A stretch of DNA of 64,000 nucleotides. Source: an uncultured Bacteroidales bacterium (GTDB lineage: Bacteria > Bacteroidota > Bacteroidia > Bacteroidales > UBA932). Positions 1 through 64,000 of this stretch are shown here, one piece after another (positions within the stretch are counted from its first letter, which is position 1; each line of letters opens with the position of its first letter). The stretch covers positions 45,731-109,730 of the forward strand of contig CALYTI010000003.1 in assembly GCA_945487035.1 (NCBI GenBank), in the 5' to 3' direction. The translations under genes and the position numbers were made by a program. The notes beneath the pieces were generated by a model, which saw only the letters and a program-made list of their open reading frames with translations, did not search any database and was not told the DNA's origin.

Positions 1-790
1 TGCGTATGCCCGGCTCCAGCAGGGCCTTCCATTCGCTCTTCACCTCGCCCGCAATCGATGACTTCGTAAGGCTGAATTCGGCAATTGCGCCTTCCTCGGT
101 AGCCTTGAGCCTGCGGAACACGCCCATTGCCCTGTCTTCCTTGCCCTTGAGCATCAGCCACTTCGGGCTTTCAGGGATGAAGAAGGCGATAATCAGGAAG
201 AGCACGGTCACGAAGCTCTCGCTGCCCAGCATTCCGCGCCACATCTCGGAAGAGAAAATCTTCTCCAGCAGAGGCGAAGAGAAGCTGGCGGTTTCGCTTC
301 CGGAAAGGATGATGAAGTTCACCAGATAAGCCAGCAGCAGACCAAGGGTGACGGCAAGCTGGTAGAGGGCCACCATAGTGCCACGGATTTTGGCCGGTGA
401 GATTTCGGAGATATACATAGGGGAAACTATGCTCACTATACCTATACCCATACCGCCGATAATGCGGTATGCCACAAGGTCATTGAAGCCTGCGCAGAAG
501 CAGCATCCTATTGCGGATACGCTGAAGAGCACCGCGGCAATCAGCAGGGTAGCCTTGCGGCCGAGGTAGTCGCTCATAAGTCCCGCCACTGCGACGCCCA
601 CGATGGAGCCTACCAGGGCGCATCCCACATACCATCCCTTGCTCATCTCCGAGAGCCCGAACTGGGCGCTGACATCAGCGGTGGTTCCGGAAATGACGGC
701 CGTATCGTAGCCGAAGAGAATTCCTCCGAGCGCAGCTACGAACGAAAGGAAAATAACATAGCCGATATTGGCTGAAGCGTTGTCTTTCAT
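1..790 (-). CDS. MFS sugar porter (partial, 3' end outside window)
   Basis: Inner-membrane sugar:H+ symporter of the XylE/GalP/AraE (sugar porter) family. The first 263 codons are visible; the gene runs off the left edge. The N-terminus carries the family motif GILFGYDTAVISGT in the first helix, followed by a DYLGRKATL loop motif between helices 2 and 3 and PESPKWL after helix 6. Alternating hydrophobic segments fit six membrane helices in the visible half. The start at 790 lies 1 nt beyond the DUF4434 stop, so both are probably one transcript from the promoter near 1919. The substrate cannot be read from the sequence; the locus suggests a mono- or disaccharide from glycan breakdown. Confidence 0.9.
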   Translation of the reverse strand, partial: MKDNASANIGYVIFLSFVAALGGILFGYDTAVISGTTADVSAQFGLSEMSKGWYVGCALVGSIVGVAVAGLMSDYLGRKATLLIAAVLFSVSAIGCCFCAGFNDLVAYRIIGGMGIGIVSIVSPMYISEISPAKIRGTMVALYQLAVTLGLLLAYLVNFIILSGSETASFSSPLLEKIFSSEMWRGMLGSESFVTVLFLIIAFFIPESPKWLMLKGKEDRAMGVFRRLKATEEGAIAEFSLTKSSIAGEVKSEWKALLEPGIR

Positions 791-791
791 A

Positions 792-1871
792 TTACTTTAT
801 GTCAAAATAATCCTTGTATCGGTCATACAGATGTCCTGCCTGCAGATAGGCTGACTGTGGGCTCATGAAGTGGCTGAACTCGAAGGTAATGGCCTTGTCG
901 TAGCCTGCGCGGGCAGCAGCTTCCAGCTTCATGCGCAGCTTGTCGAACTTGATAGGCAGGAACTTGATAGGCATATCGCGGTCGAAACTCTCCGCGTTGG
1001 TCCAGCACTGCATGCCGTAGCGGTCAGCCAGCTTCTTGTTTACGCTGAAGAACGCGTCCAGCTCGTCATAGTCTATGTGTCCGTCCTGGAAAGCGCAGGC
1101 GTCCACCACGGTGTGGATTCCGCTGAATATTTCATTCCATTCCTCCTCGTGCTTCTGCACGGACACGGCTTCCTCTTTGGTAAGAGAGCCTCCGGCTGCG
1201 GAAACCGCCTTCTTGCCGTCAATCCAAGGGGAAATGAAGGTAGGCAGGCCGCCTGAGATATCCTTGCACATCTTTCCCATAGTGTAGAAGCAGTCTATTG
1301 CTCCCTTGGTTGCGCGGGAAATCTCGGTGGACAGGTACCATCCCTGGAAGCTCTTGTGGTGGCCGTATTTGGCCCAAACCTCGTCAATCACGAACTTGTT
1401 CACTTCGGTCTCGTACATCATATTGCCAGTATCCCAGTAAACTCCCGAGTCGTAGAGTCCGTAGTAGAATTTCATATCATACTTGTCCGCAAGATTGAGG
1501 AAAAGCTCGAGCAAGTCCATAGAAGGCATATAGCATCCCTTCTTGAGAAGATATTCACAAGGCCAGGTGATGAATTTGCGGTAGCCTGAGCGGATCATAA
1601 TCACGGTGTCGATGCCGATGGCCTTCATATTGCGGAAATCCTGCTCCCATTCCTTGGGACCCCAGTTCTGGTGAGGGATGTCGTGGGAGATTTCGTCAAG
1701 AAAGGTTCCGGTAATCCTTAGTCCCTTCGCTTTCGGGACAATCAGTCCGCCGGTTGAAGGTGTAGAACTCTGGAGTGAGCTTCCGTTTTCACATCCGGTG
1801 AGCAGGGAAGCGCAGGCAGCTGCGGTTGTTGCCGCTGCCGCCGTTTTGAGAAAAGATCTGCGATCGGTCAT
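792..1871 (-). CDS. DUF4434 lipoprotein (TIM-barrel-like)
   Basis: A 359-residue exported protein with a DUF4434 domain, a family regarded as glycoside-hydrolase-like TIM barrels of unknown activity. The N-terminus has a twin-arginine motif (DRRSFLK) followed by an alanine-rich helix and a lipobox LLTGC, so it is probably a Tat-exported lipoprotein. The domain begins near residue 50 with TFLDEISHDIPHQNWG and ends with FEFSHFMSPQSAYLQAG. A close paralog lies at 40224-41300 and shares both motifs. It is divergent from the SusC gene and immediately upstream of a sugar transporter, so a role in processing the glycan of this locus is inferred, not shown. Confidence 0.85.
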   Translation of the reverse strand: MTDRRSFLKTAAAATTAAACASLLTGCENGSSLQSSTPSTGGLIVPKAKGLRITGTFLDEISHDIPHQNWGPKEWEQDFRNMKAIGIDTVIMIRSGYRKFITWPCEYLLKKGCYMPSMDLLELFLNLADKYDMKFYYGLYDSGVYWDTGNMMYETEVNKFVIDEVWAKYGHHKSFQGWYLSTEISRATKGAIDCFYTMGKMCKDISGGLPTFISPWIDGKKAVSAAGGSLTKEEAVSVQKHEEEWNEIFSGIHTVVDACAFQDGHIDYDELDAFFSVNKKLADRYGMQCWTNAESFDRDMPIKFLPIKFDKLRMKLEAAARAGYDKAITFEFSHFMSPQSAYLQAGHLYDRYKDYFDIK

Positions 1872-1918
1872 TATAGCTGGTATTTTAGTTTGTGTCCTTT
1901 AATTAGGTCAAATTTCAA

Positions 1919-1926
1919 CAAATATA
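1919..1926 (-). promoter_or_regulatory. -7 box of DUF4434/MFS promoter
   Basis: On the minus strand this reads TATATTTG, a match to the Bacteroidota primary sigma -7 consensus TAnnTTTG, about 48 nt ahead of the start codon at 1871. No clear -33 TTG partner was found at 19-21 nt. A weaker plus-strand match (TATCTTCG, 1950-1957) sits ahead of the SusC gene. Confidence 0.55.
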
Positions 1927-1980
1927 CTAAAAAGCTCGCATAAAATGCCTATCTTCGTATTTACACACAGACTATAGCTA

Positions 1981-4900
1981 ATGAAACCAATCCGAAACAT
2001 TATTGCTGCGGCTGCTTTTCTGGTGCTATGCCAGGTGGCCGGCGCAACTATTCCGGTGAAGGGGCGTGTTGTGGACAGCAACGGCGATCCGCTTCCCGGA
2101 GTATTCGTTCTTGAAGAAGGCGTTGCTTCCAACGGAGTGATGACCGACGACAACGGCAATTACTCAATTCAGGTAACAGACCAAAACTCCGTACTGCTCT
2201 TTTCCCAGCTCGGCTTCAAGGAACTCAGGGAGCCGGTCGGCGCACGCAAGGTCTTCAATGTGACACTCAAAGACGATACGACCCTTCTGGAGGAAGTGGT
2301 GGTCGTAGGTTACGGAGTGCAGAAGAAGGGCAGCATTACAGGCTCCATAGCCTCCATCAACAATGAAACCCTGACGGCCGCGCCTACGGACAATGTCTCC
2401 AATATGCTGGGAGGCAAGCTCCCGGGCCTTGTGTCCCGCCAGACCAGCGGACTCCCGGGAGAGAATGACGCCCAGGTCTATATCCGAGGCATCAGCACCA
2501 CCGGCAACAGTTCTCCTCTGGTACTCGTGGACGGAGTGGAAAGGGACTTCTCGAATCTCGACCCTTCCGAAATCGCTGACATTACCATTCTCAAGGATGC
2601 GGCTTCCGCTGCGGTCTATGGAGTGAAAGGTGCAAACGGAGTAATTCTCGTCACCACCAGGCGCGGCGATGTGGCCAGCACCCGCGTGACCTACAACGGA
2701 GCCCTTACCATCAGCAGCAATGCCGATATGATAGAGCTTCTCGACGGCCCGGGCTACGCCTACTGGCACAACCTTGCCACCGACCTGGACGGGATAGCCA
2801 GGGACTACTCCGACACCCAGATAGAATACATCAGGAACGGCAACGACCCTCAGGGCATACTCGGCAATACCGATTACCTCGACCTTATCTTCAAAAAGGC
2901 TGCAATAGGGCACAACCACAATGTCAGCGTCTCCGGAGGAAGCAAGAATGTACGCTACTTCGTAGGCGGAAGCTATCTTAACCAGGACGGTATCATAGAC
3001 AATGTCTGGTTCAGGCGCTACAACCTTCGCTCCAACATTGACATCAACCTCACCGACGACCTCACCCTCAAGGTGGATGTCTCCGGCCGTATTGAGGACA
3101 GGCACCAGCCCGGCGTGAGTGCAGGCTCCAGCGACCCTACCGCCTCGCTCGACAACGGAGGCAAGGAAATGGGCTATAAGAATATCATATTCTACGCCAT
3201 TTCCGCCCGCCCTACCACCAGGGCGCAGATGCCGGACGGGACCTATATAGGCTATCAGAATCCTCTCATTGCCCGCGACGAGTCCGGATTCCAGGAAAAG
3301 AACAACTCCTATGTGCAGACAGGCGTCACCCTGCAGTACAATGTGCCTTTCGTGAAGGGACTGAGCGTCAAGCTTATGGGCAGCTACGACTTCCAGAACA
3401 CCCTGTCCAAGAAACTGCTGCTGCCCTGCAGCCAGGTGACTCCGCAGTACAGCAGCGCCTCCGGCCCTCTCACCCTTACTCCGGGCAACAGCCCGCATCT
3501 TGCATCGGGAGTCAACCAGCTCACCGAAGCCCATACCCTCTTCTCCCGCTACACCTTCACGGCCCAGATGAACTACGCCCGCACTTTCGGTGTTCACGAA
3601 GTGGGAGGCGACCTCGTTTGGGAGCAGAGCGGCACGGCCGGGAGGTATTTCACTGCATCCAAGCAGAATTTCCCCATTACGGAAATACCGGACCTCAACT
3701 TCTCCACCGATGTGGTTCCCAACTCCGTGCAGGGTTACCACTCCCACTCCGGACGTCAGGGTCTGCTGCTCAGAGGCAACTACACCTATGATTCCCGCTA
3801 CATAGTATCCGCATCGCTGCGCGGCGACTGGTCTGCCAAGTTCGCGCCCGAGCACAGGCTCGGTGTGTTCCCGGCCGTATCGCTGGGATGGAGACTTTCG
3901 CAGGAAGAGTTTATGGAAAGCACCAGGGATGTGGTTGACAACCTCAAGCTGCGTGCATCCTGGGGAGTGCTCGGCAACGATGCCATATCCGATTTCCTTT
4001 ATGTGCAGGGCATAGGCCTCAGTTCCAAACCTATTGTGGTAATAGGCGGAAAGCCTGTCCAGGGCCTCTATACCACCTCGGTTCCGAATGCGGACATTAC
4101 CTGGGAAACGACTACCACCTGGAATGCTGGTGCTGACGCAAGCCTTTGGAACGGCCTTCTCAGCATTGAGGGAGACGCTTTCTACAAGCTCACCACAGGC
4201 ATCCTTCAGTCTCAGGCCGGCCAGAATCCACCTTCAATAGGTTCCAACTTCTCCGCCATAGTCAACAGCGGAGTGGTGGATGTGCGCGGTTTTGAGCTTA
4301 CCGTAGGCCACAGCAACAGAGTGGGGGAACTGGAGTATCACCTCAGTGCCAACACCTCCTTTGCGCGCAACCGCTACATCAGCATCAACGATTCCGACAA
4401 CATCCCGTCCTACCAGTCCAAGCTCGGCCAGCCTCTCGGCTCAGTGCTGGGCTATGTCTCCGACGGCCTGTACAGGGACGAGGAAGACCTCGCACGCTCT
4501 CCGAAGACCGGAAGCAATGTGCGTGTGGGAGACATCAAATACAAAGACCTCAACGGTGACGGCAAAATCACCGCCGACGACCGCACCTGGATTGCGGGCT
4601 CCCAGATTCCGGAGATAATGTACGGGCTCAACCTCGATTTCAAATGGAAGGGCTTCGACCTGATGATGTTCTTCCAGGGGGCGGCCAACACCGAGATTAT
4701 GCTTTGCGGCACCTACTCAGCCCTCGGTTTCTCGGACGGAACCTACTACACCCAGGCATTCAAATGGGGCAGCAATCCGCCTAAGTACCTTGTGGAGGGC
4801 AGTTGGACTCCGGACCATACCGATGCGCAGTATCCGCGCCTCAGCACCCAGACCAGCTCCAACAATGTCCTTCCGAGCGATTTCTGGGCAAGGGACGCCA

Positions 4901-5121
4901 GCTATCTGCGCCTCAAAAATGTTCAGCTGGGCTACAATCTCCCGGCTTCGCTGACCAGGAAGTTCTATGTGGACAATATGCGTGTATATCTGAGCGCTTC
5001 CAATCTGTTCACCGTCTCAGGCCTTTCCGCCCTGGGCATAGACCCTGAGGCCCCGAGCGTGAACAACGGCTACTATCCTCAGCAGAGGGTGGTAAGCGTA
5101 GGCGCAAGTTTAACATTCTGA
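1981..5121 (+). CDS. SusC/RagA-family TonB-linked outer membrane transporter
   Basis: A 1046-residue TonB-dependent outer membrane porin that imports oligosaccharides together with its SusD partner. A signal peptide (residues 1 to about 23) is followed by a carboxypeptidase-D regulatory-like domain (about 25-105, opening IPVKGRVVDSNGDPLPG), the SusC signature LLEEVVVVGYGVQKKGS, a plug domain with VDGVERDFSNLDPSEI and ILKDAASAAVYG, and a long beta-barrel ending in an aromatic residue (SVGASLTF). Length is typical for SusC. The SusD gene follows after 13 nt. No anti-sigma or hybrid two-component regulator is present in the window, so control of this locus is unknown. Confidence 0.96.
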   Translation: MKPIRNIIAAAAFLVLCQVAGATIPVKGRVVDSNGDPLPGVFVLEEGVASNGVMTDDNGNYSIQVTDQNSVLLFSQLGFKELREPVGARKVFNVTLKDDTTLLEEVVVVGYGVQKKGSITGSIASINNETLTAAPTDNVSNMLGGKLPGLVSRQTSGLPGENDAQVYIRGISTTGNSSPLVLVDGVERDFSNLDPSEIADITILKDAASAAVYGVKGANGVILVTTRRGDVASTRVTYNGALTISSNADMIELLDGPGYAYWHNLATDLDGIARDYSDTQIEYIRNGNDPQGILGNTDYLDLIFKKAAIGHNHNVSVSGGSKNVRYFVGGSYLNQDGIIDNVWFRRYNLRSNIDINLTDDLTLKVDVSGRIEDRHQPGVSAGSSDPTASLDNGGKEMGYKNIIFYAISARPTTRAQMPDGTYIGYQNPLIARDESGFQEKNNSYVQTGVTLQYNVPFVKGLSVKLMGSYDFQNTLSKKLLLPCSQVTPQYSSASGPLTLTPGNSPHLASGVNQLTEAHTLFSRYTFTAQMNYARTFGVHEVGGDLVWEQSGTAGRYFTASKQNFPITEIPDLNFSTDVVPNSVQGYHSHSGRQGLLLRGNYTYDSRYIVSASLRGDWSAKFAPEHRLGVFPAVSLGWRLSQEEFMESTRDVVDNLKLRASWGVLGNDAISDFLYVQGIGLSSKPIVVIGGKPVQGLYTTSVPNADITWETTTTWNAGADASLWNGLLSIEGDAFYKLTTGILQSQAGQNPPSIGSNFSAIVNSGVVDVRGFELTVGHSNRVGELEYHLSANTSFARNRYISINDSDNIPSYQSKLGQPLGSVLGYVSDGLYRDEEDLARSPKTGSNVRVGDIKYKDLNGDGKITADDRTWIAGSQIPEIMYGLNLDFKWKGFDLMMFFQGAANTEIMLCGTYSALGFSDGTYYTQAFKWGSNPPKYLVEGSWTPDHTDAQYPRLSTQTSSNNVLPSDFWARDASYLRLKNVQLGYNLPASLTRKFYVDNMRVYLSASNLFTVSGLSALGIDPEAPSVNNGYYPQQRVVSVGASLTF

Positions 5122-5134
5122 AAAGGAGGAAAAG

Positions 5135-6799
5135 ATGAAGAACAGATATAATGCACTGCTTGCAGCGGCGATGCTCTCCTTCGCTTCCTGCAGTTCGGTT
5201 GATCTCGATCCGACCAATCAATATGACGTAGCCTATGCGATGAGCAGCGAGGCAAACGCCAATCTGTATGTGAATTATTTCTATCAGGTAATCGCCCAGT
5301 GGGGCCAGTTCGGCAGCTGCGCGCTCGGAGGTGCCAATTCCAATATGTCTGACGGCCTGACCGACATACTCAAATACGGAGGCATTGTCAGCGGTACCGG
5401 CGACTGCAACCTGATTATGACCGTTTCCGGTCAGCAGAGCGTCACCCGCAATTACTTCGACAGCTGGACTTCCGGCTACAGCTGGATACGCCGTTTTAAC
5501 GAGGCCCTCAAGTACCTCGATATGTACAAGGCCAACTTCAGCGATAACCAGTACTCCCGAATCAAAGCTGAGATTCTCTTTTTCAGGGCTCACGTGGAGT
5601 TTATGATGATGCGAAGCCACGCCTCAGTCAAGGACGGACTCGGTATCATCCTCTACGATACTCTGGATGAGATGTCCATCGCCACCAAGGATACAGAGCG
5701 CAACACTCTCGGGCAGTGTTGGGATGCCATCGAAAGGGATGCCCGTTTTGCCATTGAGAATCTGCCTGAGCCGGCAACGGCCGCCGGAAGGGTGCATCGC
5801 TATGCTGCTGCAGCCCTGCTCGCGCGGGCTATGCTCTATGCTGAGCGTTACGACAAGGCGCTGGAGGCTGTAACAGTAGTAGAAGGCAGCAATCTTTATG
5901 GCTATCTCGATGACTACGATTCTATCTTCAAGAGCGTGGACAACAGCGAGGTAATCTGGGGATTTGCCTATGCCGGCGGCACTCTCACACACAGCTTTGA
6001 CCTCAATTACTCCATGCCGGGGGACTATTGCCTTAGCGGCAGCAAGGGAGGCGGCTGGGCCGGTCCTACCCAGGAGTTCGTCGATGCCTTCGACAGGGCT
6101 GACGGCACTCCATATACCATCGATGGGGACAGGTTCATCACTAATGAGAACATCGGCGGCAGGGACCCTCGTCTTGCATGCTGCGTGCTGTATAACGGCG
6201 CCGTATGGAAAGACCGCCCTCTCGAGTGCTTCGAAGGCGGAGTGGACCAGAAATATATGCCATACGGCTCGGTCAACTCGCCGGGCAATACTGTGACAGG
6301 CTACTATATGCGCAAGCTTCTGGATGAAAGCAACACTGATTTCCAGCTCAACGGCTCCTCCCAGTGCTGGCCGGAGTACCGCTACGCCGAGCTTGAGCTC
6401 ATCAAGGCCGAGTGCCTCGCACACAACGGGGAGTATGACCAGGCAAGGCAGGTTCTATCCGATTTGCGCAAGGTGCGTTTCGGCAGGGAAGATGTCGCAA
6501 CAGCTGAAATCAGCAGCTGGGACAGTGCTCTCGATGCCATTCTCCACGAAAGGATGATAGAGCTCTGCTACGAGGGGCACCGTTTCTGGGATCTCCGCCG
6601 CACCGGCAGGGCAAAGCAGGTTCTCGACGGCAAAAAGTACACGGGCGTGCTCTGGCGCCCTTCCGGCTCCGGCTTTGTAGCCGAAAGCATTTCGGCCGAT
6701 ATGGGAGCGCACCGCTATCCGGACAATTTCGACCGTTTCCCTCTCCCTCAATCAGAAATTTCCAACAATACGAAGGCAAAGCAAAATGCAGACTGGTAG
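5135..6799 (+). CDS. SusD/RagB-family nutrient-binding lipoprotein
   Basis: A 554-residue surface lipoprotein that caps the SusC porin and binds glycan. It has a lipoprotein signal with lipobox SFASC near residue 19. The N-terminal half is TPR-like, and the C-terminal part carries the SusD hallmark ILHERMIELCYEGHRFWDLRR. The ribosome-binding region AAAGGAGGAAAAG lies directly before the start, unusually strong for this phylum. It directly follows the SusC gene, and the next small lipoprotein starts 2 nt after its stop. Confidence 0.96.
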   Translation: MKNRYNALLAAAMLSFASCSSVDLDPTNQYDVAYAMSSEANANLYVNYFYQVIAQWGQFGSCALGGANSNMSDGLTDILKYGGIVSGTGDCNLIMTVSGQQSVTRNYFDSWTSGYSWIRRFNEALKYLDMYKANFSDNQYSRIKAEILFFRAHVEFMMMRSHASVKDGLGIILYDTLDEMSIATKDTERNTLGQCWDAIERDARFAIENLPEPATAAGRVHRYAAAALLARAMLYAERYDKALEAVTVVEGSNLYGYLDDYDSIFKSVDNSEVIWGFAYAGGTLTHSFDLNYSMPGDYCLSGSKGGGWAGPTQEFVDAFDRADGTPYTIDGDRFITNENIGGRDPRLACCVLYNGAVWKDRPLECFEGGVDQKYMPYGSVNSPGNTVTGYYMRKLLDESNTDFQLNGSSQCWPEYRYAELELIKAECLAHNGEYDQARQVLSDLRKVRFGREDVATAEISSWDSALDAILHERMIELCYEGHRFWDLRRTGRAKQVLDGKKYTGVLWRPSGSGFVAESISADMGAHRYPDNFDRFPLPQSEISNNTKAKQNADW

Positions 6800-6800
6800 T

Positions 6801-7232
6801 ATGAAAAGAATATTGACAGCCGTAGCGGCTGCAATTCTTTGCGCAAGTTGCGCAAAGCCGGACGAGAGGGTCCTCGACAACGACTGCACCCTCAGCACCC
6901 TCAAGGCTTTTGTCTATTACGACAGCGAGGATGTCTCTAAAAATGAGGAACTTGACCTTCTGAGCGGAATGTATCTCCCGGACAAGGGGAGTGCAAGTTT
7001 CACCTTCCCGGAAGATGAATTGAAGTACAACTCTTCAACTCTCCAAAAATGCCGTCTGGAAGCCACTATTCCATCCACGGCGCGCCTCGAAATGACCGAC
7101 GAGAATGGCCTGGGACTGGGTTTTGGGCTTGAGGGTTGGCACGATTTGTACAACCGCAGCATCTACTTCAAGGTGATTGCGGCAAATGGAGATGTTCTTC
7201 AATATAAAGTGAGTTGCAGATGTAAGTTTTAA
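6801..7232 (+). CDS. small lipoprotein of SusCD locus, unknown
   Basis: A 143-residue predicted lipoprotein (signal with lipobox CASC near residue 17). The start at 6801 is chosen over the upstream in-frame ATG at 6786, because 6801 gives a normal Lys-Arg signal peptide and lies 2 nt past the SusD stop. The rest looks like one beta-sandwich domain; it resembles the DUF5018-type immunoglobulin-like domains common in such loci, but this is a weak judgement. No catalytic motif is visible. Its place right after SusCD suggests a surface glycan-binding accessory protein. Confidence 0.7.
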   Translation: MKRILTAVAAAILCASCAKPDERVLDNDCTLSTLKAFVYYDSEDVSKNEELDLLSGMYLPDKGSASFTFPEDELKYNSSTLQKCRLEATIPSTARLEMTDENGLGLGFGLEGWHDLYNRSIYFKVIAANGDVLQYKVSCRCKF

Positions 7233-7243
7233 AAATAATTTAC

Positions 7244-7251
7244 TAACTTTG
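7244..7251 (+). promoter_or_regulatory. -7 box ahead of lipoprotein gene 7260
   Basis: TAACTTTG matches TAnnTTTG and ends 8 nt before the start codon at 7260. It suggests a separate promoter inside the locus. No -33 TTG at the usual distance was seen. Confidence 0.45.
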
Positions 7252-7259
7252 ACGGCAAT

Positions 7260-8891
7260 ATGAAAAAAATTAATTTCCTCGCGGCCTTTGCAGCCGCTGC
7301 GGCAGTTCTCAGTTGCAATCCTGACGATAAGCCGAACAACCAGAAACCGGAAGATGTCAAATTCAGCCTCTCTGAAGACAACATCAAGGTTTCCGGACTC
7401 GAGAAGGAGTATGTGGTAAATGTTGACAATGCAGCCGCTGCTGTTGATATTTATGCAGATTATCTCGATGCTGACAATATCAAGGCTCTCGACATTAGCT
7501 TTACCGGCCTTGAAGAAGGTGTTACCGTTGCTTACGAGCAGGTATTCAACTATGCACAAGGCTCTCAGAAGGTTACTTTTACAAAGAAAGAGAAGGAGTT
7601 TGTGTATTCCTTCTCAGTGACTCTCGGTGAGCCTTCTCCGGAGTTCACTTCCCTGAGTGTTGCAGGTGTTGCCGTTGCGGGAGGCGAGGTCAAGCTTTCA
7701 AGCGCTGTCAAACTCGCAGAATGTGTGGTTGAGTTTGCCGTTTCCCCGGCCGAGACCAAGGTATTTGTGGACAATGCCGAAATCGAGTCAGGCGACCCTG
7801 TGGACTTTTCTGACAAGGTCAACGGAGTCACCTTCACCCTCAAATGCGCTTCCGTTACCAAGGAAGTCAATGTGAAAGCAGTCACTACCGGTATCAGTTC
7901 AGTCGTTCGCGTATGGGGACATTATGTAAAGCCTGACAGCTGCACCGACGACTGGTTCGGCACCAAAGTTACAGGTGCTCTCGATGCTATCCGCAATGTG
8001 GCTCTTTCCGACACCCACGTATTCCTTTCAAAGGATAAGGTAAAGGTCGAGGATGCTATCGACAGAGCTGGTTGCTATGCAGTTTCCCTTGCCGACCCTT
8101 CAGATGTGAAACTTCTTTCCCGCGAGGGCTTTGACGACAATACCCGTTTCTTCTCAGTCACCACTCTCGGCAACACTCCGTTCCTTCCGACTTTCGTAAT
8201 GAAGGAAGGAGGACACCTTATTATCTATAAGTACGACAGTCTCGATGCCGACCCTGTGGTTGCTCTCGATTATGTCCTTCCTTCCGCAATGCGTCTCGGA
8301 GACAAGATTTCTTCAGAAGGAACTCTGGAGAACGGAAAACTCTATCTCTACGACACCACCTCCGGCAAGAAGGTTCTCTGCTTCGCCGTGAAGGACGGCA
8401 AGGTGGAAGCTACCCCTACGGTTATCGACCTCGACACCAAGCAGGCCAACTACGGAGCTTTCTACAAGTATGACGACACACACTTCGTCTGCTCTACCGC
8501 CGGCAGCGCAGCCACAATGTTCACCCTCAGCGGCACGCTTGCCGAGGCTGAATTCCAGTTCAGCACCACCAAGTTCCCTGTGCCGTCACACGGTTTCAGA
8601 TTCTTCACTGTCAATGAAGAGGAATATATGGCATTGGTAAACCTCAGAAATTCTTACCAGGACGGACAGTTCAGGGTTTATCCTATGGCCGGAGCTACCC
8701 TCGAGGACAAGGTCAATGCCGATATCAATCCTTTCGTCTATTATCTCGGAGACCCGGAAACCAAGGAAGACGGAACCAGAGTCAAGAACGGCAACGGACT
8801 TGGCGACGGAGACTTCCGCGTCATCGACGGCCGCAACTACTATGCTGCCTACGTGCCGGGAACGGGACTCTCACTTTTCGAACTCAAATAG
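7260..8891 (+). CDS. 543-residue lipoprotein with propeller-like C-terminal region
   Basis: A predicted surface lipoprotein (lipobox AVLSC near residue 19). The N-terminal part (about 30-215) looks like two beta-sandwich modules. From about residue 220 there is a region of repeated WD-poor beta strands, with phrases such as LYLYDTTSGKKVLCFAVKDG and FRFFTVNEEEYMALV. These closely echo the last 300 residues of the next protein (8928-12443), so both share one C-terminal domain, possibly the DUF4623-type propeller found in Bacteroidota lipoproteins; that assignment is tentative. No enzyme motif is visible. A glycan-binding role is inferred from location only. Confidence 0.75.
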   Translation: MKKINFLAAFAAAAAVLSCNPDDKPNNQKPEDVKFSLSEDNIKVSGLEKEYVVNVDNAAAAVDIYADYLDADNIKALDISFTGLEEGVTVAYEQVFNYAQGSQKVTFTKKEKEFVYSFSVTLGEPSPEFTSLSVAGVAVAGGEVKLSSAVKLAECVVEFAVSPAETKVFVDNAEIESGDPVDFSDKVNGVTFTLKCASVTKEVNVKAVTTGISSVVRVWGHYVKPDSCTDDWFGTKVTGALDAIRNVALSDTHVFLSKDKVKVEDAIDRAGCYAVSLADPSDVKLLSREGFDDNTRFFSVTTLGNTPFLPTFVMKEGGHLIIYKYDSLDADPVVALDYVLPSAMRLGDKISSEGTLENGKLYLYDTTSGKKVLCFAVKDGKVEATPTVIDLDTKQANYGAFYKYDDTHFVCSTAGSAATMFTLSGTLAEAEFQFSTTKFPVPSHGFRFFTVNEEEYMALVNLRNSYQDGQFRVYPMAGATLEDKVNADINPFVYYLGDPETKEDGTRVKNGNGLGDGDFRVIDGRNYYAAYVPGTGLSLFELK

Positions 8892-8927
8892 AAACACACC
8901 ACAATTAATTAACTAAAAACAATTTAC

Positions 8928-11900
8928 ATGAAAAAGAGTCTATTAATGATTCTCGGAGCCGCCCTCCTTATGGTCGGCTGTTCTAAGGAGCTTGAGACCA
9001 AGGTCGATGACCTTTCATCAAGACTTGATGCTCTTGAGGCTCAGGTAAAGGCCAACAAGGCTGCTATCGACGAGCTCAAGAATGCAGATTTCATTACCGC
9101 TGTAGAAGAAACATCTACTGGTTGGGTAATTACTCTCAGCAATGGAAAGAAGCTGAACCTTTACAATGGTAAAGACGGAGCCAACGGTGCTGACGGACAG
9201 CCTGGCGCTGATGGTGACTCTTTCTTCTCAAGTGTAGTCGTCGAGGGTGACTATGTAGTCATTACCCTTACTGACGGAACCAAAATCACAATTCCTTTCG
9301 TTGCCGAGTTCGCTCTCCAGCTTGCTCTCAACGATGTAGTTGTCGAGCCGTCCGCTACAGTACGCATCAAATATGAAATCGTCGGCAAGACCGACAAGAC
9401 CACAGTCAATGTTATCGCCAGCGGCAACTATGTTGCCAATATCGAAGGTGACGAGGTTGTTATCCTTTGCCCTGAGGTTCTTCAGGCAGGCCGTATGCTC
9501 GTATATGCAGACAACGGACTCGGAAGCACTTCCATCAAGACTATCGATGTTGACGGACAGAAGGTTTCTGTTGACAAGACTGACGTTGCAGGTCCATTCT
9601 GGGGTGGTTCCGCTACCTTCACAGTTGCTTCCAACGTAGAGGAGACAGTTGAGGTTGACCCTGCAGACCGCAGCTGGCTCTCAGTAGAGAGGACAAAGGC
9701 TGTTGTCAACAAGGAGTACACCGCCAAGATGGCCTCTACCCCTTATATGGACGCACGCAAGGGTACCATCTATGTAAAGGACCCTGCAGGCAAGATTATC
9801 CAGACCGTAAATGTTACCCAGAACGGTACCGGTTTCCCTATCTTCATCGAGTCTGCAAGCACGCAGTTCGCAACCTTCGCTGAGGCTATCGCTTACGGTG
9901 AGACCCTTGAAGATAAAGACATCCGTCTCTCTATTGCCCAGAGCCTTCTCAATCCTTTTACAACTGAGGATATCTGCGTTATCCCTGCAGGCACAAAGAA
10001 GAACTGGGTTATCACAAAGCGCAGCATAGGCAATGCAGATCCAAGCCAGTGCATCTTCGGCGGTCTCCGCGTAGAGGGTGACTCTTGGGTAAACTGCTAC
10101 GACTGTGCAATCCGTCCTTCCGGACTCGTTCCTCACAGCGGTGGAGTACAGTTCAATGGTTTTCCTTACGGAATCCTTGTTACCAACGCAACTACCGATG
10201 CTTGCCACGTAACCGTTTCCAATGTCGGCTTCCACGTTATTGAGGCTTTGAAGACAGCTCAGGGTACTCTCGTTGCTGTTGACGCTGATTCCAAGGCTGA
10301 GGTTAACCTCAACAGCCTTTACGGAAACGCAGGCGGATGCCGTTACGCTCAGATTTACGGAGGTAATGTTACCTTCAGGGGCTGTGAAATAGCAAACTCA
10401 TACTCTTATGCAGTCCGCATCGGCCAGAAGGGCACCAAGTGCACCCTCACAGGCAATATGGTTGACAACCCTACCTTCGTGGACCTCCACAGCACACTCG
10501 CCGACGCTACCGTTACCTTCGGTGACGGAGTTACCGATGACAACCACTACTCCAAGAACGTTACTCTCGTTGCAAAGGGAACCCCTGCAGGGACCGTTAC
10601 CGTTCTTCCTGCAAGCGTAGTAGGCGCAGCTCCGGTTGAGGGCTCTGCAAAGGTATTCCTCAATGACTATGGTTTCAACACCATCCAGGAGGCAGTTGAC
10701 GCTTCAAAGGTTGGTGACCATATCCTCGTAACCGAAGGCGAATATCCTGAGGTTGTACGCATCTACAGCTGGAAGGACCTCACCATCGAGGGTGCAGACC
10801 AGTACAAGACTGTCATTGCCGGTGGTATCGAGATTGCCGGTGGTGCAACCATCAAGAACCTCACCGTGAAGTCAAAGCCGGGAGTAACTACCAACGAGCT
10901 TAAGGTCAGCATCTCCGGAGACGCTTATACATGGGGACATTACTTCCTGACCCGTATTGAGAACGGTGCAACCAAGGTTGCTCTCGAGAAGGTTATCTTC
11001 GACGCTACCGACGAGACCGACAGCAACTTCCCTGGCACAATGTCAATGCTCTGGATTTCCCAGGCTCAGGAGGTTGTTGTAAGCGGATGTACCTTCAACA
11101 CCACAGCAAAGGGTAGCTACTGCCCTAACCAGACCCACCAGGCCAAGGTTCTCTTCGAGAACAACGTCTTCAACGGAGGCGGAAAGAAGGGCTGGGCTCT
11201 CCGCGCTATGGATACCGACCTTATGACCGTATCCGGCAACGAGTTCCACAGCAAGTATGCAGTTGACGTTTACGAAGACTTCAAGGGAACCCTTACCCTC
11301 GGAGACGGCGTGAACGACAACAATATCTACGGAAGCGAGGTTGAGGAGGCTCTCCACGGAAACAAGGATGCTGCTCTTACGGCTGGTTCCGTATTCCTCC
11401 CTGAGGATGTTGCATTCGGCAAGCCTACAACTGCTGAGGGCGCCGTATTCAAGGCTGTCTGGACTGTCCAGTCACTTGAGGCAGGCATCCCTGAGTCACG
11501 CAACATCACCTTCGACGGAACCAATGTGATTTGCTCAGGCAATGCTAAGCCTTGGTGGACACCTGCAACTATCGTCGCAGTTCGTGGCGGACAGGTTGTT
11601 TCTACCCTTGCCTGGAACAACGAGTGGGTTAACGGATTTACCGGAGCTGTTACCGGTCTTACAACCGTTCAGGACAATGGCGCTACCTGCGTTCTCGCCT
11701 GCAACGTTGCTTCAGAAGGTAACCAGTGGGCTGCTACCAACTCAGAGTTCAATGTTTACAAATACACAGGTCTTGAGAAGGTTGAGAAGGTTGTTTCCCT
11801 CAAGAGAGAATCGGCCGACAACAAGCGTATGGGTGACTATCTGTCCTTCAGGGGAACCTGGCAGGATGGTGCCATCCTCGTTTGCGAGGCCAACAACAAT

Positions 11901-12443
11901 GCTCCTCGCGTTTACGAGTTCGCTGTTAAGGACGGTAAGGTTGCAGATGCTCCTGTCACATACCTCATCGACGAAGAGGCCAGAGGAAAGAAGGGCGGTA
12001 TCGCAGGTGTATTCCACGTTAAGGACAACCAGTACATCATCACCAACGAAGGTGCTTCTGCTTTTGTAGTAACCCTCGAGGGTGGTGAGGCCAAGTATGT
12101 TGCTAACCTTGATTTCTCTGCTTTCGGAGTAGGCAATATCCTCCGCACTCCTAAGTTCTTCAGCCTTAACGGCAAGGAATATATGGCAGCTATCATCGGT
12201 ACCTATGAAGGCACACAGCTTGTCGGTACAGCCAACCTGATTGTCATCGAAATCACAAACGGTGACCTTCTGGCTTCCATCGCTGCTGCTACCCCTGAGA
12301 ACAGCCACGTGAAGGTTATCGAGAACTGCGCAGCCGGCAACGGATTTGCAGGTCTTGACGTGCTCGCACAGGGCGAGACCGTTTACATCGGCTACGGTGT
12401 AATTAACGGAGAGGTTGGACTTATCAAGTTCCGCAACCAGTAA
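8928..12443 (+). CDS. large multidomain lipoprotein: coiled coil, beta-helix, propeller-like end
   Basis: A 1171-residue surface lipoprotein (lipobox MVGC near residue 18). After the lipid anchor comes a short coiled coil (ELETKVDDLSSRLDALEAQV) and the N-terminal module seen in PL29-type Bacteroidota proteins (DUF4988-like), including a collagen-like Gly-X-Y stretch around residues 85-95. Around 200-300 is a BACON-like immunoglobulin domain (SWLSVERT, VNVTQNG). Residues of about 300-830 look like two right-handed parallel beta-helix regions, each opening with an ATFAEAI or NTIQEAVD phrase. The final 300 residues resemble the C-terminal half of the preceding lipoprotein. It could be a polysaccharide lyase or a binder; no catalytic residues can be assigned. 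Terminator-like hairpins follow. Confidence 0.8.
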   Translation: MKKSLLMILGAALLMVGCSKELETKVDDLSSRLDALEAQVKANKAAIDELKNADFITAVEETSTGWVITLSNGKKLNLYNGKDGANGADGQPGADGDSFFSSVVVEGDYVVITLTDGTKITIPFVAEFALQLALNDVVVEPSATVRIKYEIVGKTDKTTVNVIASGNYVANIEGDEVVILCPEVLQAGRMLVYADNGLGSTSIKTIDVDGQKVSVDKTDVAGPFWGGSATFTVASNVEETVEVDPADRSWLSVERTKAVVNKEYTAKMASTPYMDARKGTIYVKDPAGKIIQTVNVTQNGTGFPIFIESASTQFATFAEAIAYGETLEDKDIRLSIAQSLLNPFTTEDICVIPAGTKKNWVITKRSIGNADPSQCIFGGLRVEGDSWVNCYDCAIRPSGLVPHSGGVQFNGFPYGILVTNATTDACHVTVSNVGFHVIEALKTAQGTLVAVDADSKAEVNLNSLYGNAGGCRYAQIYGGNVTFRGCEIANSYSYAVRIGQKGTKCTLTGNMVDNPTFVDLHSTLADATVTFGDGVTDDNHYSKNVTLVAKGTPAGTVTVLPASVVGAAPVEGSAKVFLNDYGFNTIQEAVDASKVGDHILVTEGEYPEVVRIYSWKDLTIEGADQYKTVIAGGIEIAGGATIKNLTVKSKPGVTTNELKVSISGDAYTWGHYFLTRIENGATKVALEKVIFDATDETDSNFPGTMSMLWISQAQEVVVSGCTFNTTAKGSYCPNQTHQAKVLFENNVFNGGGKKGWALRAMDTDLMTVSGNEFHSKYAVDVYEDFKGTLTLGDGVNDNNIYGSEVEEALHGNKDAALTAGSVFLPEDVAFGKPTTAEGAVFKAVWTVQSLEAGIPESRNITFDGTNVICSGNAKPWWTPATIVAVRGGQVVSTLAWNNEWVNGFTGAVTGLTTVQDNGATCVLACNVASEGNQWAATNSEFNVYKYTGLEKVEKVVSLKRESADNKRMGDYLSFRGTWQDGAILVCEANNNAPRVYEFAVKDGKVADAPVTYLIDEEARGKKGGIAGVFHVKDNQYIITNEGASAFVVTLEGGEAKYVANLDFSAFGVGNILRTPKFFSLNGKEYMAAIIGTYEGTQLVGTANLIVIEITNGDLLASIAAATPENSHVKVIENCAAGNGFAGLDVLAQGETVYIGYGVINGEVGLIKFRNQ

Positions 12444-12450
12444 TCGGACA

Positions 12451-12466
12451 AGGTGCTTGCGCACCT
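12451..12466 (+). terminator. small hairpin after beta-helix lipoprotein gene
   Basis: AGGTGC and GCACCT form a perfect 6-bp stem with a TTGC loop just after the stop codon. There is no T tract, so it may protect the mRNA 3' end rather than terminate. Confidence 0.35.
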
Positions 12467-12477
12467 ACTATACCAAC

Positions 12478-12510
12478 AGAGGGCGACCCGGATGGGCCGC
12501 CCTCTTTAAT
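12478..12510 (+). terminator. probable intrinsic terminator
   Basis: AGAGGGCG (12478-12485) pairs perfectly with CGCCCTCT (12498-12505), and the inner CCC/GGG extends the stem. A short TTTAATT tail follows. It separates the SusCD-lipoprotein transcript from the next gene, which has its own -7 box. Confidence 0.65.
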
Positions 12511-12526
12511 TCTCGCTATTTTTGTG

Positions 12527-12534
12527 TATATTTG
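12527..12534 (+). promoter_or_regulatory. -7 box of GHL10/NAGPA operon
   Basis: TATATTTG matches the Bacteroidota -7 consensus and lies 8 nt before the ATG at 12543, so the 5' leader would be very short. It also argues against the upstream in-frame ATG at 12522, which would precede the transcript. Confidence 0.6.
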
Positions 12535-12542
12535 AATTCATT

Positions 12543-14282
12543 ATGAATTCTATCCGTATGAGCGCACTGTTTGCTACAATGCTGATTTCAGCAATGATGT
12601 CTGCTTGCGTAAAGCCTGCACCCACACCTGACCCCGGCCCCGGTCCGAAACCTCAGATTGAAACCCCTGCAATACTTTCGGTAAGTCTTCCCGTTTATCC
12701 GCAGGCTCAAATCACAATTGACGATTCCCTCAGCGCGGTAGATATTGTGCTCCCGTACGGCTCGAAGCTCGGCAGAACCCAGGTGGAATACGTTCTTACC
12801 GACAGCACCACCGCGGACCCCGCCAGCGGCTCGGTCCAGGACCTCTCCCAGCCGTTTAAGGTATTCCTTACCGGCAAAAGCGGAGCAGCACGCAAATATG
12901 TGTTCAATACCACACTTGCCAAATCCAATCTTACCGCCTTCAAATGGATGACGATAAATGACTATTACATCCAGGGCAGCAAGTCGGGAAGCGAAATCTC
13001 CTTCACCCTCCCTTACGGTGCCGACCTCAGCTCGCTGAGTATAAGCGTGGCCTCCGACAATATCCTGAGCTTCGAACCCGATATCACAACTAAGGCCGAC
13101 CTCAGTTCACCTCTGACGGTGAAGGTAATAGCGGAAGATGGTGTGACCTTCAAGGAATATACTCTCAAGGCCGACAAATTCCCCGAAGAAACGGAGACGG
13201 TAAGGGCAGTCTATCTTCCTTCTCCTTCACACACATCCTCTTTTCTCAGCTACAACTCCGTATGCAAGTCCCTTGACCTGCTTCAGGAGCTCAACTTCAA
13301 CTGCCTCTTCGTGGGCTGCTGGGACAAGGCAAAGGTAGCCTGGGACAGCGAAGTGCTGCTTGCCAACACCAACTACCAGTCCATCAGTGCGGGCAATATG
13401 TACCGCAATTACACCGGTGGAAGCGGTGATGCGCTTGCCGACATTATCAGCGAAGCCCATAAACGCAACATAAAGGTCATACTATGGTTCGAATACGGCT
13501 TTATGCACCGTGTCGGAGGAGTGGACTTCACTGACCCTATTCTTGCAAAGCACCCGGGCTGGATTGGCTTCGGGTCCGACGGCAATTACTCCAACTACAA
13601 CGGCACCGACTTCTATCTCAATGCCTATGACCCTCAGGTGCAGCAGTTTATGCTGGACCTCATACTTGAAGCCGTACGCCTCTATCCTGAGCTGGACGGA
13701 GTGCAGGGAGACGACCGTCTGCCGGCCAGTCCGCGTAACTCCGGCTATAACGAAAGCACCAAGGCGCTATATCTCGCCCAGACCGGGCGCGAAGCTCCGT
13801 CCGACTGCAACGATGCGGACTGGGTGAAGTGGCGTCTCGACATACTCAATGCCTTTGCAGTCCGTATGCACGATGAGGTCAAGGCTCTCAACAGCAAATG
13901 CCTTGTATGCTTCGCTCCCAACAAATACCCTTGGGCGGAAGGTACCCTTATGCAATGCTGGCCGCAGTGGGTGAAGGACGGGGCTGTTGACCTTCTGACC
14001 GTCCAGTGCTATGTCACGGCCAATTACGAGAATGATGTCAACTCGCAGGCAGCCCTGATGAAGGAGAATTCCGACAGGATGCTCTTCCAGCCTGCTATGA
14101 TACTCAAAAACGGCTCTGCCCTTCTGCCTGTGGAGCTTCTAAGCGAAGAACTCTGCCACAACCGCAGGGTAGGGACCCTCGGCGAAGCCCAGTTCTGGTT
14201 TGAAGGTCTCAACGAATCCGAGCAGGCCCGCAAATTGTTCAAACTTTTCTACAGTACCCCTGTTGCTTTCCCTGATTTATGA
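12543..14282 (+). CDS. GHL10-type glycoside hydrolase-like lipoprotein
   Basis: A 579-residue lipoprotein (lipobox MMSAC). Residues of about 40-215 form two immunoglobulin-like modules (VDIVLPYGS and ISFTLPYGA phrases, DUF5018-like). From about 220 comes a TIM-barrel domain of the GHL10/DUF187 group, with AVYLPSPSH, KRNIKVILWFEYGFMH, GVQGDDRLPASP and CFAPNKYPW; the aspartates in GVQGDDR lie where catalytic acids are expected. The start at 12543 is set by the promoter box immediately upstream. The stop overlaps the next gene's start in ATGA, so translation is probably coupled to the phosphodiester glycosidase. Confidence 0.85.
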   Translation: MNSIRMSALFATMLISAMMSACVKPAPTPDPGPGPKPQIETPAILSVSLPVYPQAQITIDDSLSAVDIVLPYGSKLGRTQVEYVLTDSTTADPASGSVQDLSQPFKVFLTGKSGAARKYVFNTTLAKSNLTAFKWMTINDYYIQGSKSGSEISFTLPYGADLSSLSISVASDNILSFEPDITTKADLSSPLTVKVIAEDGVTFKEYTLKADKFPEETETVRAVYLPSPSHTSSFLSYNSVCKSLDLLQELNFNCLFVGCWDKAKVAWDSEVLLANTNYQSISAGNMYRNYTGGSGDALADIISEAHKRNIKVILWFEYGFMHRVGGVDFTDPILAKHPGWIGFGSDGNYSNYNGTDFYLNAYDPQVQQFMLDLILEAVRLYPELDGVQGDDRLPASPRNSGYNESTKALYLAQTGREAPSDCNDADWVKWRLDILNAFAVRMHDEVKALNSKCLVCFAPNKYPWAEGTLMQCWPQWVKDGAVDLLTVQCYVTANYENDVNSQAALMKENSDRMLFQPAMILKNGSALLPVELLSEELCHNRRVGTLGEAQFWFEGLNESEQARKLFKLFYSTPVAFPDL

Positions 14283-15640
14283 AAAAGCAGATGACACTTC
14301 TTGCAATGGCCCTTTTGGCGGCTCTTTCCTGCACCCCTAAATACTCCGGAGATGACGACTGGCCGGATCCGGACAATATCCAGAAGGATACCACTAACAT
14401 CCCTCCTAAGGATACCCTGGACCCCGTTGACCCACCGAAAGACACTGTGGTTTCCAATGGCCCGAGCTTCGAAATCGCTGACTTTCAGGTATCCCATCAT
14501 TCGGTAGGGCTCGCCCTCAAGCTGCTTGACGGCAAGGGGGAGAAATGCAACCTGGGTGTGAAGCTCGACGGCAGGGAAGTGGAGGTTCATAAGAAAATCA
14601 AGGACGGTGAGACCACCCTCTTCAGCATCAATTGCCTGAAGCAGGGAGAAGACAATACTCTTCGTCTCTTCGCCCGCAATTCAATGGACACGACCTGGAT
14701 GGAGAAGAGCGTCAGACTCGAAGAAGCTCCTTCCGCCTACAAAGTGGACTGGACGGATATCAGCGGGGAGTACTCCATGCCCGACGGCGTGAAGCTCTAC
14801 AAGGCCGGTTCCAGCGTCACAGGGCGCAATGTCAATATGTGGTACGCCATAGCCGATATGTCCAAGGTCGCCCTGCGCACCACCCTTGCTTCTACCGTCA
14901 CCACCCCGACCGACCAGGTGCAGAAGGTGCTTTCTGCCGAGGGGGATGTCTATGTGACCGTCAACGGAGGCTATTTCGCCTCCCCTTCGGGCTCTTATTC
15001 GCACCTCACGGATAAAGGCGTGCGCAAGGCAAAGAACATAGCCACCCTCACCCGCAGCGCCTCCTATTATGTTACCCGCGGAGCCTTTGGCGTGGACGAG
15101 AAGGGAACGCCTTCCATTTATTGGATATTCGACGAAAGTTCCTTTACCTCCGCCTACACTTCGCCGCTCCCTGTGGTTGACGGCGGCCCGGTGCTCTCCA
15201 CCTCCGAGACCTTCCCGTCCGAGCAGCTTAAATGGGCTCCATACGAGGCAGTCGGTGGCGCGCCCGTGCTTCTGAGGGATGGACGCATCTGCTTCGACTA
15301 TCTGAAAACCCCTGACGGGAAATATTATACCAACTGCGAGCTGTTGCAAAGCGACATATTTGCCGAAGGCTTGCGCGCTCCGAGAACGGCCGTGGGCTAC
15401 ACCGCTGACGGCTCGGTTGTGCTCTTCATCTGCGACGGGCGCGATTCGGGCGGCAGCAAGGGCCTTACCCTTGACGAGGAGGCCCGCATCCTGCTGGGAC
15501 TCGGCTGCACAGATGCCCTCAACCTCGACGGAGGCGGCTCTACCGCAATGGTGGCGGGCAATAACGGCACCCTGCTCAACTGCCCTTCAGACGGCAGCGA
15601 GCGTAAGGTGCTGCACTTCGTTTCTTTTGTAAAGAAGTAG
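14279..15640 (+). CDS. phosphodiester glycosidase (NAGPA domain) lipoprotein
   Basis: A 453-residue lipoprotein (lipobox ALSC near residue 18) with a Pro/Asp-rich linker (residues 20-60), a beta-sandwich module, and a NAGPA domain from about residue 190. Characteristic stretches are TVNGGYFAS, VGGAPVLLRDG, RAPRTAVGYTADG and CTDALNLDGGGSTAMV. The family includes the mammalian uncovering enzyme, which removes GlcNAc from GlcNAc-1-phosphate diesters, so the expected reaction is cleavage of a sugar-1-phosphodiester. It overlaps the GHL10 gene by 4 nt. This gives a link to phosphate-bearing glycans, echoed by the metallophosphoesterase fusion at 47393. Confidence 0.88.
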   Translation: MKKQMTLLAMALLAALSCTPKYSGDDDWPDPDNIQKDTTNIPPKDTLDPVDPPKDTVVSNGPSFEIADFQVSHHSVGLALKLLDGKGEKCNLGVKLDGREVEVHKKIKDGETTLFSINCLKQGEDNTLRLFARNSMDTTWMEKSVRLEEAPSAYKVDWTDISGEYSMPDGVKLYKAGSSVTGRNVNMWYAIADMSKVALRTTLASTVTTPTDQVQKVLSAEGDVYVTVNGGYFASPSGSYSHLTDKGVRKAKNIATLTRSASYYVTRGAFGVDEKGTPSIYWIFDESSFTSAYTSPLPVVDGGPVLSTSETFPSEQLKWAPYEAVGGAPVLLRDGRICFDYLKTPDGKYYTNCELLQSDIFAEGLRAPRTAVGYTADGSVVLFICDGRDSGGSKGLTLDEEARILLGLGCTDALNLDGGGSTAMVAGNNGTLLNCPSDGSERKVLHFVSFVKK

Positions 15641-15641
15641 A

Positions 15642-17084
15642 ATGAATCTCAAGTCTCTTGCCAAGGATACTGCCATTTACGGACTGAGCAGCATTGTGGG
15701 AAGGTTCCTCAATTACCTTCTCGTCATACTCTATACCTACAAGATTCCTGCGGAAAGCGGAGGCTACGGCATAGTGACCAATCTCTATGCCTATTCGGCC
15801 CTGCTCTTCGCCCTGCTGACCTTCGGAATGGAAACCACCTTCTTCCGCTTCGCCTCCAAGGACGGGGAAGACGCGAAGATGGTTTACAGCACCGCGCTCA
15901 GGCTGGTGGGCAGCGTCTCGCTCGTCTTCATAGCCCTGGTTTTCGTCTTCCTTCGCCCGGTCAGCGCGGCGATGGGCTATGCTTCCCATCCGGAGTACAT
16001 TGCCTGCTTCGCACTGATTGCCGGACTTGATTCCTTCCAGGCCATAATGTTCGGCCGCCTGCGCCAGCAGCGCAAAGCCCTCAAGTTTATGGGCCTGAAG
16101 ATGATGTTCATAGGGCTCAATATTGCCCTGAACCTCTTCATCTTCCTGCTTCTGCCGCGCACCGGCTGGGGCGCTGAACTTTTTTGGCGTTTTGACGGGG
16201 GCGTGGGCCTTATCTTTTTCGCCAACCTGCTGTGCACCGCGCTTGTGAGCCTGGGCTTCATCCCTGAAATCAAGGGCATAGCCTACGGCTTCGACCGCGC
16301 CCTTGCAGGGAGGATGCTGCGCTACAGTATGCCTCTGCTTCTGCTCAGCCTCGTGGGCATACTCAACCAGGTGGCGGATAAAATCCTCTTCCCTTACCTT
16401 ATGCCGGGAGATGAGGGGCAGGTGCAGCTCGGCATCTACGGCGCCTGCGTCAAGATAGCTATGATTATGTCCCTGCTCACGCAGGCCTTCCGCTATGCCT
16501 ACGAGCCCATCGTCTTCGCAGGCAAGGATAAGGCGAGCCCCGACACCTTGCCGGAGGGGATGAAATATTTCGTGCTTTTCACCATCTTCGCCTGGCTTGC
16601 CGTGATGTTCTGGATGCCGGTGCTCAGGCATTTCATCCAGCCGGGCTACTGGGAGGGCCTGAATGTCGTGCCTATCGTGATGGCAGCGGAAATCTTTATG
16701 GGCATATATTTCAACCTCTCCTTCTGGTACAAGCTTTCCGACCAGACCTGGTGGGGCGCCGTGATGAGCGCGGTCGGCGCAGCGGCGATGATTCTTACCA
16801 ATGTCCTGCTCGTCCCGAAGATCGGCTATATGGCCTGCGCCTGGGGCGGCTTCGCGGGCTACGGCATCGCTATGCTGATGAGCTTCTTTATCGGGCAGAA
16901 GAAATACCCTATACGCTACGACCTGCGCACTATGGGCCGATTCCTGCTGCTCGGAGTGCTTATGTACCTGGTTTACAGGGGGCTGGAAGGCTTCATCCCG
17001 TCCTGGGCCTGCGTTGTGGTGGGCTCTGTGATGCTGCTTGGCTACCTGCTGCTTGTTTATAAGGAAATCAAAAGAAACAGATAA
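15642..17084 (+). CDS. oligosaccharide flippase (Wzx-like, MOP superfamily)
   Basis: A 480-residue inner-membrane protein with about 14 hydrophobic helices. The N-terminus (DTAIYGLSSIVGRFLNYLL) and the pattern YSALLFALLTFGMETTFFRF are typical of polysaccharide biosynthesis flippases that move lipid-linked oligosaccharides across the membrane. It starts 1 nt after the NAGPA gene and overlaps the cyclophilin gene by one base. No glycosyltransferase cluster is next to it, so its cargo is unknown. Confidence 0.88.
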   Translation: MNLKSLAKDTAIYGLSSIVGRFLNYLLVILYTYKIPAESGGYGIVTNLYAYSALLFALLTFGMETTFFRFASKDGEDAKMVYSTALRLVGSVSLVFIALVFVFLRPVSAAMGYASHPEYIACFALIAGLDSFQAIMFGRLRQQRKALKFMGLKMMFIGLNIALNLFIFLLLPRTGWGAELFWRFDGGVGLIFFANLLCTALVSLGFIPEIKGIAYGFDRALAGRMLRYSMPLLLLSLVGILNQVADKILFPYLMPGDEGQVQLGIYGACVKIAMIMSLLTQAFRYAYEPIVFAGKDKASPDTLPEGMKYFVLFTIFAWLAVMFWMPVLRHFIQPGYWEGLNVVPIVMAAEIFMGIYFNLSFWYKLSDQTWWGAVMSAVGAAAMILTNVLLVPKIGYMACAWGGFAGYGIAMLMSFFIGQKKYPIRYDLRTMGRFLLLGVLMYLVYRGLEGFIPSWACVVVGSVMLLGYLLLVYKEIKRNR

Positions 17085-17779
17085 TGAAAAAGATTATGAC
17101 CGCTATTGCACTTTCTGCAGCCCTGCTTTGCGCATCCGGCTGCCGCAACTCCAAAAAGGCTGAAAACACTCAGGCCGCCCAGGAGGCTCCTGCCGACACC
17201 CTTCAGACGGATTCTCTCAAGACCGCCTGCGCTGAGCCGAGCATTTCCCAGAAACTCGCCGCCCTTCCTGCCGAGCCTCAGTTCGACATTGTTACCACTA
17301 TGGGAACAATACGCGTGAAACTCTATGCCGACACACCTAAGCACAGGGCCAATTTTGCCAAGCTCGCCCTTGAAGGCTTCTATGACGGGATTCTCTTCCA
17401 CCGTGTGATTGAGGGCTTTATGATTCAGGGCGGAGACCCTTTGACAAAGGAGACCGAAGACCACAGCCTTTGGGGTACCGGAGGACCGGGATACACCGTT
17501 CCTGCTGAGTTCGTCGCCGAGCACGTGCACAAAAAGGGAGCGCTGGCTGCTGCCCGCAGGGGCGATGCCGCCAATCCTTACAAGGAGTCCAGCGGTTCGC
17601 AGTTCTACATTGTCCACGACGGCAATGCCTGCTTCCACCTCAACGGTGACTACAGCGTTTTCGGAGAGACGGTTGACGGCTTCGATGTTATTGACAAGAT
17701 TGCTTCGGTTGATGTGGACTATCGCGACTGCCCTCTGGTGCCGGTTAAGATTGTTAAAGTATTGCCTGTTGAGGAGTGA
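17084..17779 (+). CDS. cyclophilin-type peptidyl-prolyl isomerase lipoprotein
   Basis: A 231-residue lipoprotein (signal peptide ending LCASGC). After a Gln/Ala-rich linker, residues of about 65-228 form a cyclophilin domain with FDIVTTMGTIRVKLYAD, ILFHRVIEGFMIQGGDP and SSGSQFYIVHDG. The arginine in FHRVI and the QGGD stretch are the usual active-site residues. It would assist folding of exported proteins in the periplasm. The first base is shared with the flippase stop; the lipoate ligase begins inside its last codons (GTGA overlap). Confidence 0.93.
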   Translation: MKKIMTAIALSAALLCASGCRNSKKAENTQAAQEAPADTLQTDSLKTACAEPSISQKLAALPAEPQFDIVTTMGTIRVKLYADTPKHRANFAKLALEGFYDGILFHRVIEGFMIQGGDPLTKETEDHSLWGTGGPGYTVPAEFVAEHVHKKGALAAARRGDAANPYKESSGSQFYIVHDGNACFHLNGDYSVFGETVDGFDVIDKIASVDVDYRDCPLVPVKIVKVLPVEE

Positions 17780-18471
17780 AACTGATTAGACTGGAATCCA
17801 CCGACTCCCACTACAATATGGCTTTCGAGCAGTGGTGCCTGACGCATCTCTGCCCTGACGAATTGTATTTTTACCTCTGGCGCAATGCTCCTGCCGTGAT
17901 TATCGGCGAGAATCAGGATGCGGAGGCTGAGGTTAACCTGCATTATCTCAAGGAGAACGGCATTGCCCTTGCGCGGCGTGTGACCGGAGGTGGGGCTGTG
18001 TATCACGACCTTCAGAACCTGAATTATTCTTTTGTCGGCAAGGCTGCCGACCCTGCTCTGATGGTTGAGGCACTCCGCAAGCTCGGAGTGCCTGCAGAAC
18101 TGACCGGACGCAACGATATCTTTGTCGAGGGGCGCAAGGTGTCGGGTTATGCCAGGCGTATGGAGGCCGGCAATCTGCTGGTGCACGGCACTCTGATGTA
18201 TGATGTGGACCTGGATGTGCTTACCCGCGCGCTGGATACCCCGGTGAGCAAACTCAACCGCAAAGGGGTGCAGTCGGTGCGCAGCAGGGTGACCAACCTG
18301 AAGCAGTATCTGCCGGGCATCGGCAGCGTTGAGGCTCTCAAGGATGCCCTCCTGGAATGCTTCCCGTGCGAGTGCGAGAGGGTTCTGAGCGAGTCCGAAC
18401 TCGCCGAAATCGACGCTCTCAACCGCACAGTCTTCTCCACCGAAGCCTGGGTGCTGCACCGGGAGAGGTAG
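17776..18471 (+). CDS. lplA: lipoate-protein ligase A (single-domain form)
   Basis: Attaches free lipoate, via lipoyl-AMP, to E2 subunits and GcvH. The 231-residue protein has the BPL/LplA/LipB fold with RRVTGGGAVYHD (ligand-binding loop) and GRNDIFVEGRKVSGYARR, which contains the catalytic lysine. It starts with GTG, overlapping the preceding stop. It lacks the C-terminal accessory domain of E. coli LplA (338 residues), so either a separate partner exists or it works as a short-form ligase. Its last 63 nt plus the next 12 nt recur, inverted, at 23708-23782. Lipoamide dehydrogenase follows 3 kb downstream. Confidence 0.88.
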   Translation: MKLIRLESTDSHYNMAFEQWCLTHLCPDELYFYLWRNAPAVIIGENQDAEAEVNLHYLKENGIALARRVTGGGAVYHDLQNLNYSFVGKAADPALMVEALRKLGVPAELTGRNDIFVEGRKVSGYARRMEAGNLLVHGTLMYDVDLDVLTRALDTPVSKLNRKGVQSVRSRVTNLKQYLPGIGSVEALKDALLECFPCECERVLSESELAEIDALNRTVFSTEAWVLHRER

Positions 18472-18483
18472 GGGCGTATGCCG
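18409..18483 (+). repeat. 75-bp repeat A: end of lplA
   Basis: The 3' end of lplA, including its stop codon at 18469-18471. The reverse complement at 23708-23782 matches at 72 of 75 positions. Confidence 0.95.
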
Positions 18484-18516
18484 TGATTTCCGCTTTCTTA
18501 TCCGCAATAAATTGAC

Positions 18517-18524
18517 TATATTTG
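18517..18524 (+). promoter_or_regulatory. -7 box of chromate transporter operon
   Basis: TATATTTG lies 7 nt before the ATG at 18532 and matches TAnnTTTG. It implies a very short leader. Confidence 0.6.
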
Positions 18525-18531
18525 TAAAACT

Positions 18532-19077
18532 ATGGCGTCTTTGTGGCAGATAACGGGCGTGTTCGCCAAAATCGGAACCTTCACCATCGGTGGAGGCTAT
18601 GCGATGATACCCGTTATTGAAAGGGAGATGAAGGAGCGCGGATGGATAGATGAGGATGAAATCGAGGATGTCGTTGTCCTTGCGCAAAGCGCTCCGGGGC
18701 TTCTGGCTGTCAATATGGCCATCTTTGCCGGCTACAAAATCCGGGGCCTGAAAGGCAGTCTTGCCGCCACTTTCGGGGCTGTACTGCCGTCATTTCTCAT
18801 TATTTTGGCCATTGCGATGGCGTTTACCAACTTCAAGGACAATGTCTTCATCCAGAAATTCTTTCAGGGACTCCGTCCTGTGGCTATTGCCCTTATTGTA
18901 GTGCCGGCTGTCACTATGGCCCAAAAGGGATGCAAGAGCTGGTGGCAATGGCTGCTTATGCTCATCACCCTCTTCCTTGTAGCCTTCCTCAAGGTGTCAG
19001 CAATCTGGGTGCTTGTTTCAATACTTGTCGTTTCGATAGCAATCACTATGGCAGCGGAGGGCCGCAAGAAGAAATGA
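18532..19077 (+). CDS. chromate transporter, short chain 1
   Basis: A 181-residue membrane protein of the CHR (ChrA) family in its half-length form. The N-terminus has FAKIGTFTIGGGYAMIPVIE and AQSAPGLLAVNMAIFAGYK, the conserved motifs of one CHR domain. Half-length members occur as tandem pairs that work together, as here: the next gene overlaps by ATGA. The true substrate may be chromate, sulfate or another oxyanion; chromate is the family name rather than proven here. Confidence 0.9.
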   Translation: MASLWQITGVFAKIGTFTIGGGYAMIPVIEREMKERGWIDEDEIEDVVVLAQSAPGLLAVNMAIFAGYKIRGLKGSLAATFGAVLPSFLIILAIAMAFTNFKDNVFIQKFFQGLRPVAIALIVVPAVTMAQKGCKSWWQWLLMLITLFLVAFLKVSAIWVLVSILVVSIAITMAAEGRKKK

Positions 19078-19676
19078 TAGGGCTTCTTCTTCAGATTTTC
19101 GCAGCCTTCTTCTTCATCGGCATCTTCAATTTCGGTGGAGGCGGAGCGATGATATCACTCATCCAGGACAGTATAGTCAACACCCATCACTGGATGGACG
19201 CGGAAGCCTTCACTGACATCATAGCCATATCCCAAACCACCCCCGGGCCAATCGGAATCAACTGCGCCACCTACGTGGGCTACGAAGTGATGCACGCCGC
19301 GGGCTACTCCAACGCCGTGGCGGTCGCAGGTTCCACCGCAGCCACCCTGGCGGTGGTGCTGCCTTCCTTCATCATCTTCTTCCTGCTGATGAGGGTTTTC
19401 AACCACTTCCACAACGACCCGCGCTTCGTCACCGTGATGTCCGCGCTCAAGCCGGCAACAGCGGGACTGATTGGCGCTGCCGCCCTGATTCTGAGTTTCA
19501 ACATCGACTGGCAGGCCGGTTCCCTTCTGCCACAGGTGGAATTGGTAAAAAGCAATTTCCCGGACTGGAAGAGCGGTCTTCTTTTTGCCGGGGCCTTTGT
19601 AGCCACATACAATTTCAAAGCAAATCCCATCTGGGTCATACTCGCGGGAGGCGTTTTAGGACTAATTATCTATTAA
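19074..19676 (+). CDS. chromate transporter, short chain 2
   Basis: A 200-residue partner of the preceding half-length CHR protein, with IFNFGGGGAMISLIQ and ISQTTPGPIGINCATYVGYE, the motif set of the second CHR domain. The start at 19074 is chosen because it overlaps the previous stop (ATGA) and begins directly with the first membrane helix; an upstream in-frame extension would run through the preceding gene. The hexosaminidase gene begins 11 nt downstream. Confidence 0.9.
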   Translation: MIGLLLQIFAAFFFIGIFNFGGGGAMISLIQDSIVNTHHWMDAEAFTDIIAISQTTPGPIGINCATYVGYEVMHAAGYSNAVAVAGSTAATLAVVLPSFIIFFLLMRVFNHFHNDPRFVTVMSALKPATAGLIGAAALILSFNIDWQAGSLLPQVELVKSNFPDWKSGLLFAGAFVATYNFKANPIWVILAGGVLGLIIY

Positions 19677-19686
19677 TCAAAAAGAT

Positions 19687-21396
19687 ATGAAACTAGCATT
19701 ACTCACTTTCATTCTGGCGTCAGCCATCAATGTTATCCCTCAGCCCCTCAGCGTAAGGGAAGACAAGGGAACATTCAATCTCAAAGGAACCCCTATTGCC
19801 TGCGATGCAGCTATGGGAGAAACTGCACTTGCGGCAGTAAAAGACTTCTCGGCCAACCTTACTCTGGTTGCCGGACAGATTTATCCGGTTTCTACGCCTG
19901 TCGGACTTTCCGCTACAATTAGGGAAGGCAAGGCAAAAGGCATAGTTTTCGGTATCGACCCTACCCTTAAGGACGAAGCTTACACCATCCGCATCGACCA
20001 GAAAAAAGCAGTAATACTTGCATCCGGCGATGCCGGCTTCCTCTATGCACTCCAGACCCTCAAGCAGATGCTTCCTACAGCCATCTATTCAGGCAAGCCT
20101 GCCGAGAATGAGAAGTGGGTGCTGCCTTGCTGCGAGATTAAGGATGCACCGCGTTTCGGCTATCGCGGAATGCATCTCGACAGCGGAAGGCATTTCTGGA
20201 CCGTACAGGAAATCAAGAAGGTGCTCGATATGATGGCCACCCTCAAGCTCAACCGTTTCCACTGGCATCTGACTGAGGATCAGGGATGGAGAGCTGAAAT
20301 CAAGGCCTATCCTGAGCTCACCAACGTGGGTGCCTGGCGCAGCGAGACCATAATAGGTTATCAGCACTGCAATCCTGAGCACAAGAAGGACGGCATCCGC
20401 TACGGCGGTTTCTACACCCAGGACGATATGCGCGAGATAGTGGCTTATGCCCAGAAGCTCGGCATCACCGTGGTTCCTGAGGTTGACCTTCCGGGACATA
20501 TGGTAGCAGCCCTTGCTTCATATCCTTGGCTCGGATGCTCCGGCAAGAGTATCGAGCCGGGCCACGTAGGAGAAGACTACAAGGTTTGGGAAATCTGGGG
20601 AGTATCCCGGGATGTTCTCTGCCCGGGCAAGGATACCACCATTGAATTCCTCAAGACCGTCCTCGGAGAGCTTTGCGACATCTTCCCTGGCGAATACTTC
20701 CACATCGGTGGAGACGAGTGCCCTAAGGATGCCTGGAAAATGTGCCCTGACTGCCAGGCACGCATCGCTGCACTCGGACTCAAAACTGACAATCACGCAA
20801 CCGCAGAACAGAGGCTTCAGAACTATGTAACCTCAGAAATGCAGGCCTTCCTCTCAACCAGAGGAAAGAAACTCATCGGTTGGGACGAAATCCTCGAAGG
20901 AGACCTTCAGGAGGGTGCAACCGTGATGAGCTGGCGCGGCAAGAAGGGCGGCATCGAGGCTTCCAACCGCGGCTTTGATGTGATTATGACCCCTGACGGC
21001 TGGTGCTACTTCGACTACAACCAGTGCCCGGACCGCGGCGACGAGTCCAAGCCTGTATGGGAGGTTGTCGATGAGCCTACCTGCGCATGGTGGGGCTGCC
21101 TGCCTCTCGCAAAGGTATATAGCTTCGACCCTACCGAAGGTCTGGACGCTCAGGCTGCATCACACATTCTCGGCTGCCAGGCCAATGTTTGGACCGAGTA
21201 CATTCCTACTGAGGAGCAGCTCGAATATATGATTATGCCTCGCCTCTTCGCAATGAGCGAAGTGCAGTGGAGTCAGATCAGCAACAAGGACTACGACGAT
21301 TTCATCCGCCGCGTCAAAGTTGAAGGAGTAAAGATTCTCAAGGAGAAGAACTTCAACTACAGAGCCAAAGATGAACTTGCAGACACAGCTGAATAG
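19687..21396 (+). CDS. beta-N-acetylhexosaminidase, GH20
   Basis: A 569-residue exported enzyme that removes terminal beta-linked GlcNAc or GalNAc by substrate-assisted catalysis. After a short signal-like segment there is a GH20 N-terminal domain (VIPQPLSVREDKGTF), then the barrel, starting FGYRGMHLDSGRHF near residue 157. The catalytic pair is visible as FHIGGDECPK, with Asp343 and Glu344. FHWHLTEDQGWRAEIK and WTEYIPTEEQLEYM are further family hallmarks. An intrinsic terminator follows. Confidence 0.95.
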   Translation: MKLALLTFILASAINVIPQPLSVREDKGTFNLKGTPIACDAAMGETALAAVKDFSANLTLVAGQIYPVSTPVGLSATIREGKAKGIVFGIDPTLKDEAYTIRIDQKKAVILASGDAGFLYALQTLKQMLPTAIYSGKPAENEKWVLPCCEIKDAPRFGYRGMHLDSGRHFWTVQEIKKVLDMMATLKLNRFHWHLTEDQGWRAEIKAYPELTNVGAWRSETIIGYQHCNPEHKKDGIRYGGFYTQDDMREIVAYAQKLGITVVPEVDLPGHMVAALASYPWLGCSGKSIEPGHVGEDYKVWEIWGVSRDVLCPGKDTTIEFLKTVLGELCDIFPGEYFHIGGDECPKDAWKMCPDCQARIAALGLKTDNHATAEQRLQNYVTSEMQAFLSTRGKKLIGWDEILEGDLQEGATVMSWRGKKGGIEASNRGFDVIMTPDGWCYFDYNQCPDRGDESKPVWEVVDEPTCAWWGCLPLAKVYSFDPTEGLDAQAASHILGCQANVWTEYIPTEEQLEYMIMPRLFAMSEVQWSQISNKDYDDFIRRVKVEGVKILKEKNFNYRAKDELADTAE

Positions 21397-21405
21397 GAAA
21401 ATAAA

Positions 21406-21440
21406 AACGGGCCGCGATTCACATCGCTGCCCGTTCCATT
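21406..21440 (+). terminator. intrinsic terminator after GH20 gene
   Basis: AACGGGC (21406-21412) pairs with GCCCGTT (21429-21435), and the inner CGAT/ATCG extends the stem. It lies 10 nt after the stop codon. The T tract is weak. Confidence 0.65.
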
Positions 21441-21459
21441 CTAACCTAAAATTTAACCT

Positions 21460-21513
21460 ATGAAAAAACTATTCGACAATTTTACTTACAATTGTCGTGC
21501 CAAAAAACTGTAA
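21460..21513 (+). CDS. possible 17-residue leader peptide ahead of lpdA
   Basis: A short open frame, MKKLFDNFTYNCRAKKL, ends 2 nt before the lpdA start. It is preceded by an AT-rich stretch (CCTAAAATTTAACCT) typical of Bacteroidales leaders. Inside it CGACAATT (21474-21481) and AATTGTCG (21490-21497) form a perfect 8-bp inverted repeat, so the frame coincides with a hairpin close to the lpdA initiation region. It may be a regulatory leader or simply a chance frame; there is no homology evidence. Confidence 0.3.
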   Translation: MKKLFDNFTYNCRAKKL

Positions 21514-21515
21514 TT

Positions 21516-22880
21516 ATGTCATTTGACCTCGCAATAATCGGCGCCGGTCCCGGCGGCTATGTGGCAGCGCAGAGAGCTGCCGCTCAAGGGCTCAAAACCG
21601 TTCTATTTGAAGAGCGCGAACTCGGAGGCGTCTGCCTCAATGAAGGATGTATCCCGACCAAGACTCTGCTCTACAGTGCAAAGCTCTATGAGCACGCAAG
21701 CGGCAGTGAGAAGTATGGAGTCAGCGTGGAGGGTGCCAGCTTGGACTTCTCCAAGGTGATTGCCCGCAAGGATAAGGTGACCAAGAAACTCACCGGAGCA
21801 ATTCGAGTTTCTATGCGTAACCTTGGGGTTGAGGTGGTAAAGGCCCGTGCGCGCATCCTCGGAGGCAGTGACGGTGATTTCCGCATCGAGGCAGCGGGGC
21901 AGGAGTACAATGCCGGGAAGATATTGCTCTGCACCGGAAGTTCCACCTTCATTCCGCCGATTCCGGGTCTGGAAGCGATAGGGGACACCGTAATCACCAG
22001 CCGTGAGGCACTATCTCTGGACAAGGCGCCGCAGGACTTGGTAATTATCGGAGGTGGAGTCATAGGAATGGAGTTCGCAAGTTTCTTCAATTCCATAGGC
22101 ACCCGTGTGACCGTTATCGAGATGCTTCCGGAGATTCTCGGTGTGCTAGATGAGGAAATCAGCGCTATGCTCCGCGCAGCATACACAGCCAAAGGCATCA
22201 CCTTCAATCTTGGCTGCAAGGTCACCGCTGTGGAAGGCAATACGGTGATGTTCCTCAGCCCTGAAGGGGAGGAGAAGAGGGTGAGCGCGGAGAAGATACT
22301 GGTCAGCGTGGGCCGCAGGGCCAATACCGAGGGGCTTGGACTGGAGACCGTGGGAGTTGAAGTCTCAAGGGGCGTCAAGACTGATGCGCATATGCGCACC
22401 AATGTGCCGGGAATCTATGCTGCAGGAGATGTCAACGGAGTTTCTATGCTTGCCCATACCGCGAGCCGCGAGGGCGAGGTTGCGGTAAACCACATACTGG
22501 GCATCCCGGATGAGATGTCCTACAAGGCCGTTCCGGGAGTTGTCTATACGAATCCGGAAGTTGCGGGCGTGGGCCTTACTGAGAGTGCTGCCCTGAAGGA
22601 GGGTTTGGATATCAAGGTGCTAAAGCTGCCTATGGCTTATTCGGGAAGGTGGGTTGCCGAGAATGAGCGCGGCAGCGGCCTGTGCAAGCTTGTTTGCGAC
22701 AAGACTTCGGGTAAGGTGCTTGGTGTCCATATGATGGGCAATCCGGTGAGCGAAATCATTTCCGCAGCCTGCCTTGCTGTGGAACGGGGAATGAGCGCAG
22801 AGGACCTGCGCCGCACCATTTTCCCTCACCCGAGCGTGTCTGAAATCCTCAAGGAAACCGCCTGGTCGGAGATAGGGTAG
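21516..22880 (+). CDS. lpdA: dihydrolipoamide dehydrogenase (E3)
   Basis: A 454-residue flavoprotein that reoxidises dihydrolipoyl groups of 2-oxoacid dehydrogenases or the glycine cleavage system with NAD+. Visible are the FAD-binding GAGPGGYVAA, the redox-active disulfide CLNEGCIPTK, the NAD-binding IIGGGVIGMEF, and the C-terminal catalytic FPHPSVSE. The start at 21516 is taken because the protein then opens directly with the FAD fold; a longer frame from a TTG has no support. No E2 gene is adjacent, but lplA lies 3 kb upstream. Confidence 0.95.
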   Translation: MSFDLAIIGAGPGGYVAAQRAAAQGLKTVLFEERELGGVCLNEGCIPTKTLLYSAKLYEHASGSEKYGVSVEGASLDFSKVIARKDKVTKKLTGAIRVSMRNLGVEVVKARARILGGSDGDFRIEAAGQEYNAGKILLCTGSSTFIPPIPGLEAIGDTVITSREALSLDKAPQDLVIIGGGVIGMEFASFFNSIGTRVTVIEMLPEILGVLDEEISAMLRAAYTAKGITFNLGCKVTAVEGNTVMFLSPEGEEKRVSAEKILVSVGRRANTEGLGLETVGVEVSRGVKTDAHMRTNVPGIYAAGDVNGVSMLAHTASREGEVAVNHILGIPDEMSYKAVPGVVYTNPEVAGVGLTESAALKEGLDIKVLKLPMAYSGRWVAENERGSGLCKLVCDKTSGKVLGVHMMGNPVSEIISAACLAVERGMSAEDLRRTIFPHPSVSEILKETAWSEIG

Positions 22881-22894
22881 AAGGAGTTTTGATT

Positions 22895-23092
22895 ATGCAC
22901 ATGTCAAATCGACTTCTCCATCCTAATCAGATTGCAAAGTATATTGCGTGGCGACCGGATTTCTCTGAAGAAAGCATTCATTTGTGCTATGTTGTGTACA
23001 GAGGCAAGGCTGTCGAGATAAGCGCTGATATGCAAGCCAGGGATAAGATTGCAATGGCATTAGAAAAACTAATAATTCCTAGGTATGAGTAA
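22895..23092 (+). CDS. small protein of unknown function
   Basis: A 65-residue soluble protein, not recognised. It has no signal peptide or membrane helix. The start at 22895 sits about 8 nt after a GAAGGAG ribosome-binding stretch; 22901 is an alternative. The last 8 nt overlap the next gene. Base composition is more AT-rich than the surrounding operons, hinting that this pair was acquired. Confidence 0.55.
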   Translation: MHMSNRLLHPNQIAKYIAWRPDFSEESIHLCYVVYRGKAVEISADMQARDKIAMALEKLIIPRYE

Positions 23093-23642
23093 TAGAATCT
23101 ACCGTATAAAGTATTCCCTATATGTTCTTTTGTGCATTCTCGGTATTGCAGGATGCACAAAGGAAGATAGTAATAGTTTATCCCGCTATGAGGGTGTATA
23201 TCAACTGGATAGTATGTATTGGACTGGACAAATCATTGATATTAACGGAGATGGAATAGGAGAGAGAGACTTACTGCATGAGTTCTCCGGTTATCCCGGG
23301 TTTGTTAAAGAATGGATTAGTGGAAAGGTAGAACTTTTCGATAATTCCACATTATCATTTCATTCAGTGGTTCCTATATGTGTGACATCCGAACCCAAGG
23401 TACAACCAGATATAAAGTACTATGAGATAGACATTAAAGCAAAATGGCGTAATGACTGGGGCTCTCCTGATTTTGATACAGAAACATTTGAACCCTTGAT
23501 TTCAGATATTAATAAAGGAGTTAGAAGAGCTGTTTTACATAATATTAATGGTTCGTCCTATGAATTACACGTAGATTGTTCTATTTTCACTCAAGAATTA
23601 AGTCCAATTCAAGGTACAATTATTTTTTACTTCAAGAAATAG
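23085..23642 (+). CDS. lipoprotein of unknown function, AT-rich
   Basis: A 185-residue predicted lipoprotein (signal peptide ending GIAGC, then TKED). The mature part looks all-beta, with an EGVYQLDSMYW opening and a FYFKK end, as in small lipocalin-like lipoproteins, though no family can be named. It overlaps the preceding 65-residue gene by 8 nt, so the two are translationally coupled. Codon use is AT-rich (many TAT, AAT, ATT) compared with flanking genes. The gene ends right before the duplicated gene-end mosaic. Confidence 0.65.
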   Translation: MSNRIYRIKYSLYVLLCILGIAGCTKEDSNSLSRYEGVYQLDSMYWTGQIIDINGDGIGERDLLHEFSGYPGFVKEWISGKVELFDNSTLSFHSVVPICVTSEPKVQPDIKYYEIDIKAKWRNDWGSPDFDTETFEPLISDINKGVRRAVLHNINGSSYELHVDCSIFTQELSPIQGTIIFYFKK

Positions 23643-23660
23643 AAACAATTGCCTTTGTCT

Positions 23661-23710
23661 GAAATTATTTCCCCCGCAGATTGACTTCCACCTTTTTGCT
23701 GGAATGGCGG
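23661..23710 (-). repeat. 50-bp repeat B1: copy of Gfo/Idh gene end
   Basis: Nearly identical, in the same orientation, to 24035-24085, which is the true 3' end of the oxidoreductase gene and its stop codon. It is fused directly to the inverted lplA end at 23708. Confidence 0.92.
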
Positions 23711-23782
23711 CATACGCCCCTACCTCTCCCGGTGCAGCACCCAGGCTTCGGTGGAGAAGACGGTTTGGTTGAGAGCGTCGAT
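23708..23782 (-). repeat. 75-bp repeat A': inverted copy of lplA end
   Basis: The reverse complement of 18409-18483 with three mismatches clustered at 23762-23766. It carries the last 21 codons of lplA and its stop codon, read on the minus strand. There is no upstream lplA sequence, so it is a gene-end fragment 5.3 kb from its source. Confidence 0.95.
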
Positions 23783-23848
23783 TGTAATCAGGGCGCATGT
23801 AATGGAGTTTCAAGTGAAGAACCCGAAAACTTTGATCGGCCGGCTATG

Positions 23849-23931
23849 AAATCCGTGCGCAAAACGGCCCTTCTTGCGCACCAACTGCAATATTTTTCAA
23901 ATCCGTGCGCAAATAAGGCGTTTCTGCGCAC
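23849..23931. repeat. two-unit 50-bp palindromic repeat
   Basis: AAATCCGTGCGCAAA occurs at 23849 and again exactly 50 bp later at 23899. Each copy is followed by a reverse arm: GTGCGCAA (23855-23862) with TTGCGCAC (23874-23881), and GTGCGCA (23905-23911) with TGCGCAC (23925-23931). The sequence between arms is not conserved. It resembles a REP-type intergenic palindrome. Confidence 0.7.
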
Positions 23932-23964
23932 CGATTACTTTTGTCTGGAATTAGAAAAACTGAA

Positions 23965-23986
23965 AGCCGAGCAATTATGCTCGGCT
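23965..23986 (-). terminator. intrinsic terminator of Gfo/Idh gene
   Basis: AGCCGAGCA (23965-23973) and TGCTCGGCT (23978-23986) form a perfect 9-bp stem with a 4-nt loop. On the minus strand it is followed by TTTCAGTTTTTC, so it should terminate the oxidoreductase transcript about 55 nt past its stop. Confidence 0.7.
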
Positions 23987-24034
23987 AAAAGTCTGATACC
24001 ACGGCTTGAAGTTATCGCGCCTTTTTGGGGTTAT

Positions 24035-24085
24035 GAAAATTATTTCCTCCGCAGATTGACTTCCACCTTTTTGCTGGAAAGGCGG
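24035..24085 (-). repeat. 50-bp repeat B2: true end of Gfo/Idh gene
   Basis: Source copy of repeat B. It covers the last codons and stop of the oxidoreductase gene plus five downstream bases. Confidence 0.9.
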
Positions 24086-25443
24086 CTCTTCTCTGCACGG
24101 AAGCCCATCACGTGACTCTCGACGGAAGCATCGATGGTGCTGGTCAGGCGGGATTCGTCGTGGCTGTCAACTGCTTCAAGGAAATCGCATACCAGAGCCA
24201 TATCTCCTCCGCCGTGTCCGGAATTCCTGTACTCGGGGATTTCGTTGAGTTTCTTGTCCCACACGAGCTTGCGGTTGCTTCGGAACTCGTACAGAGTGAA
24301 CGTTGTGCCGTCTCCCTCAATATAGCCCGTGCTGCCCATAATCCTGGTGCGGCGGCCTCCGTAAGGGGTAAAGGCTTCCATTGAGAATGACGCTGTAGTG
24401 CCGTCCTCGAAAACCATCTCACTCACGAAGTGGTCAGGCTGGTTGTTGTCACAGTAATACACACAGCGGCCCCACACATTGTCCGGGTCGGAAATCTTCG
24501 CCATAATTTCGTTTTCGTCCTTCCTGTTCTTAAGGTCGAATACTCCAAGATGCTGCTTTCTTCTGACATAGACATCAATAGCAGAATACGGGCACTCCGC
24601 CTCGTGAGGACATCCGTCTGTGCAGCGCTTCGGCGCACCCTTCGGAGCATTCTCCGCCTTGAACCAGGTCAGGGAGCCGTCGGCAACGATAGTTCTGCAA
24701 GGTTTGTCCACTATCCAACGGATAATGTCAAGGTCGTGACAGCTCTTGGCAAGGATGATAGGGGTGGTCTTGTCTGAATCGCGCCAGTTGCCGCGCACAT
24801 AGGAGTGTGCCATATGGCGGCACTCGATAGGCTCCATATGCTGGATGCTGATGAGTTTGCCTATCATTCCGCTGTGGACGGCCTCCCGCATAGCCCTGAA
24901 ATACGGACTGTATCTCAGCACGTGGCAAACAGCAACGATGCCGCCGTACTTGTGAGCCTGGGCAGCTATGTCGGTGCACTCTTTTTCGGACTGGGCGATA
25001 GGCTTTTCGAGAAGCACGTTGTAGCCCATTTCCAGAGCCTTCATACAAGGCTTATAGTGAAGGTCGTCAGGTGTTGATATCACCACCGCATCCGCAAATT
25101 TCGGCACTTTGAAGACTTCGCTCCAGTCTCCGAAGCGTCTTTCCTGCGGGATGTTGAAGCGGTCTCCCATTGCGTTTTTGCGGCTTTCGCGAATGTCGGA
25201 AACGCCCACAATCTGTATACAGTCAGGGTAGTTGGCGGCATATCCGGAGTAGGTCCTTCCGCGATTGCCGGCACCTATAATTATCACCTTTACAGGTTCT
25301 TTCACCTTGGCTTTCAGGCCTTTGAGTGGGAAATCCAATTCATCTGCCGTTACCGGAGCGGCTTTGAGTGTATCTTCTGCACCGAGCAGTGCAGCGCCCG
25401 CGGTCAGAACACCCAGACTTTTCAAAAACTCTTTCCTGTCCAT
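24040..25443 (-). CDS. Gfo/Idh/MocA-family oxidoreductase (exported)
   Basis: A 467-residue NAD(P)-dependent enzyme with an N-terminal export signal (MDRKEFLKSLG followed by an Ala/Leu-rich helix; no lipobox and no full twin-arginine pair). The Rossmann fold begins near residue 50 with VIIIGAGNRGRTYSGYA, and the sugar-binding domain carries LLEKPIAQ, the family lysine motif. Members act on sugars or inositols; GH109 hexosaminidases share this fold, so a glycosidase role is possible. A Cys cluster (CTDGCPHEAECPYS, around residue 285) may bind metal. The gene stands alone, with a hairpin terminator downstream. Confidence 0.85.
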   Translation of the reverse strand: MDRKEFLKSLGVLTAGAALLGAEDTLKAAPVTADELDFPLKGLKAKVKEPVKVIIIGAGNRGRTYSGYAANYPDCIQIVGVSDIRESRKNAMGDRFNIPQERRFGDWSEVFKVPKFADAVVISTPDDLHYKPCMKALEMGYNVLLEKPIAQSEKECTDIAAQAHKYGGIVAVCHVLRYSPYFRAMREAVHSGMIGKLISIQHMEPIECRHMAHSYVRGNWRDSDKTTPIILAKSCHDLDIIRWIVDKPCRTIVADGSLTWFKAENAPKGAPKRCTDGCPHEAECPYSAIDVYVRRKQHLGVFDLKNRKDENEIMAKISDPDNVWGRCVYYCDNNQPDHFVSEMVFEDGTTASFSMEAFTPYGGRRTRIMGSTGYIEGDGTTFTLYEFRSNRKLVWDKKLNEIPEYRNSGHGGGDMALVCDFLEAVDSHDESRLTSTIDASVESHVMGFRAEKSRLSSKKVEVNLRRK

Positions 25444-25594
25444 ATCAATATTGGTTGTTAGTTTTCCAAACTCAAAGTTACGGCATTAGTACAGAAATAG
25501 CAAGAGATGGCTTGCCAATGGGGTAAAAGGGAGAAATACATGTTTCTTTAGTGCTTTTACTCTTGCGAATTCGGCTCTTTTCGCCAACTTTGCA
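25444..25594. other. intergenic, no gene
   Basis: Divergent spacer between the oxidoreductase gene and the ATPase remnant. A CAACTTTG sequence at 25585-25592 is close to a plus-strand -7 box for the remnant. Nothing else is seen. Confidence 0.5.
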
Positions 25595-25617
25595 ACAGCC
25601 GTAAAATTTACGGCTGT
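25595..25617. promoter_or_regulatory. 23-nt perfect palindrome at a probable start site
   Basis: ACAGCCGTAAA and TTTACGGCTGT are perfect reverse complements around a single central A. It begins 2 nt after a CAACTTTG -7-like box, so it covers the expected transcription start of the ATPase remnant. It could be an operator or a 5' hairpin. Confidence 0.55.
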
Positions 25618-25619
25618 AA

Positions 25620-25916
25620 AATTTTGATGGATTTCAGAATTTTCTGGAGGTCAATCCATCCATATACAGCGACATTCAGAACTGGTGGGACCCTAAAGGG
25701 TACATTGACAAAGAAGGAAATCACCAGCAGGCTGAACTGGATATTGTTGCCTTGCGATTGAATGAAAATGTCCTTGATGTCATAGAGGTAAAGCGCAACC
25801 CGGAGAAGTTCAGCAAGAGCCTCCTTGAAGAGAAGGTAGATTTCTTCTCTTCCAAGGAGAAACTGGTCAGAAAAAACAGGATAGTGCTCTCTTGTCTGTC
25901 ATTGAATGATATGTGA
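25620..25916 (+). pseudogene. remnant of AAA ATPase with DUF234-type C-terminal domain
   Basis: An open frame of about 98 codons with no usable start codon. It ends with AELDIVALRLNENVLDVIEVKRNPEKFSKSLLEE and a tail to the stop at 25914, given here in two parts: the acidic AELDIVAL and the IEVKRNPEKF motif. These are the PD-(D/E)XK-like signature at the C-terminus of Bacteroidota ATPases of the DUF234 group (usually over 400 residues). The ATPase domain is absent, and a stop codon at 25617 closes the frame upstream. The gene therefore looks almost entirely deleted. Confidence 0.7.
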
Positions 25917-25930
25917 CAGGCGAGAAAACT

Positions 25931-27079
25931 CTAGAATGCCAAAACGCAGCGGAGTCTGTGATACTCTGAAGGCTCGTTCTTGTCAGGAGGGGACTGCTTG
26001 TACTGCATCCATATTTTCCCTTCGTGAGTGGACACATAGAGCGCATAGATTTCATCCCTGTCGTTGCTTGTCCAAATGTCATCGTCGATTCCCTCGCGTC
26101 CGATAGAATTGGAGCCTGGAATGTATTTCAGTTTTTTGTTGAGGGTATTCTTGTTATCAACATTGCCAGACAAGTCAACCACATCCCCCGGAACATCCCC
26201 GACAATAATCAGACAACACTCCTTGGTTGAAGGGATGTACCAGCCGCTGCTCCCCGATGGTGCAGGCACGGTTTTGCGATAGTCCTCCAGTCCGGCAATC
26301 AGATTCACAGGCCACTCCTTGTTCTCCTCTGCGGCATTGAACGCCTCAATCGCCTTGGTATTGTTGTATCCGCGAATCAGATTCAGAATCGTGAAATCAT
26401 CAACCTTTGTGGTAACCGTTTCATATTCAGGAGCATTGGCTTCAATCCAGTAGCCGAGGGATTTGTAGTACATACGGAAATTCTTCTGGAAATGGTATCC
26501 CTTCTGGTCATCGCTGAAGGCAACAACCAGTCCGTGGGTACAGAAAGGATAATCCCTTTTCAAGGCAGCATCATCCGCAGTCGGATCGCCTACCCAGAAA
26601 ACAAGGCCTATAGGATTCTTGGCAAGGTCAAGGCTTGAGGAATATGAACCGTCGGCATAGTAATAATCTCCAAAAGCCGGTGGATTGGCAACATTGATCC
26701 AGCAACTGTCTTTCTGGCCCTTGCTGCTTGCCACGATTGCCGCGCATCCAAGATTGAGAGTAGTGACGTTTCCGCCATCATCTACGCTGAGCACATTCTC
26801 ATTGGTTGATTGCCAGCTCAGAGGACTGTCTTCCGGAATGACACTTGCCTTCAATTGAAAACTCTGGCCCGGAGTCAAATTAAGATTTGAAAACGGTATG
26901 TCAACGGACACTCCGGGAACTTCCGGTTCTTCCGGTTCTTCAGGTTTTTCCGGCTTTTCGGGTTCTTCAATTGGCGGTTTGGGATCTTGCGGCTGATTAG
27001 GCGTTTCCGGTTTTGTGCAGTAGGTGAAAGCGATAAGACAGGCTAATGCCGGCAAAATCAAATGGTTAATTGTTCTCAT
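25931..27079 (-). CDS. lipoprotein with Pro/Glu linker and Ig-like domain
   Basis: A 382-residue predicted lipoprotein (signal peptide ending AFTYC). The start at 27079 gives a normal signal (MRTINHLILPALACLIAF); the longer frame starting at 27151 includes promoter sequence. Residues of about 25-55 are a Pro/Glu/Lys linker, followed by a bacterial Ig-like (BIG2) domain (NLTPGQSFQLKASVIPED). The C-terminal 230 residues, with SSGWYIPSTKE and YHRLRCVLAF, match the pattern of DUF1566-like or fibrobacter-type domains, unassigned. It is divergent from a second lipoprotein with a similar linker; a cell-surface role is likely. Confidence 0.75.
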   Translation of the reverse strand: MRTINHLILPALACLIAFTYCTKPETPNQPQDPKPPIEEPEKPEKPEEPEEPEVPGVSVDIPFSNLNLTPGQSFQLKASVIPEDSPLSWQSTNENVLSVDDGGNVTTLNLGCAAIVASSKGQKDSCWINVANPPAFGDYYYADGSYSSSLDLAKNPIGLVFWVGDPTADDAALKRDYPFCTHGLVVAFSDDQKGYHFQKNFRMYYKSLGYWIEANAPEYETVTTKVDDFTILNLIRGYNNTKAIEAFNAAEENKEWPVNLIAGLEDYRKTVPAPSGSSGWYIPSTKECCLIIVGDVPGDVVDLSGNVDNKNTLNKKLKYIPGSNSIGREGIDDDIWTSNDRDEIYALYVSTHEGKIWMQYKQSPPDKNEPSEYHRLRCVLAF

Positions 27080-27117
27080 ATGAAGATAATACACTGTTTG
27101 CATTAAACATATCTTTA

Positions 27118-27125
27118 CAAAGATA
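27118..27125 (-). promoter_or_regulatory. -7 box of minus-strand lipoprotein gene
   Basis: Reads TATCTTTG on the minus strand, 39 nt before the start at 27079. Confidence 0.55.
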
Positions 27126-27159
27126 TGCATAATTATCAATAAAAATGCCAATATATCGC

Positions 27160-27189
27160 TTGCTATGGCAGATTTTATCTTTACATTTG
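27160..27189 (+). promoter_or_regulatory. promoter of plus-strand lipoprotein gene
   Basis: TTG (27160-27162), 19 nt, then TACATTTG (27182-27189): a full match to the Bacteroidota -33/-7 arrangement. Near each start codon of the divergent pair lies an AATACACTGTT arm (27086-27096 and, inverted, 27220-27230), so both leaders share an 11-bp sequence. Confidence 0.7.
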
Positions 27190-27249
27190 TGATATTCTTT
27201 ATGGGTGAAACCGTAGGGGAACAGTGTATTACTTAATAATTATCATCTT

Positions 27250-28266
27250 ATGAAAAAAATCAACTATCTCCTTGCGATGGCTTCTGTAGTTTTGGCCTTC
27301 GCAGCATGCACAAAAGAAGATCCTAAAGTGCCTGAAGGTCCTGAAGTTCCAGAAACGCCTGAAGTTCCAGAAACGCCTGAAGTACCGGAAACTCCTGAAG
27401 TGCCTGAAACTCCGGCTATCGACGCTACGGTTGAATTTGTCAGCCCTTATATCTGGCATGCAAGTGAGTTGGGAAACACGGTGACCGTTCCGGTCAGTGT
27501 CAGCGGTACCAACATCGCCTATCCTCTCGGAATCAAATTCGAGGCAGTGGGCGGCGAGTACAGTGTTGCTGGAACTGACTACGAGTTCGTTTCAGACACA
27601 GTGACCGTTGCCGCTGAGGGTGAGTCTGCAGACCTTGTTCTGAACATCCTTGCCGCAGACCCGAACTCTTTCAAGGCGGCATTTGCCATCAAGACCGTGG
27701 ACAATGGCGCGGTAATCGGAGATATCGATACCGTTTTTGTCAAAGCAAGTGCAGGATTACAGAGAATCAATGGTCTGTATGATGTAAAGGGAACCTTCGT
27801 AAGCCTGGAAGGTGAAGAGAATCCAGAGTACACCGAGCAGTGGTATTTCAATTTCATGGACTTCGGTTTCATGCAGATGACAACTGCAACAGGAGTGTGT
27901 GGACTCTCAAATACCCAGAACACTGAGCAGAATGAGCGTATTGTGGCAATCAACGGAAATGTCTGCACTTACGCAGAGGGCATTACCCATATGGATTTTG
28001 TCTGCAACACTGACGTGACCTACTACACAAAGGATGACTACAAATACAAGGTCCGCCCGATTATTACGGACAGAAAAGGCACTGTGATTGTCAACCCGTC
28101 AATCTCTTTTGTCTATGACGGAGTTTACATGACAATTACCGCAGAAGGAGCTGACGACACATACTATTTCGGTTACGGACTCTTCGATGACAACAACGAG
28201 TACGCAGGTGTTGACTATCACGGCTACCTTGCTCTCAAGGATTTGAAAGCTGTTCCGGCAGAATAG
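27250..28266 (+). CDS. lipoprotein with tandem PE(V/T)P repeats
   Basis: A 338-residue lipoprotein (signal peptide ending FAAC). Residues 32-55 are four copies of a six-residue EVPETP repeat, a stiff spacer that would lift the domain off the membrane. The mature part begins with a Calx-beta or BT_3987-like sandwich (VTVPVSVSGTNIAYPLGIKFE, about 75-165) and ends with a second unassigned beta domain. It is divergent from the 25931-27079 lipoprotein, and the pair may form one surface system. Confidence 0.75.
   Translation: MKKINYLLAMASVVLAFAACTKEDPKVPEGPEVPETPEVPETPEVPETPEVPETPAIDATVEFVSPYIWHASELGNTVTVPVSVSGTNIAYPLGIKFEAVGGEYSVAGTDYEFVSDTVTVAAEGESADLVLNILAADPNSFKAAFAIKTVDNGAVIGDIDTVFVKASAGLQRINGLYDVKGTFVSLEGEENPEYTEQWYFNFMDFGFMQMTTATGVCGLSNTQNTEQNERIVAINGNVCTYAEGITHMDFVCNTDVTYYTKDDYKYKVRPIITDRKGTVIVNPSISFVYDGVYMTITAEGADDTYYFGYGLFDDNNEYAGVDYHGYLALKDLKAVPAE
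27343..27414 (+). repeat. four 18-bp tandem repeats (coding)
   Basis: Units at 27343, 27361, 27379 and 27397. The first two are identical; the third and fourth differ at three and four positions, mostly silently. They encode EVPETP. Confidence 0.9.
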
Positions 28267-28287
28267 TTCATCAATTACGTTCTTCCA

Positions 28288-28318
28288 TTGCCCTTTCAGC
28301 ACAATTTTTGTATATTTG
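28288..28318 (+). promoter_or_regulatory. promoter of coiled-coil protein gene
   Basis: TTG (28288-28290), 20 nt, then TATATTTG (28311-28318), about 70 nt before the start at 28389. Confidence 0.7.
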
Positions 28319-28388
28319 CGCGAATTGGTTGACGGAAGTCATTCCCGCACGCAAAAGTTGGTTATTTGGTTATTAATTTTCACGAAAT

Positions 28389-29291
28389 ATGCAAAAAGAA
28401 GATCCAATCGCAAGGGCCGAGCGTATTCAGGCCAACAAGAAGAACAATGTCCCTGTAGTGATTCTTGCCGTAGTTGCAGCTATCCTCGCAATCGTGCTTG
28501 CAGTAGTTGCAACCAAGGACTACAAGATGGTCAAGGAACTTGAGCAGGACAAGGCTGACCTCCAGGAGAGGATTACAGCCCTCAAGACTGATTTCGACAA
28601 CCTCACCTCCGACTATGACGAAATCAACAAGCAGCTCGATTCTTCCCGCGAAGAAGTTGCACTGCTCGTTGACCGCATCAAGAGGACCGAGGCTACCAAC
28701 CGCCAGAAGATGCGTGCATACGAGAAGGAGCTTGGCACCCTGCGCAGCATCATGAAGAGCTACGTAGTCCAGATTGACTCCCTCAACTCAGTAAACCTCA
28801 GGCTCTCTACCGAGCTCAGCAATTCCCGTCAGGAACTTGCAGAGGCAAAGGGCCAGAACCAGGAGCTCACCAGCAAGGTCAACGACCTCGCAAGCAAGGT
28901 GGCTACCGGCTCTATCGTAAAGGCAAGGGGCATCGCAGTTGAAGCTTACAATGCTTCCGAGAAGAAGACCGACCGCAGCAGCCGTGTCAAGAGGCTTGCA
29001 GTTTCCCTCAGCCTGGTCGAGAACGACCTTGCAAAGAAAGGTCCTATGACCGTATATGTAAGGGTACTCGATCCTGACGGAAATATCGTTCTTGACGGCA
29101 CAAATGCTTCCTTCTACTTCGAGGGCGAGGCTCTTCAGGCTTCCGCTTCCCGCGAGGTTGACTACGAGGGCTCAGAGGTTGATATGATTATCTATGTCAA
29201 CGATGTTCCTGAGTATGTAAAGGGCCTCTACACAGTTGAGGTTTACTCCGCTCAGGCCAAACTCGGCAGCGCAGAGCTGATGCTCAGGTAG
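28389..29291 (+). CDS. membrane-anchored coiled-coil protein
   Basis: A 300-residue protein with one transmembrane helix (VVILAVVAAILAIVLAVV, residues of about 23-40) after a short basic cytoplasmic tail. A long coiled coil follows (about 45-185, heptads rich in Leu, Lys and Glu). The C-terminal 110 residues look beta-rich (MTVYVRVLDPDGNIVLDG). Proteins of this shape are common next to core genes in Bacteroidales, but no function is established to my knowledge. HemW starts 1 nt downstream, which suggests cotranscription. Confidence 0.8.
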   Translation: MQKEDPIARAERIQANKKNNVPVVILAVVAAILAIVLAVVATKDYKMVKELEQDKADLQERITALKTDFDNLTSDYDEINKQLDSSREEVALLVDRIKRTEATNRQKMRAYEKELGTLRSIMKSYVVQIDSLNSVNLRLSTELSNSRQELAEAKGQNQELTSKVNDLASKVATGSIVKARGIAVEAYNASEKKTDRSSRVKRLAVSLSLVENDLAKKGPMTVYVRVLDPDGNIVLDGTNASFYFEGEALQASASREVDYEGSEVDMIIYVNDVPEYVKGLYTVEVYSAQAKLGSAELMLR

Positions 29292-29292
29292 G

Positions 29293-30345
29293 ATGATTTA
29301 TGTCCACGTCCCTTTCTGCAGGAGTTTCTGCAGGTACTGCGACTTCTATTCGGAAATCGCCTGTCGGGGACGGGAGAACTTCGAAGACTACATCCGGGAG
29401 CTTTGCCTTGAGGCACAGTCCCGCAAAGCAGAAATAGAGGCGGCTTCAGCCGTCGATACACTCTACATAGGGGGAGGCACGCCGTCGGTGATGCCTCTCC
29501 CTTTCTTTGAAAGCCTGCTGGAAGCCCTTGACGCAAAGAACCACAAGTTCAGGGAGTTTACCGTTGAGGTCAATCCGGACGATATTACCGGCCGGGGGCC
29601 GGACTTTGCGCGTGCCCTCAGGGACCTGGGGGCGAACCGCATAAGTATGGGTGTGCAGTCGCTCGACGACGGGATGCTGCGCTGGATGGGCAGGCGCCAT
29701 AGTGCGGCCCAGGCGGCCATAGCCGTCTCCATTCTTCGTCAGGCCGGCTTTGACAATATCAGCCTCGACCTGATATTCGGGGTGAACGGGATGGACAATA
29801 CCATGCTCGAAAGTACTCTAACCGGATTTCTGGCTCTACAGCCGGAGCATATTTCCGCTTATCAGCTGAGCATTGAGCCCGGGAGCGAGCTTGCCAGACA
29901 ACTCGAAGAAGGGGTATATACTGAACTTCCCGACGAGCAGTGCCGGGAGCAGTATGAGCTGATTTGCAGAAAGCTTCGTGAGGCGGGCTACAAGCACTAC
30001 GAAATCTCCAACTGGGCAAAGCCGGGCCGGGAGGCCATTCACAACAGCGCATACTGGACCAGAGCTCCCTATGTCGGACTGGGGCCGGGCGCGCACTCGC
30101 TTGCCATCCGTGCGTACGGCAATCAGCTTCGCAGCTGGAATCCTCAGACCCCCGCAGGATGGCTGCGGGTGCGCGCCGCCCATCCGGAGGACTATCAGGA
30201 ACTTCTCACACCCGAAGAAATTGAAGAAGAACGCATAATGCTGGGGCTTCGCACGGCACGCGGCACAACAATTGACGGACGCATGGTGCGAATCCCCGAA
30301 AGCGACTGGTTTATCGCCGATTCCATCATACAAAACTACATTTAA
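29293..30345 (+). CDS. hemW: radical SAM heme chaperone HemW
   Basis: A 350-residue cytoplasmic radical SAM protein related to oxygen-independent coproporphyrinogen III oxidase. The iron-sulfur motif is visible at CRSFCRYCDFYS (CxxxCxxC, residues 9-16), followed by LYIGGGTPSVMP and EVNPDDITGRG. Length and the shortened N-terminus fit HemW (heme insertion) rather than HemN, which has an extra N-terminal segment. It shares a transcript with the coiled-coil protein. Confidence 0.9.
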   Translation: MIYVHVPFCRSFCRYCDFYSEIACRGRENFEDYIRELCLEAQSRKAEIEAASAVDTLYIGGGTPSVMPLPFFESLLEALDAKNHKFREFTVEVNPDDITGRGPDFARALRDLGANRISMGVQSLDDGMLRWMGRRHSAAQAAIAVSILRQAGFDNISLDLIFGVNGMDNTMLESTLTGFLALQPEHISAYQLSIEPGSELARQLEEGVYTELPDEQCREQYELICRKLREAGYKHYEISNWAKPGREAIHNSAYWTRAPYVGLGPGAHSLAIRAYGNQLRSWNPQTPAGWLRVRAAHPEDYQELLTPEEIEEERIMLGLRTARGTTIDGRMVRIPESDWFIADSIIQNYI

Positions 30346-30350
30346 AGTGC

Positions 30351-30358
30351 TATATTTG
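30351..30358 (+). promoter_or_regulatory. -7 box of membrane protein gene 30363
   Basis: TATATTTG, 4 nt before the start codon, so the transcript would be nearly leaderless. Confidence 0.55.
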
Positions 30359-30362
30359 CTTT

Positions 30363-30827
30363 ATGAAATACATCCTCAGATCAATCAAGTACTTCGTGTA
30401 TCTGGCGATTATGCTCGCCATATTTATTGCAGCGCTGCTCGCACTCGGCTTCATCGAAGGGCCGATAGACAATATCTTCAAAAACGGAGCAGACTCCCTT
30501 TGGCAGATGGCCCTCATCGTAGCCGCCTTCGCCGCAGTATATCCCATGCTCGGCTACGGCAAACGCAATGTCCGCATCTGGGGAGAGCCAGAGCAGGTAT
30601 GGCCTGAAATCGTGGACTTTATGAACGGACGCGGCTACATCCTCGCTGAAGGAAACGCGCAGAACGCCAAGTTCCGCCTTGCCTCGAAGCTCAAGCGCAT
30701 ACTGCGTATGGGAGAAGACACCATCTGCTTCACCCGCACCATAGGAGGTTATACTCTGGAAGGCAGAACAAAGGAGATAGTTCGCCTCGACACCGGTCTT
30801 ACTCAGAAGTTCGAACGGAAGGACTGA
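30363..30827 (+). CDS. small two-helix membrane protein, unknown
   Basis: A 154-residue protein with two hydrophobic helices (residues of about 10-32 and 48-62) and a soluble C-terminal domain with RIWGEPEQVWPEIVDFM. No family is recognised. Its last 29 nt overlap the 3' end of lpxK on the opposite strand. Confidence 0.7.
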   Translation: MKYILRSIKYFVYLAIMLAIFIAALLALGFIEGPIDNIFKNGADSLWQMALIVAAFAAVYPMLGYGKRNVRIWGEPEQVWPEIVDFMNGRGYILAEGNAQNAKFRLASKLKRILRMGEDTICFTRTIGGYTLEGRTKEIVRLDTGLTQKFERKD

Positions 30828-31869
30828 GCAGTTCCAGAAGGCGGCTGCCCAGCAGCTGCTTTTCCGATGAATTGGAGAACTCCACTTCAATAGGCACCAT
30901 CAGAAGGCGCCGGCGAAGCTCGGCAGGGAAATCCTGCATCTGCAGAAGCCGTGCGCCGTCTTTTTCGGTAGTAATGAAAGCGGCAACAGGGTACTCCTTC
31001 GCTGCGGCAAGCAGTTTCTTTATATCCTTAGTGGAATATTCGTGATGGTCTGCAAAGCGGAAGTGCTTCACAAGCCTGAAGGAGCACTGCACGTGATGCC
31101 TGAGCGCACCGTCTTTCGCAATGCCGCTCATCAGCACTGCCTGCTTCGAATAGACATAGCGGTGATCCCCTTCGGGGAATACCGGCACAGCGGGAAGATA
31201 CTCTATGTGGCTGAACAGCAGCAGCACTTCGCGCCCGTCAGGGGTGCGTGCGGTGCAGCGGGAAGGGTCATAATCCGACAGTTTGAGTTTCACCGCGAAG
31301 GCGCCTTTTTCGGCATCGCTAAGAGTCTCAGGACATTTGCTGACAATCAGAATGTCAGCTTTGAATATGCGCTCAGGCAGGTCCCGGAGGCTCCCCAGCG
31401 GCAGCAGACGGTCCTGAAAAACCGGCCTGCTGTAGTCGATAAGTACTATGTTGAGGTCTGCTGCGAGCCTTCGGTACTGGAAGGCATCATCGAGCAGCAC
31501 AGCCTGCGCGCCCTGCTCCTGAAGGCGCCGGCAGCCTTCCACCCTATCCTTATCTACCGCAACCTTGACGGCCGGGAACTTGTGGGCAATCTGTAGCGGC
31601 TCGTCGCCGAAATCCGCGCTGCTGCCCTGCGTGTCCACATCCAGGTAGCCCTTGCTCTTGCGTCCGTAACCGCGTGAGAGCACCGAGAGCCGGGTACCCG
31701 GGCAGAGCTGCGCCAGAAGCCTCAGCAGCAGCTCGGTATGCGGAGTCTTGCCCGTTCCGCCCACCGTCACATTGCCTACGCAAATGCTCGGGATGGGGCT
31801 GGAGCAGACCTCCCTGCGGCCGCTGTCGTAGCCGCGGTGCCGTATCTTAAGAATCAATCTGTGCAGCAT
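30799..31869 (-). CDS. lpxK: tetraacyldisaccharide 4'-kinase LpxK
   Basis: Phosphorylates the 4' position of the lipid A disaccharide at the inner membrane. The 356-residue protein shows the Walker A-like VGNVTVGGTGKTPHTE, SRGYGRKSKG, FGDEPLQIA and LLDDAFQYRR, all hallmark stretches of LpxK. The usual N-terminal membrane helix is short or missing here. It overlaps the Dus gene by 23 nt and is probably cotranscribed with sdhC and dus. Confidence 0.93.
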   Translation of the reverse strand: MLHRLILKIRHRGYDSGRREVCSSPIPSICVGNVTVGGTGKTPHTELLLRLLAQLCPGTRLSVLSRGYGRKSKGYLDVDTQGSSADFGDEPLQIAHKFPAVKVAVDKDRVEGCRRLQEQGAQAVLLDDAFQYRRLAADLNIVLIDYSRPVFQDRLLPLGSLRDLPERIFKADILIVSKCPETLSDAEKGAFAVKLKLSDYDPSRCTARTPDGREVLLLFSHIEYLPAVPVFPEGDHRYVYSKQAVLMSGIAKDGALRHHVQCSFRLVKHFRFADHHEYSTKDIKKLLAAAKEYPVAAFITTEKDGARLLQMQDFPAELRRRLLMVPIEVEFSNSSEKQLLGSRLLELLSPSVRTSE

Positions 31870-32857
31870 AGCGCTCTTCTATCTCATCGAGTATCGAATA
31901 TAGCTCCGCCACGTCCAGCGTGGTCACCATACGCATACGCGTTTCCTTGAAGTCCGGCAGGCCCTTGAAATAGCAGCTCAGGTGGCGGCGCATCTCGAAG
32001 ATGCCGCGAGGCTCGCCCTTCAGGTCCAGGGACAGCGCAAGATGGCGCTTTGCGAGCGCAACCTTCTCGCTGACCGACGGCTCCTGCATCAGCTCGCCCG
32101 TATCCAGGTAGTGGCGTATTTCCCTGAAAATCCAAGGATGCCCGAAGGTCGCGCGGCCTATCATAACCGCGTCCACGCCCCAACGGTCGAAGGCCTCCTT
32201 CGCCTTCTGAGGGGAGTCGATGTCGCCGTTGCCTATGATGGGGATATGCATGCGCGGGTTGTTCTTGACCGCCCCGATAAGGGTCCAGTCGGCCTGCCCC
32301 TTGTACATCTGGCAGCGGGTGCGTCCGTGTATGGTAAGTGCTTGGATGCCGACATCCTGCAGCCTTTCCGCAAGCTCAACTATTATCTTGGAACTGTCGT
32401 CCCAGCCAAGGCGCGTCTTCACGGTAACAGGCTTGTCCACCGCTTCCACTACGGCCTTGGTGATTGCCACCATCTTGTCCGGCTCGCGCATCATCCCGGA
32501 TCCCGCGCCGCGCCCGGCGATTTTGCTTACCGGGCAGCCAAAGTTGATGTCGATGAAGTCCGCCCCGTGTCCGCCTACGAGCTGCGCGGCGCGGTCCGCC
32601 ATTCTGGCGGCCTCCACCATAGACTCAGGTATATGGCCGTAAATCTGAATGCCCACCGGCGCTTCATCCTCACGCGTGCGCATCTTCGCAAGGGCCTTGT
32701 CCGCATCGCGGATCAGCCCGTCGGAAGGGATGAATTCGGTATATACGGCGGAAGCCCCCTGCTCTCTGCACAGAATGCGGAAGGATGCGTCGGTGACGTC
32801 TTCCATCGGTGCCAATAGCAGGGGGCTTCCGCCCAGATCGACGTTTCCGATCTTCAT
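31847..32857 (-). CDS. dusB: tRNA-dihydrouridine synthase (DusB-type)
   Basis: A 336-residue flavin enzyme that reduces uridines in tRNA. It shows LLAPMEDVTDASFR at the N-terminus, the catalytic cysteine in INFGCPVSKIAGRGAGSG (about residue 107), and IPIIGNGDIDSP in the FMN-binding part. It starts 12 nt after the sdhC stop and overlaps lpxK. The DusB assignment over other Dus classes rests on overall pattern. Confidence 0.9.
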   Translation of the reverse strand: MKIGNVDLGGSPLLLAPMEDVTDASFRILCREQGASAVYTEFIPSDGLIRDADKALAKMRTREDEAPVGIQIYGHIPESMVEAARMADRAAQLVGGHGADFIDINFGCPVSKIAGRGAGSGMMREPDKMVAITKAVVEAVDKPVTVKTRLGWDDSSKIIVELAERLQDVGIQALTIHGRTRCQMYKGQADWTLIGAVKNNPRMHIPIIGNGDIDSPQKAKEAFDRWGVDAVMIGRATFGHPWIFREIRHYLDTGELMQEPSVSEKVALAKRHLALSLDLKGEPRGIFEMRRHLSCYFKGLPDFKETRMRMVTTLDVAELYSILDEIEERYAAQIDS

Positions 32858-32869
32858 CGGAAGCTGCGA

Positions 32870-33598
32870 TTAGAGAATATTAGGTGCCTGGATGAATGCG
32901 TTTACAGCCGTAACGACGAACATCAGGCAGATGAGAGTAGAGAAGATAACGCCGATTACCTTAACTCTCTTGAACCATACTGTTCCGTTCCAACCCACTG
33001 TCTGGAACATTGACCAGAAACCGTGAACGAGGTGGAACCAGAGGGCTACGAACCAGATCAGATAGATGGCAAGCATCCACCATTTTCCGAATACGAGGCT
33101 CAGAAGGATGTATGGGTTGTTTTCGAATGTTCCGATGTGTAAGAGTTCAGGCATCTGCATCTTGGCCCAGAATCCGGTGAGGTGGAAGATGATGAGGCCG
33201 AGGATGACGATTCCCAGCACGCACATATTCTTTGCTGACCAGCTGTCTGTTGCAGCCTTGGAAGCCACTTCGTAGCGCTTCACGCCGCCGCGGGCCTTGA
33301 TGTTGCGCACGGAAAGCCAGATTCCGTAGATGATGTGCACTGCAAATCCGAGTGCGAGGACAGGGACCATAATGCTGATGACAGGGGTGGACATGAAGTC
33401 GCAACCCAGCTTGAACAGTCCGTCTCCTTCAGAGAAGAGGACATCGTCCGCAGCAACGCAACCGTACCTTCCGGTAAACCAGCTGTCGATTACAGAAAAG
33501 AAATTGATAGTCGCATGAAGGAGCAGGAAAAGGATGAGGAAGGCTCCTGAAACAGCCTGAACGAACTTCCTGCCGATTGAAGATGTGAAAATAAACAT
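32870..33598 (-). CDS. sdhC: succinate dehydrogenase/fumarate reductase cytochrome b subunit
   Basis: A 242-residue membrane anchor with five hydrophobic helices, of the diheme B. subtilis or W. succinogenes type. Histidines that could bind heme sit in LLLHATINF, FAVHIIYG, IIFHLTGFW and LWFHLVHG. It transfers electrons between quinone and the flavoprotein. The flavoprotein and iron-sulfur subunit genes, normally directly downstream, are absent; dusB and lpxK follow instead. Confidence 0.92.
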   Translation of the reverse strand: MFIFTSSIGRKFVQAVSGAFLILFLLLHATINFFSVIDSWFTGRYGCVAADDVLFSEGDGLFKLGCDFMSTPVISIMVPVLALGFAVHIIYGIWLSVRNIKARGGVKRYEVASKAATDSWSAKNMCVLGIVILGLIIFHLTGFWAKMQMPELLHIGTFENNPYILLSLVFGKWWMLAIYLIWFVALWFHLVHGFWSMFQTVGWNGTVWFKRVKVIGVIFSTLICLMFVVTAVNAFIQAPNIL

Positions 33599-33633
33599 AT
33601 TCCGTGTGTATTTATTAGCTTCGTAATAGCGTG

Positions 33634-33641
33634 CAAATATA
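33634..33641 (-). promoter_or_regulatory. -7 box of sdhC transcript
   Basis: Reads TATATTTG on the minus strand, 35 nt before the sdhC start. Confidence 0.55.
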
Positions 33642-33650
33642 ACCCTAATC

Positions 33651-33681
33651 TTGCAAGTTTCATAATTTTCGGATAATTTTG
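33651..33681 (+). promoter_or_regulatory. promoter of pyrH
   Basis: TTG (33651-33653), 20 nt, then TAATTTTG (33674-33681), only 4 nt before the pyrH ATG. The message would be nearly leaderless. Confidence 0.65.
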
Positions 33682-33685
33682 CTCC

Positions 33686-34390
33686 ATGTACAAAAGAGTT
33701 CTCCTCAAACTTAGCGGCGAAAGCCTCGGCGGTCCTTCAGGCAAGGGCCTCGATGAGCAGAGAATTGCCGCATATGCAAGCCAAATCGTAAGTGCCGTAC
33801 GCTCAGGCCATCAGGTGGCTGTAGTCAACGGCGGAGGCAATATCTTCCGCGGACTTCAGGGCTCCGGAAAGGGCTTCGACCGTGTGGACGGCGACAAGAT
33901 GGGAATGCTTGCAACTGTTATCAATTCTATGGCCCTCGCCCAGTTCATACGCGAACAGGGGGTTCGGGCTGAAGTATTTACCGCAACTCCAATGGAGCCT
34001 ATCGCGCGTTACTATGTAAGGGATGCGGCCGTGCGTCTGCTCGAAGAGGGCGGAGTCGCCCTGATTGCCGGTGGAACGGGCAATCCTTTCTTCACCACCG
34101 ACAGCGGCGCGGCGCTCCGGGCTCTGGAAATCGGAGCCGACGCAGTACTCAAAGGTACGCGCGTGGATGGAGTCTATACCGCAGACCCGGAAAAGGACCC
34201 GACTGCCGTGAAATATGAGGAACTTACATTCAGCAAGGCCCTCGCCGACCATCTTAAGGTTATGGATGCCACAGCCTTTGCGCTTTGCGAGCAGGGAAAT
34301 GTGCCGATAGTGGTGTTCAATATAGACCAGGACGGAGCCCTTGCGGATCTGCTTGAAGGAAAAAAGGTCGGAACGACCGTACACGCATAA
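33686..34390 (+). CDS. pyrH: UMP kinase
   Basis: A 234-residue amino-acid-kinase-fold enzyme that makes UDP from UMP. Typical stretches are LLKLSGESLGG at the N-terminus, VVNGGGNIFRG, FFTTDSGAALRALEIGAD and LKGTRVDGVYTADPEKDP. It forms the usual pyrH-frr pair with the next gene, 16 nt away. Confidence 0.96.
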   Translation: MYKRVLLKLSGESLGGPSGKGLDEQRIAAYASQIVSAVRSGHQVAVVNGGGNIFRGLQGSGKGFDRVDGDKMGMLATVINSMALAQFIREQGVRAEVFTATPMEPIARYYVRDAAVRLLEEGGVALIAGGTGNPFFTTDSGAALRALEIGADAVLKGTRVDGVYTADPEKDPTAVKYEELTFSKALADHLKVMDATAFALCEQGNVPIVVFNIDQDGALADLLEGKKVGTTVHA

Positions 34391-34406
34391 AAACAACTAA
34401 CCAGCT

Positions 34407-34976
34407 ATGCTTACAGAAAAGACAAAGGAAATCCTCAATGCCGCTGATGCGAAGATGAAGGATGCAATCGCTTTCCTCGAGGAAAGCCTCAAGAATTATA
34501 GAGTGGGAAAAGCCAATCCTGCTGTCTTCAACAAGGTACTCGTAAACTACTACGGCACCCCGACCCCAATCCCTCAGGTGGCTTCCGTCACTACTCCTGA
34601 CGCGAAGACTCTGGCAATCCAGCCTTGGGAGAGGTCTCTGATTCCTGCCATAGAGAAGGCGATTATCGACTCCAACATCGGACTCACCCCGTCCAACAAC
34701 GGAGAGACCATCCGCTGCTCAGTGCCTGCCCTTACCGAGGAAAGGCGCAAGGAGCTCGTAAAGAGCGCCAAGGCGGAGGGCGAGAACGCCAAGGTTGTTA
34801 TCCGCAATGCCCGCAGGGATGCGGTGGATGCCCTCAAGAAGGCCCAGAAGAACGACGGACTCAGCGAGGATGCCGAGAGGGAAGGTGAGGATGAGATTCA
34901 GAAACTCACCGACAAGAAAGTAAAGGAAATCGATGCTCTTGTAGCCGCCAAGGAGAAGGATATTCTCGCAGTATAG
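34407..34976 (+). CDS. frr: ribosome recycling factor
   Basis: A 189-residue factor that splits post-termination ribosomes with EF-G. It shows YRVGKANPAVFNKVLVNYYG, IQPWERSLIPAIEKAI, and the charged C-terminal helix EIQKLTDKKVKEIDALVAAKE (shortened here). Length is standard. Confidence 0.96.
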   Translation: MLTEKTKEILNAADAKMKDAIAFLEESLKNYRVGKANPAVFNKVLVNYYGTPTPIPQVASVTTPDAKTLAIQPWERSLIPAIEKAIIDSNIGLTPSNNGETIRCSVPALTEERRKELVKSAKAEGENAKVVIRNARRDAVDALKKAQKNDGLSEDAEREGEDEIQKLTDKKVKEIDALVAAKEKDILAV

Positions 34977-34985
34977 CGGAAGTTT

Positions 34986-35015
34986 TTGCAAATCGGTTTT
35001 TTTTGATTATCTTTG
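34986..35015 (+). promoter_or_regulatory. promoter of rplM-rpsI
   Basis: TTG (34986-34988), 19 nt, then TATCTTTG (35008-35015). Overlapping its end is an inverted repeat, GCGACCCCT (35015-35023) and AGGGATCGC (35033-35041), eight of nine positions paired. Confidence 0.75.
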
Positions 35016-35075
35016 CGACCCCTTTGTAATGGAGGGATCGCAATTTTATTAGTATTAACCCATTAAGATCGAACA

Positions 35076-35528
35076 ATGGACACACTCAGTTACAAGACAG
35101 TATCGCTCAACAAGGCGACTGTAGACAAGCAGTGGTTGGTCATTGACGCGACAGATGTCGCACTTGGTCGTCTTTCATCCAGGGTTGCCCTTATCCTCCG
35201 CGGTAAGAACAAGCCAGGATTCACTCCGAACGTGGATTGCGGTGACAATGTTATCGTAATCAACGCCGAGAAAGTTGCTCTCAAGGGCAAGAAGATGACC
35301 AACCGTGTGTACACACGCTACACTGGATATCCAGGAGGACAGCGTTTCACCACACCTCGCGAAATCCTCGCCAAGAGACCGGCAGAACTCATCAGGAGAG
35401 CAGTCAAGGGTATGCTCCCTAAGACACGTCTCGGTGACAAGCAGCTCGGAAACCTTTACGTTTACGCAGGACCGGAGCATCCTCACCAGGCACAGAACCC
35501 TAAGGAAATCAAGTTGAACGAAATTTAA
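35076..35528 (+). CDS. rplM: ribosomal protein uL13
   Basis: A 150-residue 50S subunit protein with WLVIDATDVALGRLSSRVA, GDNVIVINAEKV and VKGMLPKTRLGDKQLGNLYVYAG. Standard length. It is followed by rpsI after 9 nt, the usual pair. The 60-nt leader carries the palindrome noted at the promoter. Confidence 0.97.
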   Translation: MDTLSYKTVSLNKATVDKQWLVIDATDVALGRLSSRVALILRGKNKPGFTPNVDCGDNVIVINAEKVALKGKKMTNRVYTRYTGYPGGQRFTTPREILAKRPAELIRRAVKGMLPKTRLGDKQLGNLYVYAGPEHPHQAQNPKEIKLNEI

Positions 35529-35537
35529 ACAGAGCAA

Positions 35538-35927
35538 ATGGAACAGACACACGCCCTTGGAAGACGTAAGACAGCTGTAGCTCGCGTTTATCTCACAGAA
35601 GGAACAGGCAACATCGTAATCAACGGACGCCCTCTTGAGGATTACTTCAAGGAGGAGACTCTCCGCTACGTTGTTCTCCAGCCTTACACCGCAACTGAGA
35701 CTCTCGGAAAGTTTGACACAAAGGTTACCCTCGTAGGAGGCGGTACCAAGGGTCAGGCAGAGGCCGTACGTCTCGGCATTGCACGTGCACTTTGCGAGAT
35801 TGACAAGGAAGCATACCGTTCTGTACTCAAGGCAGCAGGATTCCTCACCCGCGATGCTCGCGAGGTTGAGCGCAAGAAGCCTGGCCAGCCTGGTGCACGC
35901 CGCCGCTTCCAGTTCAGTAAACGTTAG
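35538..35927 (+). CDS. rpsI: ribosomal protein uS9
   Basis: A 129-residue 30S subunit protein. It starts [19 protein letters not shown] and ends RRRFQFSKR, the conserved basic tail that reaches the P-site tRNA. It forms an operon with rplM. Confidence 0.97.
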
Positions 35928-36074
35928 TTATCAACCTGTTTTATCGCACAGTTGTGGTTTCTAAACCATCCCTTTTGGAAGGCTGCCACACTGCGGAAAA
36001 TCTCCCGGACCGGTCCAGGACCGCTACCGTGGGATTGATGAAAAGAGAACAAACAAAAAAGAAAACAGACAATT
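35928..36074 (+). promoter_or_regulatory. candidate structured leader of rpsB-tsf
   Basis: A 147-nt spacer with unusual folding potential. TGGTTT/AAACCA (35955-35968) form a 6-bp hairpin with a 2-nt loop. GGACCGGTCC (36007-36016) is a perfect palindrome followed by a second GGACC. CCC (36004-36006) can pair with GGG (36031-36033) around it. A purine-rich stretch then leads to the ATG. This fits a ribosomal-protein autoregulatory leader, inferred from position and structure only. No clear -7 box was found. Confidence 0.45.
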
Positions 36075-36887
36075 ATGTCAAGAACAAATTTCCAAGAATT
36101 GCTTGATGCAGGCGCACACTTCGGACACCTCGCCCGCAAGTGGAACCCTAAGATGGCTCCGTACATCTTCGACCAGAAGAACGGCATCCACATCATCGAC
36201 CTGCACAAGACAGTCGTCAAGGTTGACGAGGCTGCAGAAGAGATGAAGGCCCTCGCTAAGAGCGGCCGCAAGATTCTCTTCGTAGCCACCAAAAAGCAGG
36301 CTAAGGAGATTGTCTCCGAGAAAGCCACCGCTGTTGGAATGCCATCGGTTACAGAGCGCTGGGCCGGCGGTATGCTTACCAACTTCCCAACCGTCCGCAA
36401 GGCCATCAAGAAGATGTCCACCATCGACAAGATGAAGGAGGACGGCACCTACGAAAAGCTCGCAAAACGTGAGCGTCTCCAGATTGACCGCCAGAGGGCC
36501 AAGCTCGAGAAGAACCTCGGTTCCATCAGGGACATGAGCCGTCTTCCGTCCGCACTCTTCGTGGTTGACGTAATGAAGGAGGCCAACGCCGTTAAGGAAG
36601 CCAATCGTCTTAACATCCCGGTATTCGCCATTGTTGATACTTGTTGCGATCCTACCCCGATTGATTACGTAATTCCGGCTAATGACGATGCGGCAAAGAG
36701 CGTTGAGTGTATTCTCAATGTGGTTTGCGCAGCTATTCAGGAAGGTCTCGACGAGCGCAAGCTCGAGAAGGAGAAGGAAGCTGAGGCTGAGGAGAAGGAA
36801 GGAGCAAAGCTCTCCGACCGCAAGCTTCGCGCCCGCAAGGGAGCAAAGCAGGTGAACGTTGAGGCTGAGGCACCGGCAGCAGAATAA
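36075..36887 (+). CDS. rpsB: ribosomal protein uS2
   Basis: A 270-residue 30S subunit protein. MSRTNFQELLDAGAHFGH, ERWAGGMLTNFPTV and PVFAIVDTCCDPTPIDYVIP are conserved. The C-terminal tail (from about 225) is a Glu/Lys-rich extension typical of Bacteroidota S2. It is followed by tsf. Confidence 0.97.
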   Translation: MSRTNFQELLDAGAHFGHLARKWNPKMAPYIFDQKNGIHIIDLHKTVVKVDEAAEEMKALAKSGRKILFVATKKQAKEIVSEKATAVGMPSVTERWAGGMLTNFPTVRKAIKKMSTIDKMKEDGTYEKLAKRERLQIDRQRAKLEKNLGSIRDMSRLPSALFVVDVMKEANAVKEANRLNIPVFAIVDTCCDPTPIDYVIPANDDAAKSVECILNVVCAAIQEGLDERKLEKEKEAEAEEKEGAKLSDRKLRARKGAKQVNVEAEAPAAE

Positions 36888-36923
36888 TCCCATTTGTAAA
36901 ACTGTTTTAGAAAAATAACTACT

Positions 36924-37919
36924 ATGGCAATTACAGCAGCAGACGTAATGAAGTTGCGCAAGATGACTTCAGCCGGTATGATGGACTGCAAGAAGGCTCT
37001 TGAGGAAGCTCAGGGAGACTTCGACAAGGCAGTGGGCATCATCCGCGAGAAAGGTAAGCTTGTAGCAGCCAAGAGAGCTGACCGCGAGACATCTGAGGGT
37101 GCCGTAAAGGCACGCGTATCCGGAAACAAGGCAATACTCGTATGCCTCGGCTGCGAGACTGACTTCGTTTCCCGCAACGAGGCCTTCCAGACTCTTGCTA
37201 ACGCTATCGCAGATGTAGCCATCGCCAACTGCCCTGCAGACCTTGAGGCTCTCAAGGCTTGCAAGATGGAGGACGGTTACACAGTAGAGGAAGCCGTTGA
37301 GGCTCAGACCGGAAAGACCGGTGAGAAGCACGTGCTTGCTTACTACGCACTCGTTGAGGCACCGTTTGTAACAGCTTACATCCACACCCTCAACGGCAAA
37401 CTCGGAGCTCTTTGCGGATTCAACAAAGAGGTTCCTGAGGACATCGCCAAAGGTATCGTAATGCAGGTTGCATCTATGAATCCGGTGGCTCTTTCTGCAG
37501 CAGACTGCCCTAAGGAGGTCGTAGAGAACGAGCTCCAGGTAGCTATCCAGAAGACCAGGGATGAGCAGGTGCTCAAGGCTGTTGAGTCCGCCCTCAAGAA
37601 GGCCGGCATCAACCCTGCACACTGCGACAGCGAGGATCATATCGAGTCCAACACAGCCAAGGGCTGGCTCACTCCTGAGCAGGCTGACCAGGCACGCGAG
37701 ATTATCAGGACCGTCTCAGCAGAGAAGGCTGCAAATCTCAACGAGACTATGATTCAGAACATCGCCAATGGCCGTCTCCAGAAGTTCTTCAAGGAGCAGA
37801 CCCTCGAGGAGCAGGAGTATCAGATGGGCGAGAACCACATCTCCGTAAAGGACGCTCTCAAGGCTGTCGATGCGGAGGCAAAGGTTGTCGTATTCAAGAG
37901 ATTCTCCCTCACCGACTAA
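36924..37919 (+). CDS. tsf: elongation factor Ts
   Basis: The 331-residue guanine-nucleotide exchange factor for EF-Tu. The UBA-like N-terminus has MKLRKMTSAGMMDCKKALEEA, and the core has CETDFVSRNEAF. Length fits the longer Bacteroidota form. Standard rpsB-tsf pair, ended by a strong hairpin. Confidence 0.97.
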   Translation: MAITAADVMKLRKMTSAGMMDCKKALEEAQGDFDKAVGIIREKGKLVAAKRADRETSEGAVKARVSGNKAILVCLGCETDFVSRNEAFQTLANAIADVAIANCPADLEALKACKMEDGYTVEEAVEAQTGKTGEKHVLAYYALVEAPFVTAYIHTLNGKLGALCGFNKEVPEDIAKGIVMQVASMNPVALSAADCPKEVVENELQVAIQKTRDEQVLKAVESALKKAGINPAHCDSEDHIESNTAKGWLTPEQADQAREIIRTVSAEKAANLNETMIQNIANGRLQKFFKEQTLEEQEYQMGENHISVKDALKAVDAEAKVVVFKRFSLTD

Positions 37920-37941
37920 TCTGCATCCCCAATTTTTTATC

Positions 37942-37985
37942 AAGGGTGACCGGAAGTCCTGCGACTTTGAGGTCACCCTTCTTGC
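37942..37985 (+). terminator. terminator after tsf
   Basis: AAGGGTGACC (37942-37951) and GGTCACCCTT (37971-37980) pair perfectly over 10 bp; an inner AAGTC/GACTT stem lengthens it. The downstream sequence is only modestly T-rich. Confidence 0.75.
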
Positions 37986-38012
37986 GTTCCACGGCTATAT
38001 TTATTAAATTTG
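37982..38012 (+). promoter_or_regulatory. promoter of glycan operon
   Basis: TTG (37982-37984), 20 nt, then TAAATTTG (38005-38012), 5 nt before the ATG at 38018. The next 13 kb of genes are closely packed with no other strong promoter, so this may drive much of the operon. Confidence 0.65.
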
Positions 38013-38017
38013 TAGCT

Positions 38018-39094
38018 ATGAAACGAATAGCTATTCTTGCAGCATCGCTGCTTCTGGGCGCCTCAATCTGCGGCGCCGAAACCATCCCCGCTTCAGATAG
38101 CAGGGCGACTTGGATAGGTAGGACGGAAATCTCTGAAGACGGCTCAGTCAGCTTCGACTGGAGCGCCACTACCGTAAGACTCAAGTTCTCAGGAACCACT
38201 CTTAAACTCAAATGCAAGGACACTCACGCCGACTGGTTCAACCTTTGGGTTGACACCCCTCAGGGCCCTCAGGCGACAAGTGTTTTCAAGGTCGCCGGAG
38301 ATACTACCCTCACCCTCTTCAAAGGAAAGAAGGGCGTACACGAGGTAAGCATTCAGAAAAGAACAGAAGGAGAGCAGGGAACAGCCTTCTTCGAAGCTTT
38401 CACCACCGACGGCAAATTCCTCGATGCTCCCCAGCCTCATTCCCGTCTCATCGAGTTCATCGGAGATTCATATACCTGCGGGTACGGCACCGAGGCTCCG
38501 AACCGCACCGATCCATTCCTCCCGGAAACGGAGAATCCGGCTCTTACCTACGCTGACATAGTAGCCCGCCTGTTCGATGCGGAAGCCGTGCATATCAGCC
38601 ACAGCGGCCGCGGCATCGTGCGCAACTATGGCGATTTCAACCAGCACGAAAATATGGTCAAGCTCTATGCCCAGACCTATGACCAGCACTGCGAAAAGGC
38701 CTGGACTCCGACCTACACTCCTGATGTTGTAGTTATCTACCTCGGCACCAACGACTTTTCCACTGGAAAACAACCGAATCTTGACTATTGGTGCTCTGGC
38801 TATGCCACTCTTCTGAGGCAGGTGCGCGCCTTTTATGGAGAGCAGGTGCCTATCATCCTTATGGCTTCCAAGGCTAACGAACTGATGGGGACTTATGTTA
38901 TGACCGCGGGCGAGCGCAGCGCAGTGGGTAATCTTCACTACTGCGTCATTCAGCCTTCTGCCCACAATCACGATGGTGACCTTGGAGCATCCTGGCATCC
39001 GAACTACAAGGGACACCGCAAAATCGCAAGCATACTCGCCCCTTATATTGCAACCGTAACAGGTTGGGATTTACCGTTCAAGGCTTATGAATAG
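38018..39094 (+). CDS. CE2-like SGNH carbohydrate esterase
   Basis: A 358-residue exported esterase with the CE2 layout: a signal peptide (about 1-20), an N-terminal beta-sandwich (TEISEDGSVSFDWSATTVRLKF), and an SGNH domain from about residue 140 with the nucleophile serine in EFIGDSYTCGYG, LGTNDFS, and a final D-x-x-H region near HPNYKGH. CE2 enzymes deacetylate 6-O-acetyl sugars in plant or other polysaccharides. The start at 38018 is supported by the promoter just upstream; the longer frame crosses the tsf terminator. It overlaps the next gene by 8 nt. Confidence 0.85.
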   Translation: MKRIAILAASLLLGASICGAETIPASDSRATWIGRTEISEDGSVSFDWSATTVRLKFSGTTLKLKCKDTHADWFNLWVDTPQGPQATSVFKVAGDTTLTLFKGKKGVHEVSIQKRTEGEQGTAFFEAFTTDGKFLDAPQPHSRLIEFIGDSYTCGYGTEAPNRTDPFLPETENPALTYADIVARLFDAEAVHISHSGRGIVRNYGDFNQHENMVKLYAQTYDQHCEKAWTPTYTPDVVVIYLGTNDFSTGKQPNLDYWCSGYATLLRQVRAFYGEQVPIILMASKANELMGTYVMTAGERSAVGNLHYCVIQPSAHNHDGDLGASWHPNYKGHRKIASILAPYIATVTGWDLPFKAYE

Positions 39095-40169
39095 ACATAT
39101 AATCGCTTCCGTCTCCGCCCTTCTTCTGGGTGTAAGCGCTTTTGCGCAGAATTGGTATGACGCCGCTAATCTTCCGCTTTACGGCAAGGCGCGTCAGGAT
39201 ACGAAGGAACTCTACGAGAGGTTGCCTGCCGAGTTCGAAGGACGCAGCAGGGACGCCGTCTGGTATCTCGGGCGCAACAGCGCCGGGCTTTATGTCCGTT
39301 TCTCTTCCAATGCTTCCGCGATATGGCTCCGCTGGAGTGCAAAATTTGGCAACCATATGAACCATCAGACCCTCACCGGTACCCGCGGTCTTGACCTTTA
39401 CGTTCTCACTGACAAGGGGGAATGGCGCTTTATGGCCTCTGGTCGCCCTACCCTCGATTCGAAGGACTGTGAGCAGAAGGTGATAGGTGCTATGGAACCG
39501 AAGTGGCGGGAGTATATGCTTTATCTCCCGCTTTATGACGGCTTGACCAAGCTCGAAATAGGCGTTGACAGGGAGGCCGTGGTCGAAGCCCCGAAAGTGG
39601 ACCTTCCGCGCTGCGATAAGCCTATCGTAATGTACGGCACTTCCATTCTTCAGGGAGGCTGCGCCAACCGTCCGGGTATGGCTCATACCAGCATTCTTTC
39701 GCGCCGCTTCAACCGCGAAGTCATCAACCTCGGCTTCAGCGGCAACGCTCTTCTCGACCTTGAAATAGCCGAACTTATGGCCTCTGTCGAGGATCCTGCT
39801 ATCTATGTCTTTGATTATGTTCCGAATGCTTATGACTACCTCATAAGGGAGAAGGGTGAGCAGTTCTTCCGAATCGTGCGCGATGCCCATCCGGACGTTC
39901 CTATTCTCTTCCTTGAAGACCCGTACTTCGGACACTATGAGTACGATGCGGGCATCAAGGCTGAAGTGGACAAGAAGAATGCTGCCCAGTGGGAACTCTT
40001 CTGCAAACTCAAGAAGCAGGGGGAGAAAAACATCTGGTACCTCAAATCGGACGATATGGTAGGCCACGACAACGAAGCCTTTGTGGACGGCATTCACTTC
40101 ACCGATCTCGGTATGATGCGCTACGCAGACTGGCTGGCGCCTCATATACGCAAGCATATGAAGAAATAA
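39087..40169 (+). CDS. SGNH/GDSL hydrolase, second esterase
   Basis: A 360-residue exported enzyme (signal peptide ending VSAFA). Residues of about 25-175 form a beta domain (LPLYGKARQDTKELYERLPA, WLRWSAKFGNHMNHQTLTGT), followed by an SGNH hydrolase domain. The serine motif is IVMYGTSILQGGC, with NLGFSGNALL as block II and GIHFTDLGMMRYADWL as the D-x-x-H-like end. Probably removes acetyl or acyl groups from the glycan. It overlaps the first esterase by 8 nt. Confidence 0.82.
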   Translation: MNRHIIASVSALLLGVSAFAQNWYDAANLPLYGKARQDTKELYERLPAEFEGRSRDAVWYLGRNSAGLYVRFSSNASAIWLRWSAKFGNHMNHQTLTGTRGLDLYVLTDKGEWRFMASGRPTLDSKDCEQKVIGAMEPKWREYMLYLPLYDGLTKLEIGVDREAVVEAPKVDLPRCDKPIVMYGTSILQGGCANRPGMAHTSILSRRFNREVINLGFSGNALLDLEIAELMASVEDPAIYVFDYVPNAYDYLIREKGEQFFRIVRDAHPDVPILFLEDPYFGHYEYDAGIKAEVDKKNAAQWELFCKLKKQGEKNIWYLKSDDMVGHDNEAFVDGIHFTDLGMMRYADWLAPHIRKHMKK

Positions 40170-40223
40170 TTCCATCTATGCCCTTTTTTGAGTAAATTAG
40201 AGGCCCAAACACAGAAATCGATA

Positions 40224-41300
40224 ATGAATAAAACAATGACCACCCTGGCACTCGCGATTGCAGCCCTCCTGACTGTATCGTGCGGCCATCGCTGCGAGTT
40301 CACGGACAAGCAGTTTGAGACTCCGGACATTCCTCAGGGAATGCAGATTCACGCTACCTTCCTGGACGAAATCAGCTGGGACATTCCGCACCAGAACTGG
40401 GGCGTCAAAGAATGGGATGCCGATTTCAGGGCAATGAAGGATATGGGTATCAACACCGTAGTGATGATCCGTTGCGGCCTCGGCCCTTGGATTGCCGCTC
40501 CGTTTGAAGCGGTGCTTGAGGCTAAGCCTGACTGCTACTATCCTCCTGTTGACCTCGTCGAGATGTTTCTCACCCTTGCCGACAAATACGATATGAAGTT
40601 CTTCTTCGGCCTCTATGATTCCGGTTATTGGTGGCACGTGGGTGAGTTCCAGAAGGAAATCGATGTGAACAACAAGCTCATAGACGAAGTTTGGGAGAAA
40701 TACGGCAAGAAGCACAAGAGCTTCCAGGGCTGGTACCTTTGCCAGGAGGTCAGCCGCCGCACCAGAAACATTTCCAAGATTTTTGCCGATATGGGACGCC
40801 ACGCCAAAGAAGTGTCCGGAGGCCTGCCTTGTATGATTTCCCCTTACATACACGGCATCAAGACCGACCAGGTGATGGGAGGCGATACTGCAACGACCTA
40901 CGAGGAGCACGAGCGCGAGTGGGACGATATCCTCAGCAACCTGCAGGGTGTAGTGGACATTATGGCCTTCCAGGACGGACAGGTTGACTATTGGGAGCTT
41001 TACGGCTACCTCTGCATCAACAAGAAGCTCGCCGACAAGTATGGCATCCACTGCTGGACCAATCTTGAGAGCTTCGACCGCGATATGCCTATCCGCTTCC
41101 TTCCTATCAAATGGGAAAAGATGCTCTACAAGCTGGAGCAGGCCCGCAAGGCCGGGATGGAGGACGTGATTACCTTCGAGTTCAGTCACTTTATGAGCCC
41201 GAACTCTTCCTACCTGCAGGCCGGTCACCTCTATGACCGCTATTGCGACCATTTCGGCATTAAAAACAAACATAAAAGCAAATTACCATGCGAAAGATAG
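40224..41300 (+). CDS. DUF4434 lipoprotein, paralog of 792-1871
   Basis: A 358-residue lipoprotein (lipobox TVSC). The DUF4434 domain opens HATFLDEISWDIPHQNWGV and ends EFSHFMSPNSSYLQAGHLYD; both stretches are almost the same in the minus-strand paralog at 792-1871. Unlike that paralog it uses an ordinary Sec lipoprotein signal, not a twin-arginine one. The start at 40224 is chosen because it opens a clean signal peptide. It overlaps the GH89 gene by 13 nt. Confidence 0.85.
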   Translation: MNKTMTTLALAIAALLTVSCGHRCEFTDKQFETPDIPQGMQIHATFLDEISWDIPHQNWGVKEWDADFRAMKDMGINTVVMIRCGLGPWIAAPFEAVLEAKPDCYYPPVDLVEMFLTLADKYDMKFFFGLYDSGYWWHVGEFQKEIDVNNKLIDEVWEKYGKKHKSFQGWYLCQEVSRRTRNISKIFADMGRHAKEVSGGLPCMISPYIHGIKTDQVMGGDTATTYEEHEREWDDILSNLQGVVDIMAFQDGQVDYWELYGYLCINKKLADKYGIHCWTNLESFDRDMPIRFLPIKWEKMLYKLEQARKAGMEDVITFEFSHFMSPNSSYLQAGHLYDRYCDHFGIKNKHKSKLPCER

Positions 41301-43447
41301 TTCTGATGATAGCAGCTGCTCTGGCGCTAGTTTCCTGTAACCCTGAAATCCGAAGCGCCCGCGGTCTCGCAAAACGAATCCTTGGAGAGAAAGCTTCTGC
41401 AGTGCGTTTCGAATTGCTTGAAGATACTCAGAAGGACACATACGAACTCGAAACCGTAGGCTCCAAGGTGGTTATAAGGGGCAACAACGCCAATTCTATG
41501 GCTGTCGGTCTCAACCGCTACCTGCAGGAATACTGCCTTGCAAATGTGAGCTGGTACGATTACAATCCTGTGGAACTGCCTCAGACTATGCCTTCCGTTC
41601 CATCCAAAATCCGTGTTGAGGCTGCCGTGCCGCAGAGGTTCTTCCTCAACTACTGCACCTTCGGCTACACTATGCCGTGGTGGAATTGGGACCAGTGGGA
41701 GCGCTTCATTGACTGGATGGCCCTCAACGGAGTCAATATGCCGCTTGCCATCACCGGTCAGGAGGCAGTCTGGCAGAAGGTTTACCGTAAGCACGGGATG
41801 AGCGATGAGCAGATTCGCGAGTTCTTCGTGGGACCGGCCCATCTGCCTTGGCAGAGAATGTGCAACCTTGACCGCTGGCAGGGTCCTCTCCCTCAGGAGT
41901 GGATAGATGGCCAGGCAAAGTTGCAGAAACGCATCCTGCAGCGCGAACGCTCTTTGGGTATGAAGCCTATACTTCCGGCTTTCTCCGGCCACGTGCCTGC
42001 CGCCCTTGCCGAGACTTGCCCGGAGAAGCTTGACACCTTCCGCGTCAGCTATTGGGGAGGATTTGCAGACGAGTACCGCTGCACCTTCCTCAGCCCTATG
42101 GACCCTCAGTTCGCCGTCATCCAAAAAGAATTTCTCGAAGAGCAGACCAGGCTTTACGGCACCGACCATATCTACGGTGTTGACCCTTTCAACGAGGTTG
42201 ATGCCCCGTTCTGGGACCCTGAGACTCTTGCAAAAATCTCCAAAGGCATATTCGATTCAATGACGGCTGTGGACCCGGAAGCAATATGGCTGCAGATGGG
42301 CTGGCTCTTCTATGCCGATGAAACCCATTGGACTGATGAGAACATCAAGGCCTATCTGACGGCGGTGCCGCAGGGCCGTATGACCATACTCGACTACTTC
42401 TGCGATTTCACCCAGATTTGGAAGCGTACCGAAAGCTTCTACGGCCAGAATTTCATCTGGTGCTACCTTGGCAACTTCGGCGGAATGACCGAAATCGAAG
42501 GGGATTTCCACCAGAACGAGGCCTGGCTGCGCGAGACTATGGAGAATGCCGGTCCGGGCTTTGTCGGAATCGGCTCCACGCTCGAAGGCTTCGGTGTGAA
42601 TGAGCCTGTGTATGAGGCCGTTATGGCTCAGGCTTGGGATACCGGCATCAGTCTGGACTCCTACATCGACAACATCGCGGACCGTCATCTCGGCCGTGCG
42701 GATGCGAACTATCGCGCCTTCTGGCACAAACTTGCGGATGAGGTCAGCGTTTCCCACCCTTACACCGGAAGTGCCACAGTCATCAATGCCCACCCTACCC
42801 TCACCGGCAAATGGCATTGGACCACGGATATCCGCAAAGGCTACGACATCTCCAAAGCCGTGGAGGCTCTCGAACTGATTTCCAAGGTGGAAGGGGAGTC
42901 GAACTATCTTGATTATGACCGCGTCAACATACACCGTCAGGTGATAGGCAACTGCGCTGCCGCAGTGCGCGACCGTTTTACGGACTGCTACCGCAGGGGT
43001 GACCGCGACGGTATGCTGAAGGCCAAGGCCGAGTTCCTTGAGCTCTGCGATTCTCTTACCTCCGTGCTTTCCACCCGCCGGGAATTCTCACTTCAGGACT
43101 GGATTGACGATGCCCGCAGATGGGGAATCACAGAAGAGCAGAAGGACTATTACGAAATGAACGCCCGCACGCTCATCAGCGTATGGGGCGATTCCTTCCA
43201 CCTCTGCGACTATGCAAACCGCGATTGGGACGGCCTTGTGGACACTTACTACAAGCCGCGTTGGGAGATGTTCTTCGATGCGGTCATTGCCGCCTTCGAT
43301 GCAGGTGAGGAATTTGTGGACTCAAGGAGCACCGGCTATGTGGGTTATACCCCAGGCGGCACTGATCCGGGCGTGACAGGTCCTGCACTTGATTATGACA
43401 ATGATATTTGGGATTTTGAATGCCGTTGGGCACAAGTGAAAGAATAA
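41288..43447 (+). CDS. alpha-N-acetylglucosaminidase, GH89
   Basis: A 719-residue lipoprotein (lipobox ALVSC) of the NAGLU family, which removes terminal alpha-linked GlcNAc. The NAGLU N-terminal domain (about 20-115) is followed by the barrel starting RFFLNYCTFGYTMPWWNWDQW. The two acidic catalytic residues, by analogy with human NAGLU, are Glu303 in DPFNEVDAP and Glu433 in GSTLEGFGVNEP. A C-terminal helical domain completes the protein. The natural target may be alpha-GlcNAc caps on mucin, heparan-like chains or a bacterial glycan. The last base is shared with the next start. Confidence 0.95.
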   Translation: MRKIVLMIAAALALVSCNPEIRSARGLAKRILGEKASAVRFELLEDTQKDTYELETVGSKVVIRGNNANSMAVGLNRYLQEYCLANVSWYDYNPVELPQTMPSVPSKIRVEAAVPQRFFLNYCTFGYTMPWWNWDQWERFIDWMALNGVNMPLAITGQEAVWQKVYRKHGMSDEQIREFFVGPAHLPWQRMCNLDRWQGPLPQEWIDGQAKLQKRILQRERSLGMKPILPAFSGHVPAALAETCPEKLDTFRVSYWGGFADEYRCTFLSPMDPQFAVIQKEFLEEQTRLYGTDHIYGVDPFNEVDAPFWDPETLAKISKGIFDSMTAVDPEAIWLQMGWLFYADETHWTDENIKAYLTAVPQGRMTILDYFCDFTQIWKRTESFYGQNFIWCYLGNFGGMTEIEGDFHQNEAWLRETMENAGPGFVGIGSTLEGFGVNEPVYEAVMAQAWDTGISLDSYIDNIADRHLGRADANYRAFWHKLADEVSVSHPYTGSATVINAHPTLTGKWHWTTDIRKGYDISKAVEALELISKVEGESNYLDYDRVNIHRQVIGNCAAAVRDRFTDCYRRGDRDGMLKAKAEFLELCDSLTSVLSTRREFSLQDWIDDARRWGITEEQKDYYEMNARTLISVWGDSFHLCDYANRDWDGLVDTYYKPRWEMFFDAVIAAFDAGEEFVDSRSTGYVGYTPGGTDPGVTGPALDYDNDIWDFECRWAQVKE

Positions 43448-45429
43448 TGAGAAAAATTGCAATAATCGGCCTTGCTGCGGCCTTGGCAGCATCCTGCGCC
43501 CGGTCTCAGGAACCGGTGGTGACTTCTCCGGACGGAAGCCTTCAGCTGAGGATTGATGACGAAGACGGAGTCCTCAGGTATTCCGTTTCCAAAGATGGAG
43601 AGTGCATAGTGCTGCCCTCCCGTCTCGGTTTCGAGCTTATGGGAGGCAATACGCTTGGCGACAGGACAGAAATCCTGTCTGTTGAAAAAGAAAAGACCCG
43701 TACCAGTTGGGAAACCGTATGGGGAGAGCAGAGAATCATCGAGGACCGTCACAACGGAATGACAGTACACACTGCGAATCTGGATATTGAAGTCAGGGTA
43801 TTTGACGACGGACTAGGCTTCCGCTACATTTTCCCAGAGCACTTGGGGGATATAGACATACGCGAAGAATTGACCGAGTACCGTTTTGCCCGGGGCGACC
43901 ACAAAGCCTGGTGGATGCCGCGCAGCGAGCCGTATTACGAGGCTTATGCCGAGCATACCGGCTTCGCAGATATCACCGAGGCTTACACTCCGGTGACCAT
44001 CACCGGTGCTGACGGCAGGTTCTATTCCATCCACGAGGCTGCCCTTCTGGATTTTGCAAAGGTTAACCTCATCCCCGAGGACTCGGGCACGCTCAAGACT
44101 TCGCTTACCAAACTCAGCGACGGGGCTGCGGTCCATATGACCCTGACCCGCACCTCCCCTTGGAGAACTCTGCTTGTGAGCGATACCGCAGGCGGCCTGA
44201 TAGAGTCCCGCGTTATGCTCAACCTCAATGAGCCTTGCAAGATTGAGGACACCTCCTGGATCAAGCCGGGCAAATACATTGGAATCTGGTGGATTCTCCA
44301 CAAATACCTATACACCTGGTACTATGACGCGGAAAATCCGCAGGAGCACGGGGCAACCACCGAGCGCACCAAGCGCTACATCGACTTTGCAGCCGAAAAC
44401 GACATCCAGGGTGTGCTGGTTGAAGGCTGGAATGTCGGATGGAACGGCGACTGGATGCGCAATTCCGAGAACTTCAGCTTCACCGAGGCTTATCCGGACT
44501 ACGATTTCGACGAAGTGATGTCCTATGCCCGCAGCAAGGGAGTGCAGATGGTTATCCATAACGAAACCGCTGCCAATACCGAGCATTACTTCAGCCAGAT
44601 AGATGAGGCTTATGCCAAGTACCGCGATGCCGGAATGCACTATGTGAAGACCGGCAACGTGAATCTGCTTATGGACGGCAAGGAAGAGCACGACAGCCAG
44701 TACGGAGTGAACAAACTCCACGAGATAGTCGAGAAGGCGGCCGAGTACCAGATTTGCATCGACGAGCACGAGCCTTGCATCCCTACCGGCCTCTGCCGTA
44801 CCTGGCCTAACCTGATGACGGGAGAAGCTATACGCGGCCAGGAGCACGACGCCTGGGAGCGTGACGGAGGCAACAAGCCTGAGCACCAGACGGTATGCCC
44901 GTTCATCCGCGGCCTTGCAGGTCCTATGGACTATACTTTTGGAACATTCGATTTCTCCAATCCGAACAGTCCTTTCAGCCGCGTGCGTACTACCATTGCA
45001 AAGCAACTTGCGCAATATGTAGTGATATACAGCCCTCTGCAGATGGCAAGTGACGACCCTTCAGCCTACGAAGGTGTGAAAGCCTTCGATTTCATCCGCG
45101 ATGTGCCTACCGATTGGGAGCAGACCAAGGTCGTAGATGCGGTAATCGGAGACTACATCATCACCGCCCGTCAGGAAAGAAACGGCAGCGACTGGTATCT
45201 CGGAGCCATCACGGACGAGAATGCAAGAGACCTTCAGGTGCCGCTCAGTTTCCTGGGCAAGGGCGAATGGCTGGCCCAGGTCTATGCCGACGCTCCTGAC
45301 GCAAGCTATGAAGACAACCCAACAGCAGTCGCATACTCCGAGATGGAAGTGACTGCAGCCAGCACCCTCGACCTGCATCTCGCAACTTCGGGCGGATGCG
45401 CCATTAGATTCATACCAAAAAGCAGATGA
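43447..45429 (+). CDS. GH97 glycosidase, predicted inverting (SusB-like)
   Basis: A 660-residue lipoprotein (lipobox LAASC). An N-terminal GH97 beta-sandwich is followed by the barrel (SWIKPGKYIGIWWILH) and a C-terminal sandwich. The stretch CIDEHEPCIPTGLCRTWPNL contains Glu442, matching the catalytic base glutamate of SusB, and the nucleophile position of retaining members is a glycine (KTGNV). Hence an inverting alpha-glucosidase-type enzyme is predicted. The start at 43447 overlaps the preceding TAA and gives a clean lipoprotein signal; an upstream in-frame ATG at 43420 lies inside GH89. Confidence 0.9.
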   Translation: MRKIAIIGLAAALAASCARSQEPVVTSPDGSLQLRIDDEDGVLRYSVSKDGECIVLPSRLGFELMGGNTLGDRTEILSVEKEKTRTSWETVWGEQRIIEDRHNGMTVHTANLDIEVRVFDDGLGFRYIFPEHLGDIDIREELTEYRFARGDHKAWWMPRSEPYYEAYAEHTGFADITEAYTPVTITGADGRFYSIHEAALLDFAKVNLIPEDSGTLKTSLTKLSDGAAVHMTLTRTSPWRTLLVSDTAGGLIESRVMLNLNEPCKIEDTSWIKPGKYIGIWWILHKYLYTWYYDAENPQEHGATTERTKRYIDFAAENDIQGVLVEGWNVGWNGDWMRNSENFSFTEAYPDYDFDEVMSYARSKGVQMVIHNETAANTEHYFSQIDEAYAKYRDAGMHYVKTGNVNLLMDGKEEHDSQYGVNKLHEIVEKAAEYQICIDEHEPCIPTGLCRTWPNLMTGEAIRGQEHDAWERDGGNKPEHQTVCPFIRGLAGPMDYTFGTFDFSNPNSPFSRVRTTIAKQLAQYVVIYSPLQMASDDPSAYEGVKAFDFIRDVPTDWEQTKVVDAVIGDYIITARQERNGSDWYLGAITDENARDLQVPLSFLGKGEWLAQVYADAPDASYEDNPTAVAYSEMEVTAASTLDLHLATSGGCAIRFIPKSR

Positions 45430-47384
45430 TGAAAAAGATACTTGCAACCATATCCATCTTACTTGCCGGGCTCAGCATCGCCCAGGCAAAGGACTACAAG
45501 CTTCTTTCCCCTTCGGGAAATATTCAAATTACCGTTTCCGAAGGCAAGTCCCTGACCTGGTCAGTGAAAGCCGGAGACGAAGTACTGCTTGCCCCGAGCG
45601 AACTTGCTCTTGAAGTCAGAGGCAAGGGAGTGCTCGGCCCGGGAGCCAAGGCCCGCAAGGCCTCCCGCAAGAGCATAGACGAAATTCAGACCGCCGTAGT
45701 TCCGGTCAAGGCCCGCACCATACGCAACCGCTGCAACGAGCTCACCCTCAGCTTCGGCCTCTGGGCAGTCCGTTTCAGGGCTTACGACAATGGAGTGGCT
45801 TATCGCTTCGAGACCTCTATGAAGGGCAATATCGAAGTGCTCGGCGAGTCTTCCGAATGGAATCTCCAGCCGGGCTGCCACGCTTTTTGGGCAAATGAGA
45901 CCAATCCGGACTATATTACCCATTGCGAGGCCGATTTCCGCGACCTGCCGATTTGCAACATTGCCGCCGAGAAATATTCTTATCTTCCGGTAAGCCTTGC
46001 CACCCCTTCCGGAGTGCGCGCTGTGATTACCGAATCCGACCTCAGCGACTATCCCAATATGATGCTGCGTGCCGGCTACGGTGACTGCCTCAAGGCCGAG
46101 TACCCTCACGTCATCGACGCCTATGAGCTCAAGAACGACCGTGACGTGCGCATTACCTCCCTTGCAGACTGTATTGCCCGTACCCGCGGCACCAGGACCT
46201 TCCCTTGGAGGCTTATGACCATAGGCACGGATGCTGAGCTTCTGGAAAATACCCTCATCTGGCAGCTCGCAAGCAAGGAAGACGACCGGGACTGGAGCTG
46301 GCTCAAGCCGGGAAAAATCAGCTGGGAATGGTGGGCTGCGCTCAATGTGTATGGCGTGGACTTCGTTGCCGGCGTCAATACCGAGACCTACAAATACTAC
46401 ATTGACTTTGCTGCCGAGTACGGACTCGAATACATACTGCTCGACGAAGGATGGTCCGCATCCACCCTCAATATCAAGGAACCAAATCCTGCCCTCGACC
46501 TGCAGGGTCTTATCTCTTACGGCAAGTCCAAGGGAGTGGGCGTGGTTCTCTGGACCCTCTGGACCCCTATGCTTGCGGATATGGAGAATATCCTCGACAT
46601 CTATCAGGAGTGGGGTGTGGAAGGCATCAAGGTGGACTTTATGCAGATGCAGGACCAGAATATGATGAATTTCTACGAGAAGCTCGCTGCCGAGTGCGCA
46701 AAACGCCATTTGGTGGTGGACTATCACGGAGCCTTCAAGCCTGCAGGCATTCAGCGCAAATATCCTAATGCTATGACTTACGAGGGTGTATATGGTCAGG
46801 AGCACGACAAATGCTCCTACGACATCAGCCCTGAGCACGATATGCAGCTTCCGTTCACCCGTATGGTGGCAGGCCCTATGGACTACACCCCGGGCGCTAC
46901 CAACAACGCCACGAAGGACGATTTCGCCATCCGCTGGAATCACCCTATGAGCCAGGGCACCCGCAGCCATCAGGCCGCTCTCTTCGTAGTATTCGAAAGC
47001 CCTCTGGAAATGCTTTGCGATTCTCCGTCCAACTACTACAAAGTGCCGGAGTTCACCTCCTTCCTTGCGCAGGTTCCTACCGTTTGGGAGGAAACCGTTG
47101 CCCAGGAAGCGGTCGCCGGAGACTATCTTCTGATGTCCCGCAGGGCTGCCGACGGACGCTGGTTCAGTGCCGGTCTTACCGACTGGGACGAGAGGGACCT
47201 GGTGCTTGACACTTCTTTCCTCGGAGAAGGCGAATGGACTGTGCTCATCCACAGGGACGGCGTCAATGCCGACAAGTGGGCCGAGGACTACAAACTTGAA
47301 ACAATAGAGGTGAAGGCTGGCGACAGCATCCCTGTCCATATGGCCAAGGGAGGCGGCTGGGCTGCCATCTTCACCAGAAAATAA
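45426..47384 (+). CDS. GH97 glycosidase, predicted retaining
   Basis: A 652-residue exported enzyme (signal ending SIAQA, no lipobox). The three GH97 domains are present: KLLSPSGNIQITVSEGKSL, SWLKPGKISWEWWAALNV, and a C-terminal sandwich. In the barrel GIKVDFMQMQD offers Asp404 where retaining GH97 alpha-galactosidases have their nucleophile, and the SusB base glutamate is replaced by glycine in VDYHGAFKPAG. A retaining, alpha-galactosidase-like mechanism is therefore predicted. It may start at 45426 or at the next codon, 45429; both overlap the previous stop. Confidence 0.9.
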   Translation: MMKKILATISILLAGLSIAQAKDYKLLSPSGNIQITVSEGKSLTWSVKAGDEVLLAPSELALEVRGKGVLGPGAKARKASRKSIDEIQTAVVPVKARTIRNRCNELTLSFGLWAVRFRAYDNGVAYRFETSMKGNIEVLGESSEWNLQPGCHAFWANETNPDYITHCEADFRDLPICNIAAEKYSYLPVSLATPSGVRAVITESDLSDYPNMMLRAGYGDCLKAEYPHVIDAYELKNDRDVRITSLADCIARTRGTRTFPWRLMTIGTDAELLENTLIWQLASKEDDRDWSWLKPGKISWEWWAALNVYGVDFVAGVNTETYKYYIDFAAEYGLEYILLDEGWSASTLNIKEPNPALDLQGLISYGKSKGVGVVLWTLWTPMLADMENILDIYQEWGVEGIKVDFMQMQDQNMMNFYEKLAAECAKRHLVVDYHGAFKPAGIQRKYPNAMTYEGVYGQEHDKCSYDISPEHDMQLPFTRMVAGPMDYTPGATNNATKDDFAIRWNHPMSQGTRSHQAALFVVFESPLEMLCDSPSNYYKVPEFTSFLAQVPTVWEETVAQEAVAGDYLLMSRRAADGRWFSAGLTDWDERDLVLDTSFLGEGEWTVLIHRDGVNADKWAEDYKLETIEVKAGDSIPVHMAKGGGWAAIFTRK

Positions 47385-47392
47385 AACTGAAG

Positions 47393-50300
47393 ATGAAACG
47401 AATCATTCTTGCATTGGCTGCAGCATTCTGCTCTCTTAGTCTTGGCGCCGTACCGCTTAGCGTCAGCGGACGCGTGAGCAACGACAAGGGTGAAGCCCTG
47501 CAGGGAGTCAAGGTGACGGACGGCTACAGCTTCGTTCGCACCGACTCACTGGGAGCTTATACGCTTGATGTCCATCCGGATGCTGCTTTTGTCTATCTGA
47601 CCATTCCTTCCGGATATCAGGTGCCGGAGCGCAACGGTGCTCCGCTGTTCTACCGTGAGCTTGACCGTCAGGCTGGAACTCAACAGGCTGATTTCGAACT
47701 TGCAGCGACCGGAGAGGACGAGACCCGTCACAACTTCTTTGTCTGGGCTGATGTCCAGGTTTACAACGAAAGTGAGCTGGATTATGTCCGTCAGGCAGCT
47801 GCCGACGCTGCCGCTTATGCGGAGCAGTCCGGCCTTCCGTCCTTCGGCATATCCTGCGGAGACATAGCAGGCGAGTGGTCCAGCGGTCTGATGCCGGAAG
47901 TGCACAAGAGCTGTGCGCAGTCAGGTTTCCCTTTCTTCGCGCTTATGGGAAACCACGACTACCGTGGTGACGCAAGTTGCAACGAAGATTCCAAGACCTT
48001 GTATCATAGCACTTTCGGCCCTACCTGGTACTCTTTCGACAAAGGGCGTATCCACTATGTAGTGCTGGATGACGTATTCTACTTTGTCCGTCATTATCTG
48101 GGCTATCTGCCCAAGCATCAGCTGGATTGGCTCAAGGCCGACCTTGCGGATGTCCCTGAAGGGGGAACGGTGGTGCTTTTTATGCACATCCCTACCTCAA
48201 GCCCGGCAGCGCGCAAGGGGGACTGGAAGAGTGAGGAATACAACAAAATCCTGACTAACCGTCAGGCGCTGTATGATATACTCAAGCCTTACAATGCACA
48301 TATCTGCTCGGCCCACGAGCATTATGCCGAGAACTTCTGCCTTGCGGACAATCTGATGGAACACGTGCACGCGCCTTTGAGCGGCCTGTTCTGGAACTCT
48401 CTGCTGAGCTGCGACGGCCTGCCTTGGGGCTACTACATCTACGAGGCTGACGGCGACTCCCTGAGCTGGCAGTACAAGGCTGTGGGCCTGAGCACTGACG
48501 TGCAGATGAGCGCATACCGCACCGGCGAAGACCCTATGAAGCCTGAATGCGTAGTTGCAAACGTATGGAACTACGACCCGCAGTGGAAAGTGGAGTGGAG
48601 CGAGAACGGAGAGCCAAGGGGAGAGATGACCCGGTTTGCGGGCTATGACCGCAATATCGTGGATGATGTCGAGAACCGTCGCGAGAAAGAATACCATTGG
48701 AAATATATCGGAGCCGGCAAGACCGAGCACCTCTTCTATGCCCAGCCGCAGAGCAGCGATTCCCGCATCGAAATCTGCGTCACCGACCGCTTCGGAAGGC
48801 AATATTTCTGGAACAGCGACAAGACTGTCTATACCAGCAGGAATTTCAGCATCAACTCTTCCGATGTCGAGTGGAAGGGCTCCCGCTATGAGGCTCCGCA
48901 GATTGCTTCCAACCCTGCCTACGGCACGGTAAAGGGAGCGAATACCCTTGAAACCGCTATTTACGACCTTGCGGTTGCCGAGATGGTGAAAAACATCGAA
49001 GAGGACGGCACTTTCCGAACCGGAGAGAAATGGTCCGGAGTCTGGACCCGCGATATCTCATACAGCGCTATACTCTCTCTTGCCCACCTTGAGCCTGAGG
49101 TGGTGAAGACCAGCCTTATGAGGAAGGTTGACAGGAAGGGCAGAATCATTCAGGACACCGGCACCGGTGGCGCCTGGCCTTGCTCTACCGACCGCGAAGT
49201 CTGGGCCATTGCAGCCTGGGAGGTATTCCTTGAGACAGGAGATTACGGATGGCTGCGTCAGGTTTACCCTATCATCAAACGCAGCCTTGAGGATGACTTC
49301 GAGACTGCCTACAATCCTGAGAGCGGACTCTTCCGCGGGGAGAGCAGCTTCATCGACTGGAGGCAGCAGAGCTATCCTGACTGGATGCAGCCTGTTGACA
49401 TAGCCCAGAGCGAATGCCTCGGCACCAACGCTGTTTTCTACCGGGCTCTCGATGTGATGGCCGGTATGGCCAAGATGCTCGGAAGCAGCAAAAAATCTGA
49501 TGAAAAGAAGTTCACCCAAAGGGCTGAGTCACTTAAGAAAGCCATAAACGACAACTTCTGGCTTGAGAAGGAAGGATATTACGCCCAGTACCGCTACGGA
49601 CGCAATGCCAAGGTCCTTTCTCCTCGTGCCGAGACCCTCGGAGAGAGCCTCTGCATACTCTGGGGCATAGCCTCCGAAGAGCAGGCTAGGGATATTCTCG
49701 AGAATGTGCCTGTGTGCGAGTACGGCCCTGTCATCTTCACTCCTCAGATTTCCTCCCAGCAGAGCTATCACAACAATGCCATCTGGCCTTTCGTGACCTC
49801 ATTCTGGGGTAAGGCTGCCGCAAAGACTGGCAACAGGACCGCCCTGATGCACGCCATCGCCTCCAACGAGAGGGCTGCCGCCGCCTTCGGTTCCCATATG
49901 GAGAACCTTGTGGCTGAGGACGGAAGCACAAACACTCTGCTCGATTCACCCCGCCAGTTGTGGAGCATTGCAGGCCATATCGGTCTTTTCCGCGAGGCCC
50001 TGCTCGGTATCCATTACGAGACTGACGGCATACGCTTCCAGCCTTGCGTGCCTGCACAGATGAAGGGGCTTCGCAGCATCAGCGGCTTGAAGTACAGAAA
50101 TATGACCCTCAATGTCAAGGTTTACGGGGAAGGCCCAGTGATGAAAACCTTCCTTCTTGACGGCCAGCAGGCCGAGCCGTTTGTGAGCGCAAGCCTTGAG
50201 GGTGTGCACGATGTGGAAATCCGTATGTGCAGCGACTACTATGCAGCAGATGACGGCGTAAACAAGCTGCCTGTGCAGTGGGACCTCGAAAGCCCTGAAG

Positions 50301-50866
50301 TCCGCTATGAAGACGGCTTCCTCAAATGGAACTCTGTTCCGGATACCGATACTTATCTGATTCTTTGTAACGGCAAGGCGGTTGAGGAAATCGAGGACTC
50401 CGTCTATGTAGTCAAGAGTCCCGGCGAATATGCTGTGATTGCCCGCAACGAGGGCGGGGACTACTCCTTTATGAGCGAACCGCAGCGTGTCCGCCTTGAG
50501 GAATACGAATTCCCTCTCGAAGCAGCCCTGAGCACCAAGCTCGGCAGTCAGGCCAAGATTGAAATCGAAGTCCCGAAAGCAGGCACCTGGTATATTGACT
50601 TCGACTACTCCAACGGCAATGGAGACATCACCACCTTCAACAAGTGTGCTACCAGAACTCTCTATGTTGACAGGAAGAAAGTCGGGGCCATAGTTCTCCC
50701 TCAGAGGGGTGACGACTGGAACGCCCGCGGATGGACAAACTCCGTGCAGGTCGAACTCTCAGCCGGCAAGCACACTTTCGAGTTGCGTTACATTGACGAG
50801 AACATCAATATGAACATAGATGTTGACAATGCCCTTACACACAAAATGAGATTAACATTAAAATAA
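47393..50866 (+). CDS. fusion: metallophosphoesterase + six-hairpin glycosidase
   Basis: A 1157-residue exported protein with an uncommon layout. Residues 1-20 are a signal peptide. About 22-105 is a carboxypeptidase-regulatory-like module (VSGRVSNDKGEALQGVKV). About 112-350 is a calcineurin-like phosphoesterase with WADVQ, SCGDIAGE, GNHDYR (186-189), MHIP and SAHEH. About 350-490 is the matching phosphoesterase C-terminal module. About 505-945 is an (alpha/alpha)6 glycosidase of the MGH1/GH63-like type (SGVWTRDISYS, TGGAWPCSTDREVWA, SSFIDWRQQSYPDW). The last 200 residues are a fibronectin-like piece plus a carbohydrate-binding sandwich. It may remove phosphate or phosphodiester groups and a sugar from the same glycan. 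NagB follows 8 nt downstream. Confidence 0.85.
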   Translation: MKRIILALAAAFCSLSLGAVPLSVSGRVSNDKGEALQGVKVTDGYSFVRTDSLGAYTLDVHPDAAFVYLTIPSGYQVPERNGAPLFYRELDRQAGTQQADFELAATGEDETRHNFFVWADVQVYNESELDYVRQAAADAAAYAEQSGLPSFGISCGDIAGEWSSGLMPEVHKSCAQSGFPFFALMGNHDYRGDASCNEDSKTLYHSTFGPTWYSFDKGRIHYVVLDDVFYFVRHYLGYLPKHQLDWLKADLADVPEGGTVVLFMHIPTSSPAARKGDWKSEEYNKILTNRQALYDILKPYNAHICSAHEHYAENFCLADNLMEHVHAPLSGLFWNSLLSCDGLPWGYYIYEADGDSLSWQYKAVGLSTDVQMSAYRTGEDPMKPECVVANVWNYDPQWKVEWSENGEPRGEMTRFAGYDRNIVDDVENRREKEYHWKYIGAGKTEHLFYAQPQSSDSRIEICVTDRFGRQYFWNSDKTVYTSRNFSINSSDVEWKGSRYEAPQIASNPAYGTVKGANTLETAIYDLAVAEMVKNIEEDGTFRTGEKWSGVWTRDISYSAILSLAHLEPEVVKTSLMRKVDRKGRIIQDTGTGGAWPCSTDREVWAIAAWEVFLETGDYGWLRQVYPIIKRSLEDDFETAYNPESGLFRGESSFIDWRQQSYPDWMQPVDIAQSECLGTNAVFYRALDVMAGMAKMLGSSKKSDEKKFTQRAESLKKAINDNFWLEKEGYYAQYRYGRNAKVLSPRAETLGESLCILWGIASEEQARDILENVPVCEYGPVIFTPQISSQQSYHNNAIWPFVTSFWGKAAAKTGNRTALMHAIASNERAAAAFGSHMENLVAEDGSTNTLLDSPRQLWSIAGHIGLFREALLGIHYETDGIRFQPCVPAQMKGLRSISGLKYRNMTLNVKVYGEGPVMKTFLLDGQQAEPFVSASLEGVHDVEIRMCSDYYAADDGVNKLPVQWDLESPEVRYEDGFLKWNSVPDTDTYLILCNGKAVEEIEDSVYVVKSPGEYAVIARNEGGDYSFMSEPQRVRLEEYEFPLEAALSTKLGSQAKIEIEVPKAGTWYIDFDYSNGNGDITTFNKCATRTLYVDRKKVGAIVLPQRGDDWNARGWTNSVQVELSAGKHTFELRYIDENINMNIDVDNALTHKMRLTLK

Positions 50867-50874
50867 TAATCGCT

Positions 50875-51669
50875 ATGAAAGTAATTATCAGAAACAACAG
50901 CAAGGAAGGCTCAATCTGGGCCGCTCACCACATTGCAGAGAAGATTAAGGCCAAGGCTGCCGTTACAGACAAGCCATTCGTGCTCGGACTCTGCACAGGT
51001 TCTACCCCTATCGAGACTTATGCCGAACTCGCAAGAATGGTTCAGGCGGGAGAGCTTTCTTTCCGCAATGTGATATCCTTCAATATGGATGAGTATGTAG
51101 GTCTGCCGGAGGAGCATCCGGAGAGCTACCATTCCTTTATGCGCACCAATCTTTTCAGCAAGATTGATGAGCCTGAGGAGAATATCCACATCCTCAACGG
51201 CAATGCGGAGGACCTCGATGCCGAATGTGCCGCTTACGAGAAGGCAATAGAGGAAGCCGGCGGATTCGACCTCTTCCTCGGAGGCATCGGTGAGGATGGC
51301 CACATCGCATTCAACGAGCCTTTCTCGCCTCTGACCAGCCGTACCCGTGTTGTTACCCTCACCGAGGATACCAGAATCGTGAACAGCCGCTTCTTCGGAG
51401 GAGATATGAACCTTGTTCCTAAGCAGGCCCTGTCTGTAGGTGTTGCTACCGTTACCGATTCCAAGGAGGTTGTCATCCTGGCTTTCGGACCGAAGAAAGC
51501 CCGTGCCATCCACGATGCAGTCGAGGGCCCGTACAGCCATATGTGCACTGTATCCGCACTCCAGAACCACCAGAACGGCATCATCGTAGCTGATGAGGCT
51601 TCCGTTGGTGAACTCAAGGTTAACTCATACAAGTATTTTAAGGCCGTTGAGGCAGTCGAAAAAATCTGA
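50875..51669 (+). CDS. nagB: glucosamine-6-phosphate deaminase
   Basis: A 264-residue cytoplasmic isomerase/deaminase that turns glucosamine-6-phosphate into fructose-6-phosphate and ammonia. It shows GLCTGSTPIETYAEL, FNMDEYVGLPEEHPESYHSFM, GGIGEDGHIAFNEPFSPLTSRT and a standard length. It is the only cytoplasmic enzyme among exported ones here, showing that GlcNAc is the expected product of the operon. NagA is not present. Confidence 0.96.
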   Translation: MKVIIRNNSKEGSIWAAHHIAEKIKAKAAVTDKPFVLGLCTGSTPIETYAELARMVQAGELSFRNVISFNMDEYVGLPEEHPESYHSFMRTNLFSKIDEPEENIHILNGNAEDLDAECAAYEKAIEEAGGFDLFLGGIGEDGHIAFNEPFSPLTSRTRVVTLTEDTRIVNSRFFGGDMNLVPKQALSVGVATVTDSKEVVILAFGPKKARAIHDAVEGPYSHMCTVSALQNHQNGIIVADEASVGELKVNSYKYFKAVEAVEKI

Positions 51670-51672
51670 GAT

Positions 51673-52494
51673 ATGAAAAAAAACATTATCGCAGGCGCTC
51701 TAGTTGCGCTCGCAGCACTTTGCTCATGTGAAAAACAGCATCAGGTAGGTATTGTTGCGCATCGCGGTTATTGGCAGTGCGAGCAGGGCGGAGGAGCCCA
51801 CAACTCCATCGCAGCCCTTGCAGCAGCTCAGGACCTCGGTTTCTGGGGAAGTGAGTTCGATGTCAATATGACCAAGGACGGCGAACTTATGGTTTATCAC
51901 GACAGCGAGGTAAACGGAATGTATTTCAAGGACTACAACGCTGCCGACTTTGCGGATATCCGCCTTTGCAACGGAGAGAAAATCCCTACTCTTGACGAGT
52001 ACCTGACCCAGTTCGAGAAAAACAAAAAGTGCCGCCTTGTCTTTGAGCTCAAGTGGCACGCTACTCCTGAACTCGAAAGGCAGGCTGTGGAGCTGAGTAT
52101 CGAAAAGCTCAAGGCTCACGGACTCTTCAATCCCAAGCAGGTAATTTTCATCTCCTTCTCCTTCAACCAGTGCAAACTCTTCAGCCAGCTTGCACCGGGC
52201 TTTACCGTACAGTATCTGGGCGGAGACCAGGAGCACAATCCTGATGTATGTTTCGAGAACGGCATCAACGGTATCGACACAGGCTACTGGATTATGTATA
52301 AGGATCCGAGCTGGTACCAGAAGGCACGCAGTCACGGTATGAGTGTCAATGTCTGGACAGTTGACAGCATAGACGATATGCGCAAGTGCATCGAGATGGG
52401 CTGCGACTATATTACCACCAACAAGCCGGAAGAGTGCCGCGCCCTCCTTAAGGAGATGGGCGTCAAGGAGCTTAAGGCAGGAAAGAATCTATAA
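51673..52494 (+). CDS. glycerophosphodiester phosphodiesterase lipoprotein
   Basis: A 273-residue lipoprotein (lipobox LCSC) of the GDPD family. Catalytic stretches are IVAHRGYW, NSIAALAAAQDLGFWGSEFDVNM (in two parts) and LMVYHDSEVN, with the HRG, E-x-D and HD residues in place. It would cleave glycerophosphodiesters in the periplasm, for instance glycerol-phosphate substituents on a glycan. It is 3 nt past nagB. Confidence 0.92.
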   Translation: MKKNIIAGALVALAALCSCEKQHQVGIVAHRGYWQCEQGGGAHNSIAALAAAQDLGFWGSEFDVNMTKDGELMVYHDSEVNGMYFKDYNAADFADIRLCNGEKIPTLDEYLTQFEKNKKCRLVFELKWHATPELERQAVELSIEKLKAHGLFNPKQVIFISFSFNQCKLFSQLAPGFTVQYLGGDQEHNPDVCFENGINGIDTGYWIMYKDPSWYQKARSHGMSVNVWTVDSIDDMRKCIEMGCDYITTNKPEECRALLKEMGVKELKAGKNL

Positions 52495-52506
52495 TTTCAA
52501 TAAGAT

Positions 52507-54441
52507 ATGAAACATTTCTCATTGCCTAAAGATGGCGGTCTTATCGAGAAAGGTCTTCCTAAAGACATTCTCCACGGAAGAGAAAGAATTTATACTGAAA
52601 TAGGTGAAACTCCGTTCTCTGTCAGTCAGGTCATCTGTGACCGGATACTTGAGATGGTTGCTGATTTCCGGAAAGAGAATCCGGGAAAGCTTTTCCGTCT
52701 CGGACTTTCTTCCGGCACCTCTCCGGAGCCTCTTCTCAAGGACCTTCGCGAGGCTTATGCCGCAGGAAAGATTTCTTTCAAGGATATTGCTGTGTATTCG
52801 ACAGACGAGTATTATCCGGTTTCAAGAAATGCCCAGCAGAGCCGCAATTACAAGCTTCATCACGATCTTCTTGACGAGGTGGACATACTTCCTGAAAACA
52901 TTCACATTGCGGATGGACTGGTGGAGGAAGACAAGGTCAGTGACTATTGCGCACGGGCCGAGGAAGGACTTCGCAACCTTGACCTTCTTGTGATGGGTAT
53001 AGGTGAGCACGGCCAGATAGGTTTCAATGAGGCCGGTTCGCTCAACACATCCAAGACCCGTCTTGTGCTCCTGCCATACAAGTCCCGCAGGCGCCAGGCC
53101 CACAACTTCAACGGTGATATGGCAGCTACTCCAAGCAAGGCCATCACTATGGGCGTTGCCACTATGCTTTCAGCCAAGAAGGTGATTCTTATGGCCTGGG
53201 GTGAGGACAAGGCAGATATGGTTCAGCAGATTGTGGAGTGCAAGAATACTCCTGACTATCCTGCATCCTTCTTCCAGAAGCATCAGGATGTCACCCTCTA
53301 TGTGGATGAGAACTCATCAGCGAAGCTTACCCGTGTGGTAGCACCTTGGCTCATAGGCCCTTGCGAATGGACCCAGAAGTTCCGCCGCAAGGCTGTGATC
53401 TGGCTCTGCGAGCAGGTTCACAAGCCGATTCTCAAACTTGGTTATCAGGATTATCTACAGAACGGACTCGGAGAGCTCCTCGAGAATTTCGGGCCTTATG
53501 ACAAAGTCAATATCGAGGTCTTCAACGAGCTGCAGCACACGATTACGGGCTGGCCGGGAGGAAAGCCGAATGCGGATGATTCCACCCGTCCGGTGCCTTC
53601 TTCACCATATCCGAAGAAGGTGGTCATTTTCTCACCTCACCCGGATGACGATGTGATTTCAATGGGAGGTACTTTCATCCGCCTTGCCCATCAGGGACAC
53701 GATGTTCACGTGGCTTACGAGACTTCCGGCAATGTCGCCGTTCACGATGATGTTGTGCTTCAGCATATGGATGCGGCACGCGAACTTGGCTTCGGCGACC
53801 GCTTCGACGAGGTGAAGGCTCTCGTTGCCTCCAAGGTTTCCGGCGAGCCGGAACCGAGGGCCCTGCTCGAGCTCAAGGCCGCTATCCGCCGTTCCGAAGC
53901 CAAGAGCGCGTGCCGCTCCTTCGGGCTCAACGACGAGACCAATGTCCACTTCCTCAATCTTCCGTTCTACGAGTCCGGCGGCATTAAGAAACTGCCTCGC
54001 TCACAGGCCGATGTGGATATCATCAAGAATCTGCTTCAGAAGATTCAGCCTCAGATGGTATTTATGGCCGGAGACCTTGCCGACCCACACGGCACCCACC
54101 GCGTCTGCACCGAATGCGCCCTTGAGGCACTTGATCAGCTGCGTGAAGAGGGTGCAGCCTGGATTTCCGACTGCCATGTATGGATGTACCGCGGAGCCTG
54201 GATGGAGTGGGAGTTGTCCCGAGTGGATATGGCAGTCCCGCTCAGCCCGGACGAGGTTATCGAGAAGCGTCACGCCATCTACCGCCACCTGTCCCAGAAG
54301 GACATAGTTCCGTTCCCGGGAGACGATTCCCGCGAGTTCTGGCAGAGGGCGGAAGACCGTACCCAGAATACCGCTAACAACTACAACCTGCTCGGTATGG
54401 CAGAGTATCAGGCTATGGAGGTATTCCTCAAGCTTTGGTAG
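52507..54441 (+). CDS. NagB-like deaminase fused to PIG-L deacetylase
   Basis: A 644-residue cytoplasmic protein. Residues of about 35-280 form a glucosamine-6-phosphate isomerase/deaminase domain (GLSSGTSPEPLL, YSTDEYYPVSR, GIGEHGQIGFNEAGS). After a linker, about 370-620 form a PIG-L/LmbE deacetylase domain with the zinc motif SPHPDDDVISMGG and a later DPHGTHRVC. Together these could deacetylate an N-acetylglucosamine derivative and then deaminate it, replacing NagA. This architecture is known in Bacteroides annotated as glucosamine-6-phosphate deaminase. Confidence 0.9.
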   Translation: MKHFSLPKDGGLIEKGLPKDILHGRERIYTEIGETPFSVSQVICDRILEMVADFRKENPGKLFRLGLSSGTSPEPLLKDLREAYAAGKISFKDIAVYSTDEYYPVSRNAQQSRNYKLHHDLLDEVDILPENIHIADGLVEEDKVSDYCARAEEGLRNLDLLVMGIGEHGQIGFNEAGSLNTSKTRLVLLPYKSRRRQAHNFNGDMAATPSKAITMGVATMLSAKKVILMAWGEDKADMVQQIVECKNTPDYPASFFQKHQDVTLYVDENSSAKLTRVVAPWLIGPCEWTQKFRRKAVIWLCEQVHKPILKLGYQDYLQNGLGELLENFGPYDKVNIEVFNELQHTITGWPGGKPNADDSTRPVPSSPYPKKVVIFSPHPDDDVISMGGTFIRLAHQGHDVHVAYETSGNVAVHDDVVLQHMDAARELGFGDRFDEVKALVASKVSGEPEPRALLELKAAIRRSEAKSACRSFGLNDETNVHFLNLPFYESGGIKKLPRSQADVDIIKNLLQKIQPQMVFMAGDLADPHGTHRVCTECALEALDQLREEGAAWISDCHVWMYRGAWMEWELSRVDMAVPLSPDEVIEKRHAIYRHLSQKDIVPFPGDDSREFWQRAEDRTQNTANNYNLLGMAEYQAMEVFLKLW

Positions 54442-54445
54442 CAAT

Positions 54446-55414
54446 ATGAATTCATTCGGAACCCATTTCAGAGTCTCAATCTTTGGAGAATCGCACGGTC
54501 CGCAGCTTGGAGTAGTGCTGGACGGTGTCCCTGCAGGCCTTCCTTTGTGTGAGGAGGACTTCCTGGAGGACATCGCCAGACGCGCTCCGGGTGCCCCCGG
54601 CACTACTCCGCGCAAGGAAAGCGACCTTCCGCACCTGCTTAGCGGAGTGTATGAAGGCCATACGACCGGAGCTCCGCTTACAATAGTTTTCGACAACGCA
54701 AATACCCGCTCCGGGGACTACAGCCAGTTCGCTGCCCAGCCGCGTCCGGGCCACGCGGACTACACTGCAAACGCAAAGTTCGATGGCTTTCAGGACCCGC
54801 GCGGCGGTGGCCATTTCTCCGGCCGTCTGACCATAGGCATAGTGGCGGCAGGAGTTGTGGCAAAGAAAATTGCAGCAGCTGCGCGTTTCAGTGCCCGGGT
54901 GATTTCCATAGGCGGATGCACCGAGCCTGAGCGCTGGCCGGAGCTGCTTGCTGCCGTACAGCAGGAGGGGGATTCGCTCGGAGGTATTGTGGAGTGCAGG
55001 GTGGAGGGCCTCAGGCCCGGGCTGGGCGAGCCTTTCTGGGACAGCGTGGAAGCGCTTGTCTCCCACGCTGTATTCTCCATTCCGGGAGTGCGCGGCATTG
55101 AATTCGGTGACGGATTTGCTGCAAGCGCGATGAAAGGGTCCGAACATAACGACACGTTTACCGCCGAAGGCCCCGCCAAAAACGGGGCAGGTGGGGTGAA
55201 CGGAGGCATCACCAACGGTGCTCCTCTGGTCTTCAGGGTGGCCTTCAAGCCAACCTCCACCATACGCAAGGAGCAGCTTACCTACAATTTTACAAGCGGC
55301 CGGCAGGAGAGTCTTTGCGCAAAGGGAAGGCACGATGCTTGCTTCTGCCTGCGCTGCCCGGTGATAGTTGAGGCAATGGCAGCGATAGTGACCGCAGATT
55401 TATTGTTAAGATAA
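54446..55414 (+). CDS. aroC: chorismate synthase
   Basis: The 322-residue last enzyme of the shikimate pathway (EPSP to chorismate, needs reduced FMN). It shows FGESHGPQLGVVLDGVPAG, TTPRKESD, NTRSGDY, PRPGHADYTA and KGRHDACFCLRCPVIVEA. It is about 35 residues shorter than common AroC proteins, but both ends and all named motifs are present. First gene of aroC-aroB-aroDA. Confidence 0.94.
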   Translation: MNSFGTHFRVSIFGESHGPQLGVVLDGVPAGLPLCEEDFLEDIARRAPGAPGTTPRKESDLPHLLSGVYEGHTTGAPLTIVFDNANTRSGDYSQFAAQPRPGHADYTANAKFDGFQDPRGGGHFSGRLTIGIVAAGVVAKKIAAAARFSARVISIGGCTEPERWPELLAAVQQEGDSLGGIVECRVEGLRPGLGEPFWDSVEALVSHAVFSIPGVRGIEFGDGFAASAMKGSEHNDTFTAEGPAKNGAGGVNGGITNGAPLVFRVAFKPTSTIRKEQLTYNFTSGRQESLCAKGRHDACFCLRCPVIVEAMAAIVTADLLLR

Positions 55415-55416
55415 TT

Positions 55417-56427
55417 ATGAAACAAGTTTACATCGTTTACGACTCGGCGGTAGGCGGGTTTGCAAATCAAATCAACCGCGAATGGGCCAAGTCCGGCTAC
55501 GAAGTGCTCGGGATGATGGCAATCCCCGCTGACGAGGAGCACAAGACTCTCGCAACCGTAGATAGCATAGTTCGCGCTCTGCTCGGTGCCGGTGCGGGAC
55601 GCGGCACCCTGCTGCTTGCTGTGGGAGGCGGAGTCACTACCGACATCTGCGGCTTTGTTGCAGCAATCTATAAGCGCGGTATGGCTGCAGAATATGTCCC
55701 TACCACCCTGCTCGCACAGGTGGATGCTGCTATCGGCGGCAAAACGGGTGTGAACTTCGATGGCGTAAAGAACGCGGTGGGTGTCATCCGCCTTCCCCAG
55801 AAGGTGCATTTCCGCAGCGAGCCTCTGGCAAGCCTTCCTGCCGCCCAAATCCGCAGCGGAGCAGCTGAACTGCTTAAAACATTTGCCCTTTTTGACGAGC
55901 AGCATTATGATGAGGCAGTCCGCCTCTTCGCCCAACTTCAGGCAGCATCATACAAGGGCACGGTAGTGACCGATGCTCTCCCGAAGATTGTCGAGCTGGC
56001 CTCGCTTGCCGCAAAATACAAGGGAAAGGTGGTTGCAAAGGACCTGTTCGATACGGGCAAGCGCCATCTTCTCAACTTTGGACACACTTTCGGCCACGCC
56101 ATCGAGTGGTGGCAGAGCACTGAGGAGGGCTCCGCAGCCCTTCCGGCCAAGTATTCACACGGAGAAGCGGTTGCCATCGGAATGGTGCGCGCAGCCGAGC
56201 TTTCCGAAAAGGACGGGATTGCCGCAGAGGGCTTTGCGCAGAAGCTGCGCGCCGACCTCAAGGCTTGCGGACTCCCGACAGAGCTGCCTTGCCCGCAGGA
56301 GAAACTCATACCGGCAATACTCAACGACAAGAAAATTGACGAGGGAGGCAAGCTGGATTTCATTTATTTGAAGAGGATAGGAAAGCCTGTCCTCAAAAAG
56401 CGTCGCATCAGCGACATTACCCTATAG
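55417..56427 (+). CDS. aroB: 3-dehydroquinate synthase
   Basis: The 336-residue NAD- and metal-dependent second enzyme of the shikimate pathway. Motifs are AVGGGVTTDICGFVAAIYKRG, PTTLLAQVDAAIGGKTGVN, and the metal ligands in RSGAAELLKT, YSHGEAVAIGM and NFGHTFGHAIE. Begins 2 nt after aroC. Confidence 0.95.
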   Translation: MKQVYIVYDSAVGGFANQINREWAKSGYEVLGMMAIPADEEHKTLATVDSIVRALLGAGAGRGTLLLAVGGGVTTDICGFVAAIYKRGMAAEYVPTTLLAQVDAAIGGKTGVNFDGVKNAVGVIRLPQKVHFRSEPLASLPAAQIRSGAAELLKTFALFDEQHYDEAVRLFAQLQAASYKGTVVTDALPKIVELASLAAKYKGKVVAKDLFDTGKRHLLNFGHTFGHAIEWWQSTEEGSAALPAKYSHGEAVAIGMVRAAELSEKDGIAAEGFAQKLRADLKACGLPTELPCPQEKLIPAILNDKKIDEGGKLDFIYLKRIGKPVLKKRRISDITL

Positions 56428-56430
56428 CAG

Positions 56431-58374
56431 ATGATCTGTACAAGCATACAGCACAAGAATTTAGAACAGATATTGACAATACTTGACGACCCCTTCGTGG
56501 AGATGGCCGAAATCCGGCTGGACCTCTGCGAACTGGACGTCCCGCAGATAAAGGAACTTTTCGAATCCTGCGAGAAACCTCTGATAGCCACCTGCCGCAG
56601 CGGCAAGGATGCCAGCGCCAGGATGGAGGCAGCAGTCGAGGCGGGAGCGCGCTACCTGGATCTGGATATCAGCGCTCCGGTCGGAGTGAGTCAGCATTTC
56701 CAGAAGCTTTGCCGCAAGTGCGGCACGGAGCTCATCCGCTCATTCCACGATTTTGACGGAACTCCATCGCTGGATTATCTTCAGCAAATAGAGGCCCGCT
56801 GCCGCCGTTATGGTGCGGATGTGGCAAAAATCGTGGTTACAGCCCGCTCGGAGCAGGATTGCGAGACCGTACTCTCCCTTTATGACGGCACGCGCACGAG
56901 TCTTGTAGCCTTTGCAATGGGCGAGCAGGGTCGCAGCAGTAGGCTGGAATGCCTTCGCAGGGGCGCACCGTTTTCCTATGCCTCCTTTGACGAAGCGACC
57001 GCTCCCGGCCAGATTCCCTACGAGCAGATGCACAAGGAGGTATATGGCGAGTTCCGCGGCCTCTACCGTAATGATTTCACCACCCCCGCATCCAAGAGCT
57101 TCGCGCAGCGTGCCATCATAGCTGCAGCTCTCGCCCAGGGCACTTCGCATCTTCGCGGCTACACTCCGTGCGATGATTCCGAGTCCGCAATCAGCGTAGC
57201 CAAGCAGATCGGAGCCAAGGTCACAAGGCGCGGTACTACGCTGACTATCAGCGGAATCGGGCCGCTCGAAGAGGGACAGCTATCGCTCCAGTTCCTCAAT
57301 GTCGGGGAGTCCGGCCTTCTTACCAGGCTCAGCATCCCCCTTCTCGCCGCCCTCAATTCCGGCAGCACTCGCGTTGAAGGAAAAGGCACTCTGCCGGGCA
57401 GACCGCTGGGCTCTGCTTCCGACATAATGGCCGCCTTCGGCGTAATCCTGCGCAGTGAAGGCGAACACCATGACCGCGAGGTCTATGTCCCGCTCACCAT
57501 AAGCGGCAAGCTCATTCCGGGTACGGCTGATGTCCCCGGCAAGGGCGGTTCGCAGCTCATCTCCGGTCTTCTTATGGCCCTGCCGCTCTGCGCCAAATCT
57601 TCCAAGCTCTATGTCAGCGAGCCGAAGAGCATACCTTATATGTTCATAACCCTCGACGTACTGCGCAAGTTCGGCGTGCAGGTGGGCAACGAGCTCGAAG
57701 GCCCTATTGAGATGCTGGAGCAGCAGGATTGGTCATATTGCAGCGGCATACGATTCAGCGTGCGCGGCGGTCAGCACTACACGGCGGCCGATATGGAGCT
57801 TGAGGGCGACTGGAGCGCAGCTGCCAACTTCCTTGTGGCAGGGGCGCTATATGGCTCCGCAGAGGTCTCCGGGCTCGACCAGAAGTCCCTGCAGGCAGAT
57901 ATTTCCATACTCGATGTACTCGTCGCAGCCGGTGCCTGCGTTGCAGGTGACGAGGATGTGATTTCGGTTCGCAAGGCTCCGCTGGAATGCTTTGATTTCG
58001 ATCTGAGCCATTGCCCTGACATATTCCCAATCACGGCCGTGCTCGCCGCCTTCTGCGATGGCACTACCACTCTTGCGGGCGTGGGAAGGCTCAGGAGCAA
58101 GGAATCCGACAGGGCGGAGGCTATAGTCTCTATGCTCACGGGCTTCGGGGTACGCGCTTCGATAGACGGGGATGTGATGTCAATCGAGGGTGAGACCCTC
58201 GTTTCAAGACTGATGAACGGCAGGCTCCTGCACGGCGGCCAGTTCACCAGCCGGCACGACCACAGGATGGCTATGGCCCTGAGCGTTGCGGCGCTCGGTG
58301 CGGACGCTCCTGTCGTTATCGACGACACCGCCTGCGTAGCCAAATCATTCCCGGATTTTTTCGAGCAGTTTTAG
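56431..58374 (+). CDS. AroD-AroA fusion: dehydroquinate dehydratase + EPSP synthase
   Basis: A 647-residue two-enzyme protein. Residues 1 to about 215 are a type I 3-dehydroquinate dehydratase: EIRLDLCEL, IRSFHDFDG with the catalytic histidine (about residue 110) and VAKIVVTA with the Schiff-base lysine. From about 220 comes EPSP synthase: ASKSFAQRAIIAAALA, NVGESGLLTRL, DVPGKGGSQLISGLLMALP, DWSAAANFLVAG, LRSKESDRAEA and DHRMAMALSVAALGA. The two steps are not consecutive (shikimate dehydrogenase and kinase lie between), so direct channelling is not expected. It begins 3 nt after aroB. Confidence 0.94.
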   Translation: MICTSIQHKNLEQILTILDDPFVEMAEIRLDLCELDVPQIKELFESCEKPLIATCRSGKDASARMEAAVEAGARYLDLDISAPVGVSQHFQKLCRKCGTELIRSFHDFDGTPSLDYLQQIEARCRRYGADVAKIVVTARSEQDCETVLSLYDGTRTSLVAFAMGEQGRSSRLECLRRGAPFSYASFDEATAPGQIPYEQMHKEVYGEFRGLYRNDFTTPASKSFAQRAIIAAALAQGTSHLRGYTPCDDSESAISVAKQIGAKVTRRGTTLTISGIGPLEEGQLSLQFLNVGESGLLTRLSIPLLAALNSGSTRVEGKGTLPGRPLGSASDIMAAFGVILRSEGEHHDREVYVPLTISGKLIPGTADVPGKGGSQLISGLLMALPLCAKSSKLYVSEPKSIPYMFITLDVLRKFGVQVGNELEGPIEMLEQQDWSYCSGIRFSVRGGQHYTAADMELEGDWSAAANFLVAGALYGSAEVSGLDQKSLQADISILDVLVAAGACVAGDEDVISVRKAPLECFDFDLSHCPDIFPITAVLAAFCDGTTTLAGVGRLRSKESDRAEAIVSMLTGFGVRASIDGDVMSIEGETLVSRLMNGRLLHGGQFTSRHDHRMAMALSVAALGADAPVVIDDTACVAKSFPDFFEQF

Positions 58375-58382
58375 TATCTTTG
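58375..58382 (+). promoter_or_regulatory. -7 box of suf operon
   Basis: TATCTTTG begins right after the aroDA stop codon and ends 7 nt before the sufB start. No matching -33 TTG was seen. Confidence 0.55.
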
Positions 58383-58389
58383 TGCAGCA

Positions 58390-59838
58390 ATGGACAAAGC
58401 GCTTAAAGAAATAACCTCGCAGGAATACACTCAAGGGTTTGTTACGGAGATCGAGCAGGAATTTTTCCCTAAAGGTCTGTCCGAAGACATCATACGCCGT
58501 ATTTCTGCACGCAAGCAGGAGCCTTCCTGGCTTCTCGAATTCAGGCTGGACGCCTTCCGCCGCTGGCAGAAGATGGAGCAGCCGGACTGGGGCCATCTCC
58601 AGCTCCCTGAGATAGACTATCAGGATATCATATATTTCGCGGCACCCAAGAAGGATGCCGACCGTCCGGACCATATTGACCCCGCCCTCGAAGAGACCTT
58701 CGACAAACTGGGCATCCCGGTGCGGGAGAGGGAAGTGCTCGCGGGCGTGAAGGGCAGCTCGCAGGTCGCTGTGGATGCGGTATTCGACTCTGTCAGCGTT
58801 TCCACGACCTTCCGCAAGACCCTTGCGGACAAGGGCATTATCTTCTGCTCCTTCTCCGAAGCGGTCAAGGAATATCCGGACCTGGTGCGCAAGTACCTCG
58901 CTTCGGTGGTGCCGGTGGGAGACAATTTCTTTGCTGCGCTCAACAGCGCGGTATTTTCCGACGGGTCGTTCTGCTACATCCCCAAGGGCGTGAAGTGCCC
59001 TATGGAGCTGTCCAGCTACTTCCGCATCAACGCGAGCGGCACGGGGCAGTTCGAGCGTACGCTGATTGTGGCGGACGAGGGTTCGCAGCTCAGCTATATG
59101 GAAGGCTGCACCGCCCCTATGCGCGACGAGAATCAGCTTCATGCAGCGGTAGTCGAAATTGTGGTCGAGGCGGGAGCTGATGTCAAATACAGCACCGTCC
59201 AGAACTGGTATCCCGGTGATGCGCAGGGCCGCGGCGGCATACTCAACCTCGTGACCAAGCGCGGTATCTGCAAAGGCCGCGGTTCGCATCTGAGCTGGAC
59301 CCAGGTGGAGACGGGCTCCGCCGTGACCTGGAAATATCCTTCCACCATACTCAAGGGCGATGACAGCGCCTCCGAGTTCTATAGCGTGGCGCTGACCAAC
59401 AACTACCAGCAGGCGGACACCGGCACGAAGATGATTCATATAGGCAAGAATACCCGCAGCCGCATAGTCTCGAAGGGCATCAGCGCGGGCCACAGCCAGA
59501 ACTCCTACCGCGGTCTGGTGCAGATGAACGGGGGCGCGGACGGAGCGCGCAATTATTCGCAATGCGATTCGCTGCTGATCGGTTCGCAGTGCGGTGCGCA
59601 TACCTTCCCGGTAATCCGCAGCTCGAATCCAAGCGCCGTGGTGGAGCACGAAGCTACCACATCGCGCATCAGCGAGGAGCAGCTTTTCTATTGCAACCAG
59701 CGCGGTATCCCGGCCGAAGAGGCCGTGGGCCTGATTGTCAACGGCTATGCCAAGGACGTACTCCAACGCCTTCCTATGGAGTTCGCTGTCGAGGCGCAGA
59801 AGCTTTTGTCTGTATCTCTGGAAGGCTCGGTAGGTTAG
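58390..59838 (+). CDS. sufB: Fe-S cluster assembly scaffold SufB
   Basis: The 482-residue scaffold subunit of the SufBCD complex. It shows [61 protein letters not shown]-like [19 protein letters not shown], and [17 protein letters not shown] with conserved cysteines. The full length is normal. A large antisense frame over this gene is a shadow. PnuC follows after 1 nt. Confidence 0.96.
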
Positions 59839-59839
59839 T

Positions 59840-60469
59840 ATGGATTGGATGAATTTTACTCTCTTTTCGCTTGGCGGCGCGCCTGTGCTCCTGATTGATG
59901 TGCTCACATCGGTCCTGGGCCTGCTTTGCGTATTCCTCGCGGGAAGAAACAGCAAATACAATTTCTGGGTGGGCTATCTCTACACGGCGGCCCTTTTCGT
60001 GATGTTCTGGAACAAGAACCTCTACGCAAGCCTGCTGCTCCAGCCCGTGTCCCTGGTCATCAACATTGTCGGCCATTACCGCTGGACCCATCCTCACGCG
60101 GATGAGCGCAGCAGCAGGGACGACAAGGCTCTCAAAGTCTCCAAACTCACGGCAGTGCAGAGGGTGCTTGCAGTGGTGGCTGTGCTTGTGATTGCGGGTG
60201 CGTGGGGCTGGCTGCTGGATGAGCTTTTCCCGGCAGACCCTCACCCTTATCTGGATTCCTGCGTGACCGTGCTGATTCTGGTGGCCCAGTTCCTCAGCGC
60301 CCAGAAGAAATGGGACTGCTGGATTGCCTGGCTGCTGGTCAATATCACACAGATTATCCTTCATATTTCCGTAGGCCACGTCTTTATGCCTATTGTTTGC
60401 GGTCTTTATCTGCTCAACGGCATCTGGTCTCTGGTTACCTGGTCAAAACTCTACAAAAACAAAGCTTAG
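59840..60469 (+). CDS. pnuC: nicotinamide riboside/mononucleotide transporter PnuC
   Basis: A 209-residue inner-membrane protein with seven hydrophobic segments. It carries NIVGHYRWTHPH and AQKKWDCWIAWLLVNITQIIL, the PnuC core that binds nicotinamide riboside. It sits between sufB and sufC with gaps of 1 and 4 nt, an unusual interruption of the suf operon. An alternative vitamin substrate (PnuC-like thiamine or riboflavin uptake) is possible. Confidence 0.88.
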   Translation: MDWMNFTLFSLGGAPVLLIDVLTSVLGLLCVFLAGRNSKYNFWVGYLYTAALFVMFWNKNLYASLLLQPVSLVINIVGHYRWTHPHADERSSRDDKALKVSKLTAVQRVLAVVAVLVIAGAWGWLLDELFPADPHPYLDSCVTVLILVAQFLSAQKKWDCWIAWLLVNITQIILHISVGHVFMPIVCGLYLLNGIWSLVTWSKLYKNKA

Positions 60470-60473
60470 TACA

Positions 60474-61229
60474 ATGGACAACAATATACTTCTGGAAATC
60501 AAGGACCTGCACGCAGGTGTCGAAGGCAAGGAGATACTTCACGGCGTGAATCTTACCATCCGCCGCGGAGAAGTTCACGCGGTGATGGGCCCGAACGGAG
60601 CTGGCAAATCCACACTCAGTGCCGTGCTTGCGGGCAAGCCTCAGTTCACAGTCACTTCCGGCAGCATCACTTTTGCCGGACAGGATTTGCTTGCGATGTC
60701 TCCTGAGGAGCGCAGCTGGGCCGGCATTTTCCTGAGTTTCCAGTATCCTATAGAGATACCGGGAGTGAGCATTACCAATTTTATGAAGGCGGCAGTGGCT
60801 GCCCGCCGTAAGGCCGCCGGACTTCCCGAGCTCAGCCCTGCGGAGTTCCTGAAATTGTTGAAATCCAAGATGGCCCTGGTGCAGATGCGCGGGGAGTTTG
60901 CAAAGCGCGAGGTGAATGTGGGCTTCTCCGGAGGAGAGAAGAAGAGGGCGGAGATTTTCCAGATGGCTATGCTGGAGCCTGTACTGTCGATTCTCGACGA
61001 GACTGACAGCGGTCTGGATGTGGATGCGCTCAAGATTGTGGCTGACGGCGTGAATGCGCTGCGCACCCCGCAGACTTCGTCCATTATCATTACCCATTAC
61101 CACAAGCTCCTGCAGTACATAGTGCCGGATGTGGTGCACGTGCTCAAGAACGGTGAGATTGTGCGTACGGCAGGCCGCGAACTTGTGGATTTGATTGAAT
61201 CGGAAGGATTTGAGAATATCAATGGATAG
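60474..61229 (+). CDS. sufC: Fe-S cluster assembly ATPase SufC
   Basis: A 251-residue ABC-type ATPase. Walker A is GPNGAGKST, the signature is NVGFSGGEKKRAEIFQ, Walker B is LSILDETDSGLDVDAL, and the switch histidine lies in IITHYHKLL. The start at 60474 opens the domain directly; the longer frame runs inside pnuC. It overlaps sufD by 8 nt. Confidence 0.96.
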   Translation: MDNNILLEIKDLHAGVEGKEILHGVNLTIRRGEVHAVMGPNGAGKSTLSAVLAGKPQFTVTSGSITFAGQDLLAMSPEERSWAGIFLSFQYPIEIPGVSITNFMKAAVAARRKAAGLPELSPAEFLKLLKSKMALVQMRGEFAKREVNVGFSGGEKKRAEIFQMAMLEPVLSILDETDSGLDVDALKIVADGVNALRTPQTSSIIITHYHKLLQYIVPDVVHVLKNGEIVRTAGRELVDLIESEGFENING

Positions 61230-61782
61230 GAAGGTCTATACAGTCGGAAAGGACCCGGTGCCTGGGAAACTTACACTTGGCGCAGGGGAGAGCTTCTTTG
61301 CCACTTTTGTGGTGGAGGAGGGAGTCAGCGCCGATGTGACTATGGAGGTGGACCTGGTAGGAGAGGGCGCTTCGCTGGATTTGGCGGGGGTTTACCGCTG
61401 CAGTGCCGACGAGAGGGTGGCTTTCCATCTGAATGTGAGGCATTTGTGCGGGGGATGCACTTCCCGTCAGCTTTTCAAGGGCATAGTGGGGGGCCGCTCC
61501 CGTGTGGTTTTTGACGGCCTGATTCACGTTGCTCCGGATGCCCAGAAGACCGAAGCCTATCAGGAGAACCATTCGATTCTGCTTTCCGGTGAGGCCCAGG
61601 TGCAGACTTCTCCGCAATTGGAAATATATGCCGATGATGTGGTTTGCTCCCACGGTGCGACCATAGGCTCGCTCAGCGAGGATGAGCTTTTCTATATGCG
61701 CTCGCGCGGCATCCCCGAGGCCGAAGCCCGTCAGATGCAAATCCAGTCTTTCCTTTCCCCGGTGCTCGGCAGACTCGGATAG
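61222..61782 (+). CDS. sufD: SufD-like protein, half length
   Basis: A 186-residue SufBD-family protein. Only the C-terminal beta-helix core is present; usual SufD is about 430-450 residues. The conserved end is intact, with SPQLEIYADDVVCSHGATIG containing the histidine important in E. coli SufD, and LFYMRSRGIPEAEARQM. The start at 61222 overlaps sufC, and no upstream sequence could encode the missing half, so the short form appears genuine rather than a frameshift. SufS and SufE are not in the window. Confidence 0.88.
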   Translation: MDRKVYTVGKDPVPGKLTLGAGESFFATFVVEEGVSADVTMEVDLVGEGASLDLAGVYRCSADERVAFHLNVRHLCGGCTSRQLFKGIVGGRSRVVFDGLIHVAPDAQKTEAYQENHSILLSGEAQVQTSPQLEIYADDVVCSHGATIGSLSEDELFYMRSRGIPEAEARQMQIQSFLSPVLGRLG

Positions 61783-61808
61783 TATTCGGAATTGATTTGG
61801 AAATAATG

Positions 61809-61816
61809 TATTTTTG
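61809..61816 (+). promoter_or_regulatory. -7 box of SPFH gene
   Basis: TATTTTTG matches TAnnTTTG, 33 nt before the start at 61850. Confidence 0.55.
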
Positions 61817-61849
61817 TTTCGGTATGAATATACTCAACACAAAAATACT

Positions 61850-62949
61850 ATGAGACAAAAATCAATCAGGATGGCTTTGGCTGTAGCCCTTGCCATCGCA
61901 GCAGTGTCAAGCTGCACCACTGTGGATTCGGCTTCGGTCGGAATCCGTTTCAGGAAATGGTCCTCCAACGAGAACCTCAGGGGAGGAGTAGAGGGTACCT
62001 GCCGCGGCTGGGTGTGGTACAATCCCATTACCGAAAGCATTTTCCAGTATCCTACTTTCATCCAGCGAGTTACCTATGAACCGTTTACTGTCAACCCTAA
62101 GGATGCGGCGATTTTCTCTATGACTCCGACTCTGGCATACCAGATTGACGAGGCGAAAGCTGCTGATATTTTTATCAAGTACCGCAAACCTGTTCGGGAG
62201 CTGGAGATGGGCTATATCAAGACTTGCATTTTCGAAGCATATCGCACCTGCGCCAACAACTACACCTCAGATGAACTGATGGCCAACCGTGCAAAGTTCG
62301 AGGCTGAGGTCAGGGCGCGTCTGGACGAATCGATGAATCAGGAAGGCTTCATTGTGCGTGAGTTCACCACCAAAATCGACCCTCCTGCATCCCTCACCGC
62401 CGCCATCAACGCCAAAAACGAGGCTAAACGTATGGTCTGCTAAGAAGAAATTCTTAGTATCAATCCCTTTAATTTCTGGAAACTCCGGTCCTGCAACTGC
62501 CGGACAATCAGAAGCCAATCACTTAGGTGAAGGTTCAACGACTATCTCGAAAGAGAGTACACTGCAAGCTAATGGCGGTGGAAATGGGGGACCCTTAGCG
62601 GGTAATGCCGAAGGTGAAGATATAGTCTGATCTATATAGCAATATATAGCAGCCCGTTGGGCGCGTGTGAAGTTGCGAATCACACGGAACAGTAAAGGTA
62701 CAAAATGCACTTAAGGCGGAGAATAAGGTGAAGGAAGCTGAGGCTGAGGCGAAGATTGAGATTGCCAAGGCCGAAGGTGTTGCAAAGGCACTTAAAATCA
62801 AGGGTGACGGAGAAGCCTACTACAATAAGGTGGTATCCGCCTCTCTCAACAGGTTGCTGGTAGAGCAGTATGCCATCGAAAAGTGGGATGGCAAGCTCCC
62901 GACATATTCTGGAGGTGATGCAGTGCCGTTCATCTCACTCTCCAAGTAA
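61850..62949 (+). CDS. SPFH/Band 7 (prohibitin-like) lipoprotein, split by an intron
   Basis: Exon 1 is 61850-62425 (192 codons) and exon 2 is 62698-62949 (83 codons plus stop). Joined, they give a 275-residue protein. The signal peptide ends AVSSC, so it is a predicted lipoprotein. Band 7 runs from about residue 25 (VGIRFRKW) to the PPASLTAAINAKNEA stretch, then an Ala/Glu/Lys coiled coil (VQNALKAENKVKEAEAEAK) and a short tail, as in stomatin and prohibitin relatives. Such proteins form ring-like membrane scaffolds. The break falls within the most conserved stretch, between NEA and VQN. Without splicing, translation reads 6 codons into the intron and stops at 62441, giving 198 residues without the coiled coil. 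Confidence 0.88.
62426..62697 (+). ncRNA. group I self-splicing intron, 272 nt
   Basis: Exon 1 ends in T and the intron ends in G, as group I requires. P1: AGGCT (62421-62425) with GGTCT (62434-62438), a T-G wobble at the splice site. P2: 62440-62446/62451-62457, GAAA loop. P3: 62464-62470/62550-62556, one mismatch. P4: 62474-62478/62509-62513. P5: 62484-62488/62500-62504. P6: 62514-62516/62532-62534, with P6a 62519-62522/62527-62530. P7: GACTAT (62540-62545) with ATAGTC (62622-62627), in the R and S blocks GTTCAACGACTAT and AAGATATAGTC. P8: 62561-62565/62575-62579, then a hairpin at 62591-62603. P9: 62632-62638/62643-62649, GCAA loop. P9.1: 62652-62655/62659-62662. P9.2: 62664-62670/62680-62686. 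P10: 62430-62433 with exon 2 GTAC. No endonuclease ORF. Confidence 0.93.
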
Positions 62950-63028
62950 GGTAAGCGTCTCCGCGATGACGCATTGACTTGAAGGTGGGATAAGGATGAT
63001 GTAAGTATCTGTATATCAAGTACCAACG

Positions 63029-63064
63029 AAAAATCTGGTGCCCTTTCGAGGCGCCAGATTTTTT
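63029..63064 (+). terminator. strong terminator after SPFH gene
   Basis: A 14-bp stem (63029-63042 with 63050-63063, one G-T pair), 7-nt loop and a run of six T. The A-rich 5' arm makes it usable in both directions, so it may also serve the convergent cysteine-rich gene. Confidence 0.85.
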
Positions 63065-63113
63065 GTAGATAACTATGTATCAAATAGTTATGTTTCTCTA
63101 TCCTAGTGCGGGT

Positions 63114-63569
63114 TTACTTGCAGCACTCTGATTTTGCTTCGCAAGACTCTTTCTTCTTGCAGCACTCTGACTTTGTTTCGCAAGACTCTTTCTTCTTGCA
63201 GCACTCTGACTTTGTTTCGCAAGACTCTTTCTTCTTGCAGCACTCAGACTTGTCGCAATCAGCTTTCTCTTTGCAGCACTCAGACTTAGCTTCACAGGCT
63301 TTCTCCTTGCAGCATCCGGACTCTGCTTTGCAATCAGCCTTCTTCTTGCAGCACTCAGACTTTGCTTCACAAGCTTTCTCCTTGCAGCAGCTTACCGTGT
63401 CACAAGCTGCTTTTTCTTTGCAGCACTCAGACTTTGCTTCACAGGCTTTCTCCTTGCAGCACTCTACCTTTTCTTCGTTGGCGTTGGTTTTTTTCTGGCA
63501 ACAGTTCTTGCAAGATACTGCACCGAACATCATCAATGCTGCTGACAAAAACAATACAACCTTCTTCAT
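63114..63569 (-). CDS. cysteine-rich repeat lipoprotein (metallothionein-like)
   Basis: A 151-residue protein with signal peptide and lipobox GAVSC (Cys20). The mature part is nearly all Cys, Lys, Glu, Ala and Ser: about 32 cysteines in 151 residues. They occur as CC pairs followed at 5-6 residues by a single Cys, in the form ECCKxKxxC, repeated about ten times. The last three full units are 13 residues long (39 bp) and nearly identical. No aromatic residues are seen in the repeats. It looks like a metal- or thiol-binding surface protein; the family is not recognised. Confidence 0.8.
   Translation of the reverse strand: MKKVVLFLSAALMMFGAVSCKNCCQKKTNANEEKVECCKEKACEAKSECCKEKAACDTVSCCKEKACEAKSECCKKKADCKAESGCCKEKACEAKSECCKEKADCDKSECCKKKESCETKSECCKKKESCETKSECCKKKESCEAKSECCK
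63117..63245 (-). repeat. 39-bp coding tandem repeats
   Basis: Successive TTGCAGCACTC landmarks at 63118, 63157 and 63196 are 39 bp apart, and a fourth follows at 63235. They encode ECCKKKESCETKS with few changes. More diverged 33-36 bp units continue upstream in the gene. Confidence 0.85.
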
Positions 63570-63600
63570 AATCGATAATATTTAAAGTTACACTTCTGAG

Positions 63601-63608
63601 CAAAAATA
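63601..63608 (-). promoter_or_regulatory. -7 box of cysteine-rich gene
   Basis: Reads TATTTTTG on the minus strand, 31 nt before the start at 63569. Confidence 0.5.
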
Positions 63609-63693
63609 GCAATTATTCGTACAACATATTCTCCTTTTTGTATTATTTCCGGATTGCTCTCACTAACCCTGTTGTCAATTCGTTTCTTCCTAC

Positions 63694-63844
63694 AATTCAC
63701 CGCGCGTCGGGCACTGTTGATTATCAGGGAGTTACGTGGTACTTCAGCGCGCGGTGCAGCCAAATTGGTCTCACCGCGCGACTTTGTGAAACATAAGCCT
63801 CTGACAATCAGCGACCTGTATTTTACCCACTCGCGCGGTGAATT
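63694..63844. repeat. nested inverted repeats of CACCGCGCG
   Basis: Four arms: CACCGCGCG at 63698 and 63772, and CGCGCGGTG at 63748 and 63832. The outermost arms extend to 13 bp (AATTCACCGCGCG, 63694-63706, and its complement, 63832-63844). The inner sequences of the two halves look loosely alike (CTGTTGATTATCAGGGA versus CTCTGACAATCAGCGA), suggesting two related cassettes of 59 and 69 bp. Confidence 0.8.
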
Positions 63845-63969
63845 TCAAAAAGTAAAAGGGAAGTCCTGGCATCCCTAAGCTACACACAGCACACTGTATA
63901 TAGGTTTTCGGTCGAATAGGGCCCGGCTTCGGAAGGGTTCAGGCGAAATTTTTTAAAATTTTTTCAAAA

Positions 63970-63977
63970 TATTTTTG
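63970..63977 (+). promoter_or_regulatory. -7 box with AT-rich upstream tract
   Basis: TATTTTTG preceded by alternating A and T runs (63946-63969) that resemble an UP element. A start codon follows at 63992. Confidence 0.55.
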
Positions 63978-63991
63978 CGAAATAAAAAATA

Positions 63992-64000
63992 ATGTCTACC
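63992..64000 (+). CDS. start of a gene cut by the right edge (tentative)
   Basis: ATGTCTACC begins 14 nt after a good -7 box. Only three codons are visible, so neither product nor reality can be judged. Confidence 0.25.

Follow-up and report, generated by a model that had tools for sequence, protein, structure and literature searches.

The window, i.e., the whole analysed stretch of 64,000 nt from an uncultured Bacteroidales bacterium, carries on its forward strand an SPFH/Band 7 gene that is interrupted by an insert. The 5' exon (61850..62425, +) encodes SPFH residues 1-192 and ends with GAGGCT, and the 3' exon (62698..62949, +) encodes residues 193-275 plus the stop codon. Both were delimited via their open reading frames, the PF01145 match and an alignment with the intron-less relative L056. 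Once joined, they encode a 275-aa protein that matches PF01145 (Band_7) with 76.6 bits, which agrees with the original prediction of an intron in an SPFH/Band 7 gene; its assignment to a Bacteroidota host is borne out as well. The gene is split in phase 0, as had been proposed, between codons 192 and 193. When read without splicing, the 5' exon runs on as NEA-KRMVC and then reaches an in-frame TAA (62441..62443, +).

The insert at 62426..62697 (+; 272 nt) is a genuine group I intron. Its limits follow base-exactly from the L056 alignment (62426-62697, 272 bp) and are those given in the original prediction, which had also suggested a covariance search. Respective matching with RF00028 yields 84 bits at 62416-62649 (E 1.2e-21) versus a gathering score of 50. 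It is the sole match above the cut-off within its 1.94 Mb genome, where three further matches stay below it (10-13.7 bits). The 3' boundary reads CAGTAAAG|GTACAAAAT, with the intron's terminal G at 62697 (+). Together with this G, we find the U.G pair at the 5' splice site and the guanosine-site helix P7 that characterize group I introns, and an exact removal of the insert restores the Band_7 gene. The ORF list holds no endonuclease ORF within 62426-62697, i.e., the window copy is by itself no homing intron, and 272 nt leave too little room for the transposase gene of an IStron.

The helices P1 to P10 expected for such an intron can indeed be drawn. We drew P1, P2, P4, P5, P7, P7.1, P7.2, P8, P9, P9.1, P9.2 and P10 by hand and counted their pairs in three introns, namely that of the window and the two related ones from a second genome (G088) and a phage discussed below; P3 was taken from the RF00028 alignment only. 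In window coordinates (all +), P1 (62420..62439) pairs the exon's GAGGCT (62420-62425) with the guide GGTCTG (62434-62439) by 5/6 pairs including the splice-site U.G, and P10 pairs GTAT (62430-62433) with GTAC of the 3' exon (62698-62701; 4/4). P2 (62440..62457) comprises 7 pairs and a GAAA loop. The core (62464..62591) holds the P3 strands (near 62464-62470 and 62585-62591), P4 (62473-62478 with 62509-62514), P5 (62484-62488 with 62500-62504) and a short P6 region (62514-62534) located by comparison with G088, in which an ORF starts at this place. P7 is formed by GACTAT (62540-62545) and ATAGTC (62622-62627) and, as drawn, has one base in common with P7.1 (62545-62556), which is followed by P7.2 (62560-62580) and P8 (62593-62614). 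P9 (62632-62649) is closed by a GCAA loop, such that the predicted GNRA loops on P2 and P9 are present along with the U.G wobble, and P9.1 (62652-62662) and P9.2 (62664-62686) complete the fold.

The mismatches counted in the three introns comprise one in P2 and one in P5 of G088 as well as one in P1 of both host introns. The phage P9.2 pairs fully (6/6). Where checked, pairing is kept despite base changes in P2, P5, P7.2, P8, P9.1 and P9.2, e.g., the inner pairs of P8 read CGG/CCG, CAG/CUG and CAA/UUG; this comparison covers three sequences, which are few, with pairs counted by hand rather than by a covariation statistic. In all three drawings, P7.1 and P7.2 are located between the 5' P7 and the 3' P3 strands, which is the arrangement of subgroup IA, and we take the window intron to be IA2. 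That these two helices help to define group I intron classes is stated in the accessible part of a 2014 review (PMC3984707).

Next, we studied whether the site is occupied in relatives. An alignment of orthologs, also suggested with the original prediction, finds the insert missing and the junction uninterrupted in 90/90 relatives, 86 of which read AKNEA|VQNALKAENKVK. This set comprises 80 loci kept from 121 found by scanning genome contigs with the joined protein, plus 10 further ones. The nearest relative, L056 (CAKMNE010000123.1; genome G079; 97% aa identity), is a congeneric MAG from an uncultured Bacteroidales; it aligns with 61001-62425 (82.7%) and 62698-62948 (88.4%) and is contiguous at its positions 3310/3311. 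Both host introns (window and G088) are preceded by GAGGCT and followed by GTACA, a combination found in 0/90 empty sites. Since the two motifs occur singly in 14/90 and 12/90 empty sites, about 2 sites with both are expected by chance, and we therefore give no weight to their joint absence.

Within the genus, the SPFH gene is patchy (27/121 genomes, E <= 1e-20). A single match crosses the junction in 24 of these genomes, one (G561) has the gene broken over two contigs, and two carry it split by an intron, namely the window genome (G000) and G088. Within the order, an SPFH match was obtained for 35/393 genomes (E <= 1e-15) and is split in the window genome only. A blastn search with the window intron matched 4 of 400 genus genomes (window genome, G088, G988, G974). 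The relatives in G988 (L265 1501-1622) and G974 (L266 1501-1635) lie, by eye, between phage-like frames that resemble a DNA polymerase and a terminase. Among 395 genomes of the phylum, 56 were matched at E up to 0.1; the rows shown beyond the window's own are pieces of 18-41 bp that we read as chance. The plasmid search matched 24 records, none of which covers 80% of the window intron in one place. RF00028 matched 4/393 genomes of the order: the window genome, two (G766, G756) with introns that ARAGORN places in tRNA-Ile and tRNA-Leu genes, and G638, whose match we rejected as false (27.7 bits, below the cut-off, inside an open coding frame).

The second occupied site, that of G088, lies at exactly the same base as in the window, with an intron of 847 nt (L227:2047-2893). 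The two SPFH proteins agree in 157/192 (5') and 71/82 (3') residues, and the introns outside the ORF in 83/91 and 143/165 aligned positions, the 5' count being one base short. The neighbours of the SPFH gene differ, i.e., suf-like genes are found upstream in the window and other neighbours in L227. The G088 ORF (L227:2145-2822; 225 aa) starts in the P6 region and continues into the core. Its PHROGs matches are to endonuclease families only (endonuclease VII, 4.2e-21; HNH endonuclease, 4.1e-19), and no Pfam match is found up to E 0.1. Because the ORF stretches the intron, RF00028 scores it with 38, i.e., below the gathering score. The window copy has a short P6 region without an ORF of this type. 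Among named phages, the best relatives of the G088 ORF come from the crAss-like cr53_1 (43.8% over 70%, flanked by a DNA polymerase ORF on either side) and cr50_1 (46.2% over 58%).

A scan of IMG/VR with a 30-base pattern of the intron core gave 49 contigs. The best three of these by blastn (L169, L172, L179; 84% over 127 positions) do not differ from each other in the 1,000 bases that surround the core. Here, the intron (L179:2900-3791) contains a relative of the G088 ORF and is flanked by the halves of a phage SPFH gene (VNAKNEA | IQRAQQAQNEV), i.e., it interrupts the same codon as in the window. Among 24 viral SPFH loci, four stop at residue 191 (the three contigs and 3300035510_000060) and the other 20 continue; a search with the 5'-boundary pattern returned the same four contigs only. 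The phage SPFH protein is 72-75% identical to those of PhiCrAssBcn1-3, cr85_1 and cr106_1, and a downstream gene of 396 aa shares 67.7% identity with a gene of cr116_1. PhiCrAssBcn1 shows a matching gene order in this region, where the annotation lists its SPFH relative as hypothetical. For a neighbouring phage protein of 610 aa, the phage collection yielded no match. Judged by its genes, the phage carrying the SPFH intron is crAss-like. An SPFH relative (E <= 1e-5) is present in 640 phage records, which include crAss-like and Lak phages.

The comparison of host and phage contrasts the two layers of the locus. For window and phage, SPFH residues are identical at 65/189 (5' exon) and 31/71 (3' exon) positions and codon-aligned bases at 261/567 and 110/213, while the introns outside the ORF agree at 73/91 and 131/161 aligned positions. 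That is, the proteins are 34-44% identical and the introns about 80%, and it is therefore likely that a related intron moved laterally between phage and host. Intron identity alone is no proof of transfer, since cores are alike in unrelated phages too; e.g., an Enterocloster phage intron matches the window with 77% over 54% of the intron. The case is strengthened by the shared codon, the near-identical guide region GTAYGGTCT and the endonuclease, whose G088 and phage versions share 48.9% identity over 223 aa, N-terminal part included. We compared this N-terminal part among the related endonuclease loci plus cr53_1 and cr50_1; an alignment to the G088 ORF that begins at residues 3-5 was obtained for L272 and the four phage SPFH loci only. 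In a 20-row tree of hand-picked rows, the SPFH-site endonucleases form a clade with 97/98.

A different history would leave the intron real and spliced but make the host and phage copies separate insertions at a conserved site, or remnants of an old vertical inheritance with many losses. The wide likeness of group I cores is in line with this (some match to the window intron is present in 789 phage records), as is the membership of the window genome and G088 in one genus. Furthermore, the clade of SPFH-site endonucleases is missing from the free search of a 56-row tree, which neither supports nor rejects it (p-AU 0.508). We nevertheless consider such a history unlikely: it would have to account for one codon and a near-identical guide being used in host and phage, for endonucleases that are alike over 223 residues with an N-terminal start common to only five compared loci, and for an intron that is missing in the nearer relative L056, whereas G088 has one.

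We favour, with a probability of roughly 80%, a reading in which the window intron is predicted to be self-splicing, such that the full 275-aa SPFH protein would be made, and in which it lacks an endonuclease but likely descends from a homing intron that also occurs in SPFH genes of crAss-like phages. Splicing would proceed in two steps, started by guanosine and guided by P1 and P10; on unspliced RNA, ribosomes would stop at the TAA at 62441. The HNH protein of a complete copy would have cut SPFH alleles without an intron at their conserved AKNEA/VQ codons, and repair of the cut allele would have copied the intron in. The window lineage would have lost the endonuclease ORF later. Phage and host SPFH DNA are alike just upstream of the site (G088 vs. 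phage 16/18 bases, window vs. phage 14/18), and infection would therefore bring donor and recipient alleles together, with transfer possible in either direction.

To evaluate whether the interrupted gene still behaves like a functional one, we assigned codon changes to the window lineage using seven outgroups and excluded 27 ambiguous changed codons. We count 26 synonymous and 2 nonsynonymous changes in the 5' exon, while all 11 changes in the 3' exon are synonymous; part of the substitutions counted in the two exons may be older than the intron. Mostly synonymous changes are unexpected for a broken gene; thus, the window intron is likely spliced and the SPFH function retained. If the intron no longer spliced, the SPFH gene would be a pseudogene in the window lineage, as one might suspect from the in-frame stop and the lacking endonuclease. 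Given an intact core of 84 bits and a reading frame beyond that stop with synonymous changes only, we regard this as very improbable. An assembly artefact that joined phage intron sequence into a bacterial gene is hardly credible, since, despite a draft genome (60 contigs, 89.9% complete) and the commonness of such introns in phages, the insert is base-exact and pairs with its own exons, the intron recurs at the same site in G088, and a 73-aa protein cluster (38 members) begins at the residue where an unspliced window 3' exon would be called.

Group I introns have seldom been reported from protein genes of bacterial chromosomes. The accessible sections of the 2014 review name the Bacillus genes recA and nrdE, the flagellin gene in thermophilic Bacillus and cyanobacterial nrdE, and describe the introns of Bacillus recA, nrdE and nrdF as resembling phage introns (PMC3984707). 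As far as these sections describe them, the window shares with the Bacillus and cyanobacterial cases an intron of the self-splicing type within a protein gene of the chromosome, an in-frame stop after the 5' exon and the likeness to phage introns described for Bacillus, but differs in its Bacteroidales host and its SPFH gene (PMC3984707). It also differs from what is available on them in that one genus has endonuclease-bearing, endonuclease-less and empty alleles, and in that a phage gene is split at the same codon. With this constellation, homing between phage and host into a chromosomal gene can be tested directly; for movement among bacterial species, the same sections of the review see little evidence of horizontal transfer of bacterial introns (PMC3984707).

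CrAss-like phages carry group I introns with endonucleases, for which the accessible text of two reports names MCP, PolB, primase and ATP_43b as host genes, with SPFH not among them (PMC7886860, PMC10136315). The HNH-type ORFs of cr53_1 and cr50_1 are related to the one in the G088 intron; unlike the crAss-like introns in the text of these reports, the phage intron studied here has an SPFH gene as its host, which the bacterium has too (PMC7886860, PMC10136315). A literature search over titles and abstract openings, mostly outside the subscription literature, found no report of a group I intron in an SPFH gene. What appears new is the SPFH insertion site, which is unusual and common to phage and host; the kind of element is already known.

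We also compared the window intron with others of its genus. RF00028 applied to 150 relatives matched 32 further genomes (E <= 0.001), all of the same genus. All 29 introns examined (L005-L033) are located in tRNA genes, for which ARAGORN reports 25 tRNA-Leu UAA and 4 called tRNA-Ser AGA; the remaining three matches are the SPFH intron of G088 and those in G015 and G069. These tRNA introns belong to the same RNA superfamily as the window intron, and some carry a long insert. They differ from it in scoring 40-62 bits and, as far as read, in having no insert after the 5' P7 strand, where the window holds P7.1 and P7.2; presumably, they are of subgroup IC3. Several have ORF-like inserts of HNH look.

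Finally, we investigated how widely the SPFH site may have been invaded. The present case also illustrates how intron-split genes get mistaken for two ORFs. Three protein searches, two of which contributed 120 of 142 and 120 of 1140 matches, yielded 163 distinct proteins, and the junction motif was recognised in 134 of them. Among these 134 from the matches listed, native residues precede the junction in 95. In 26, it is immediately preceded by a lone start residue (M in 25, L in 1), at a position that in intact SPFH genes is usually Ala. The other 13 show a non-native-looking tail that ends exactly at the junction (P0066 and P0114 being doubtful). That is, non-native residues end exactly at the junction in 39/134 proteins from the matches listed (two doubtful), a share favoured by two of the queries that begin near the junction. 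P0004 nearly equals what the end of the G088 intron encodes in a different frame, and the phage intron ends with ATG, which would likewise give M|IQ. Relatives of P0133, one of the fragments, gave 37 loci in viral contigs, with 34 intact at the junction and 3 distant ones unjudged; in 84 genomes of the class, they comprise the window genome and one weak match only, with no new split case.

These fragments, most of which are known from protein alone, hint at a wider invasion of the site. We are evenly divided on a broader reading, in which the AKNEA/VQ codons would be a homing hub across Bacteroidota, with crAss-like phages keeping an HNH-armed SPFH intron that infection shuttles repeatedly between phage and host. 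Many host introns would then go unseen because gene callers break the SPFH gene in two.

Beyond the SPFH gene, we note a 151-aa ORF at 63114-63569 (-) of the window, for which Pfam gave no match up to E 0.1. It shows many CCKEK/ECCK repeats after a signal-like start and might, as a guess, encode a metal-binding lipoprotein.
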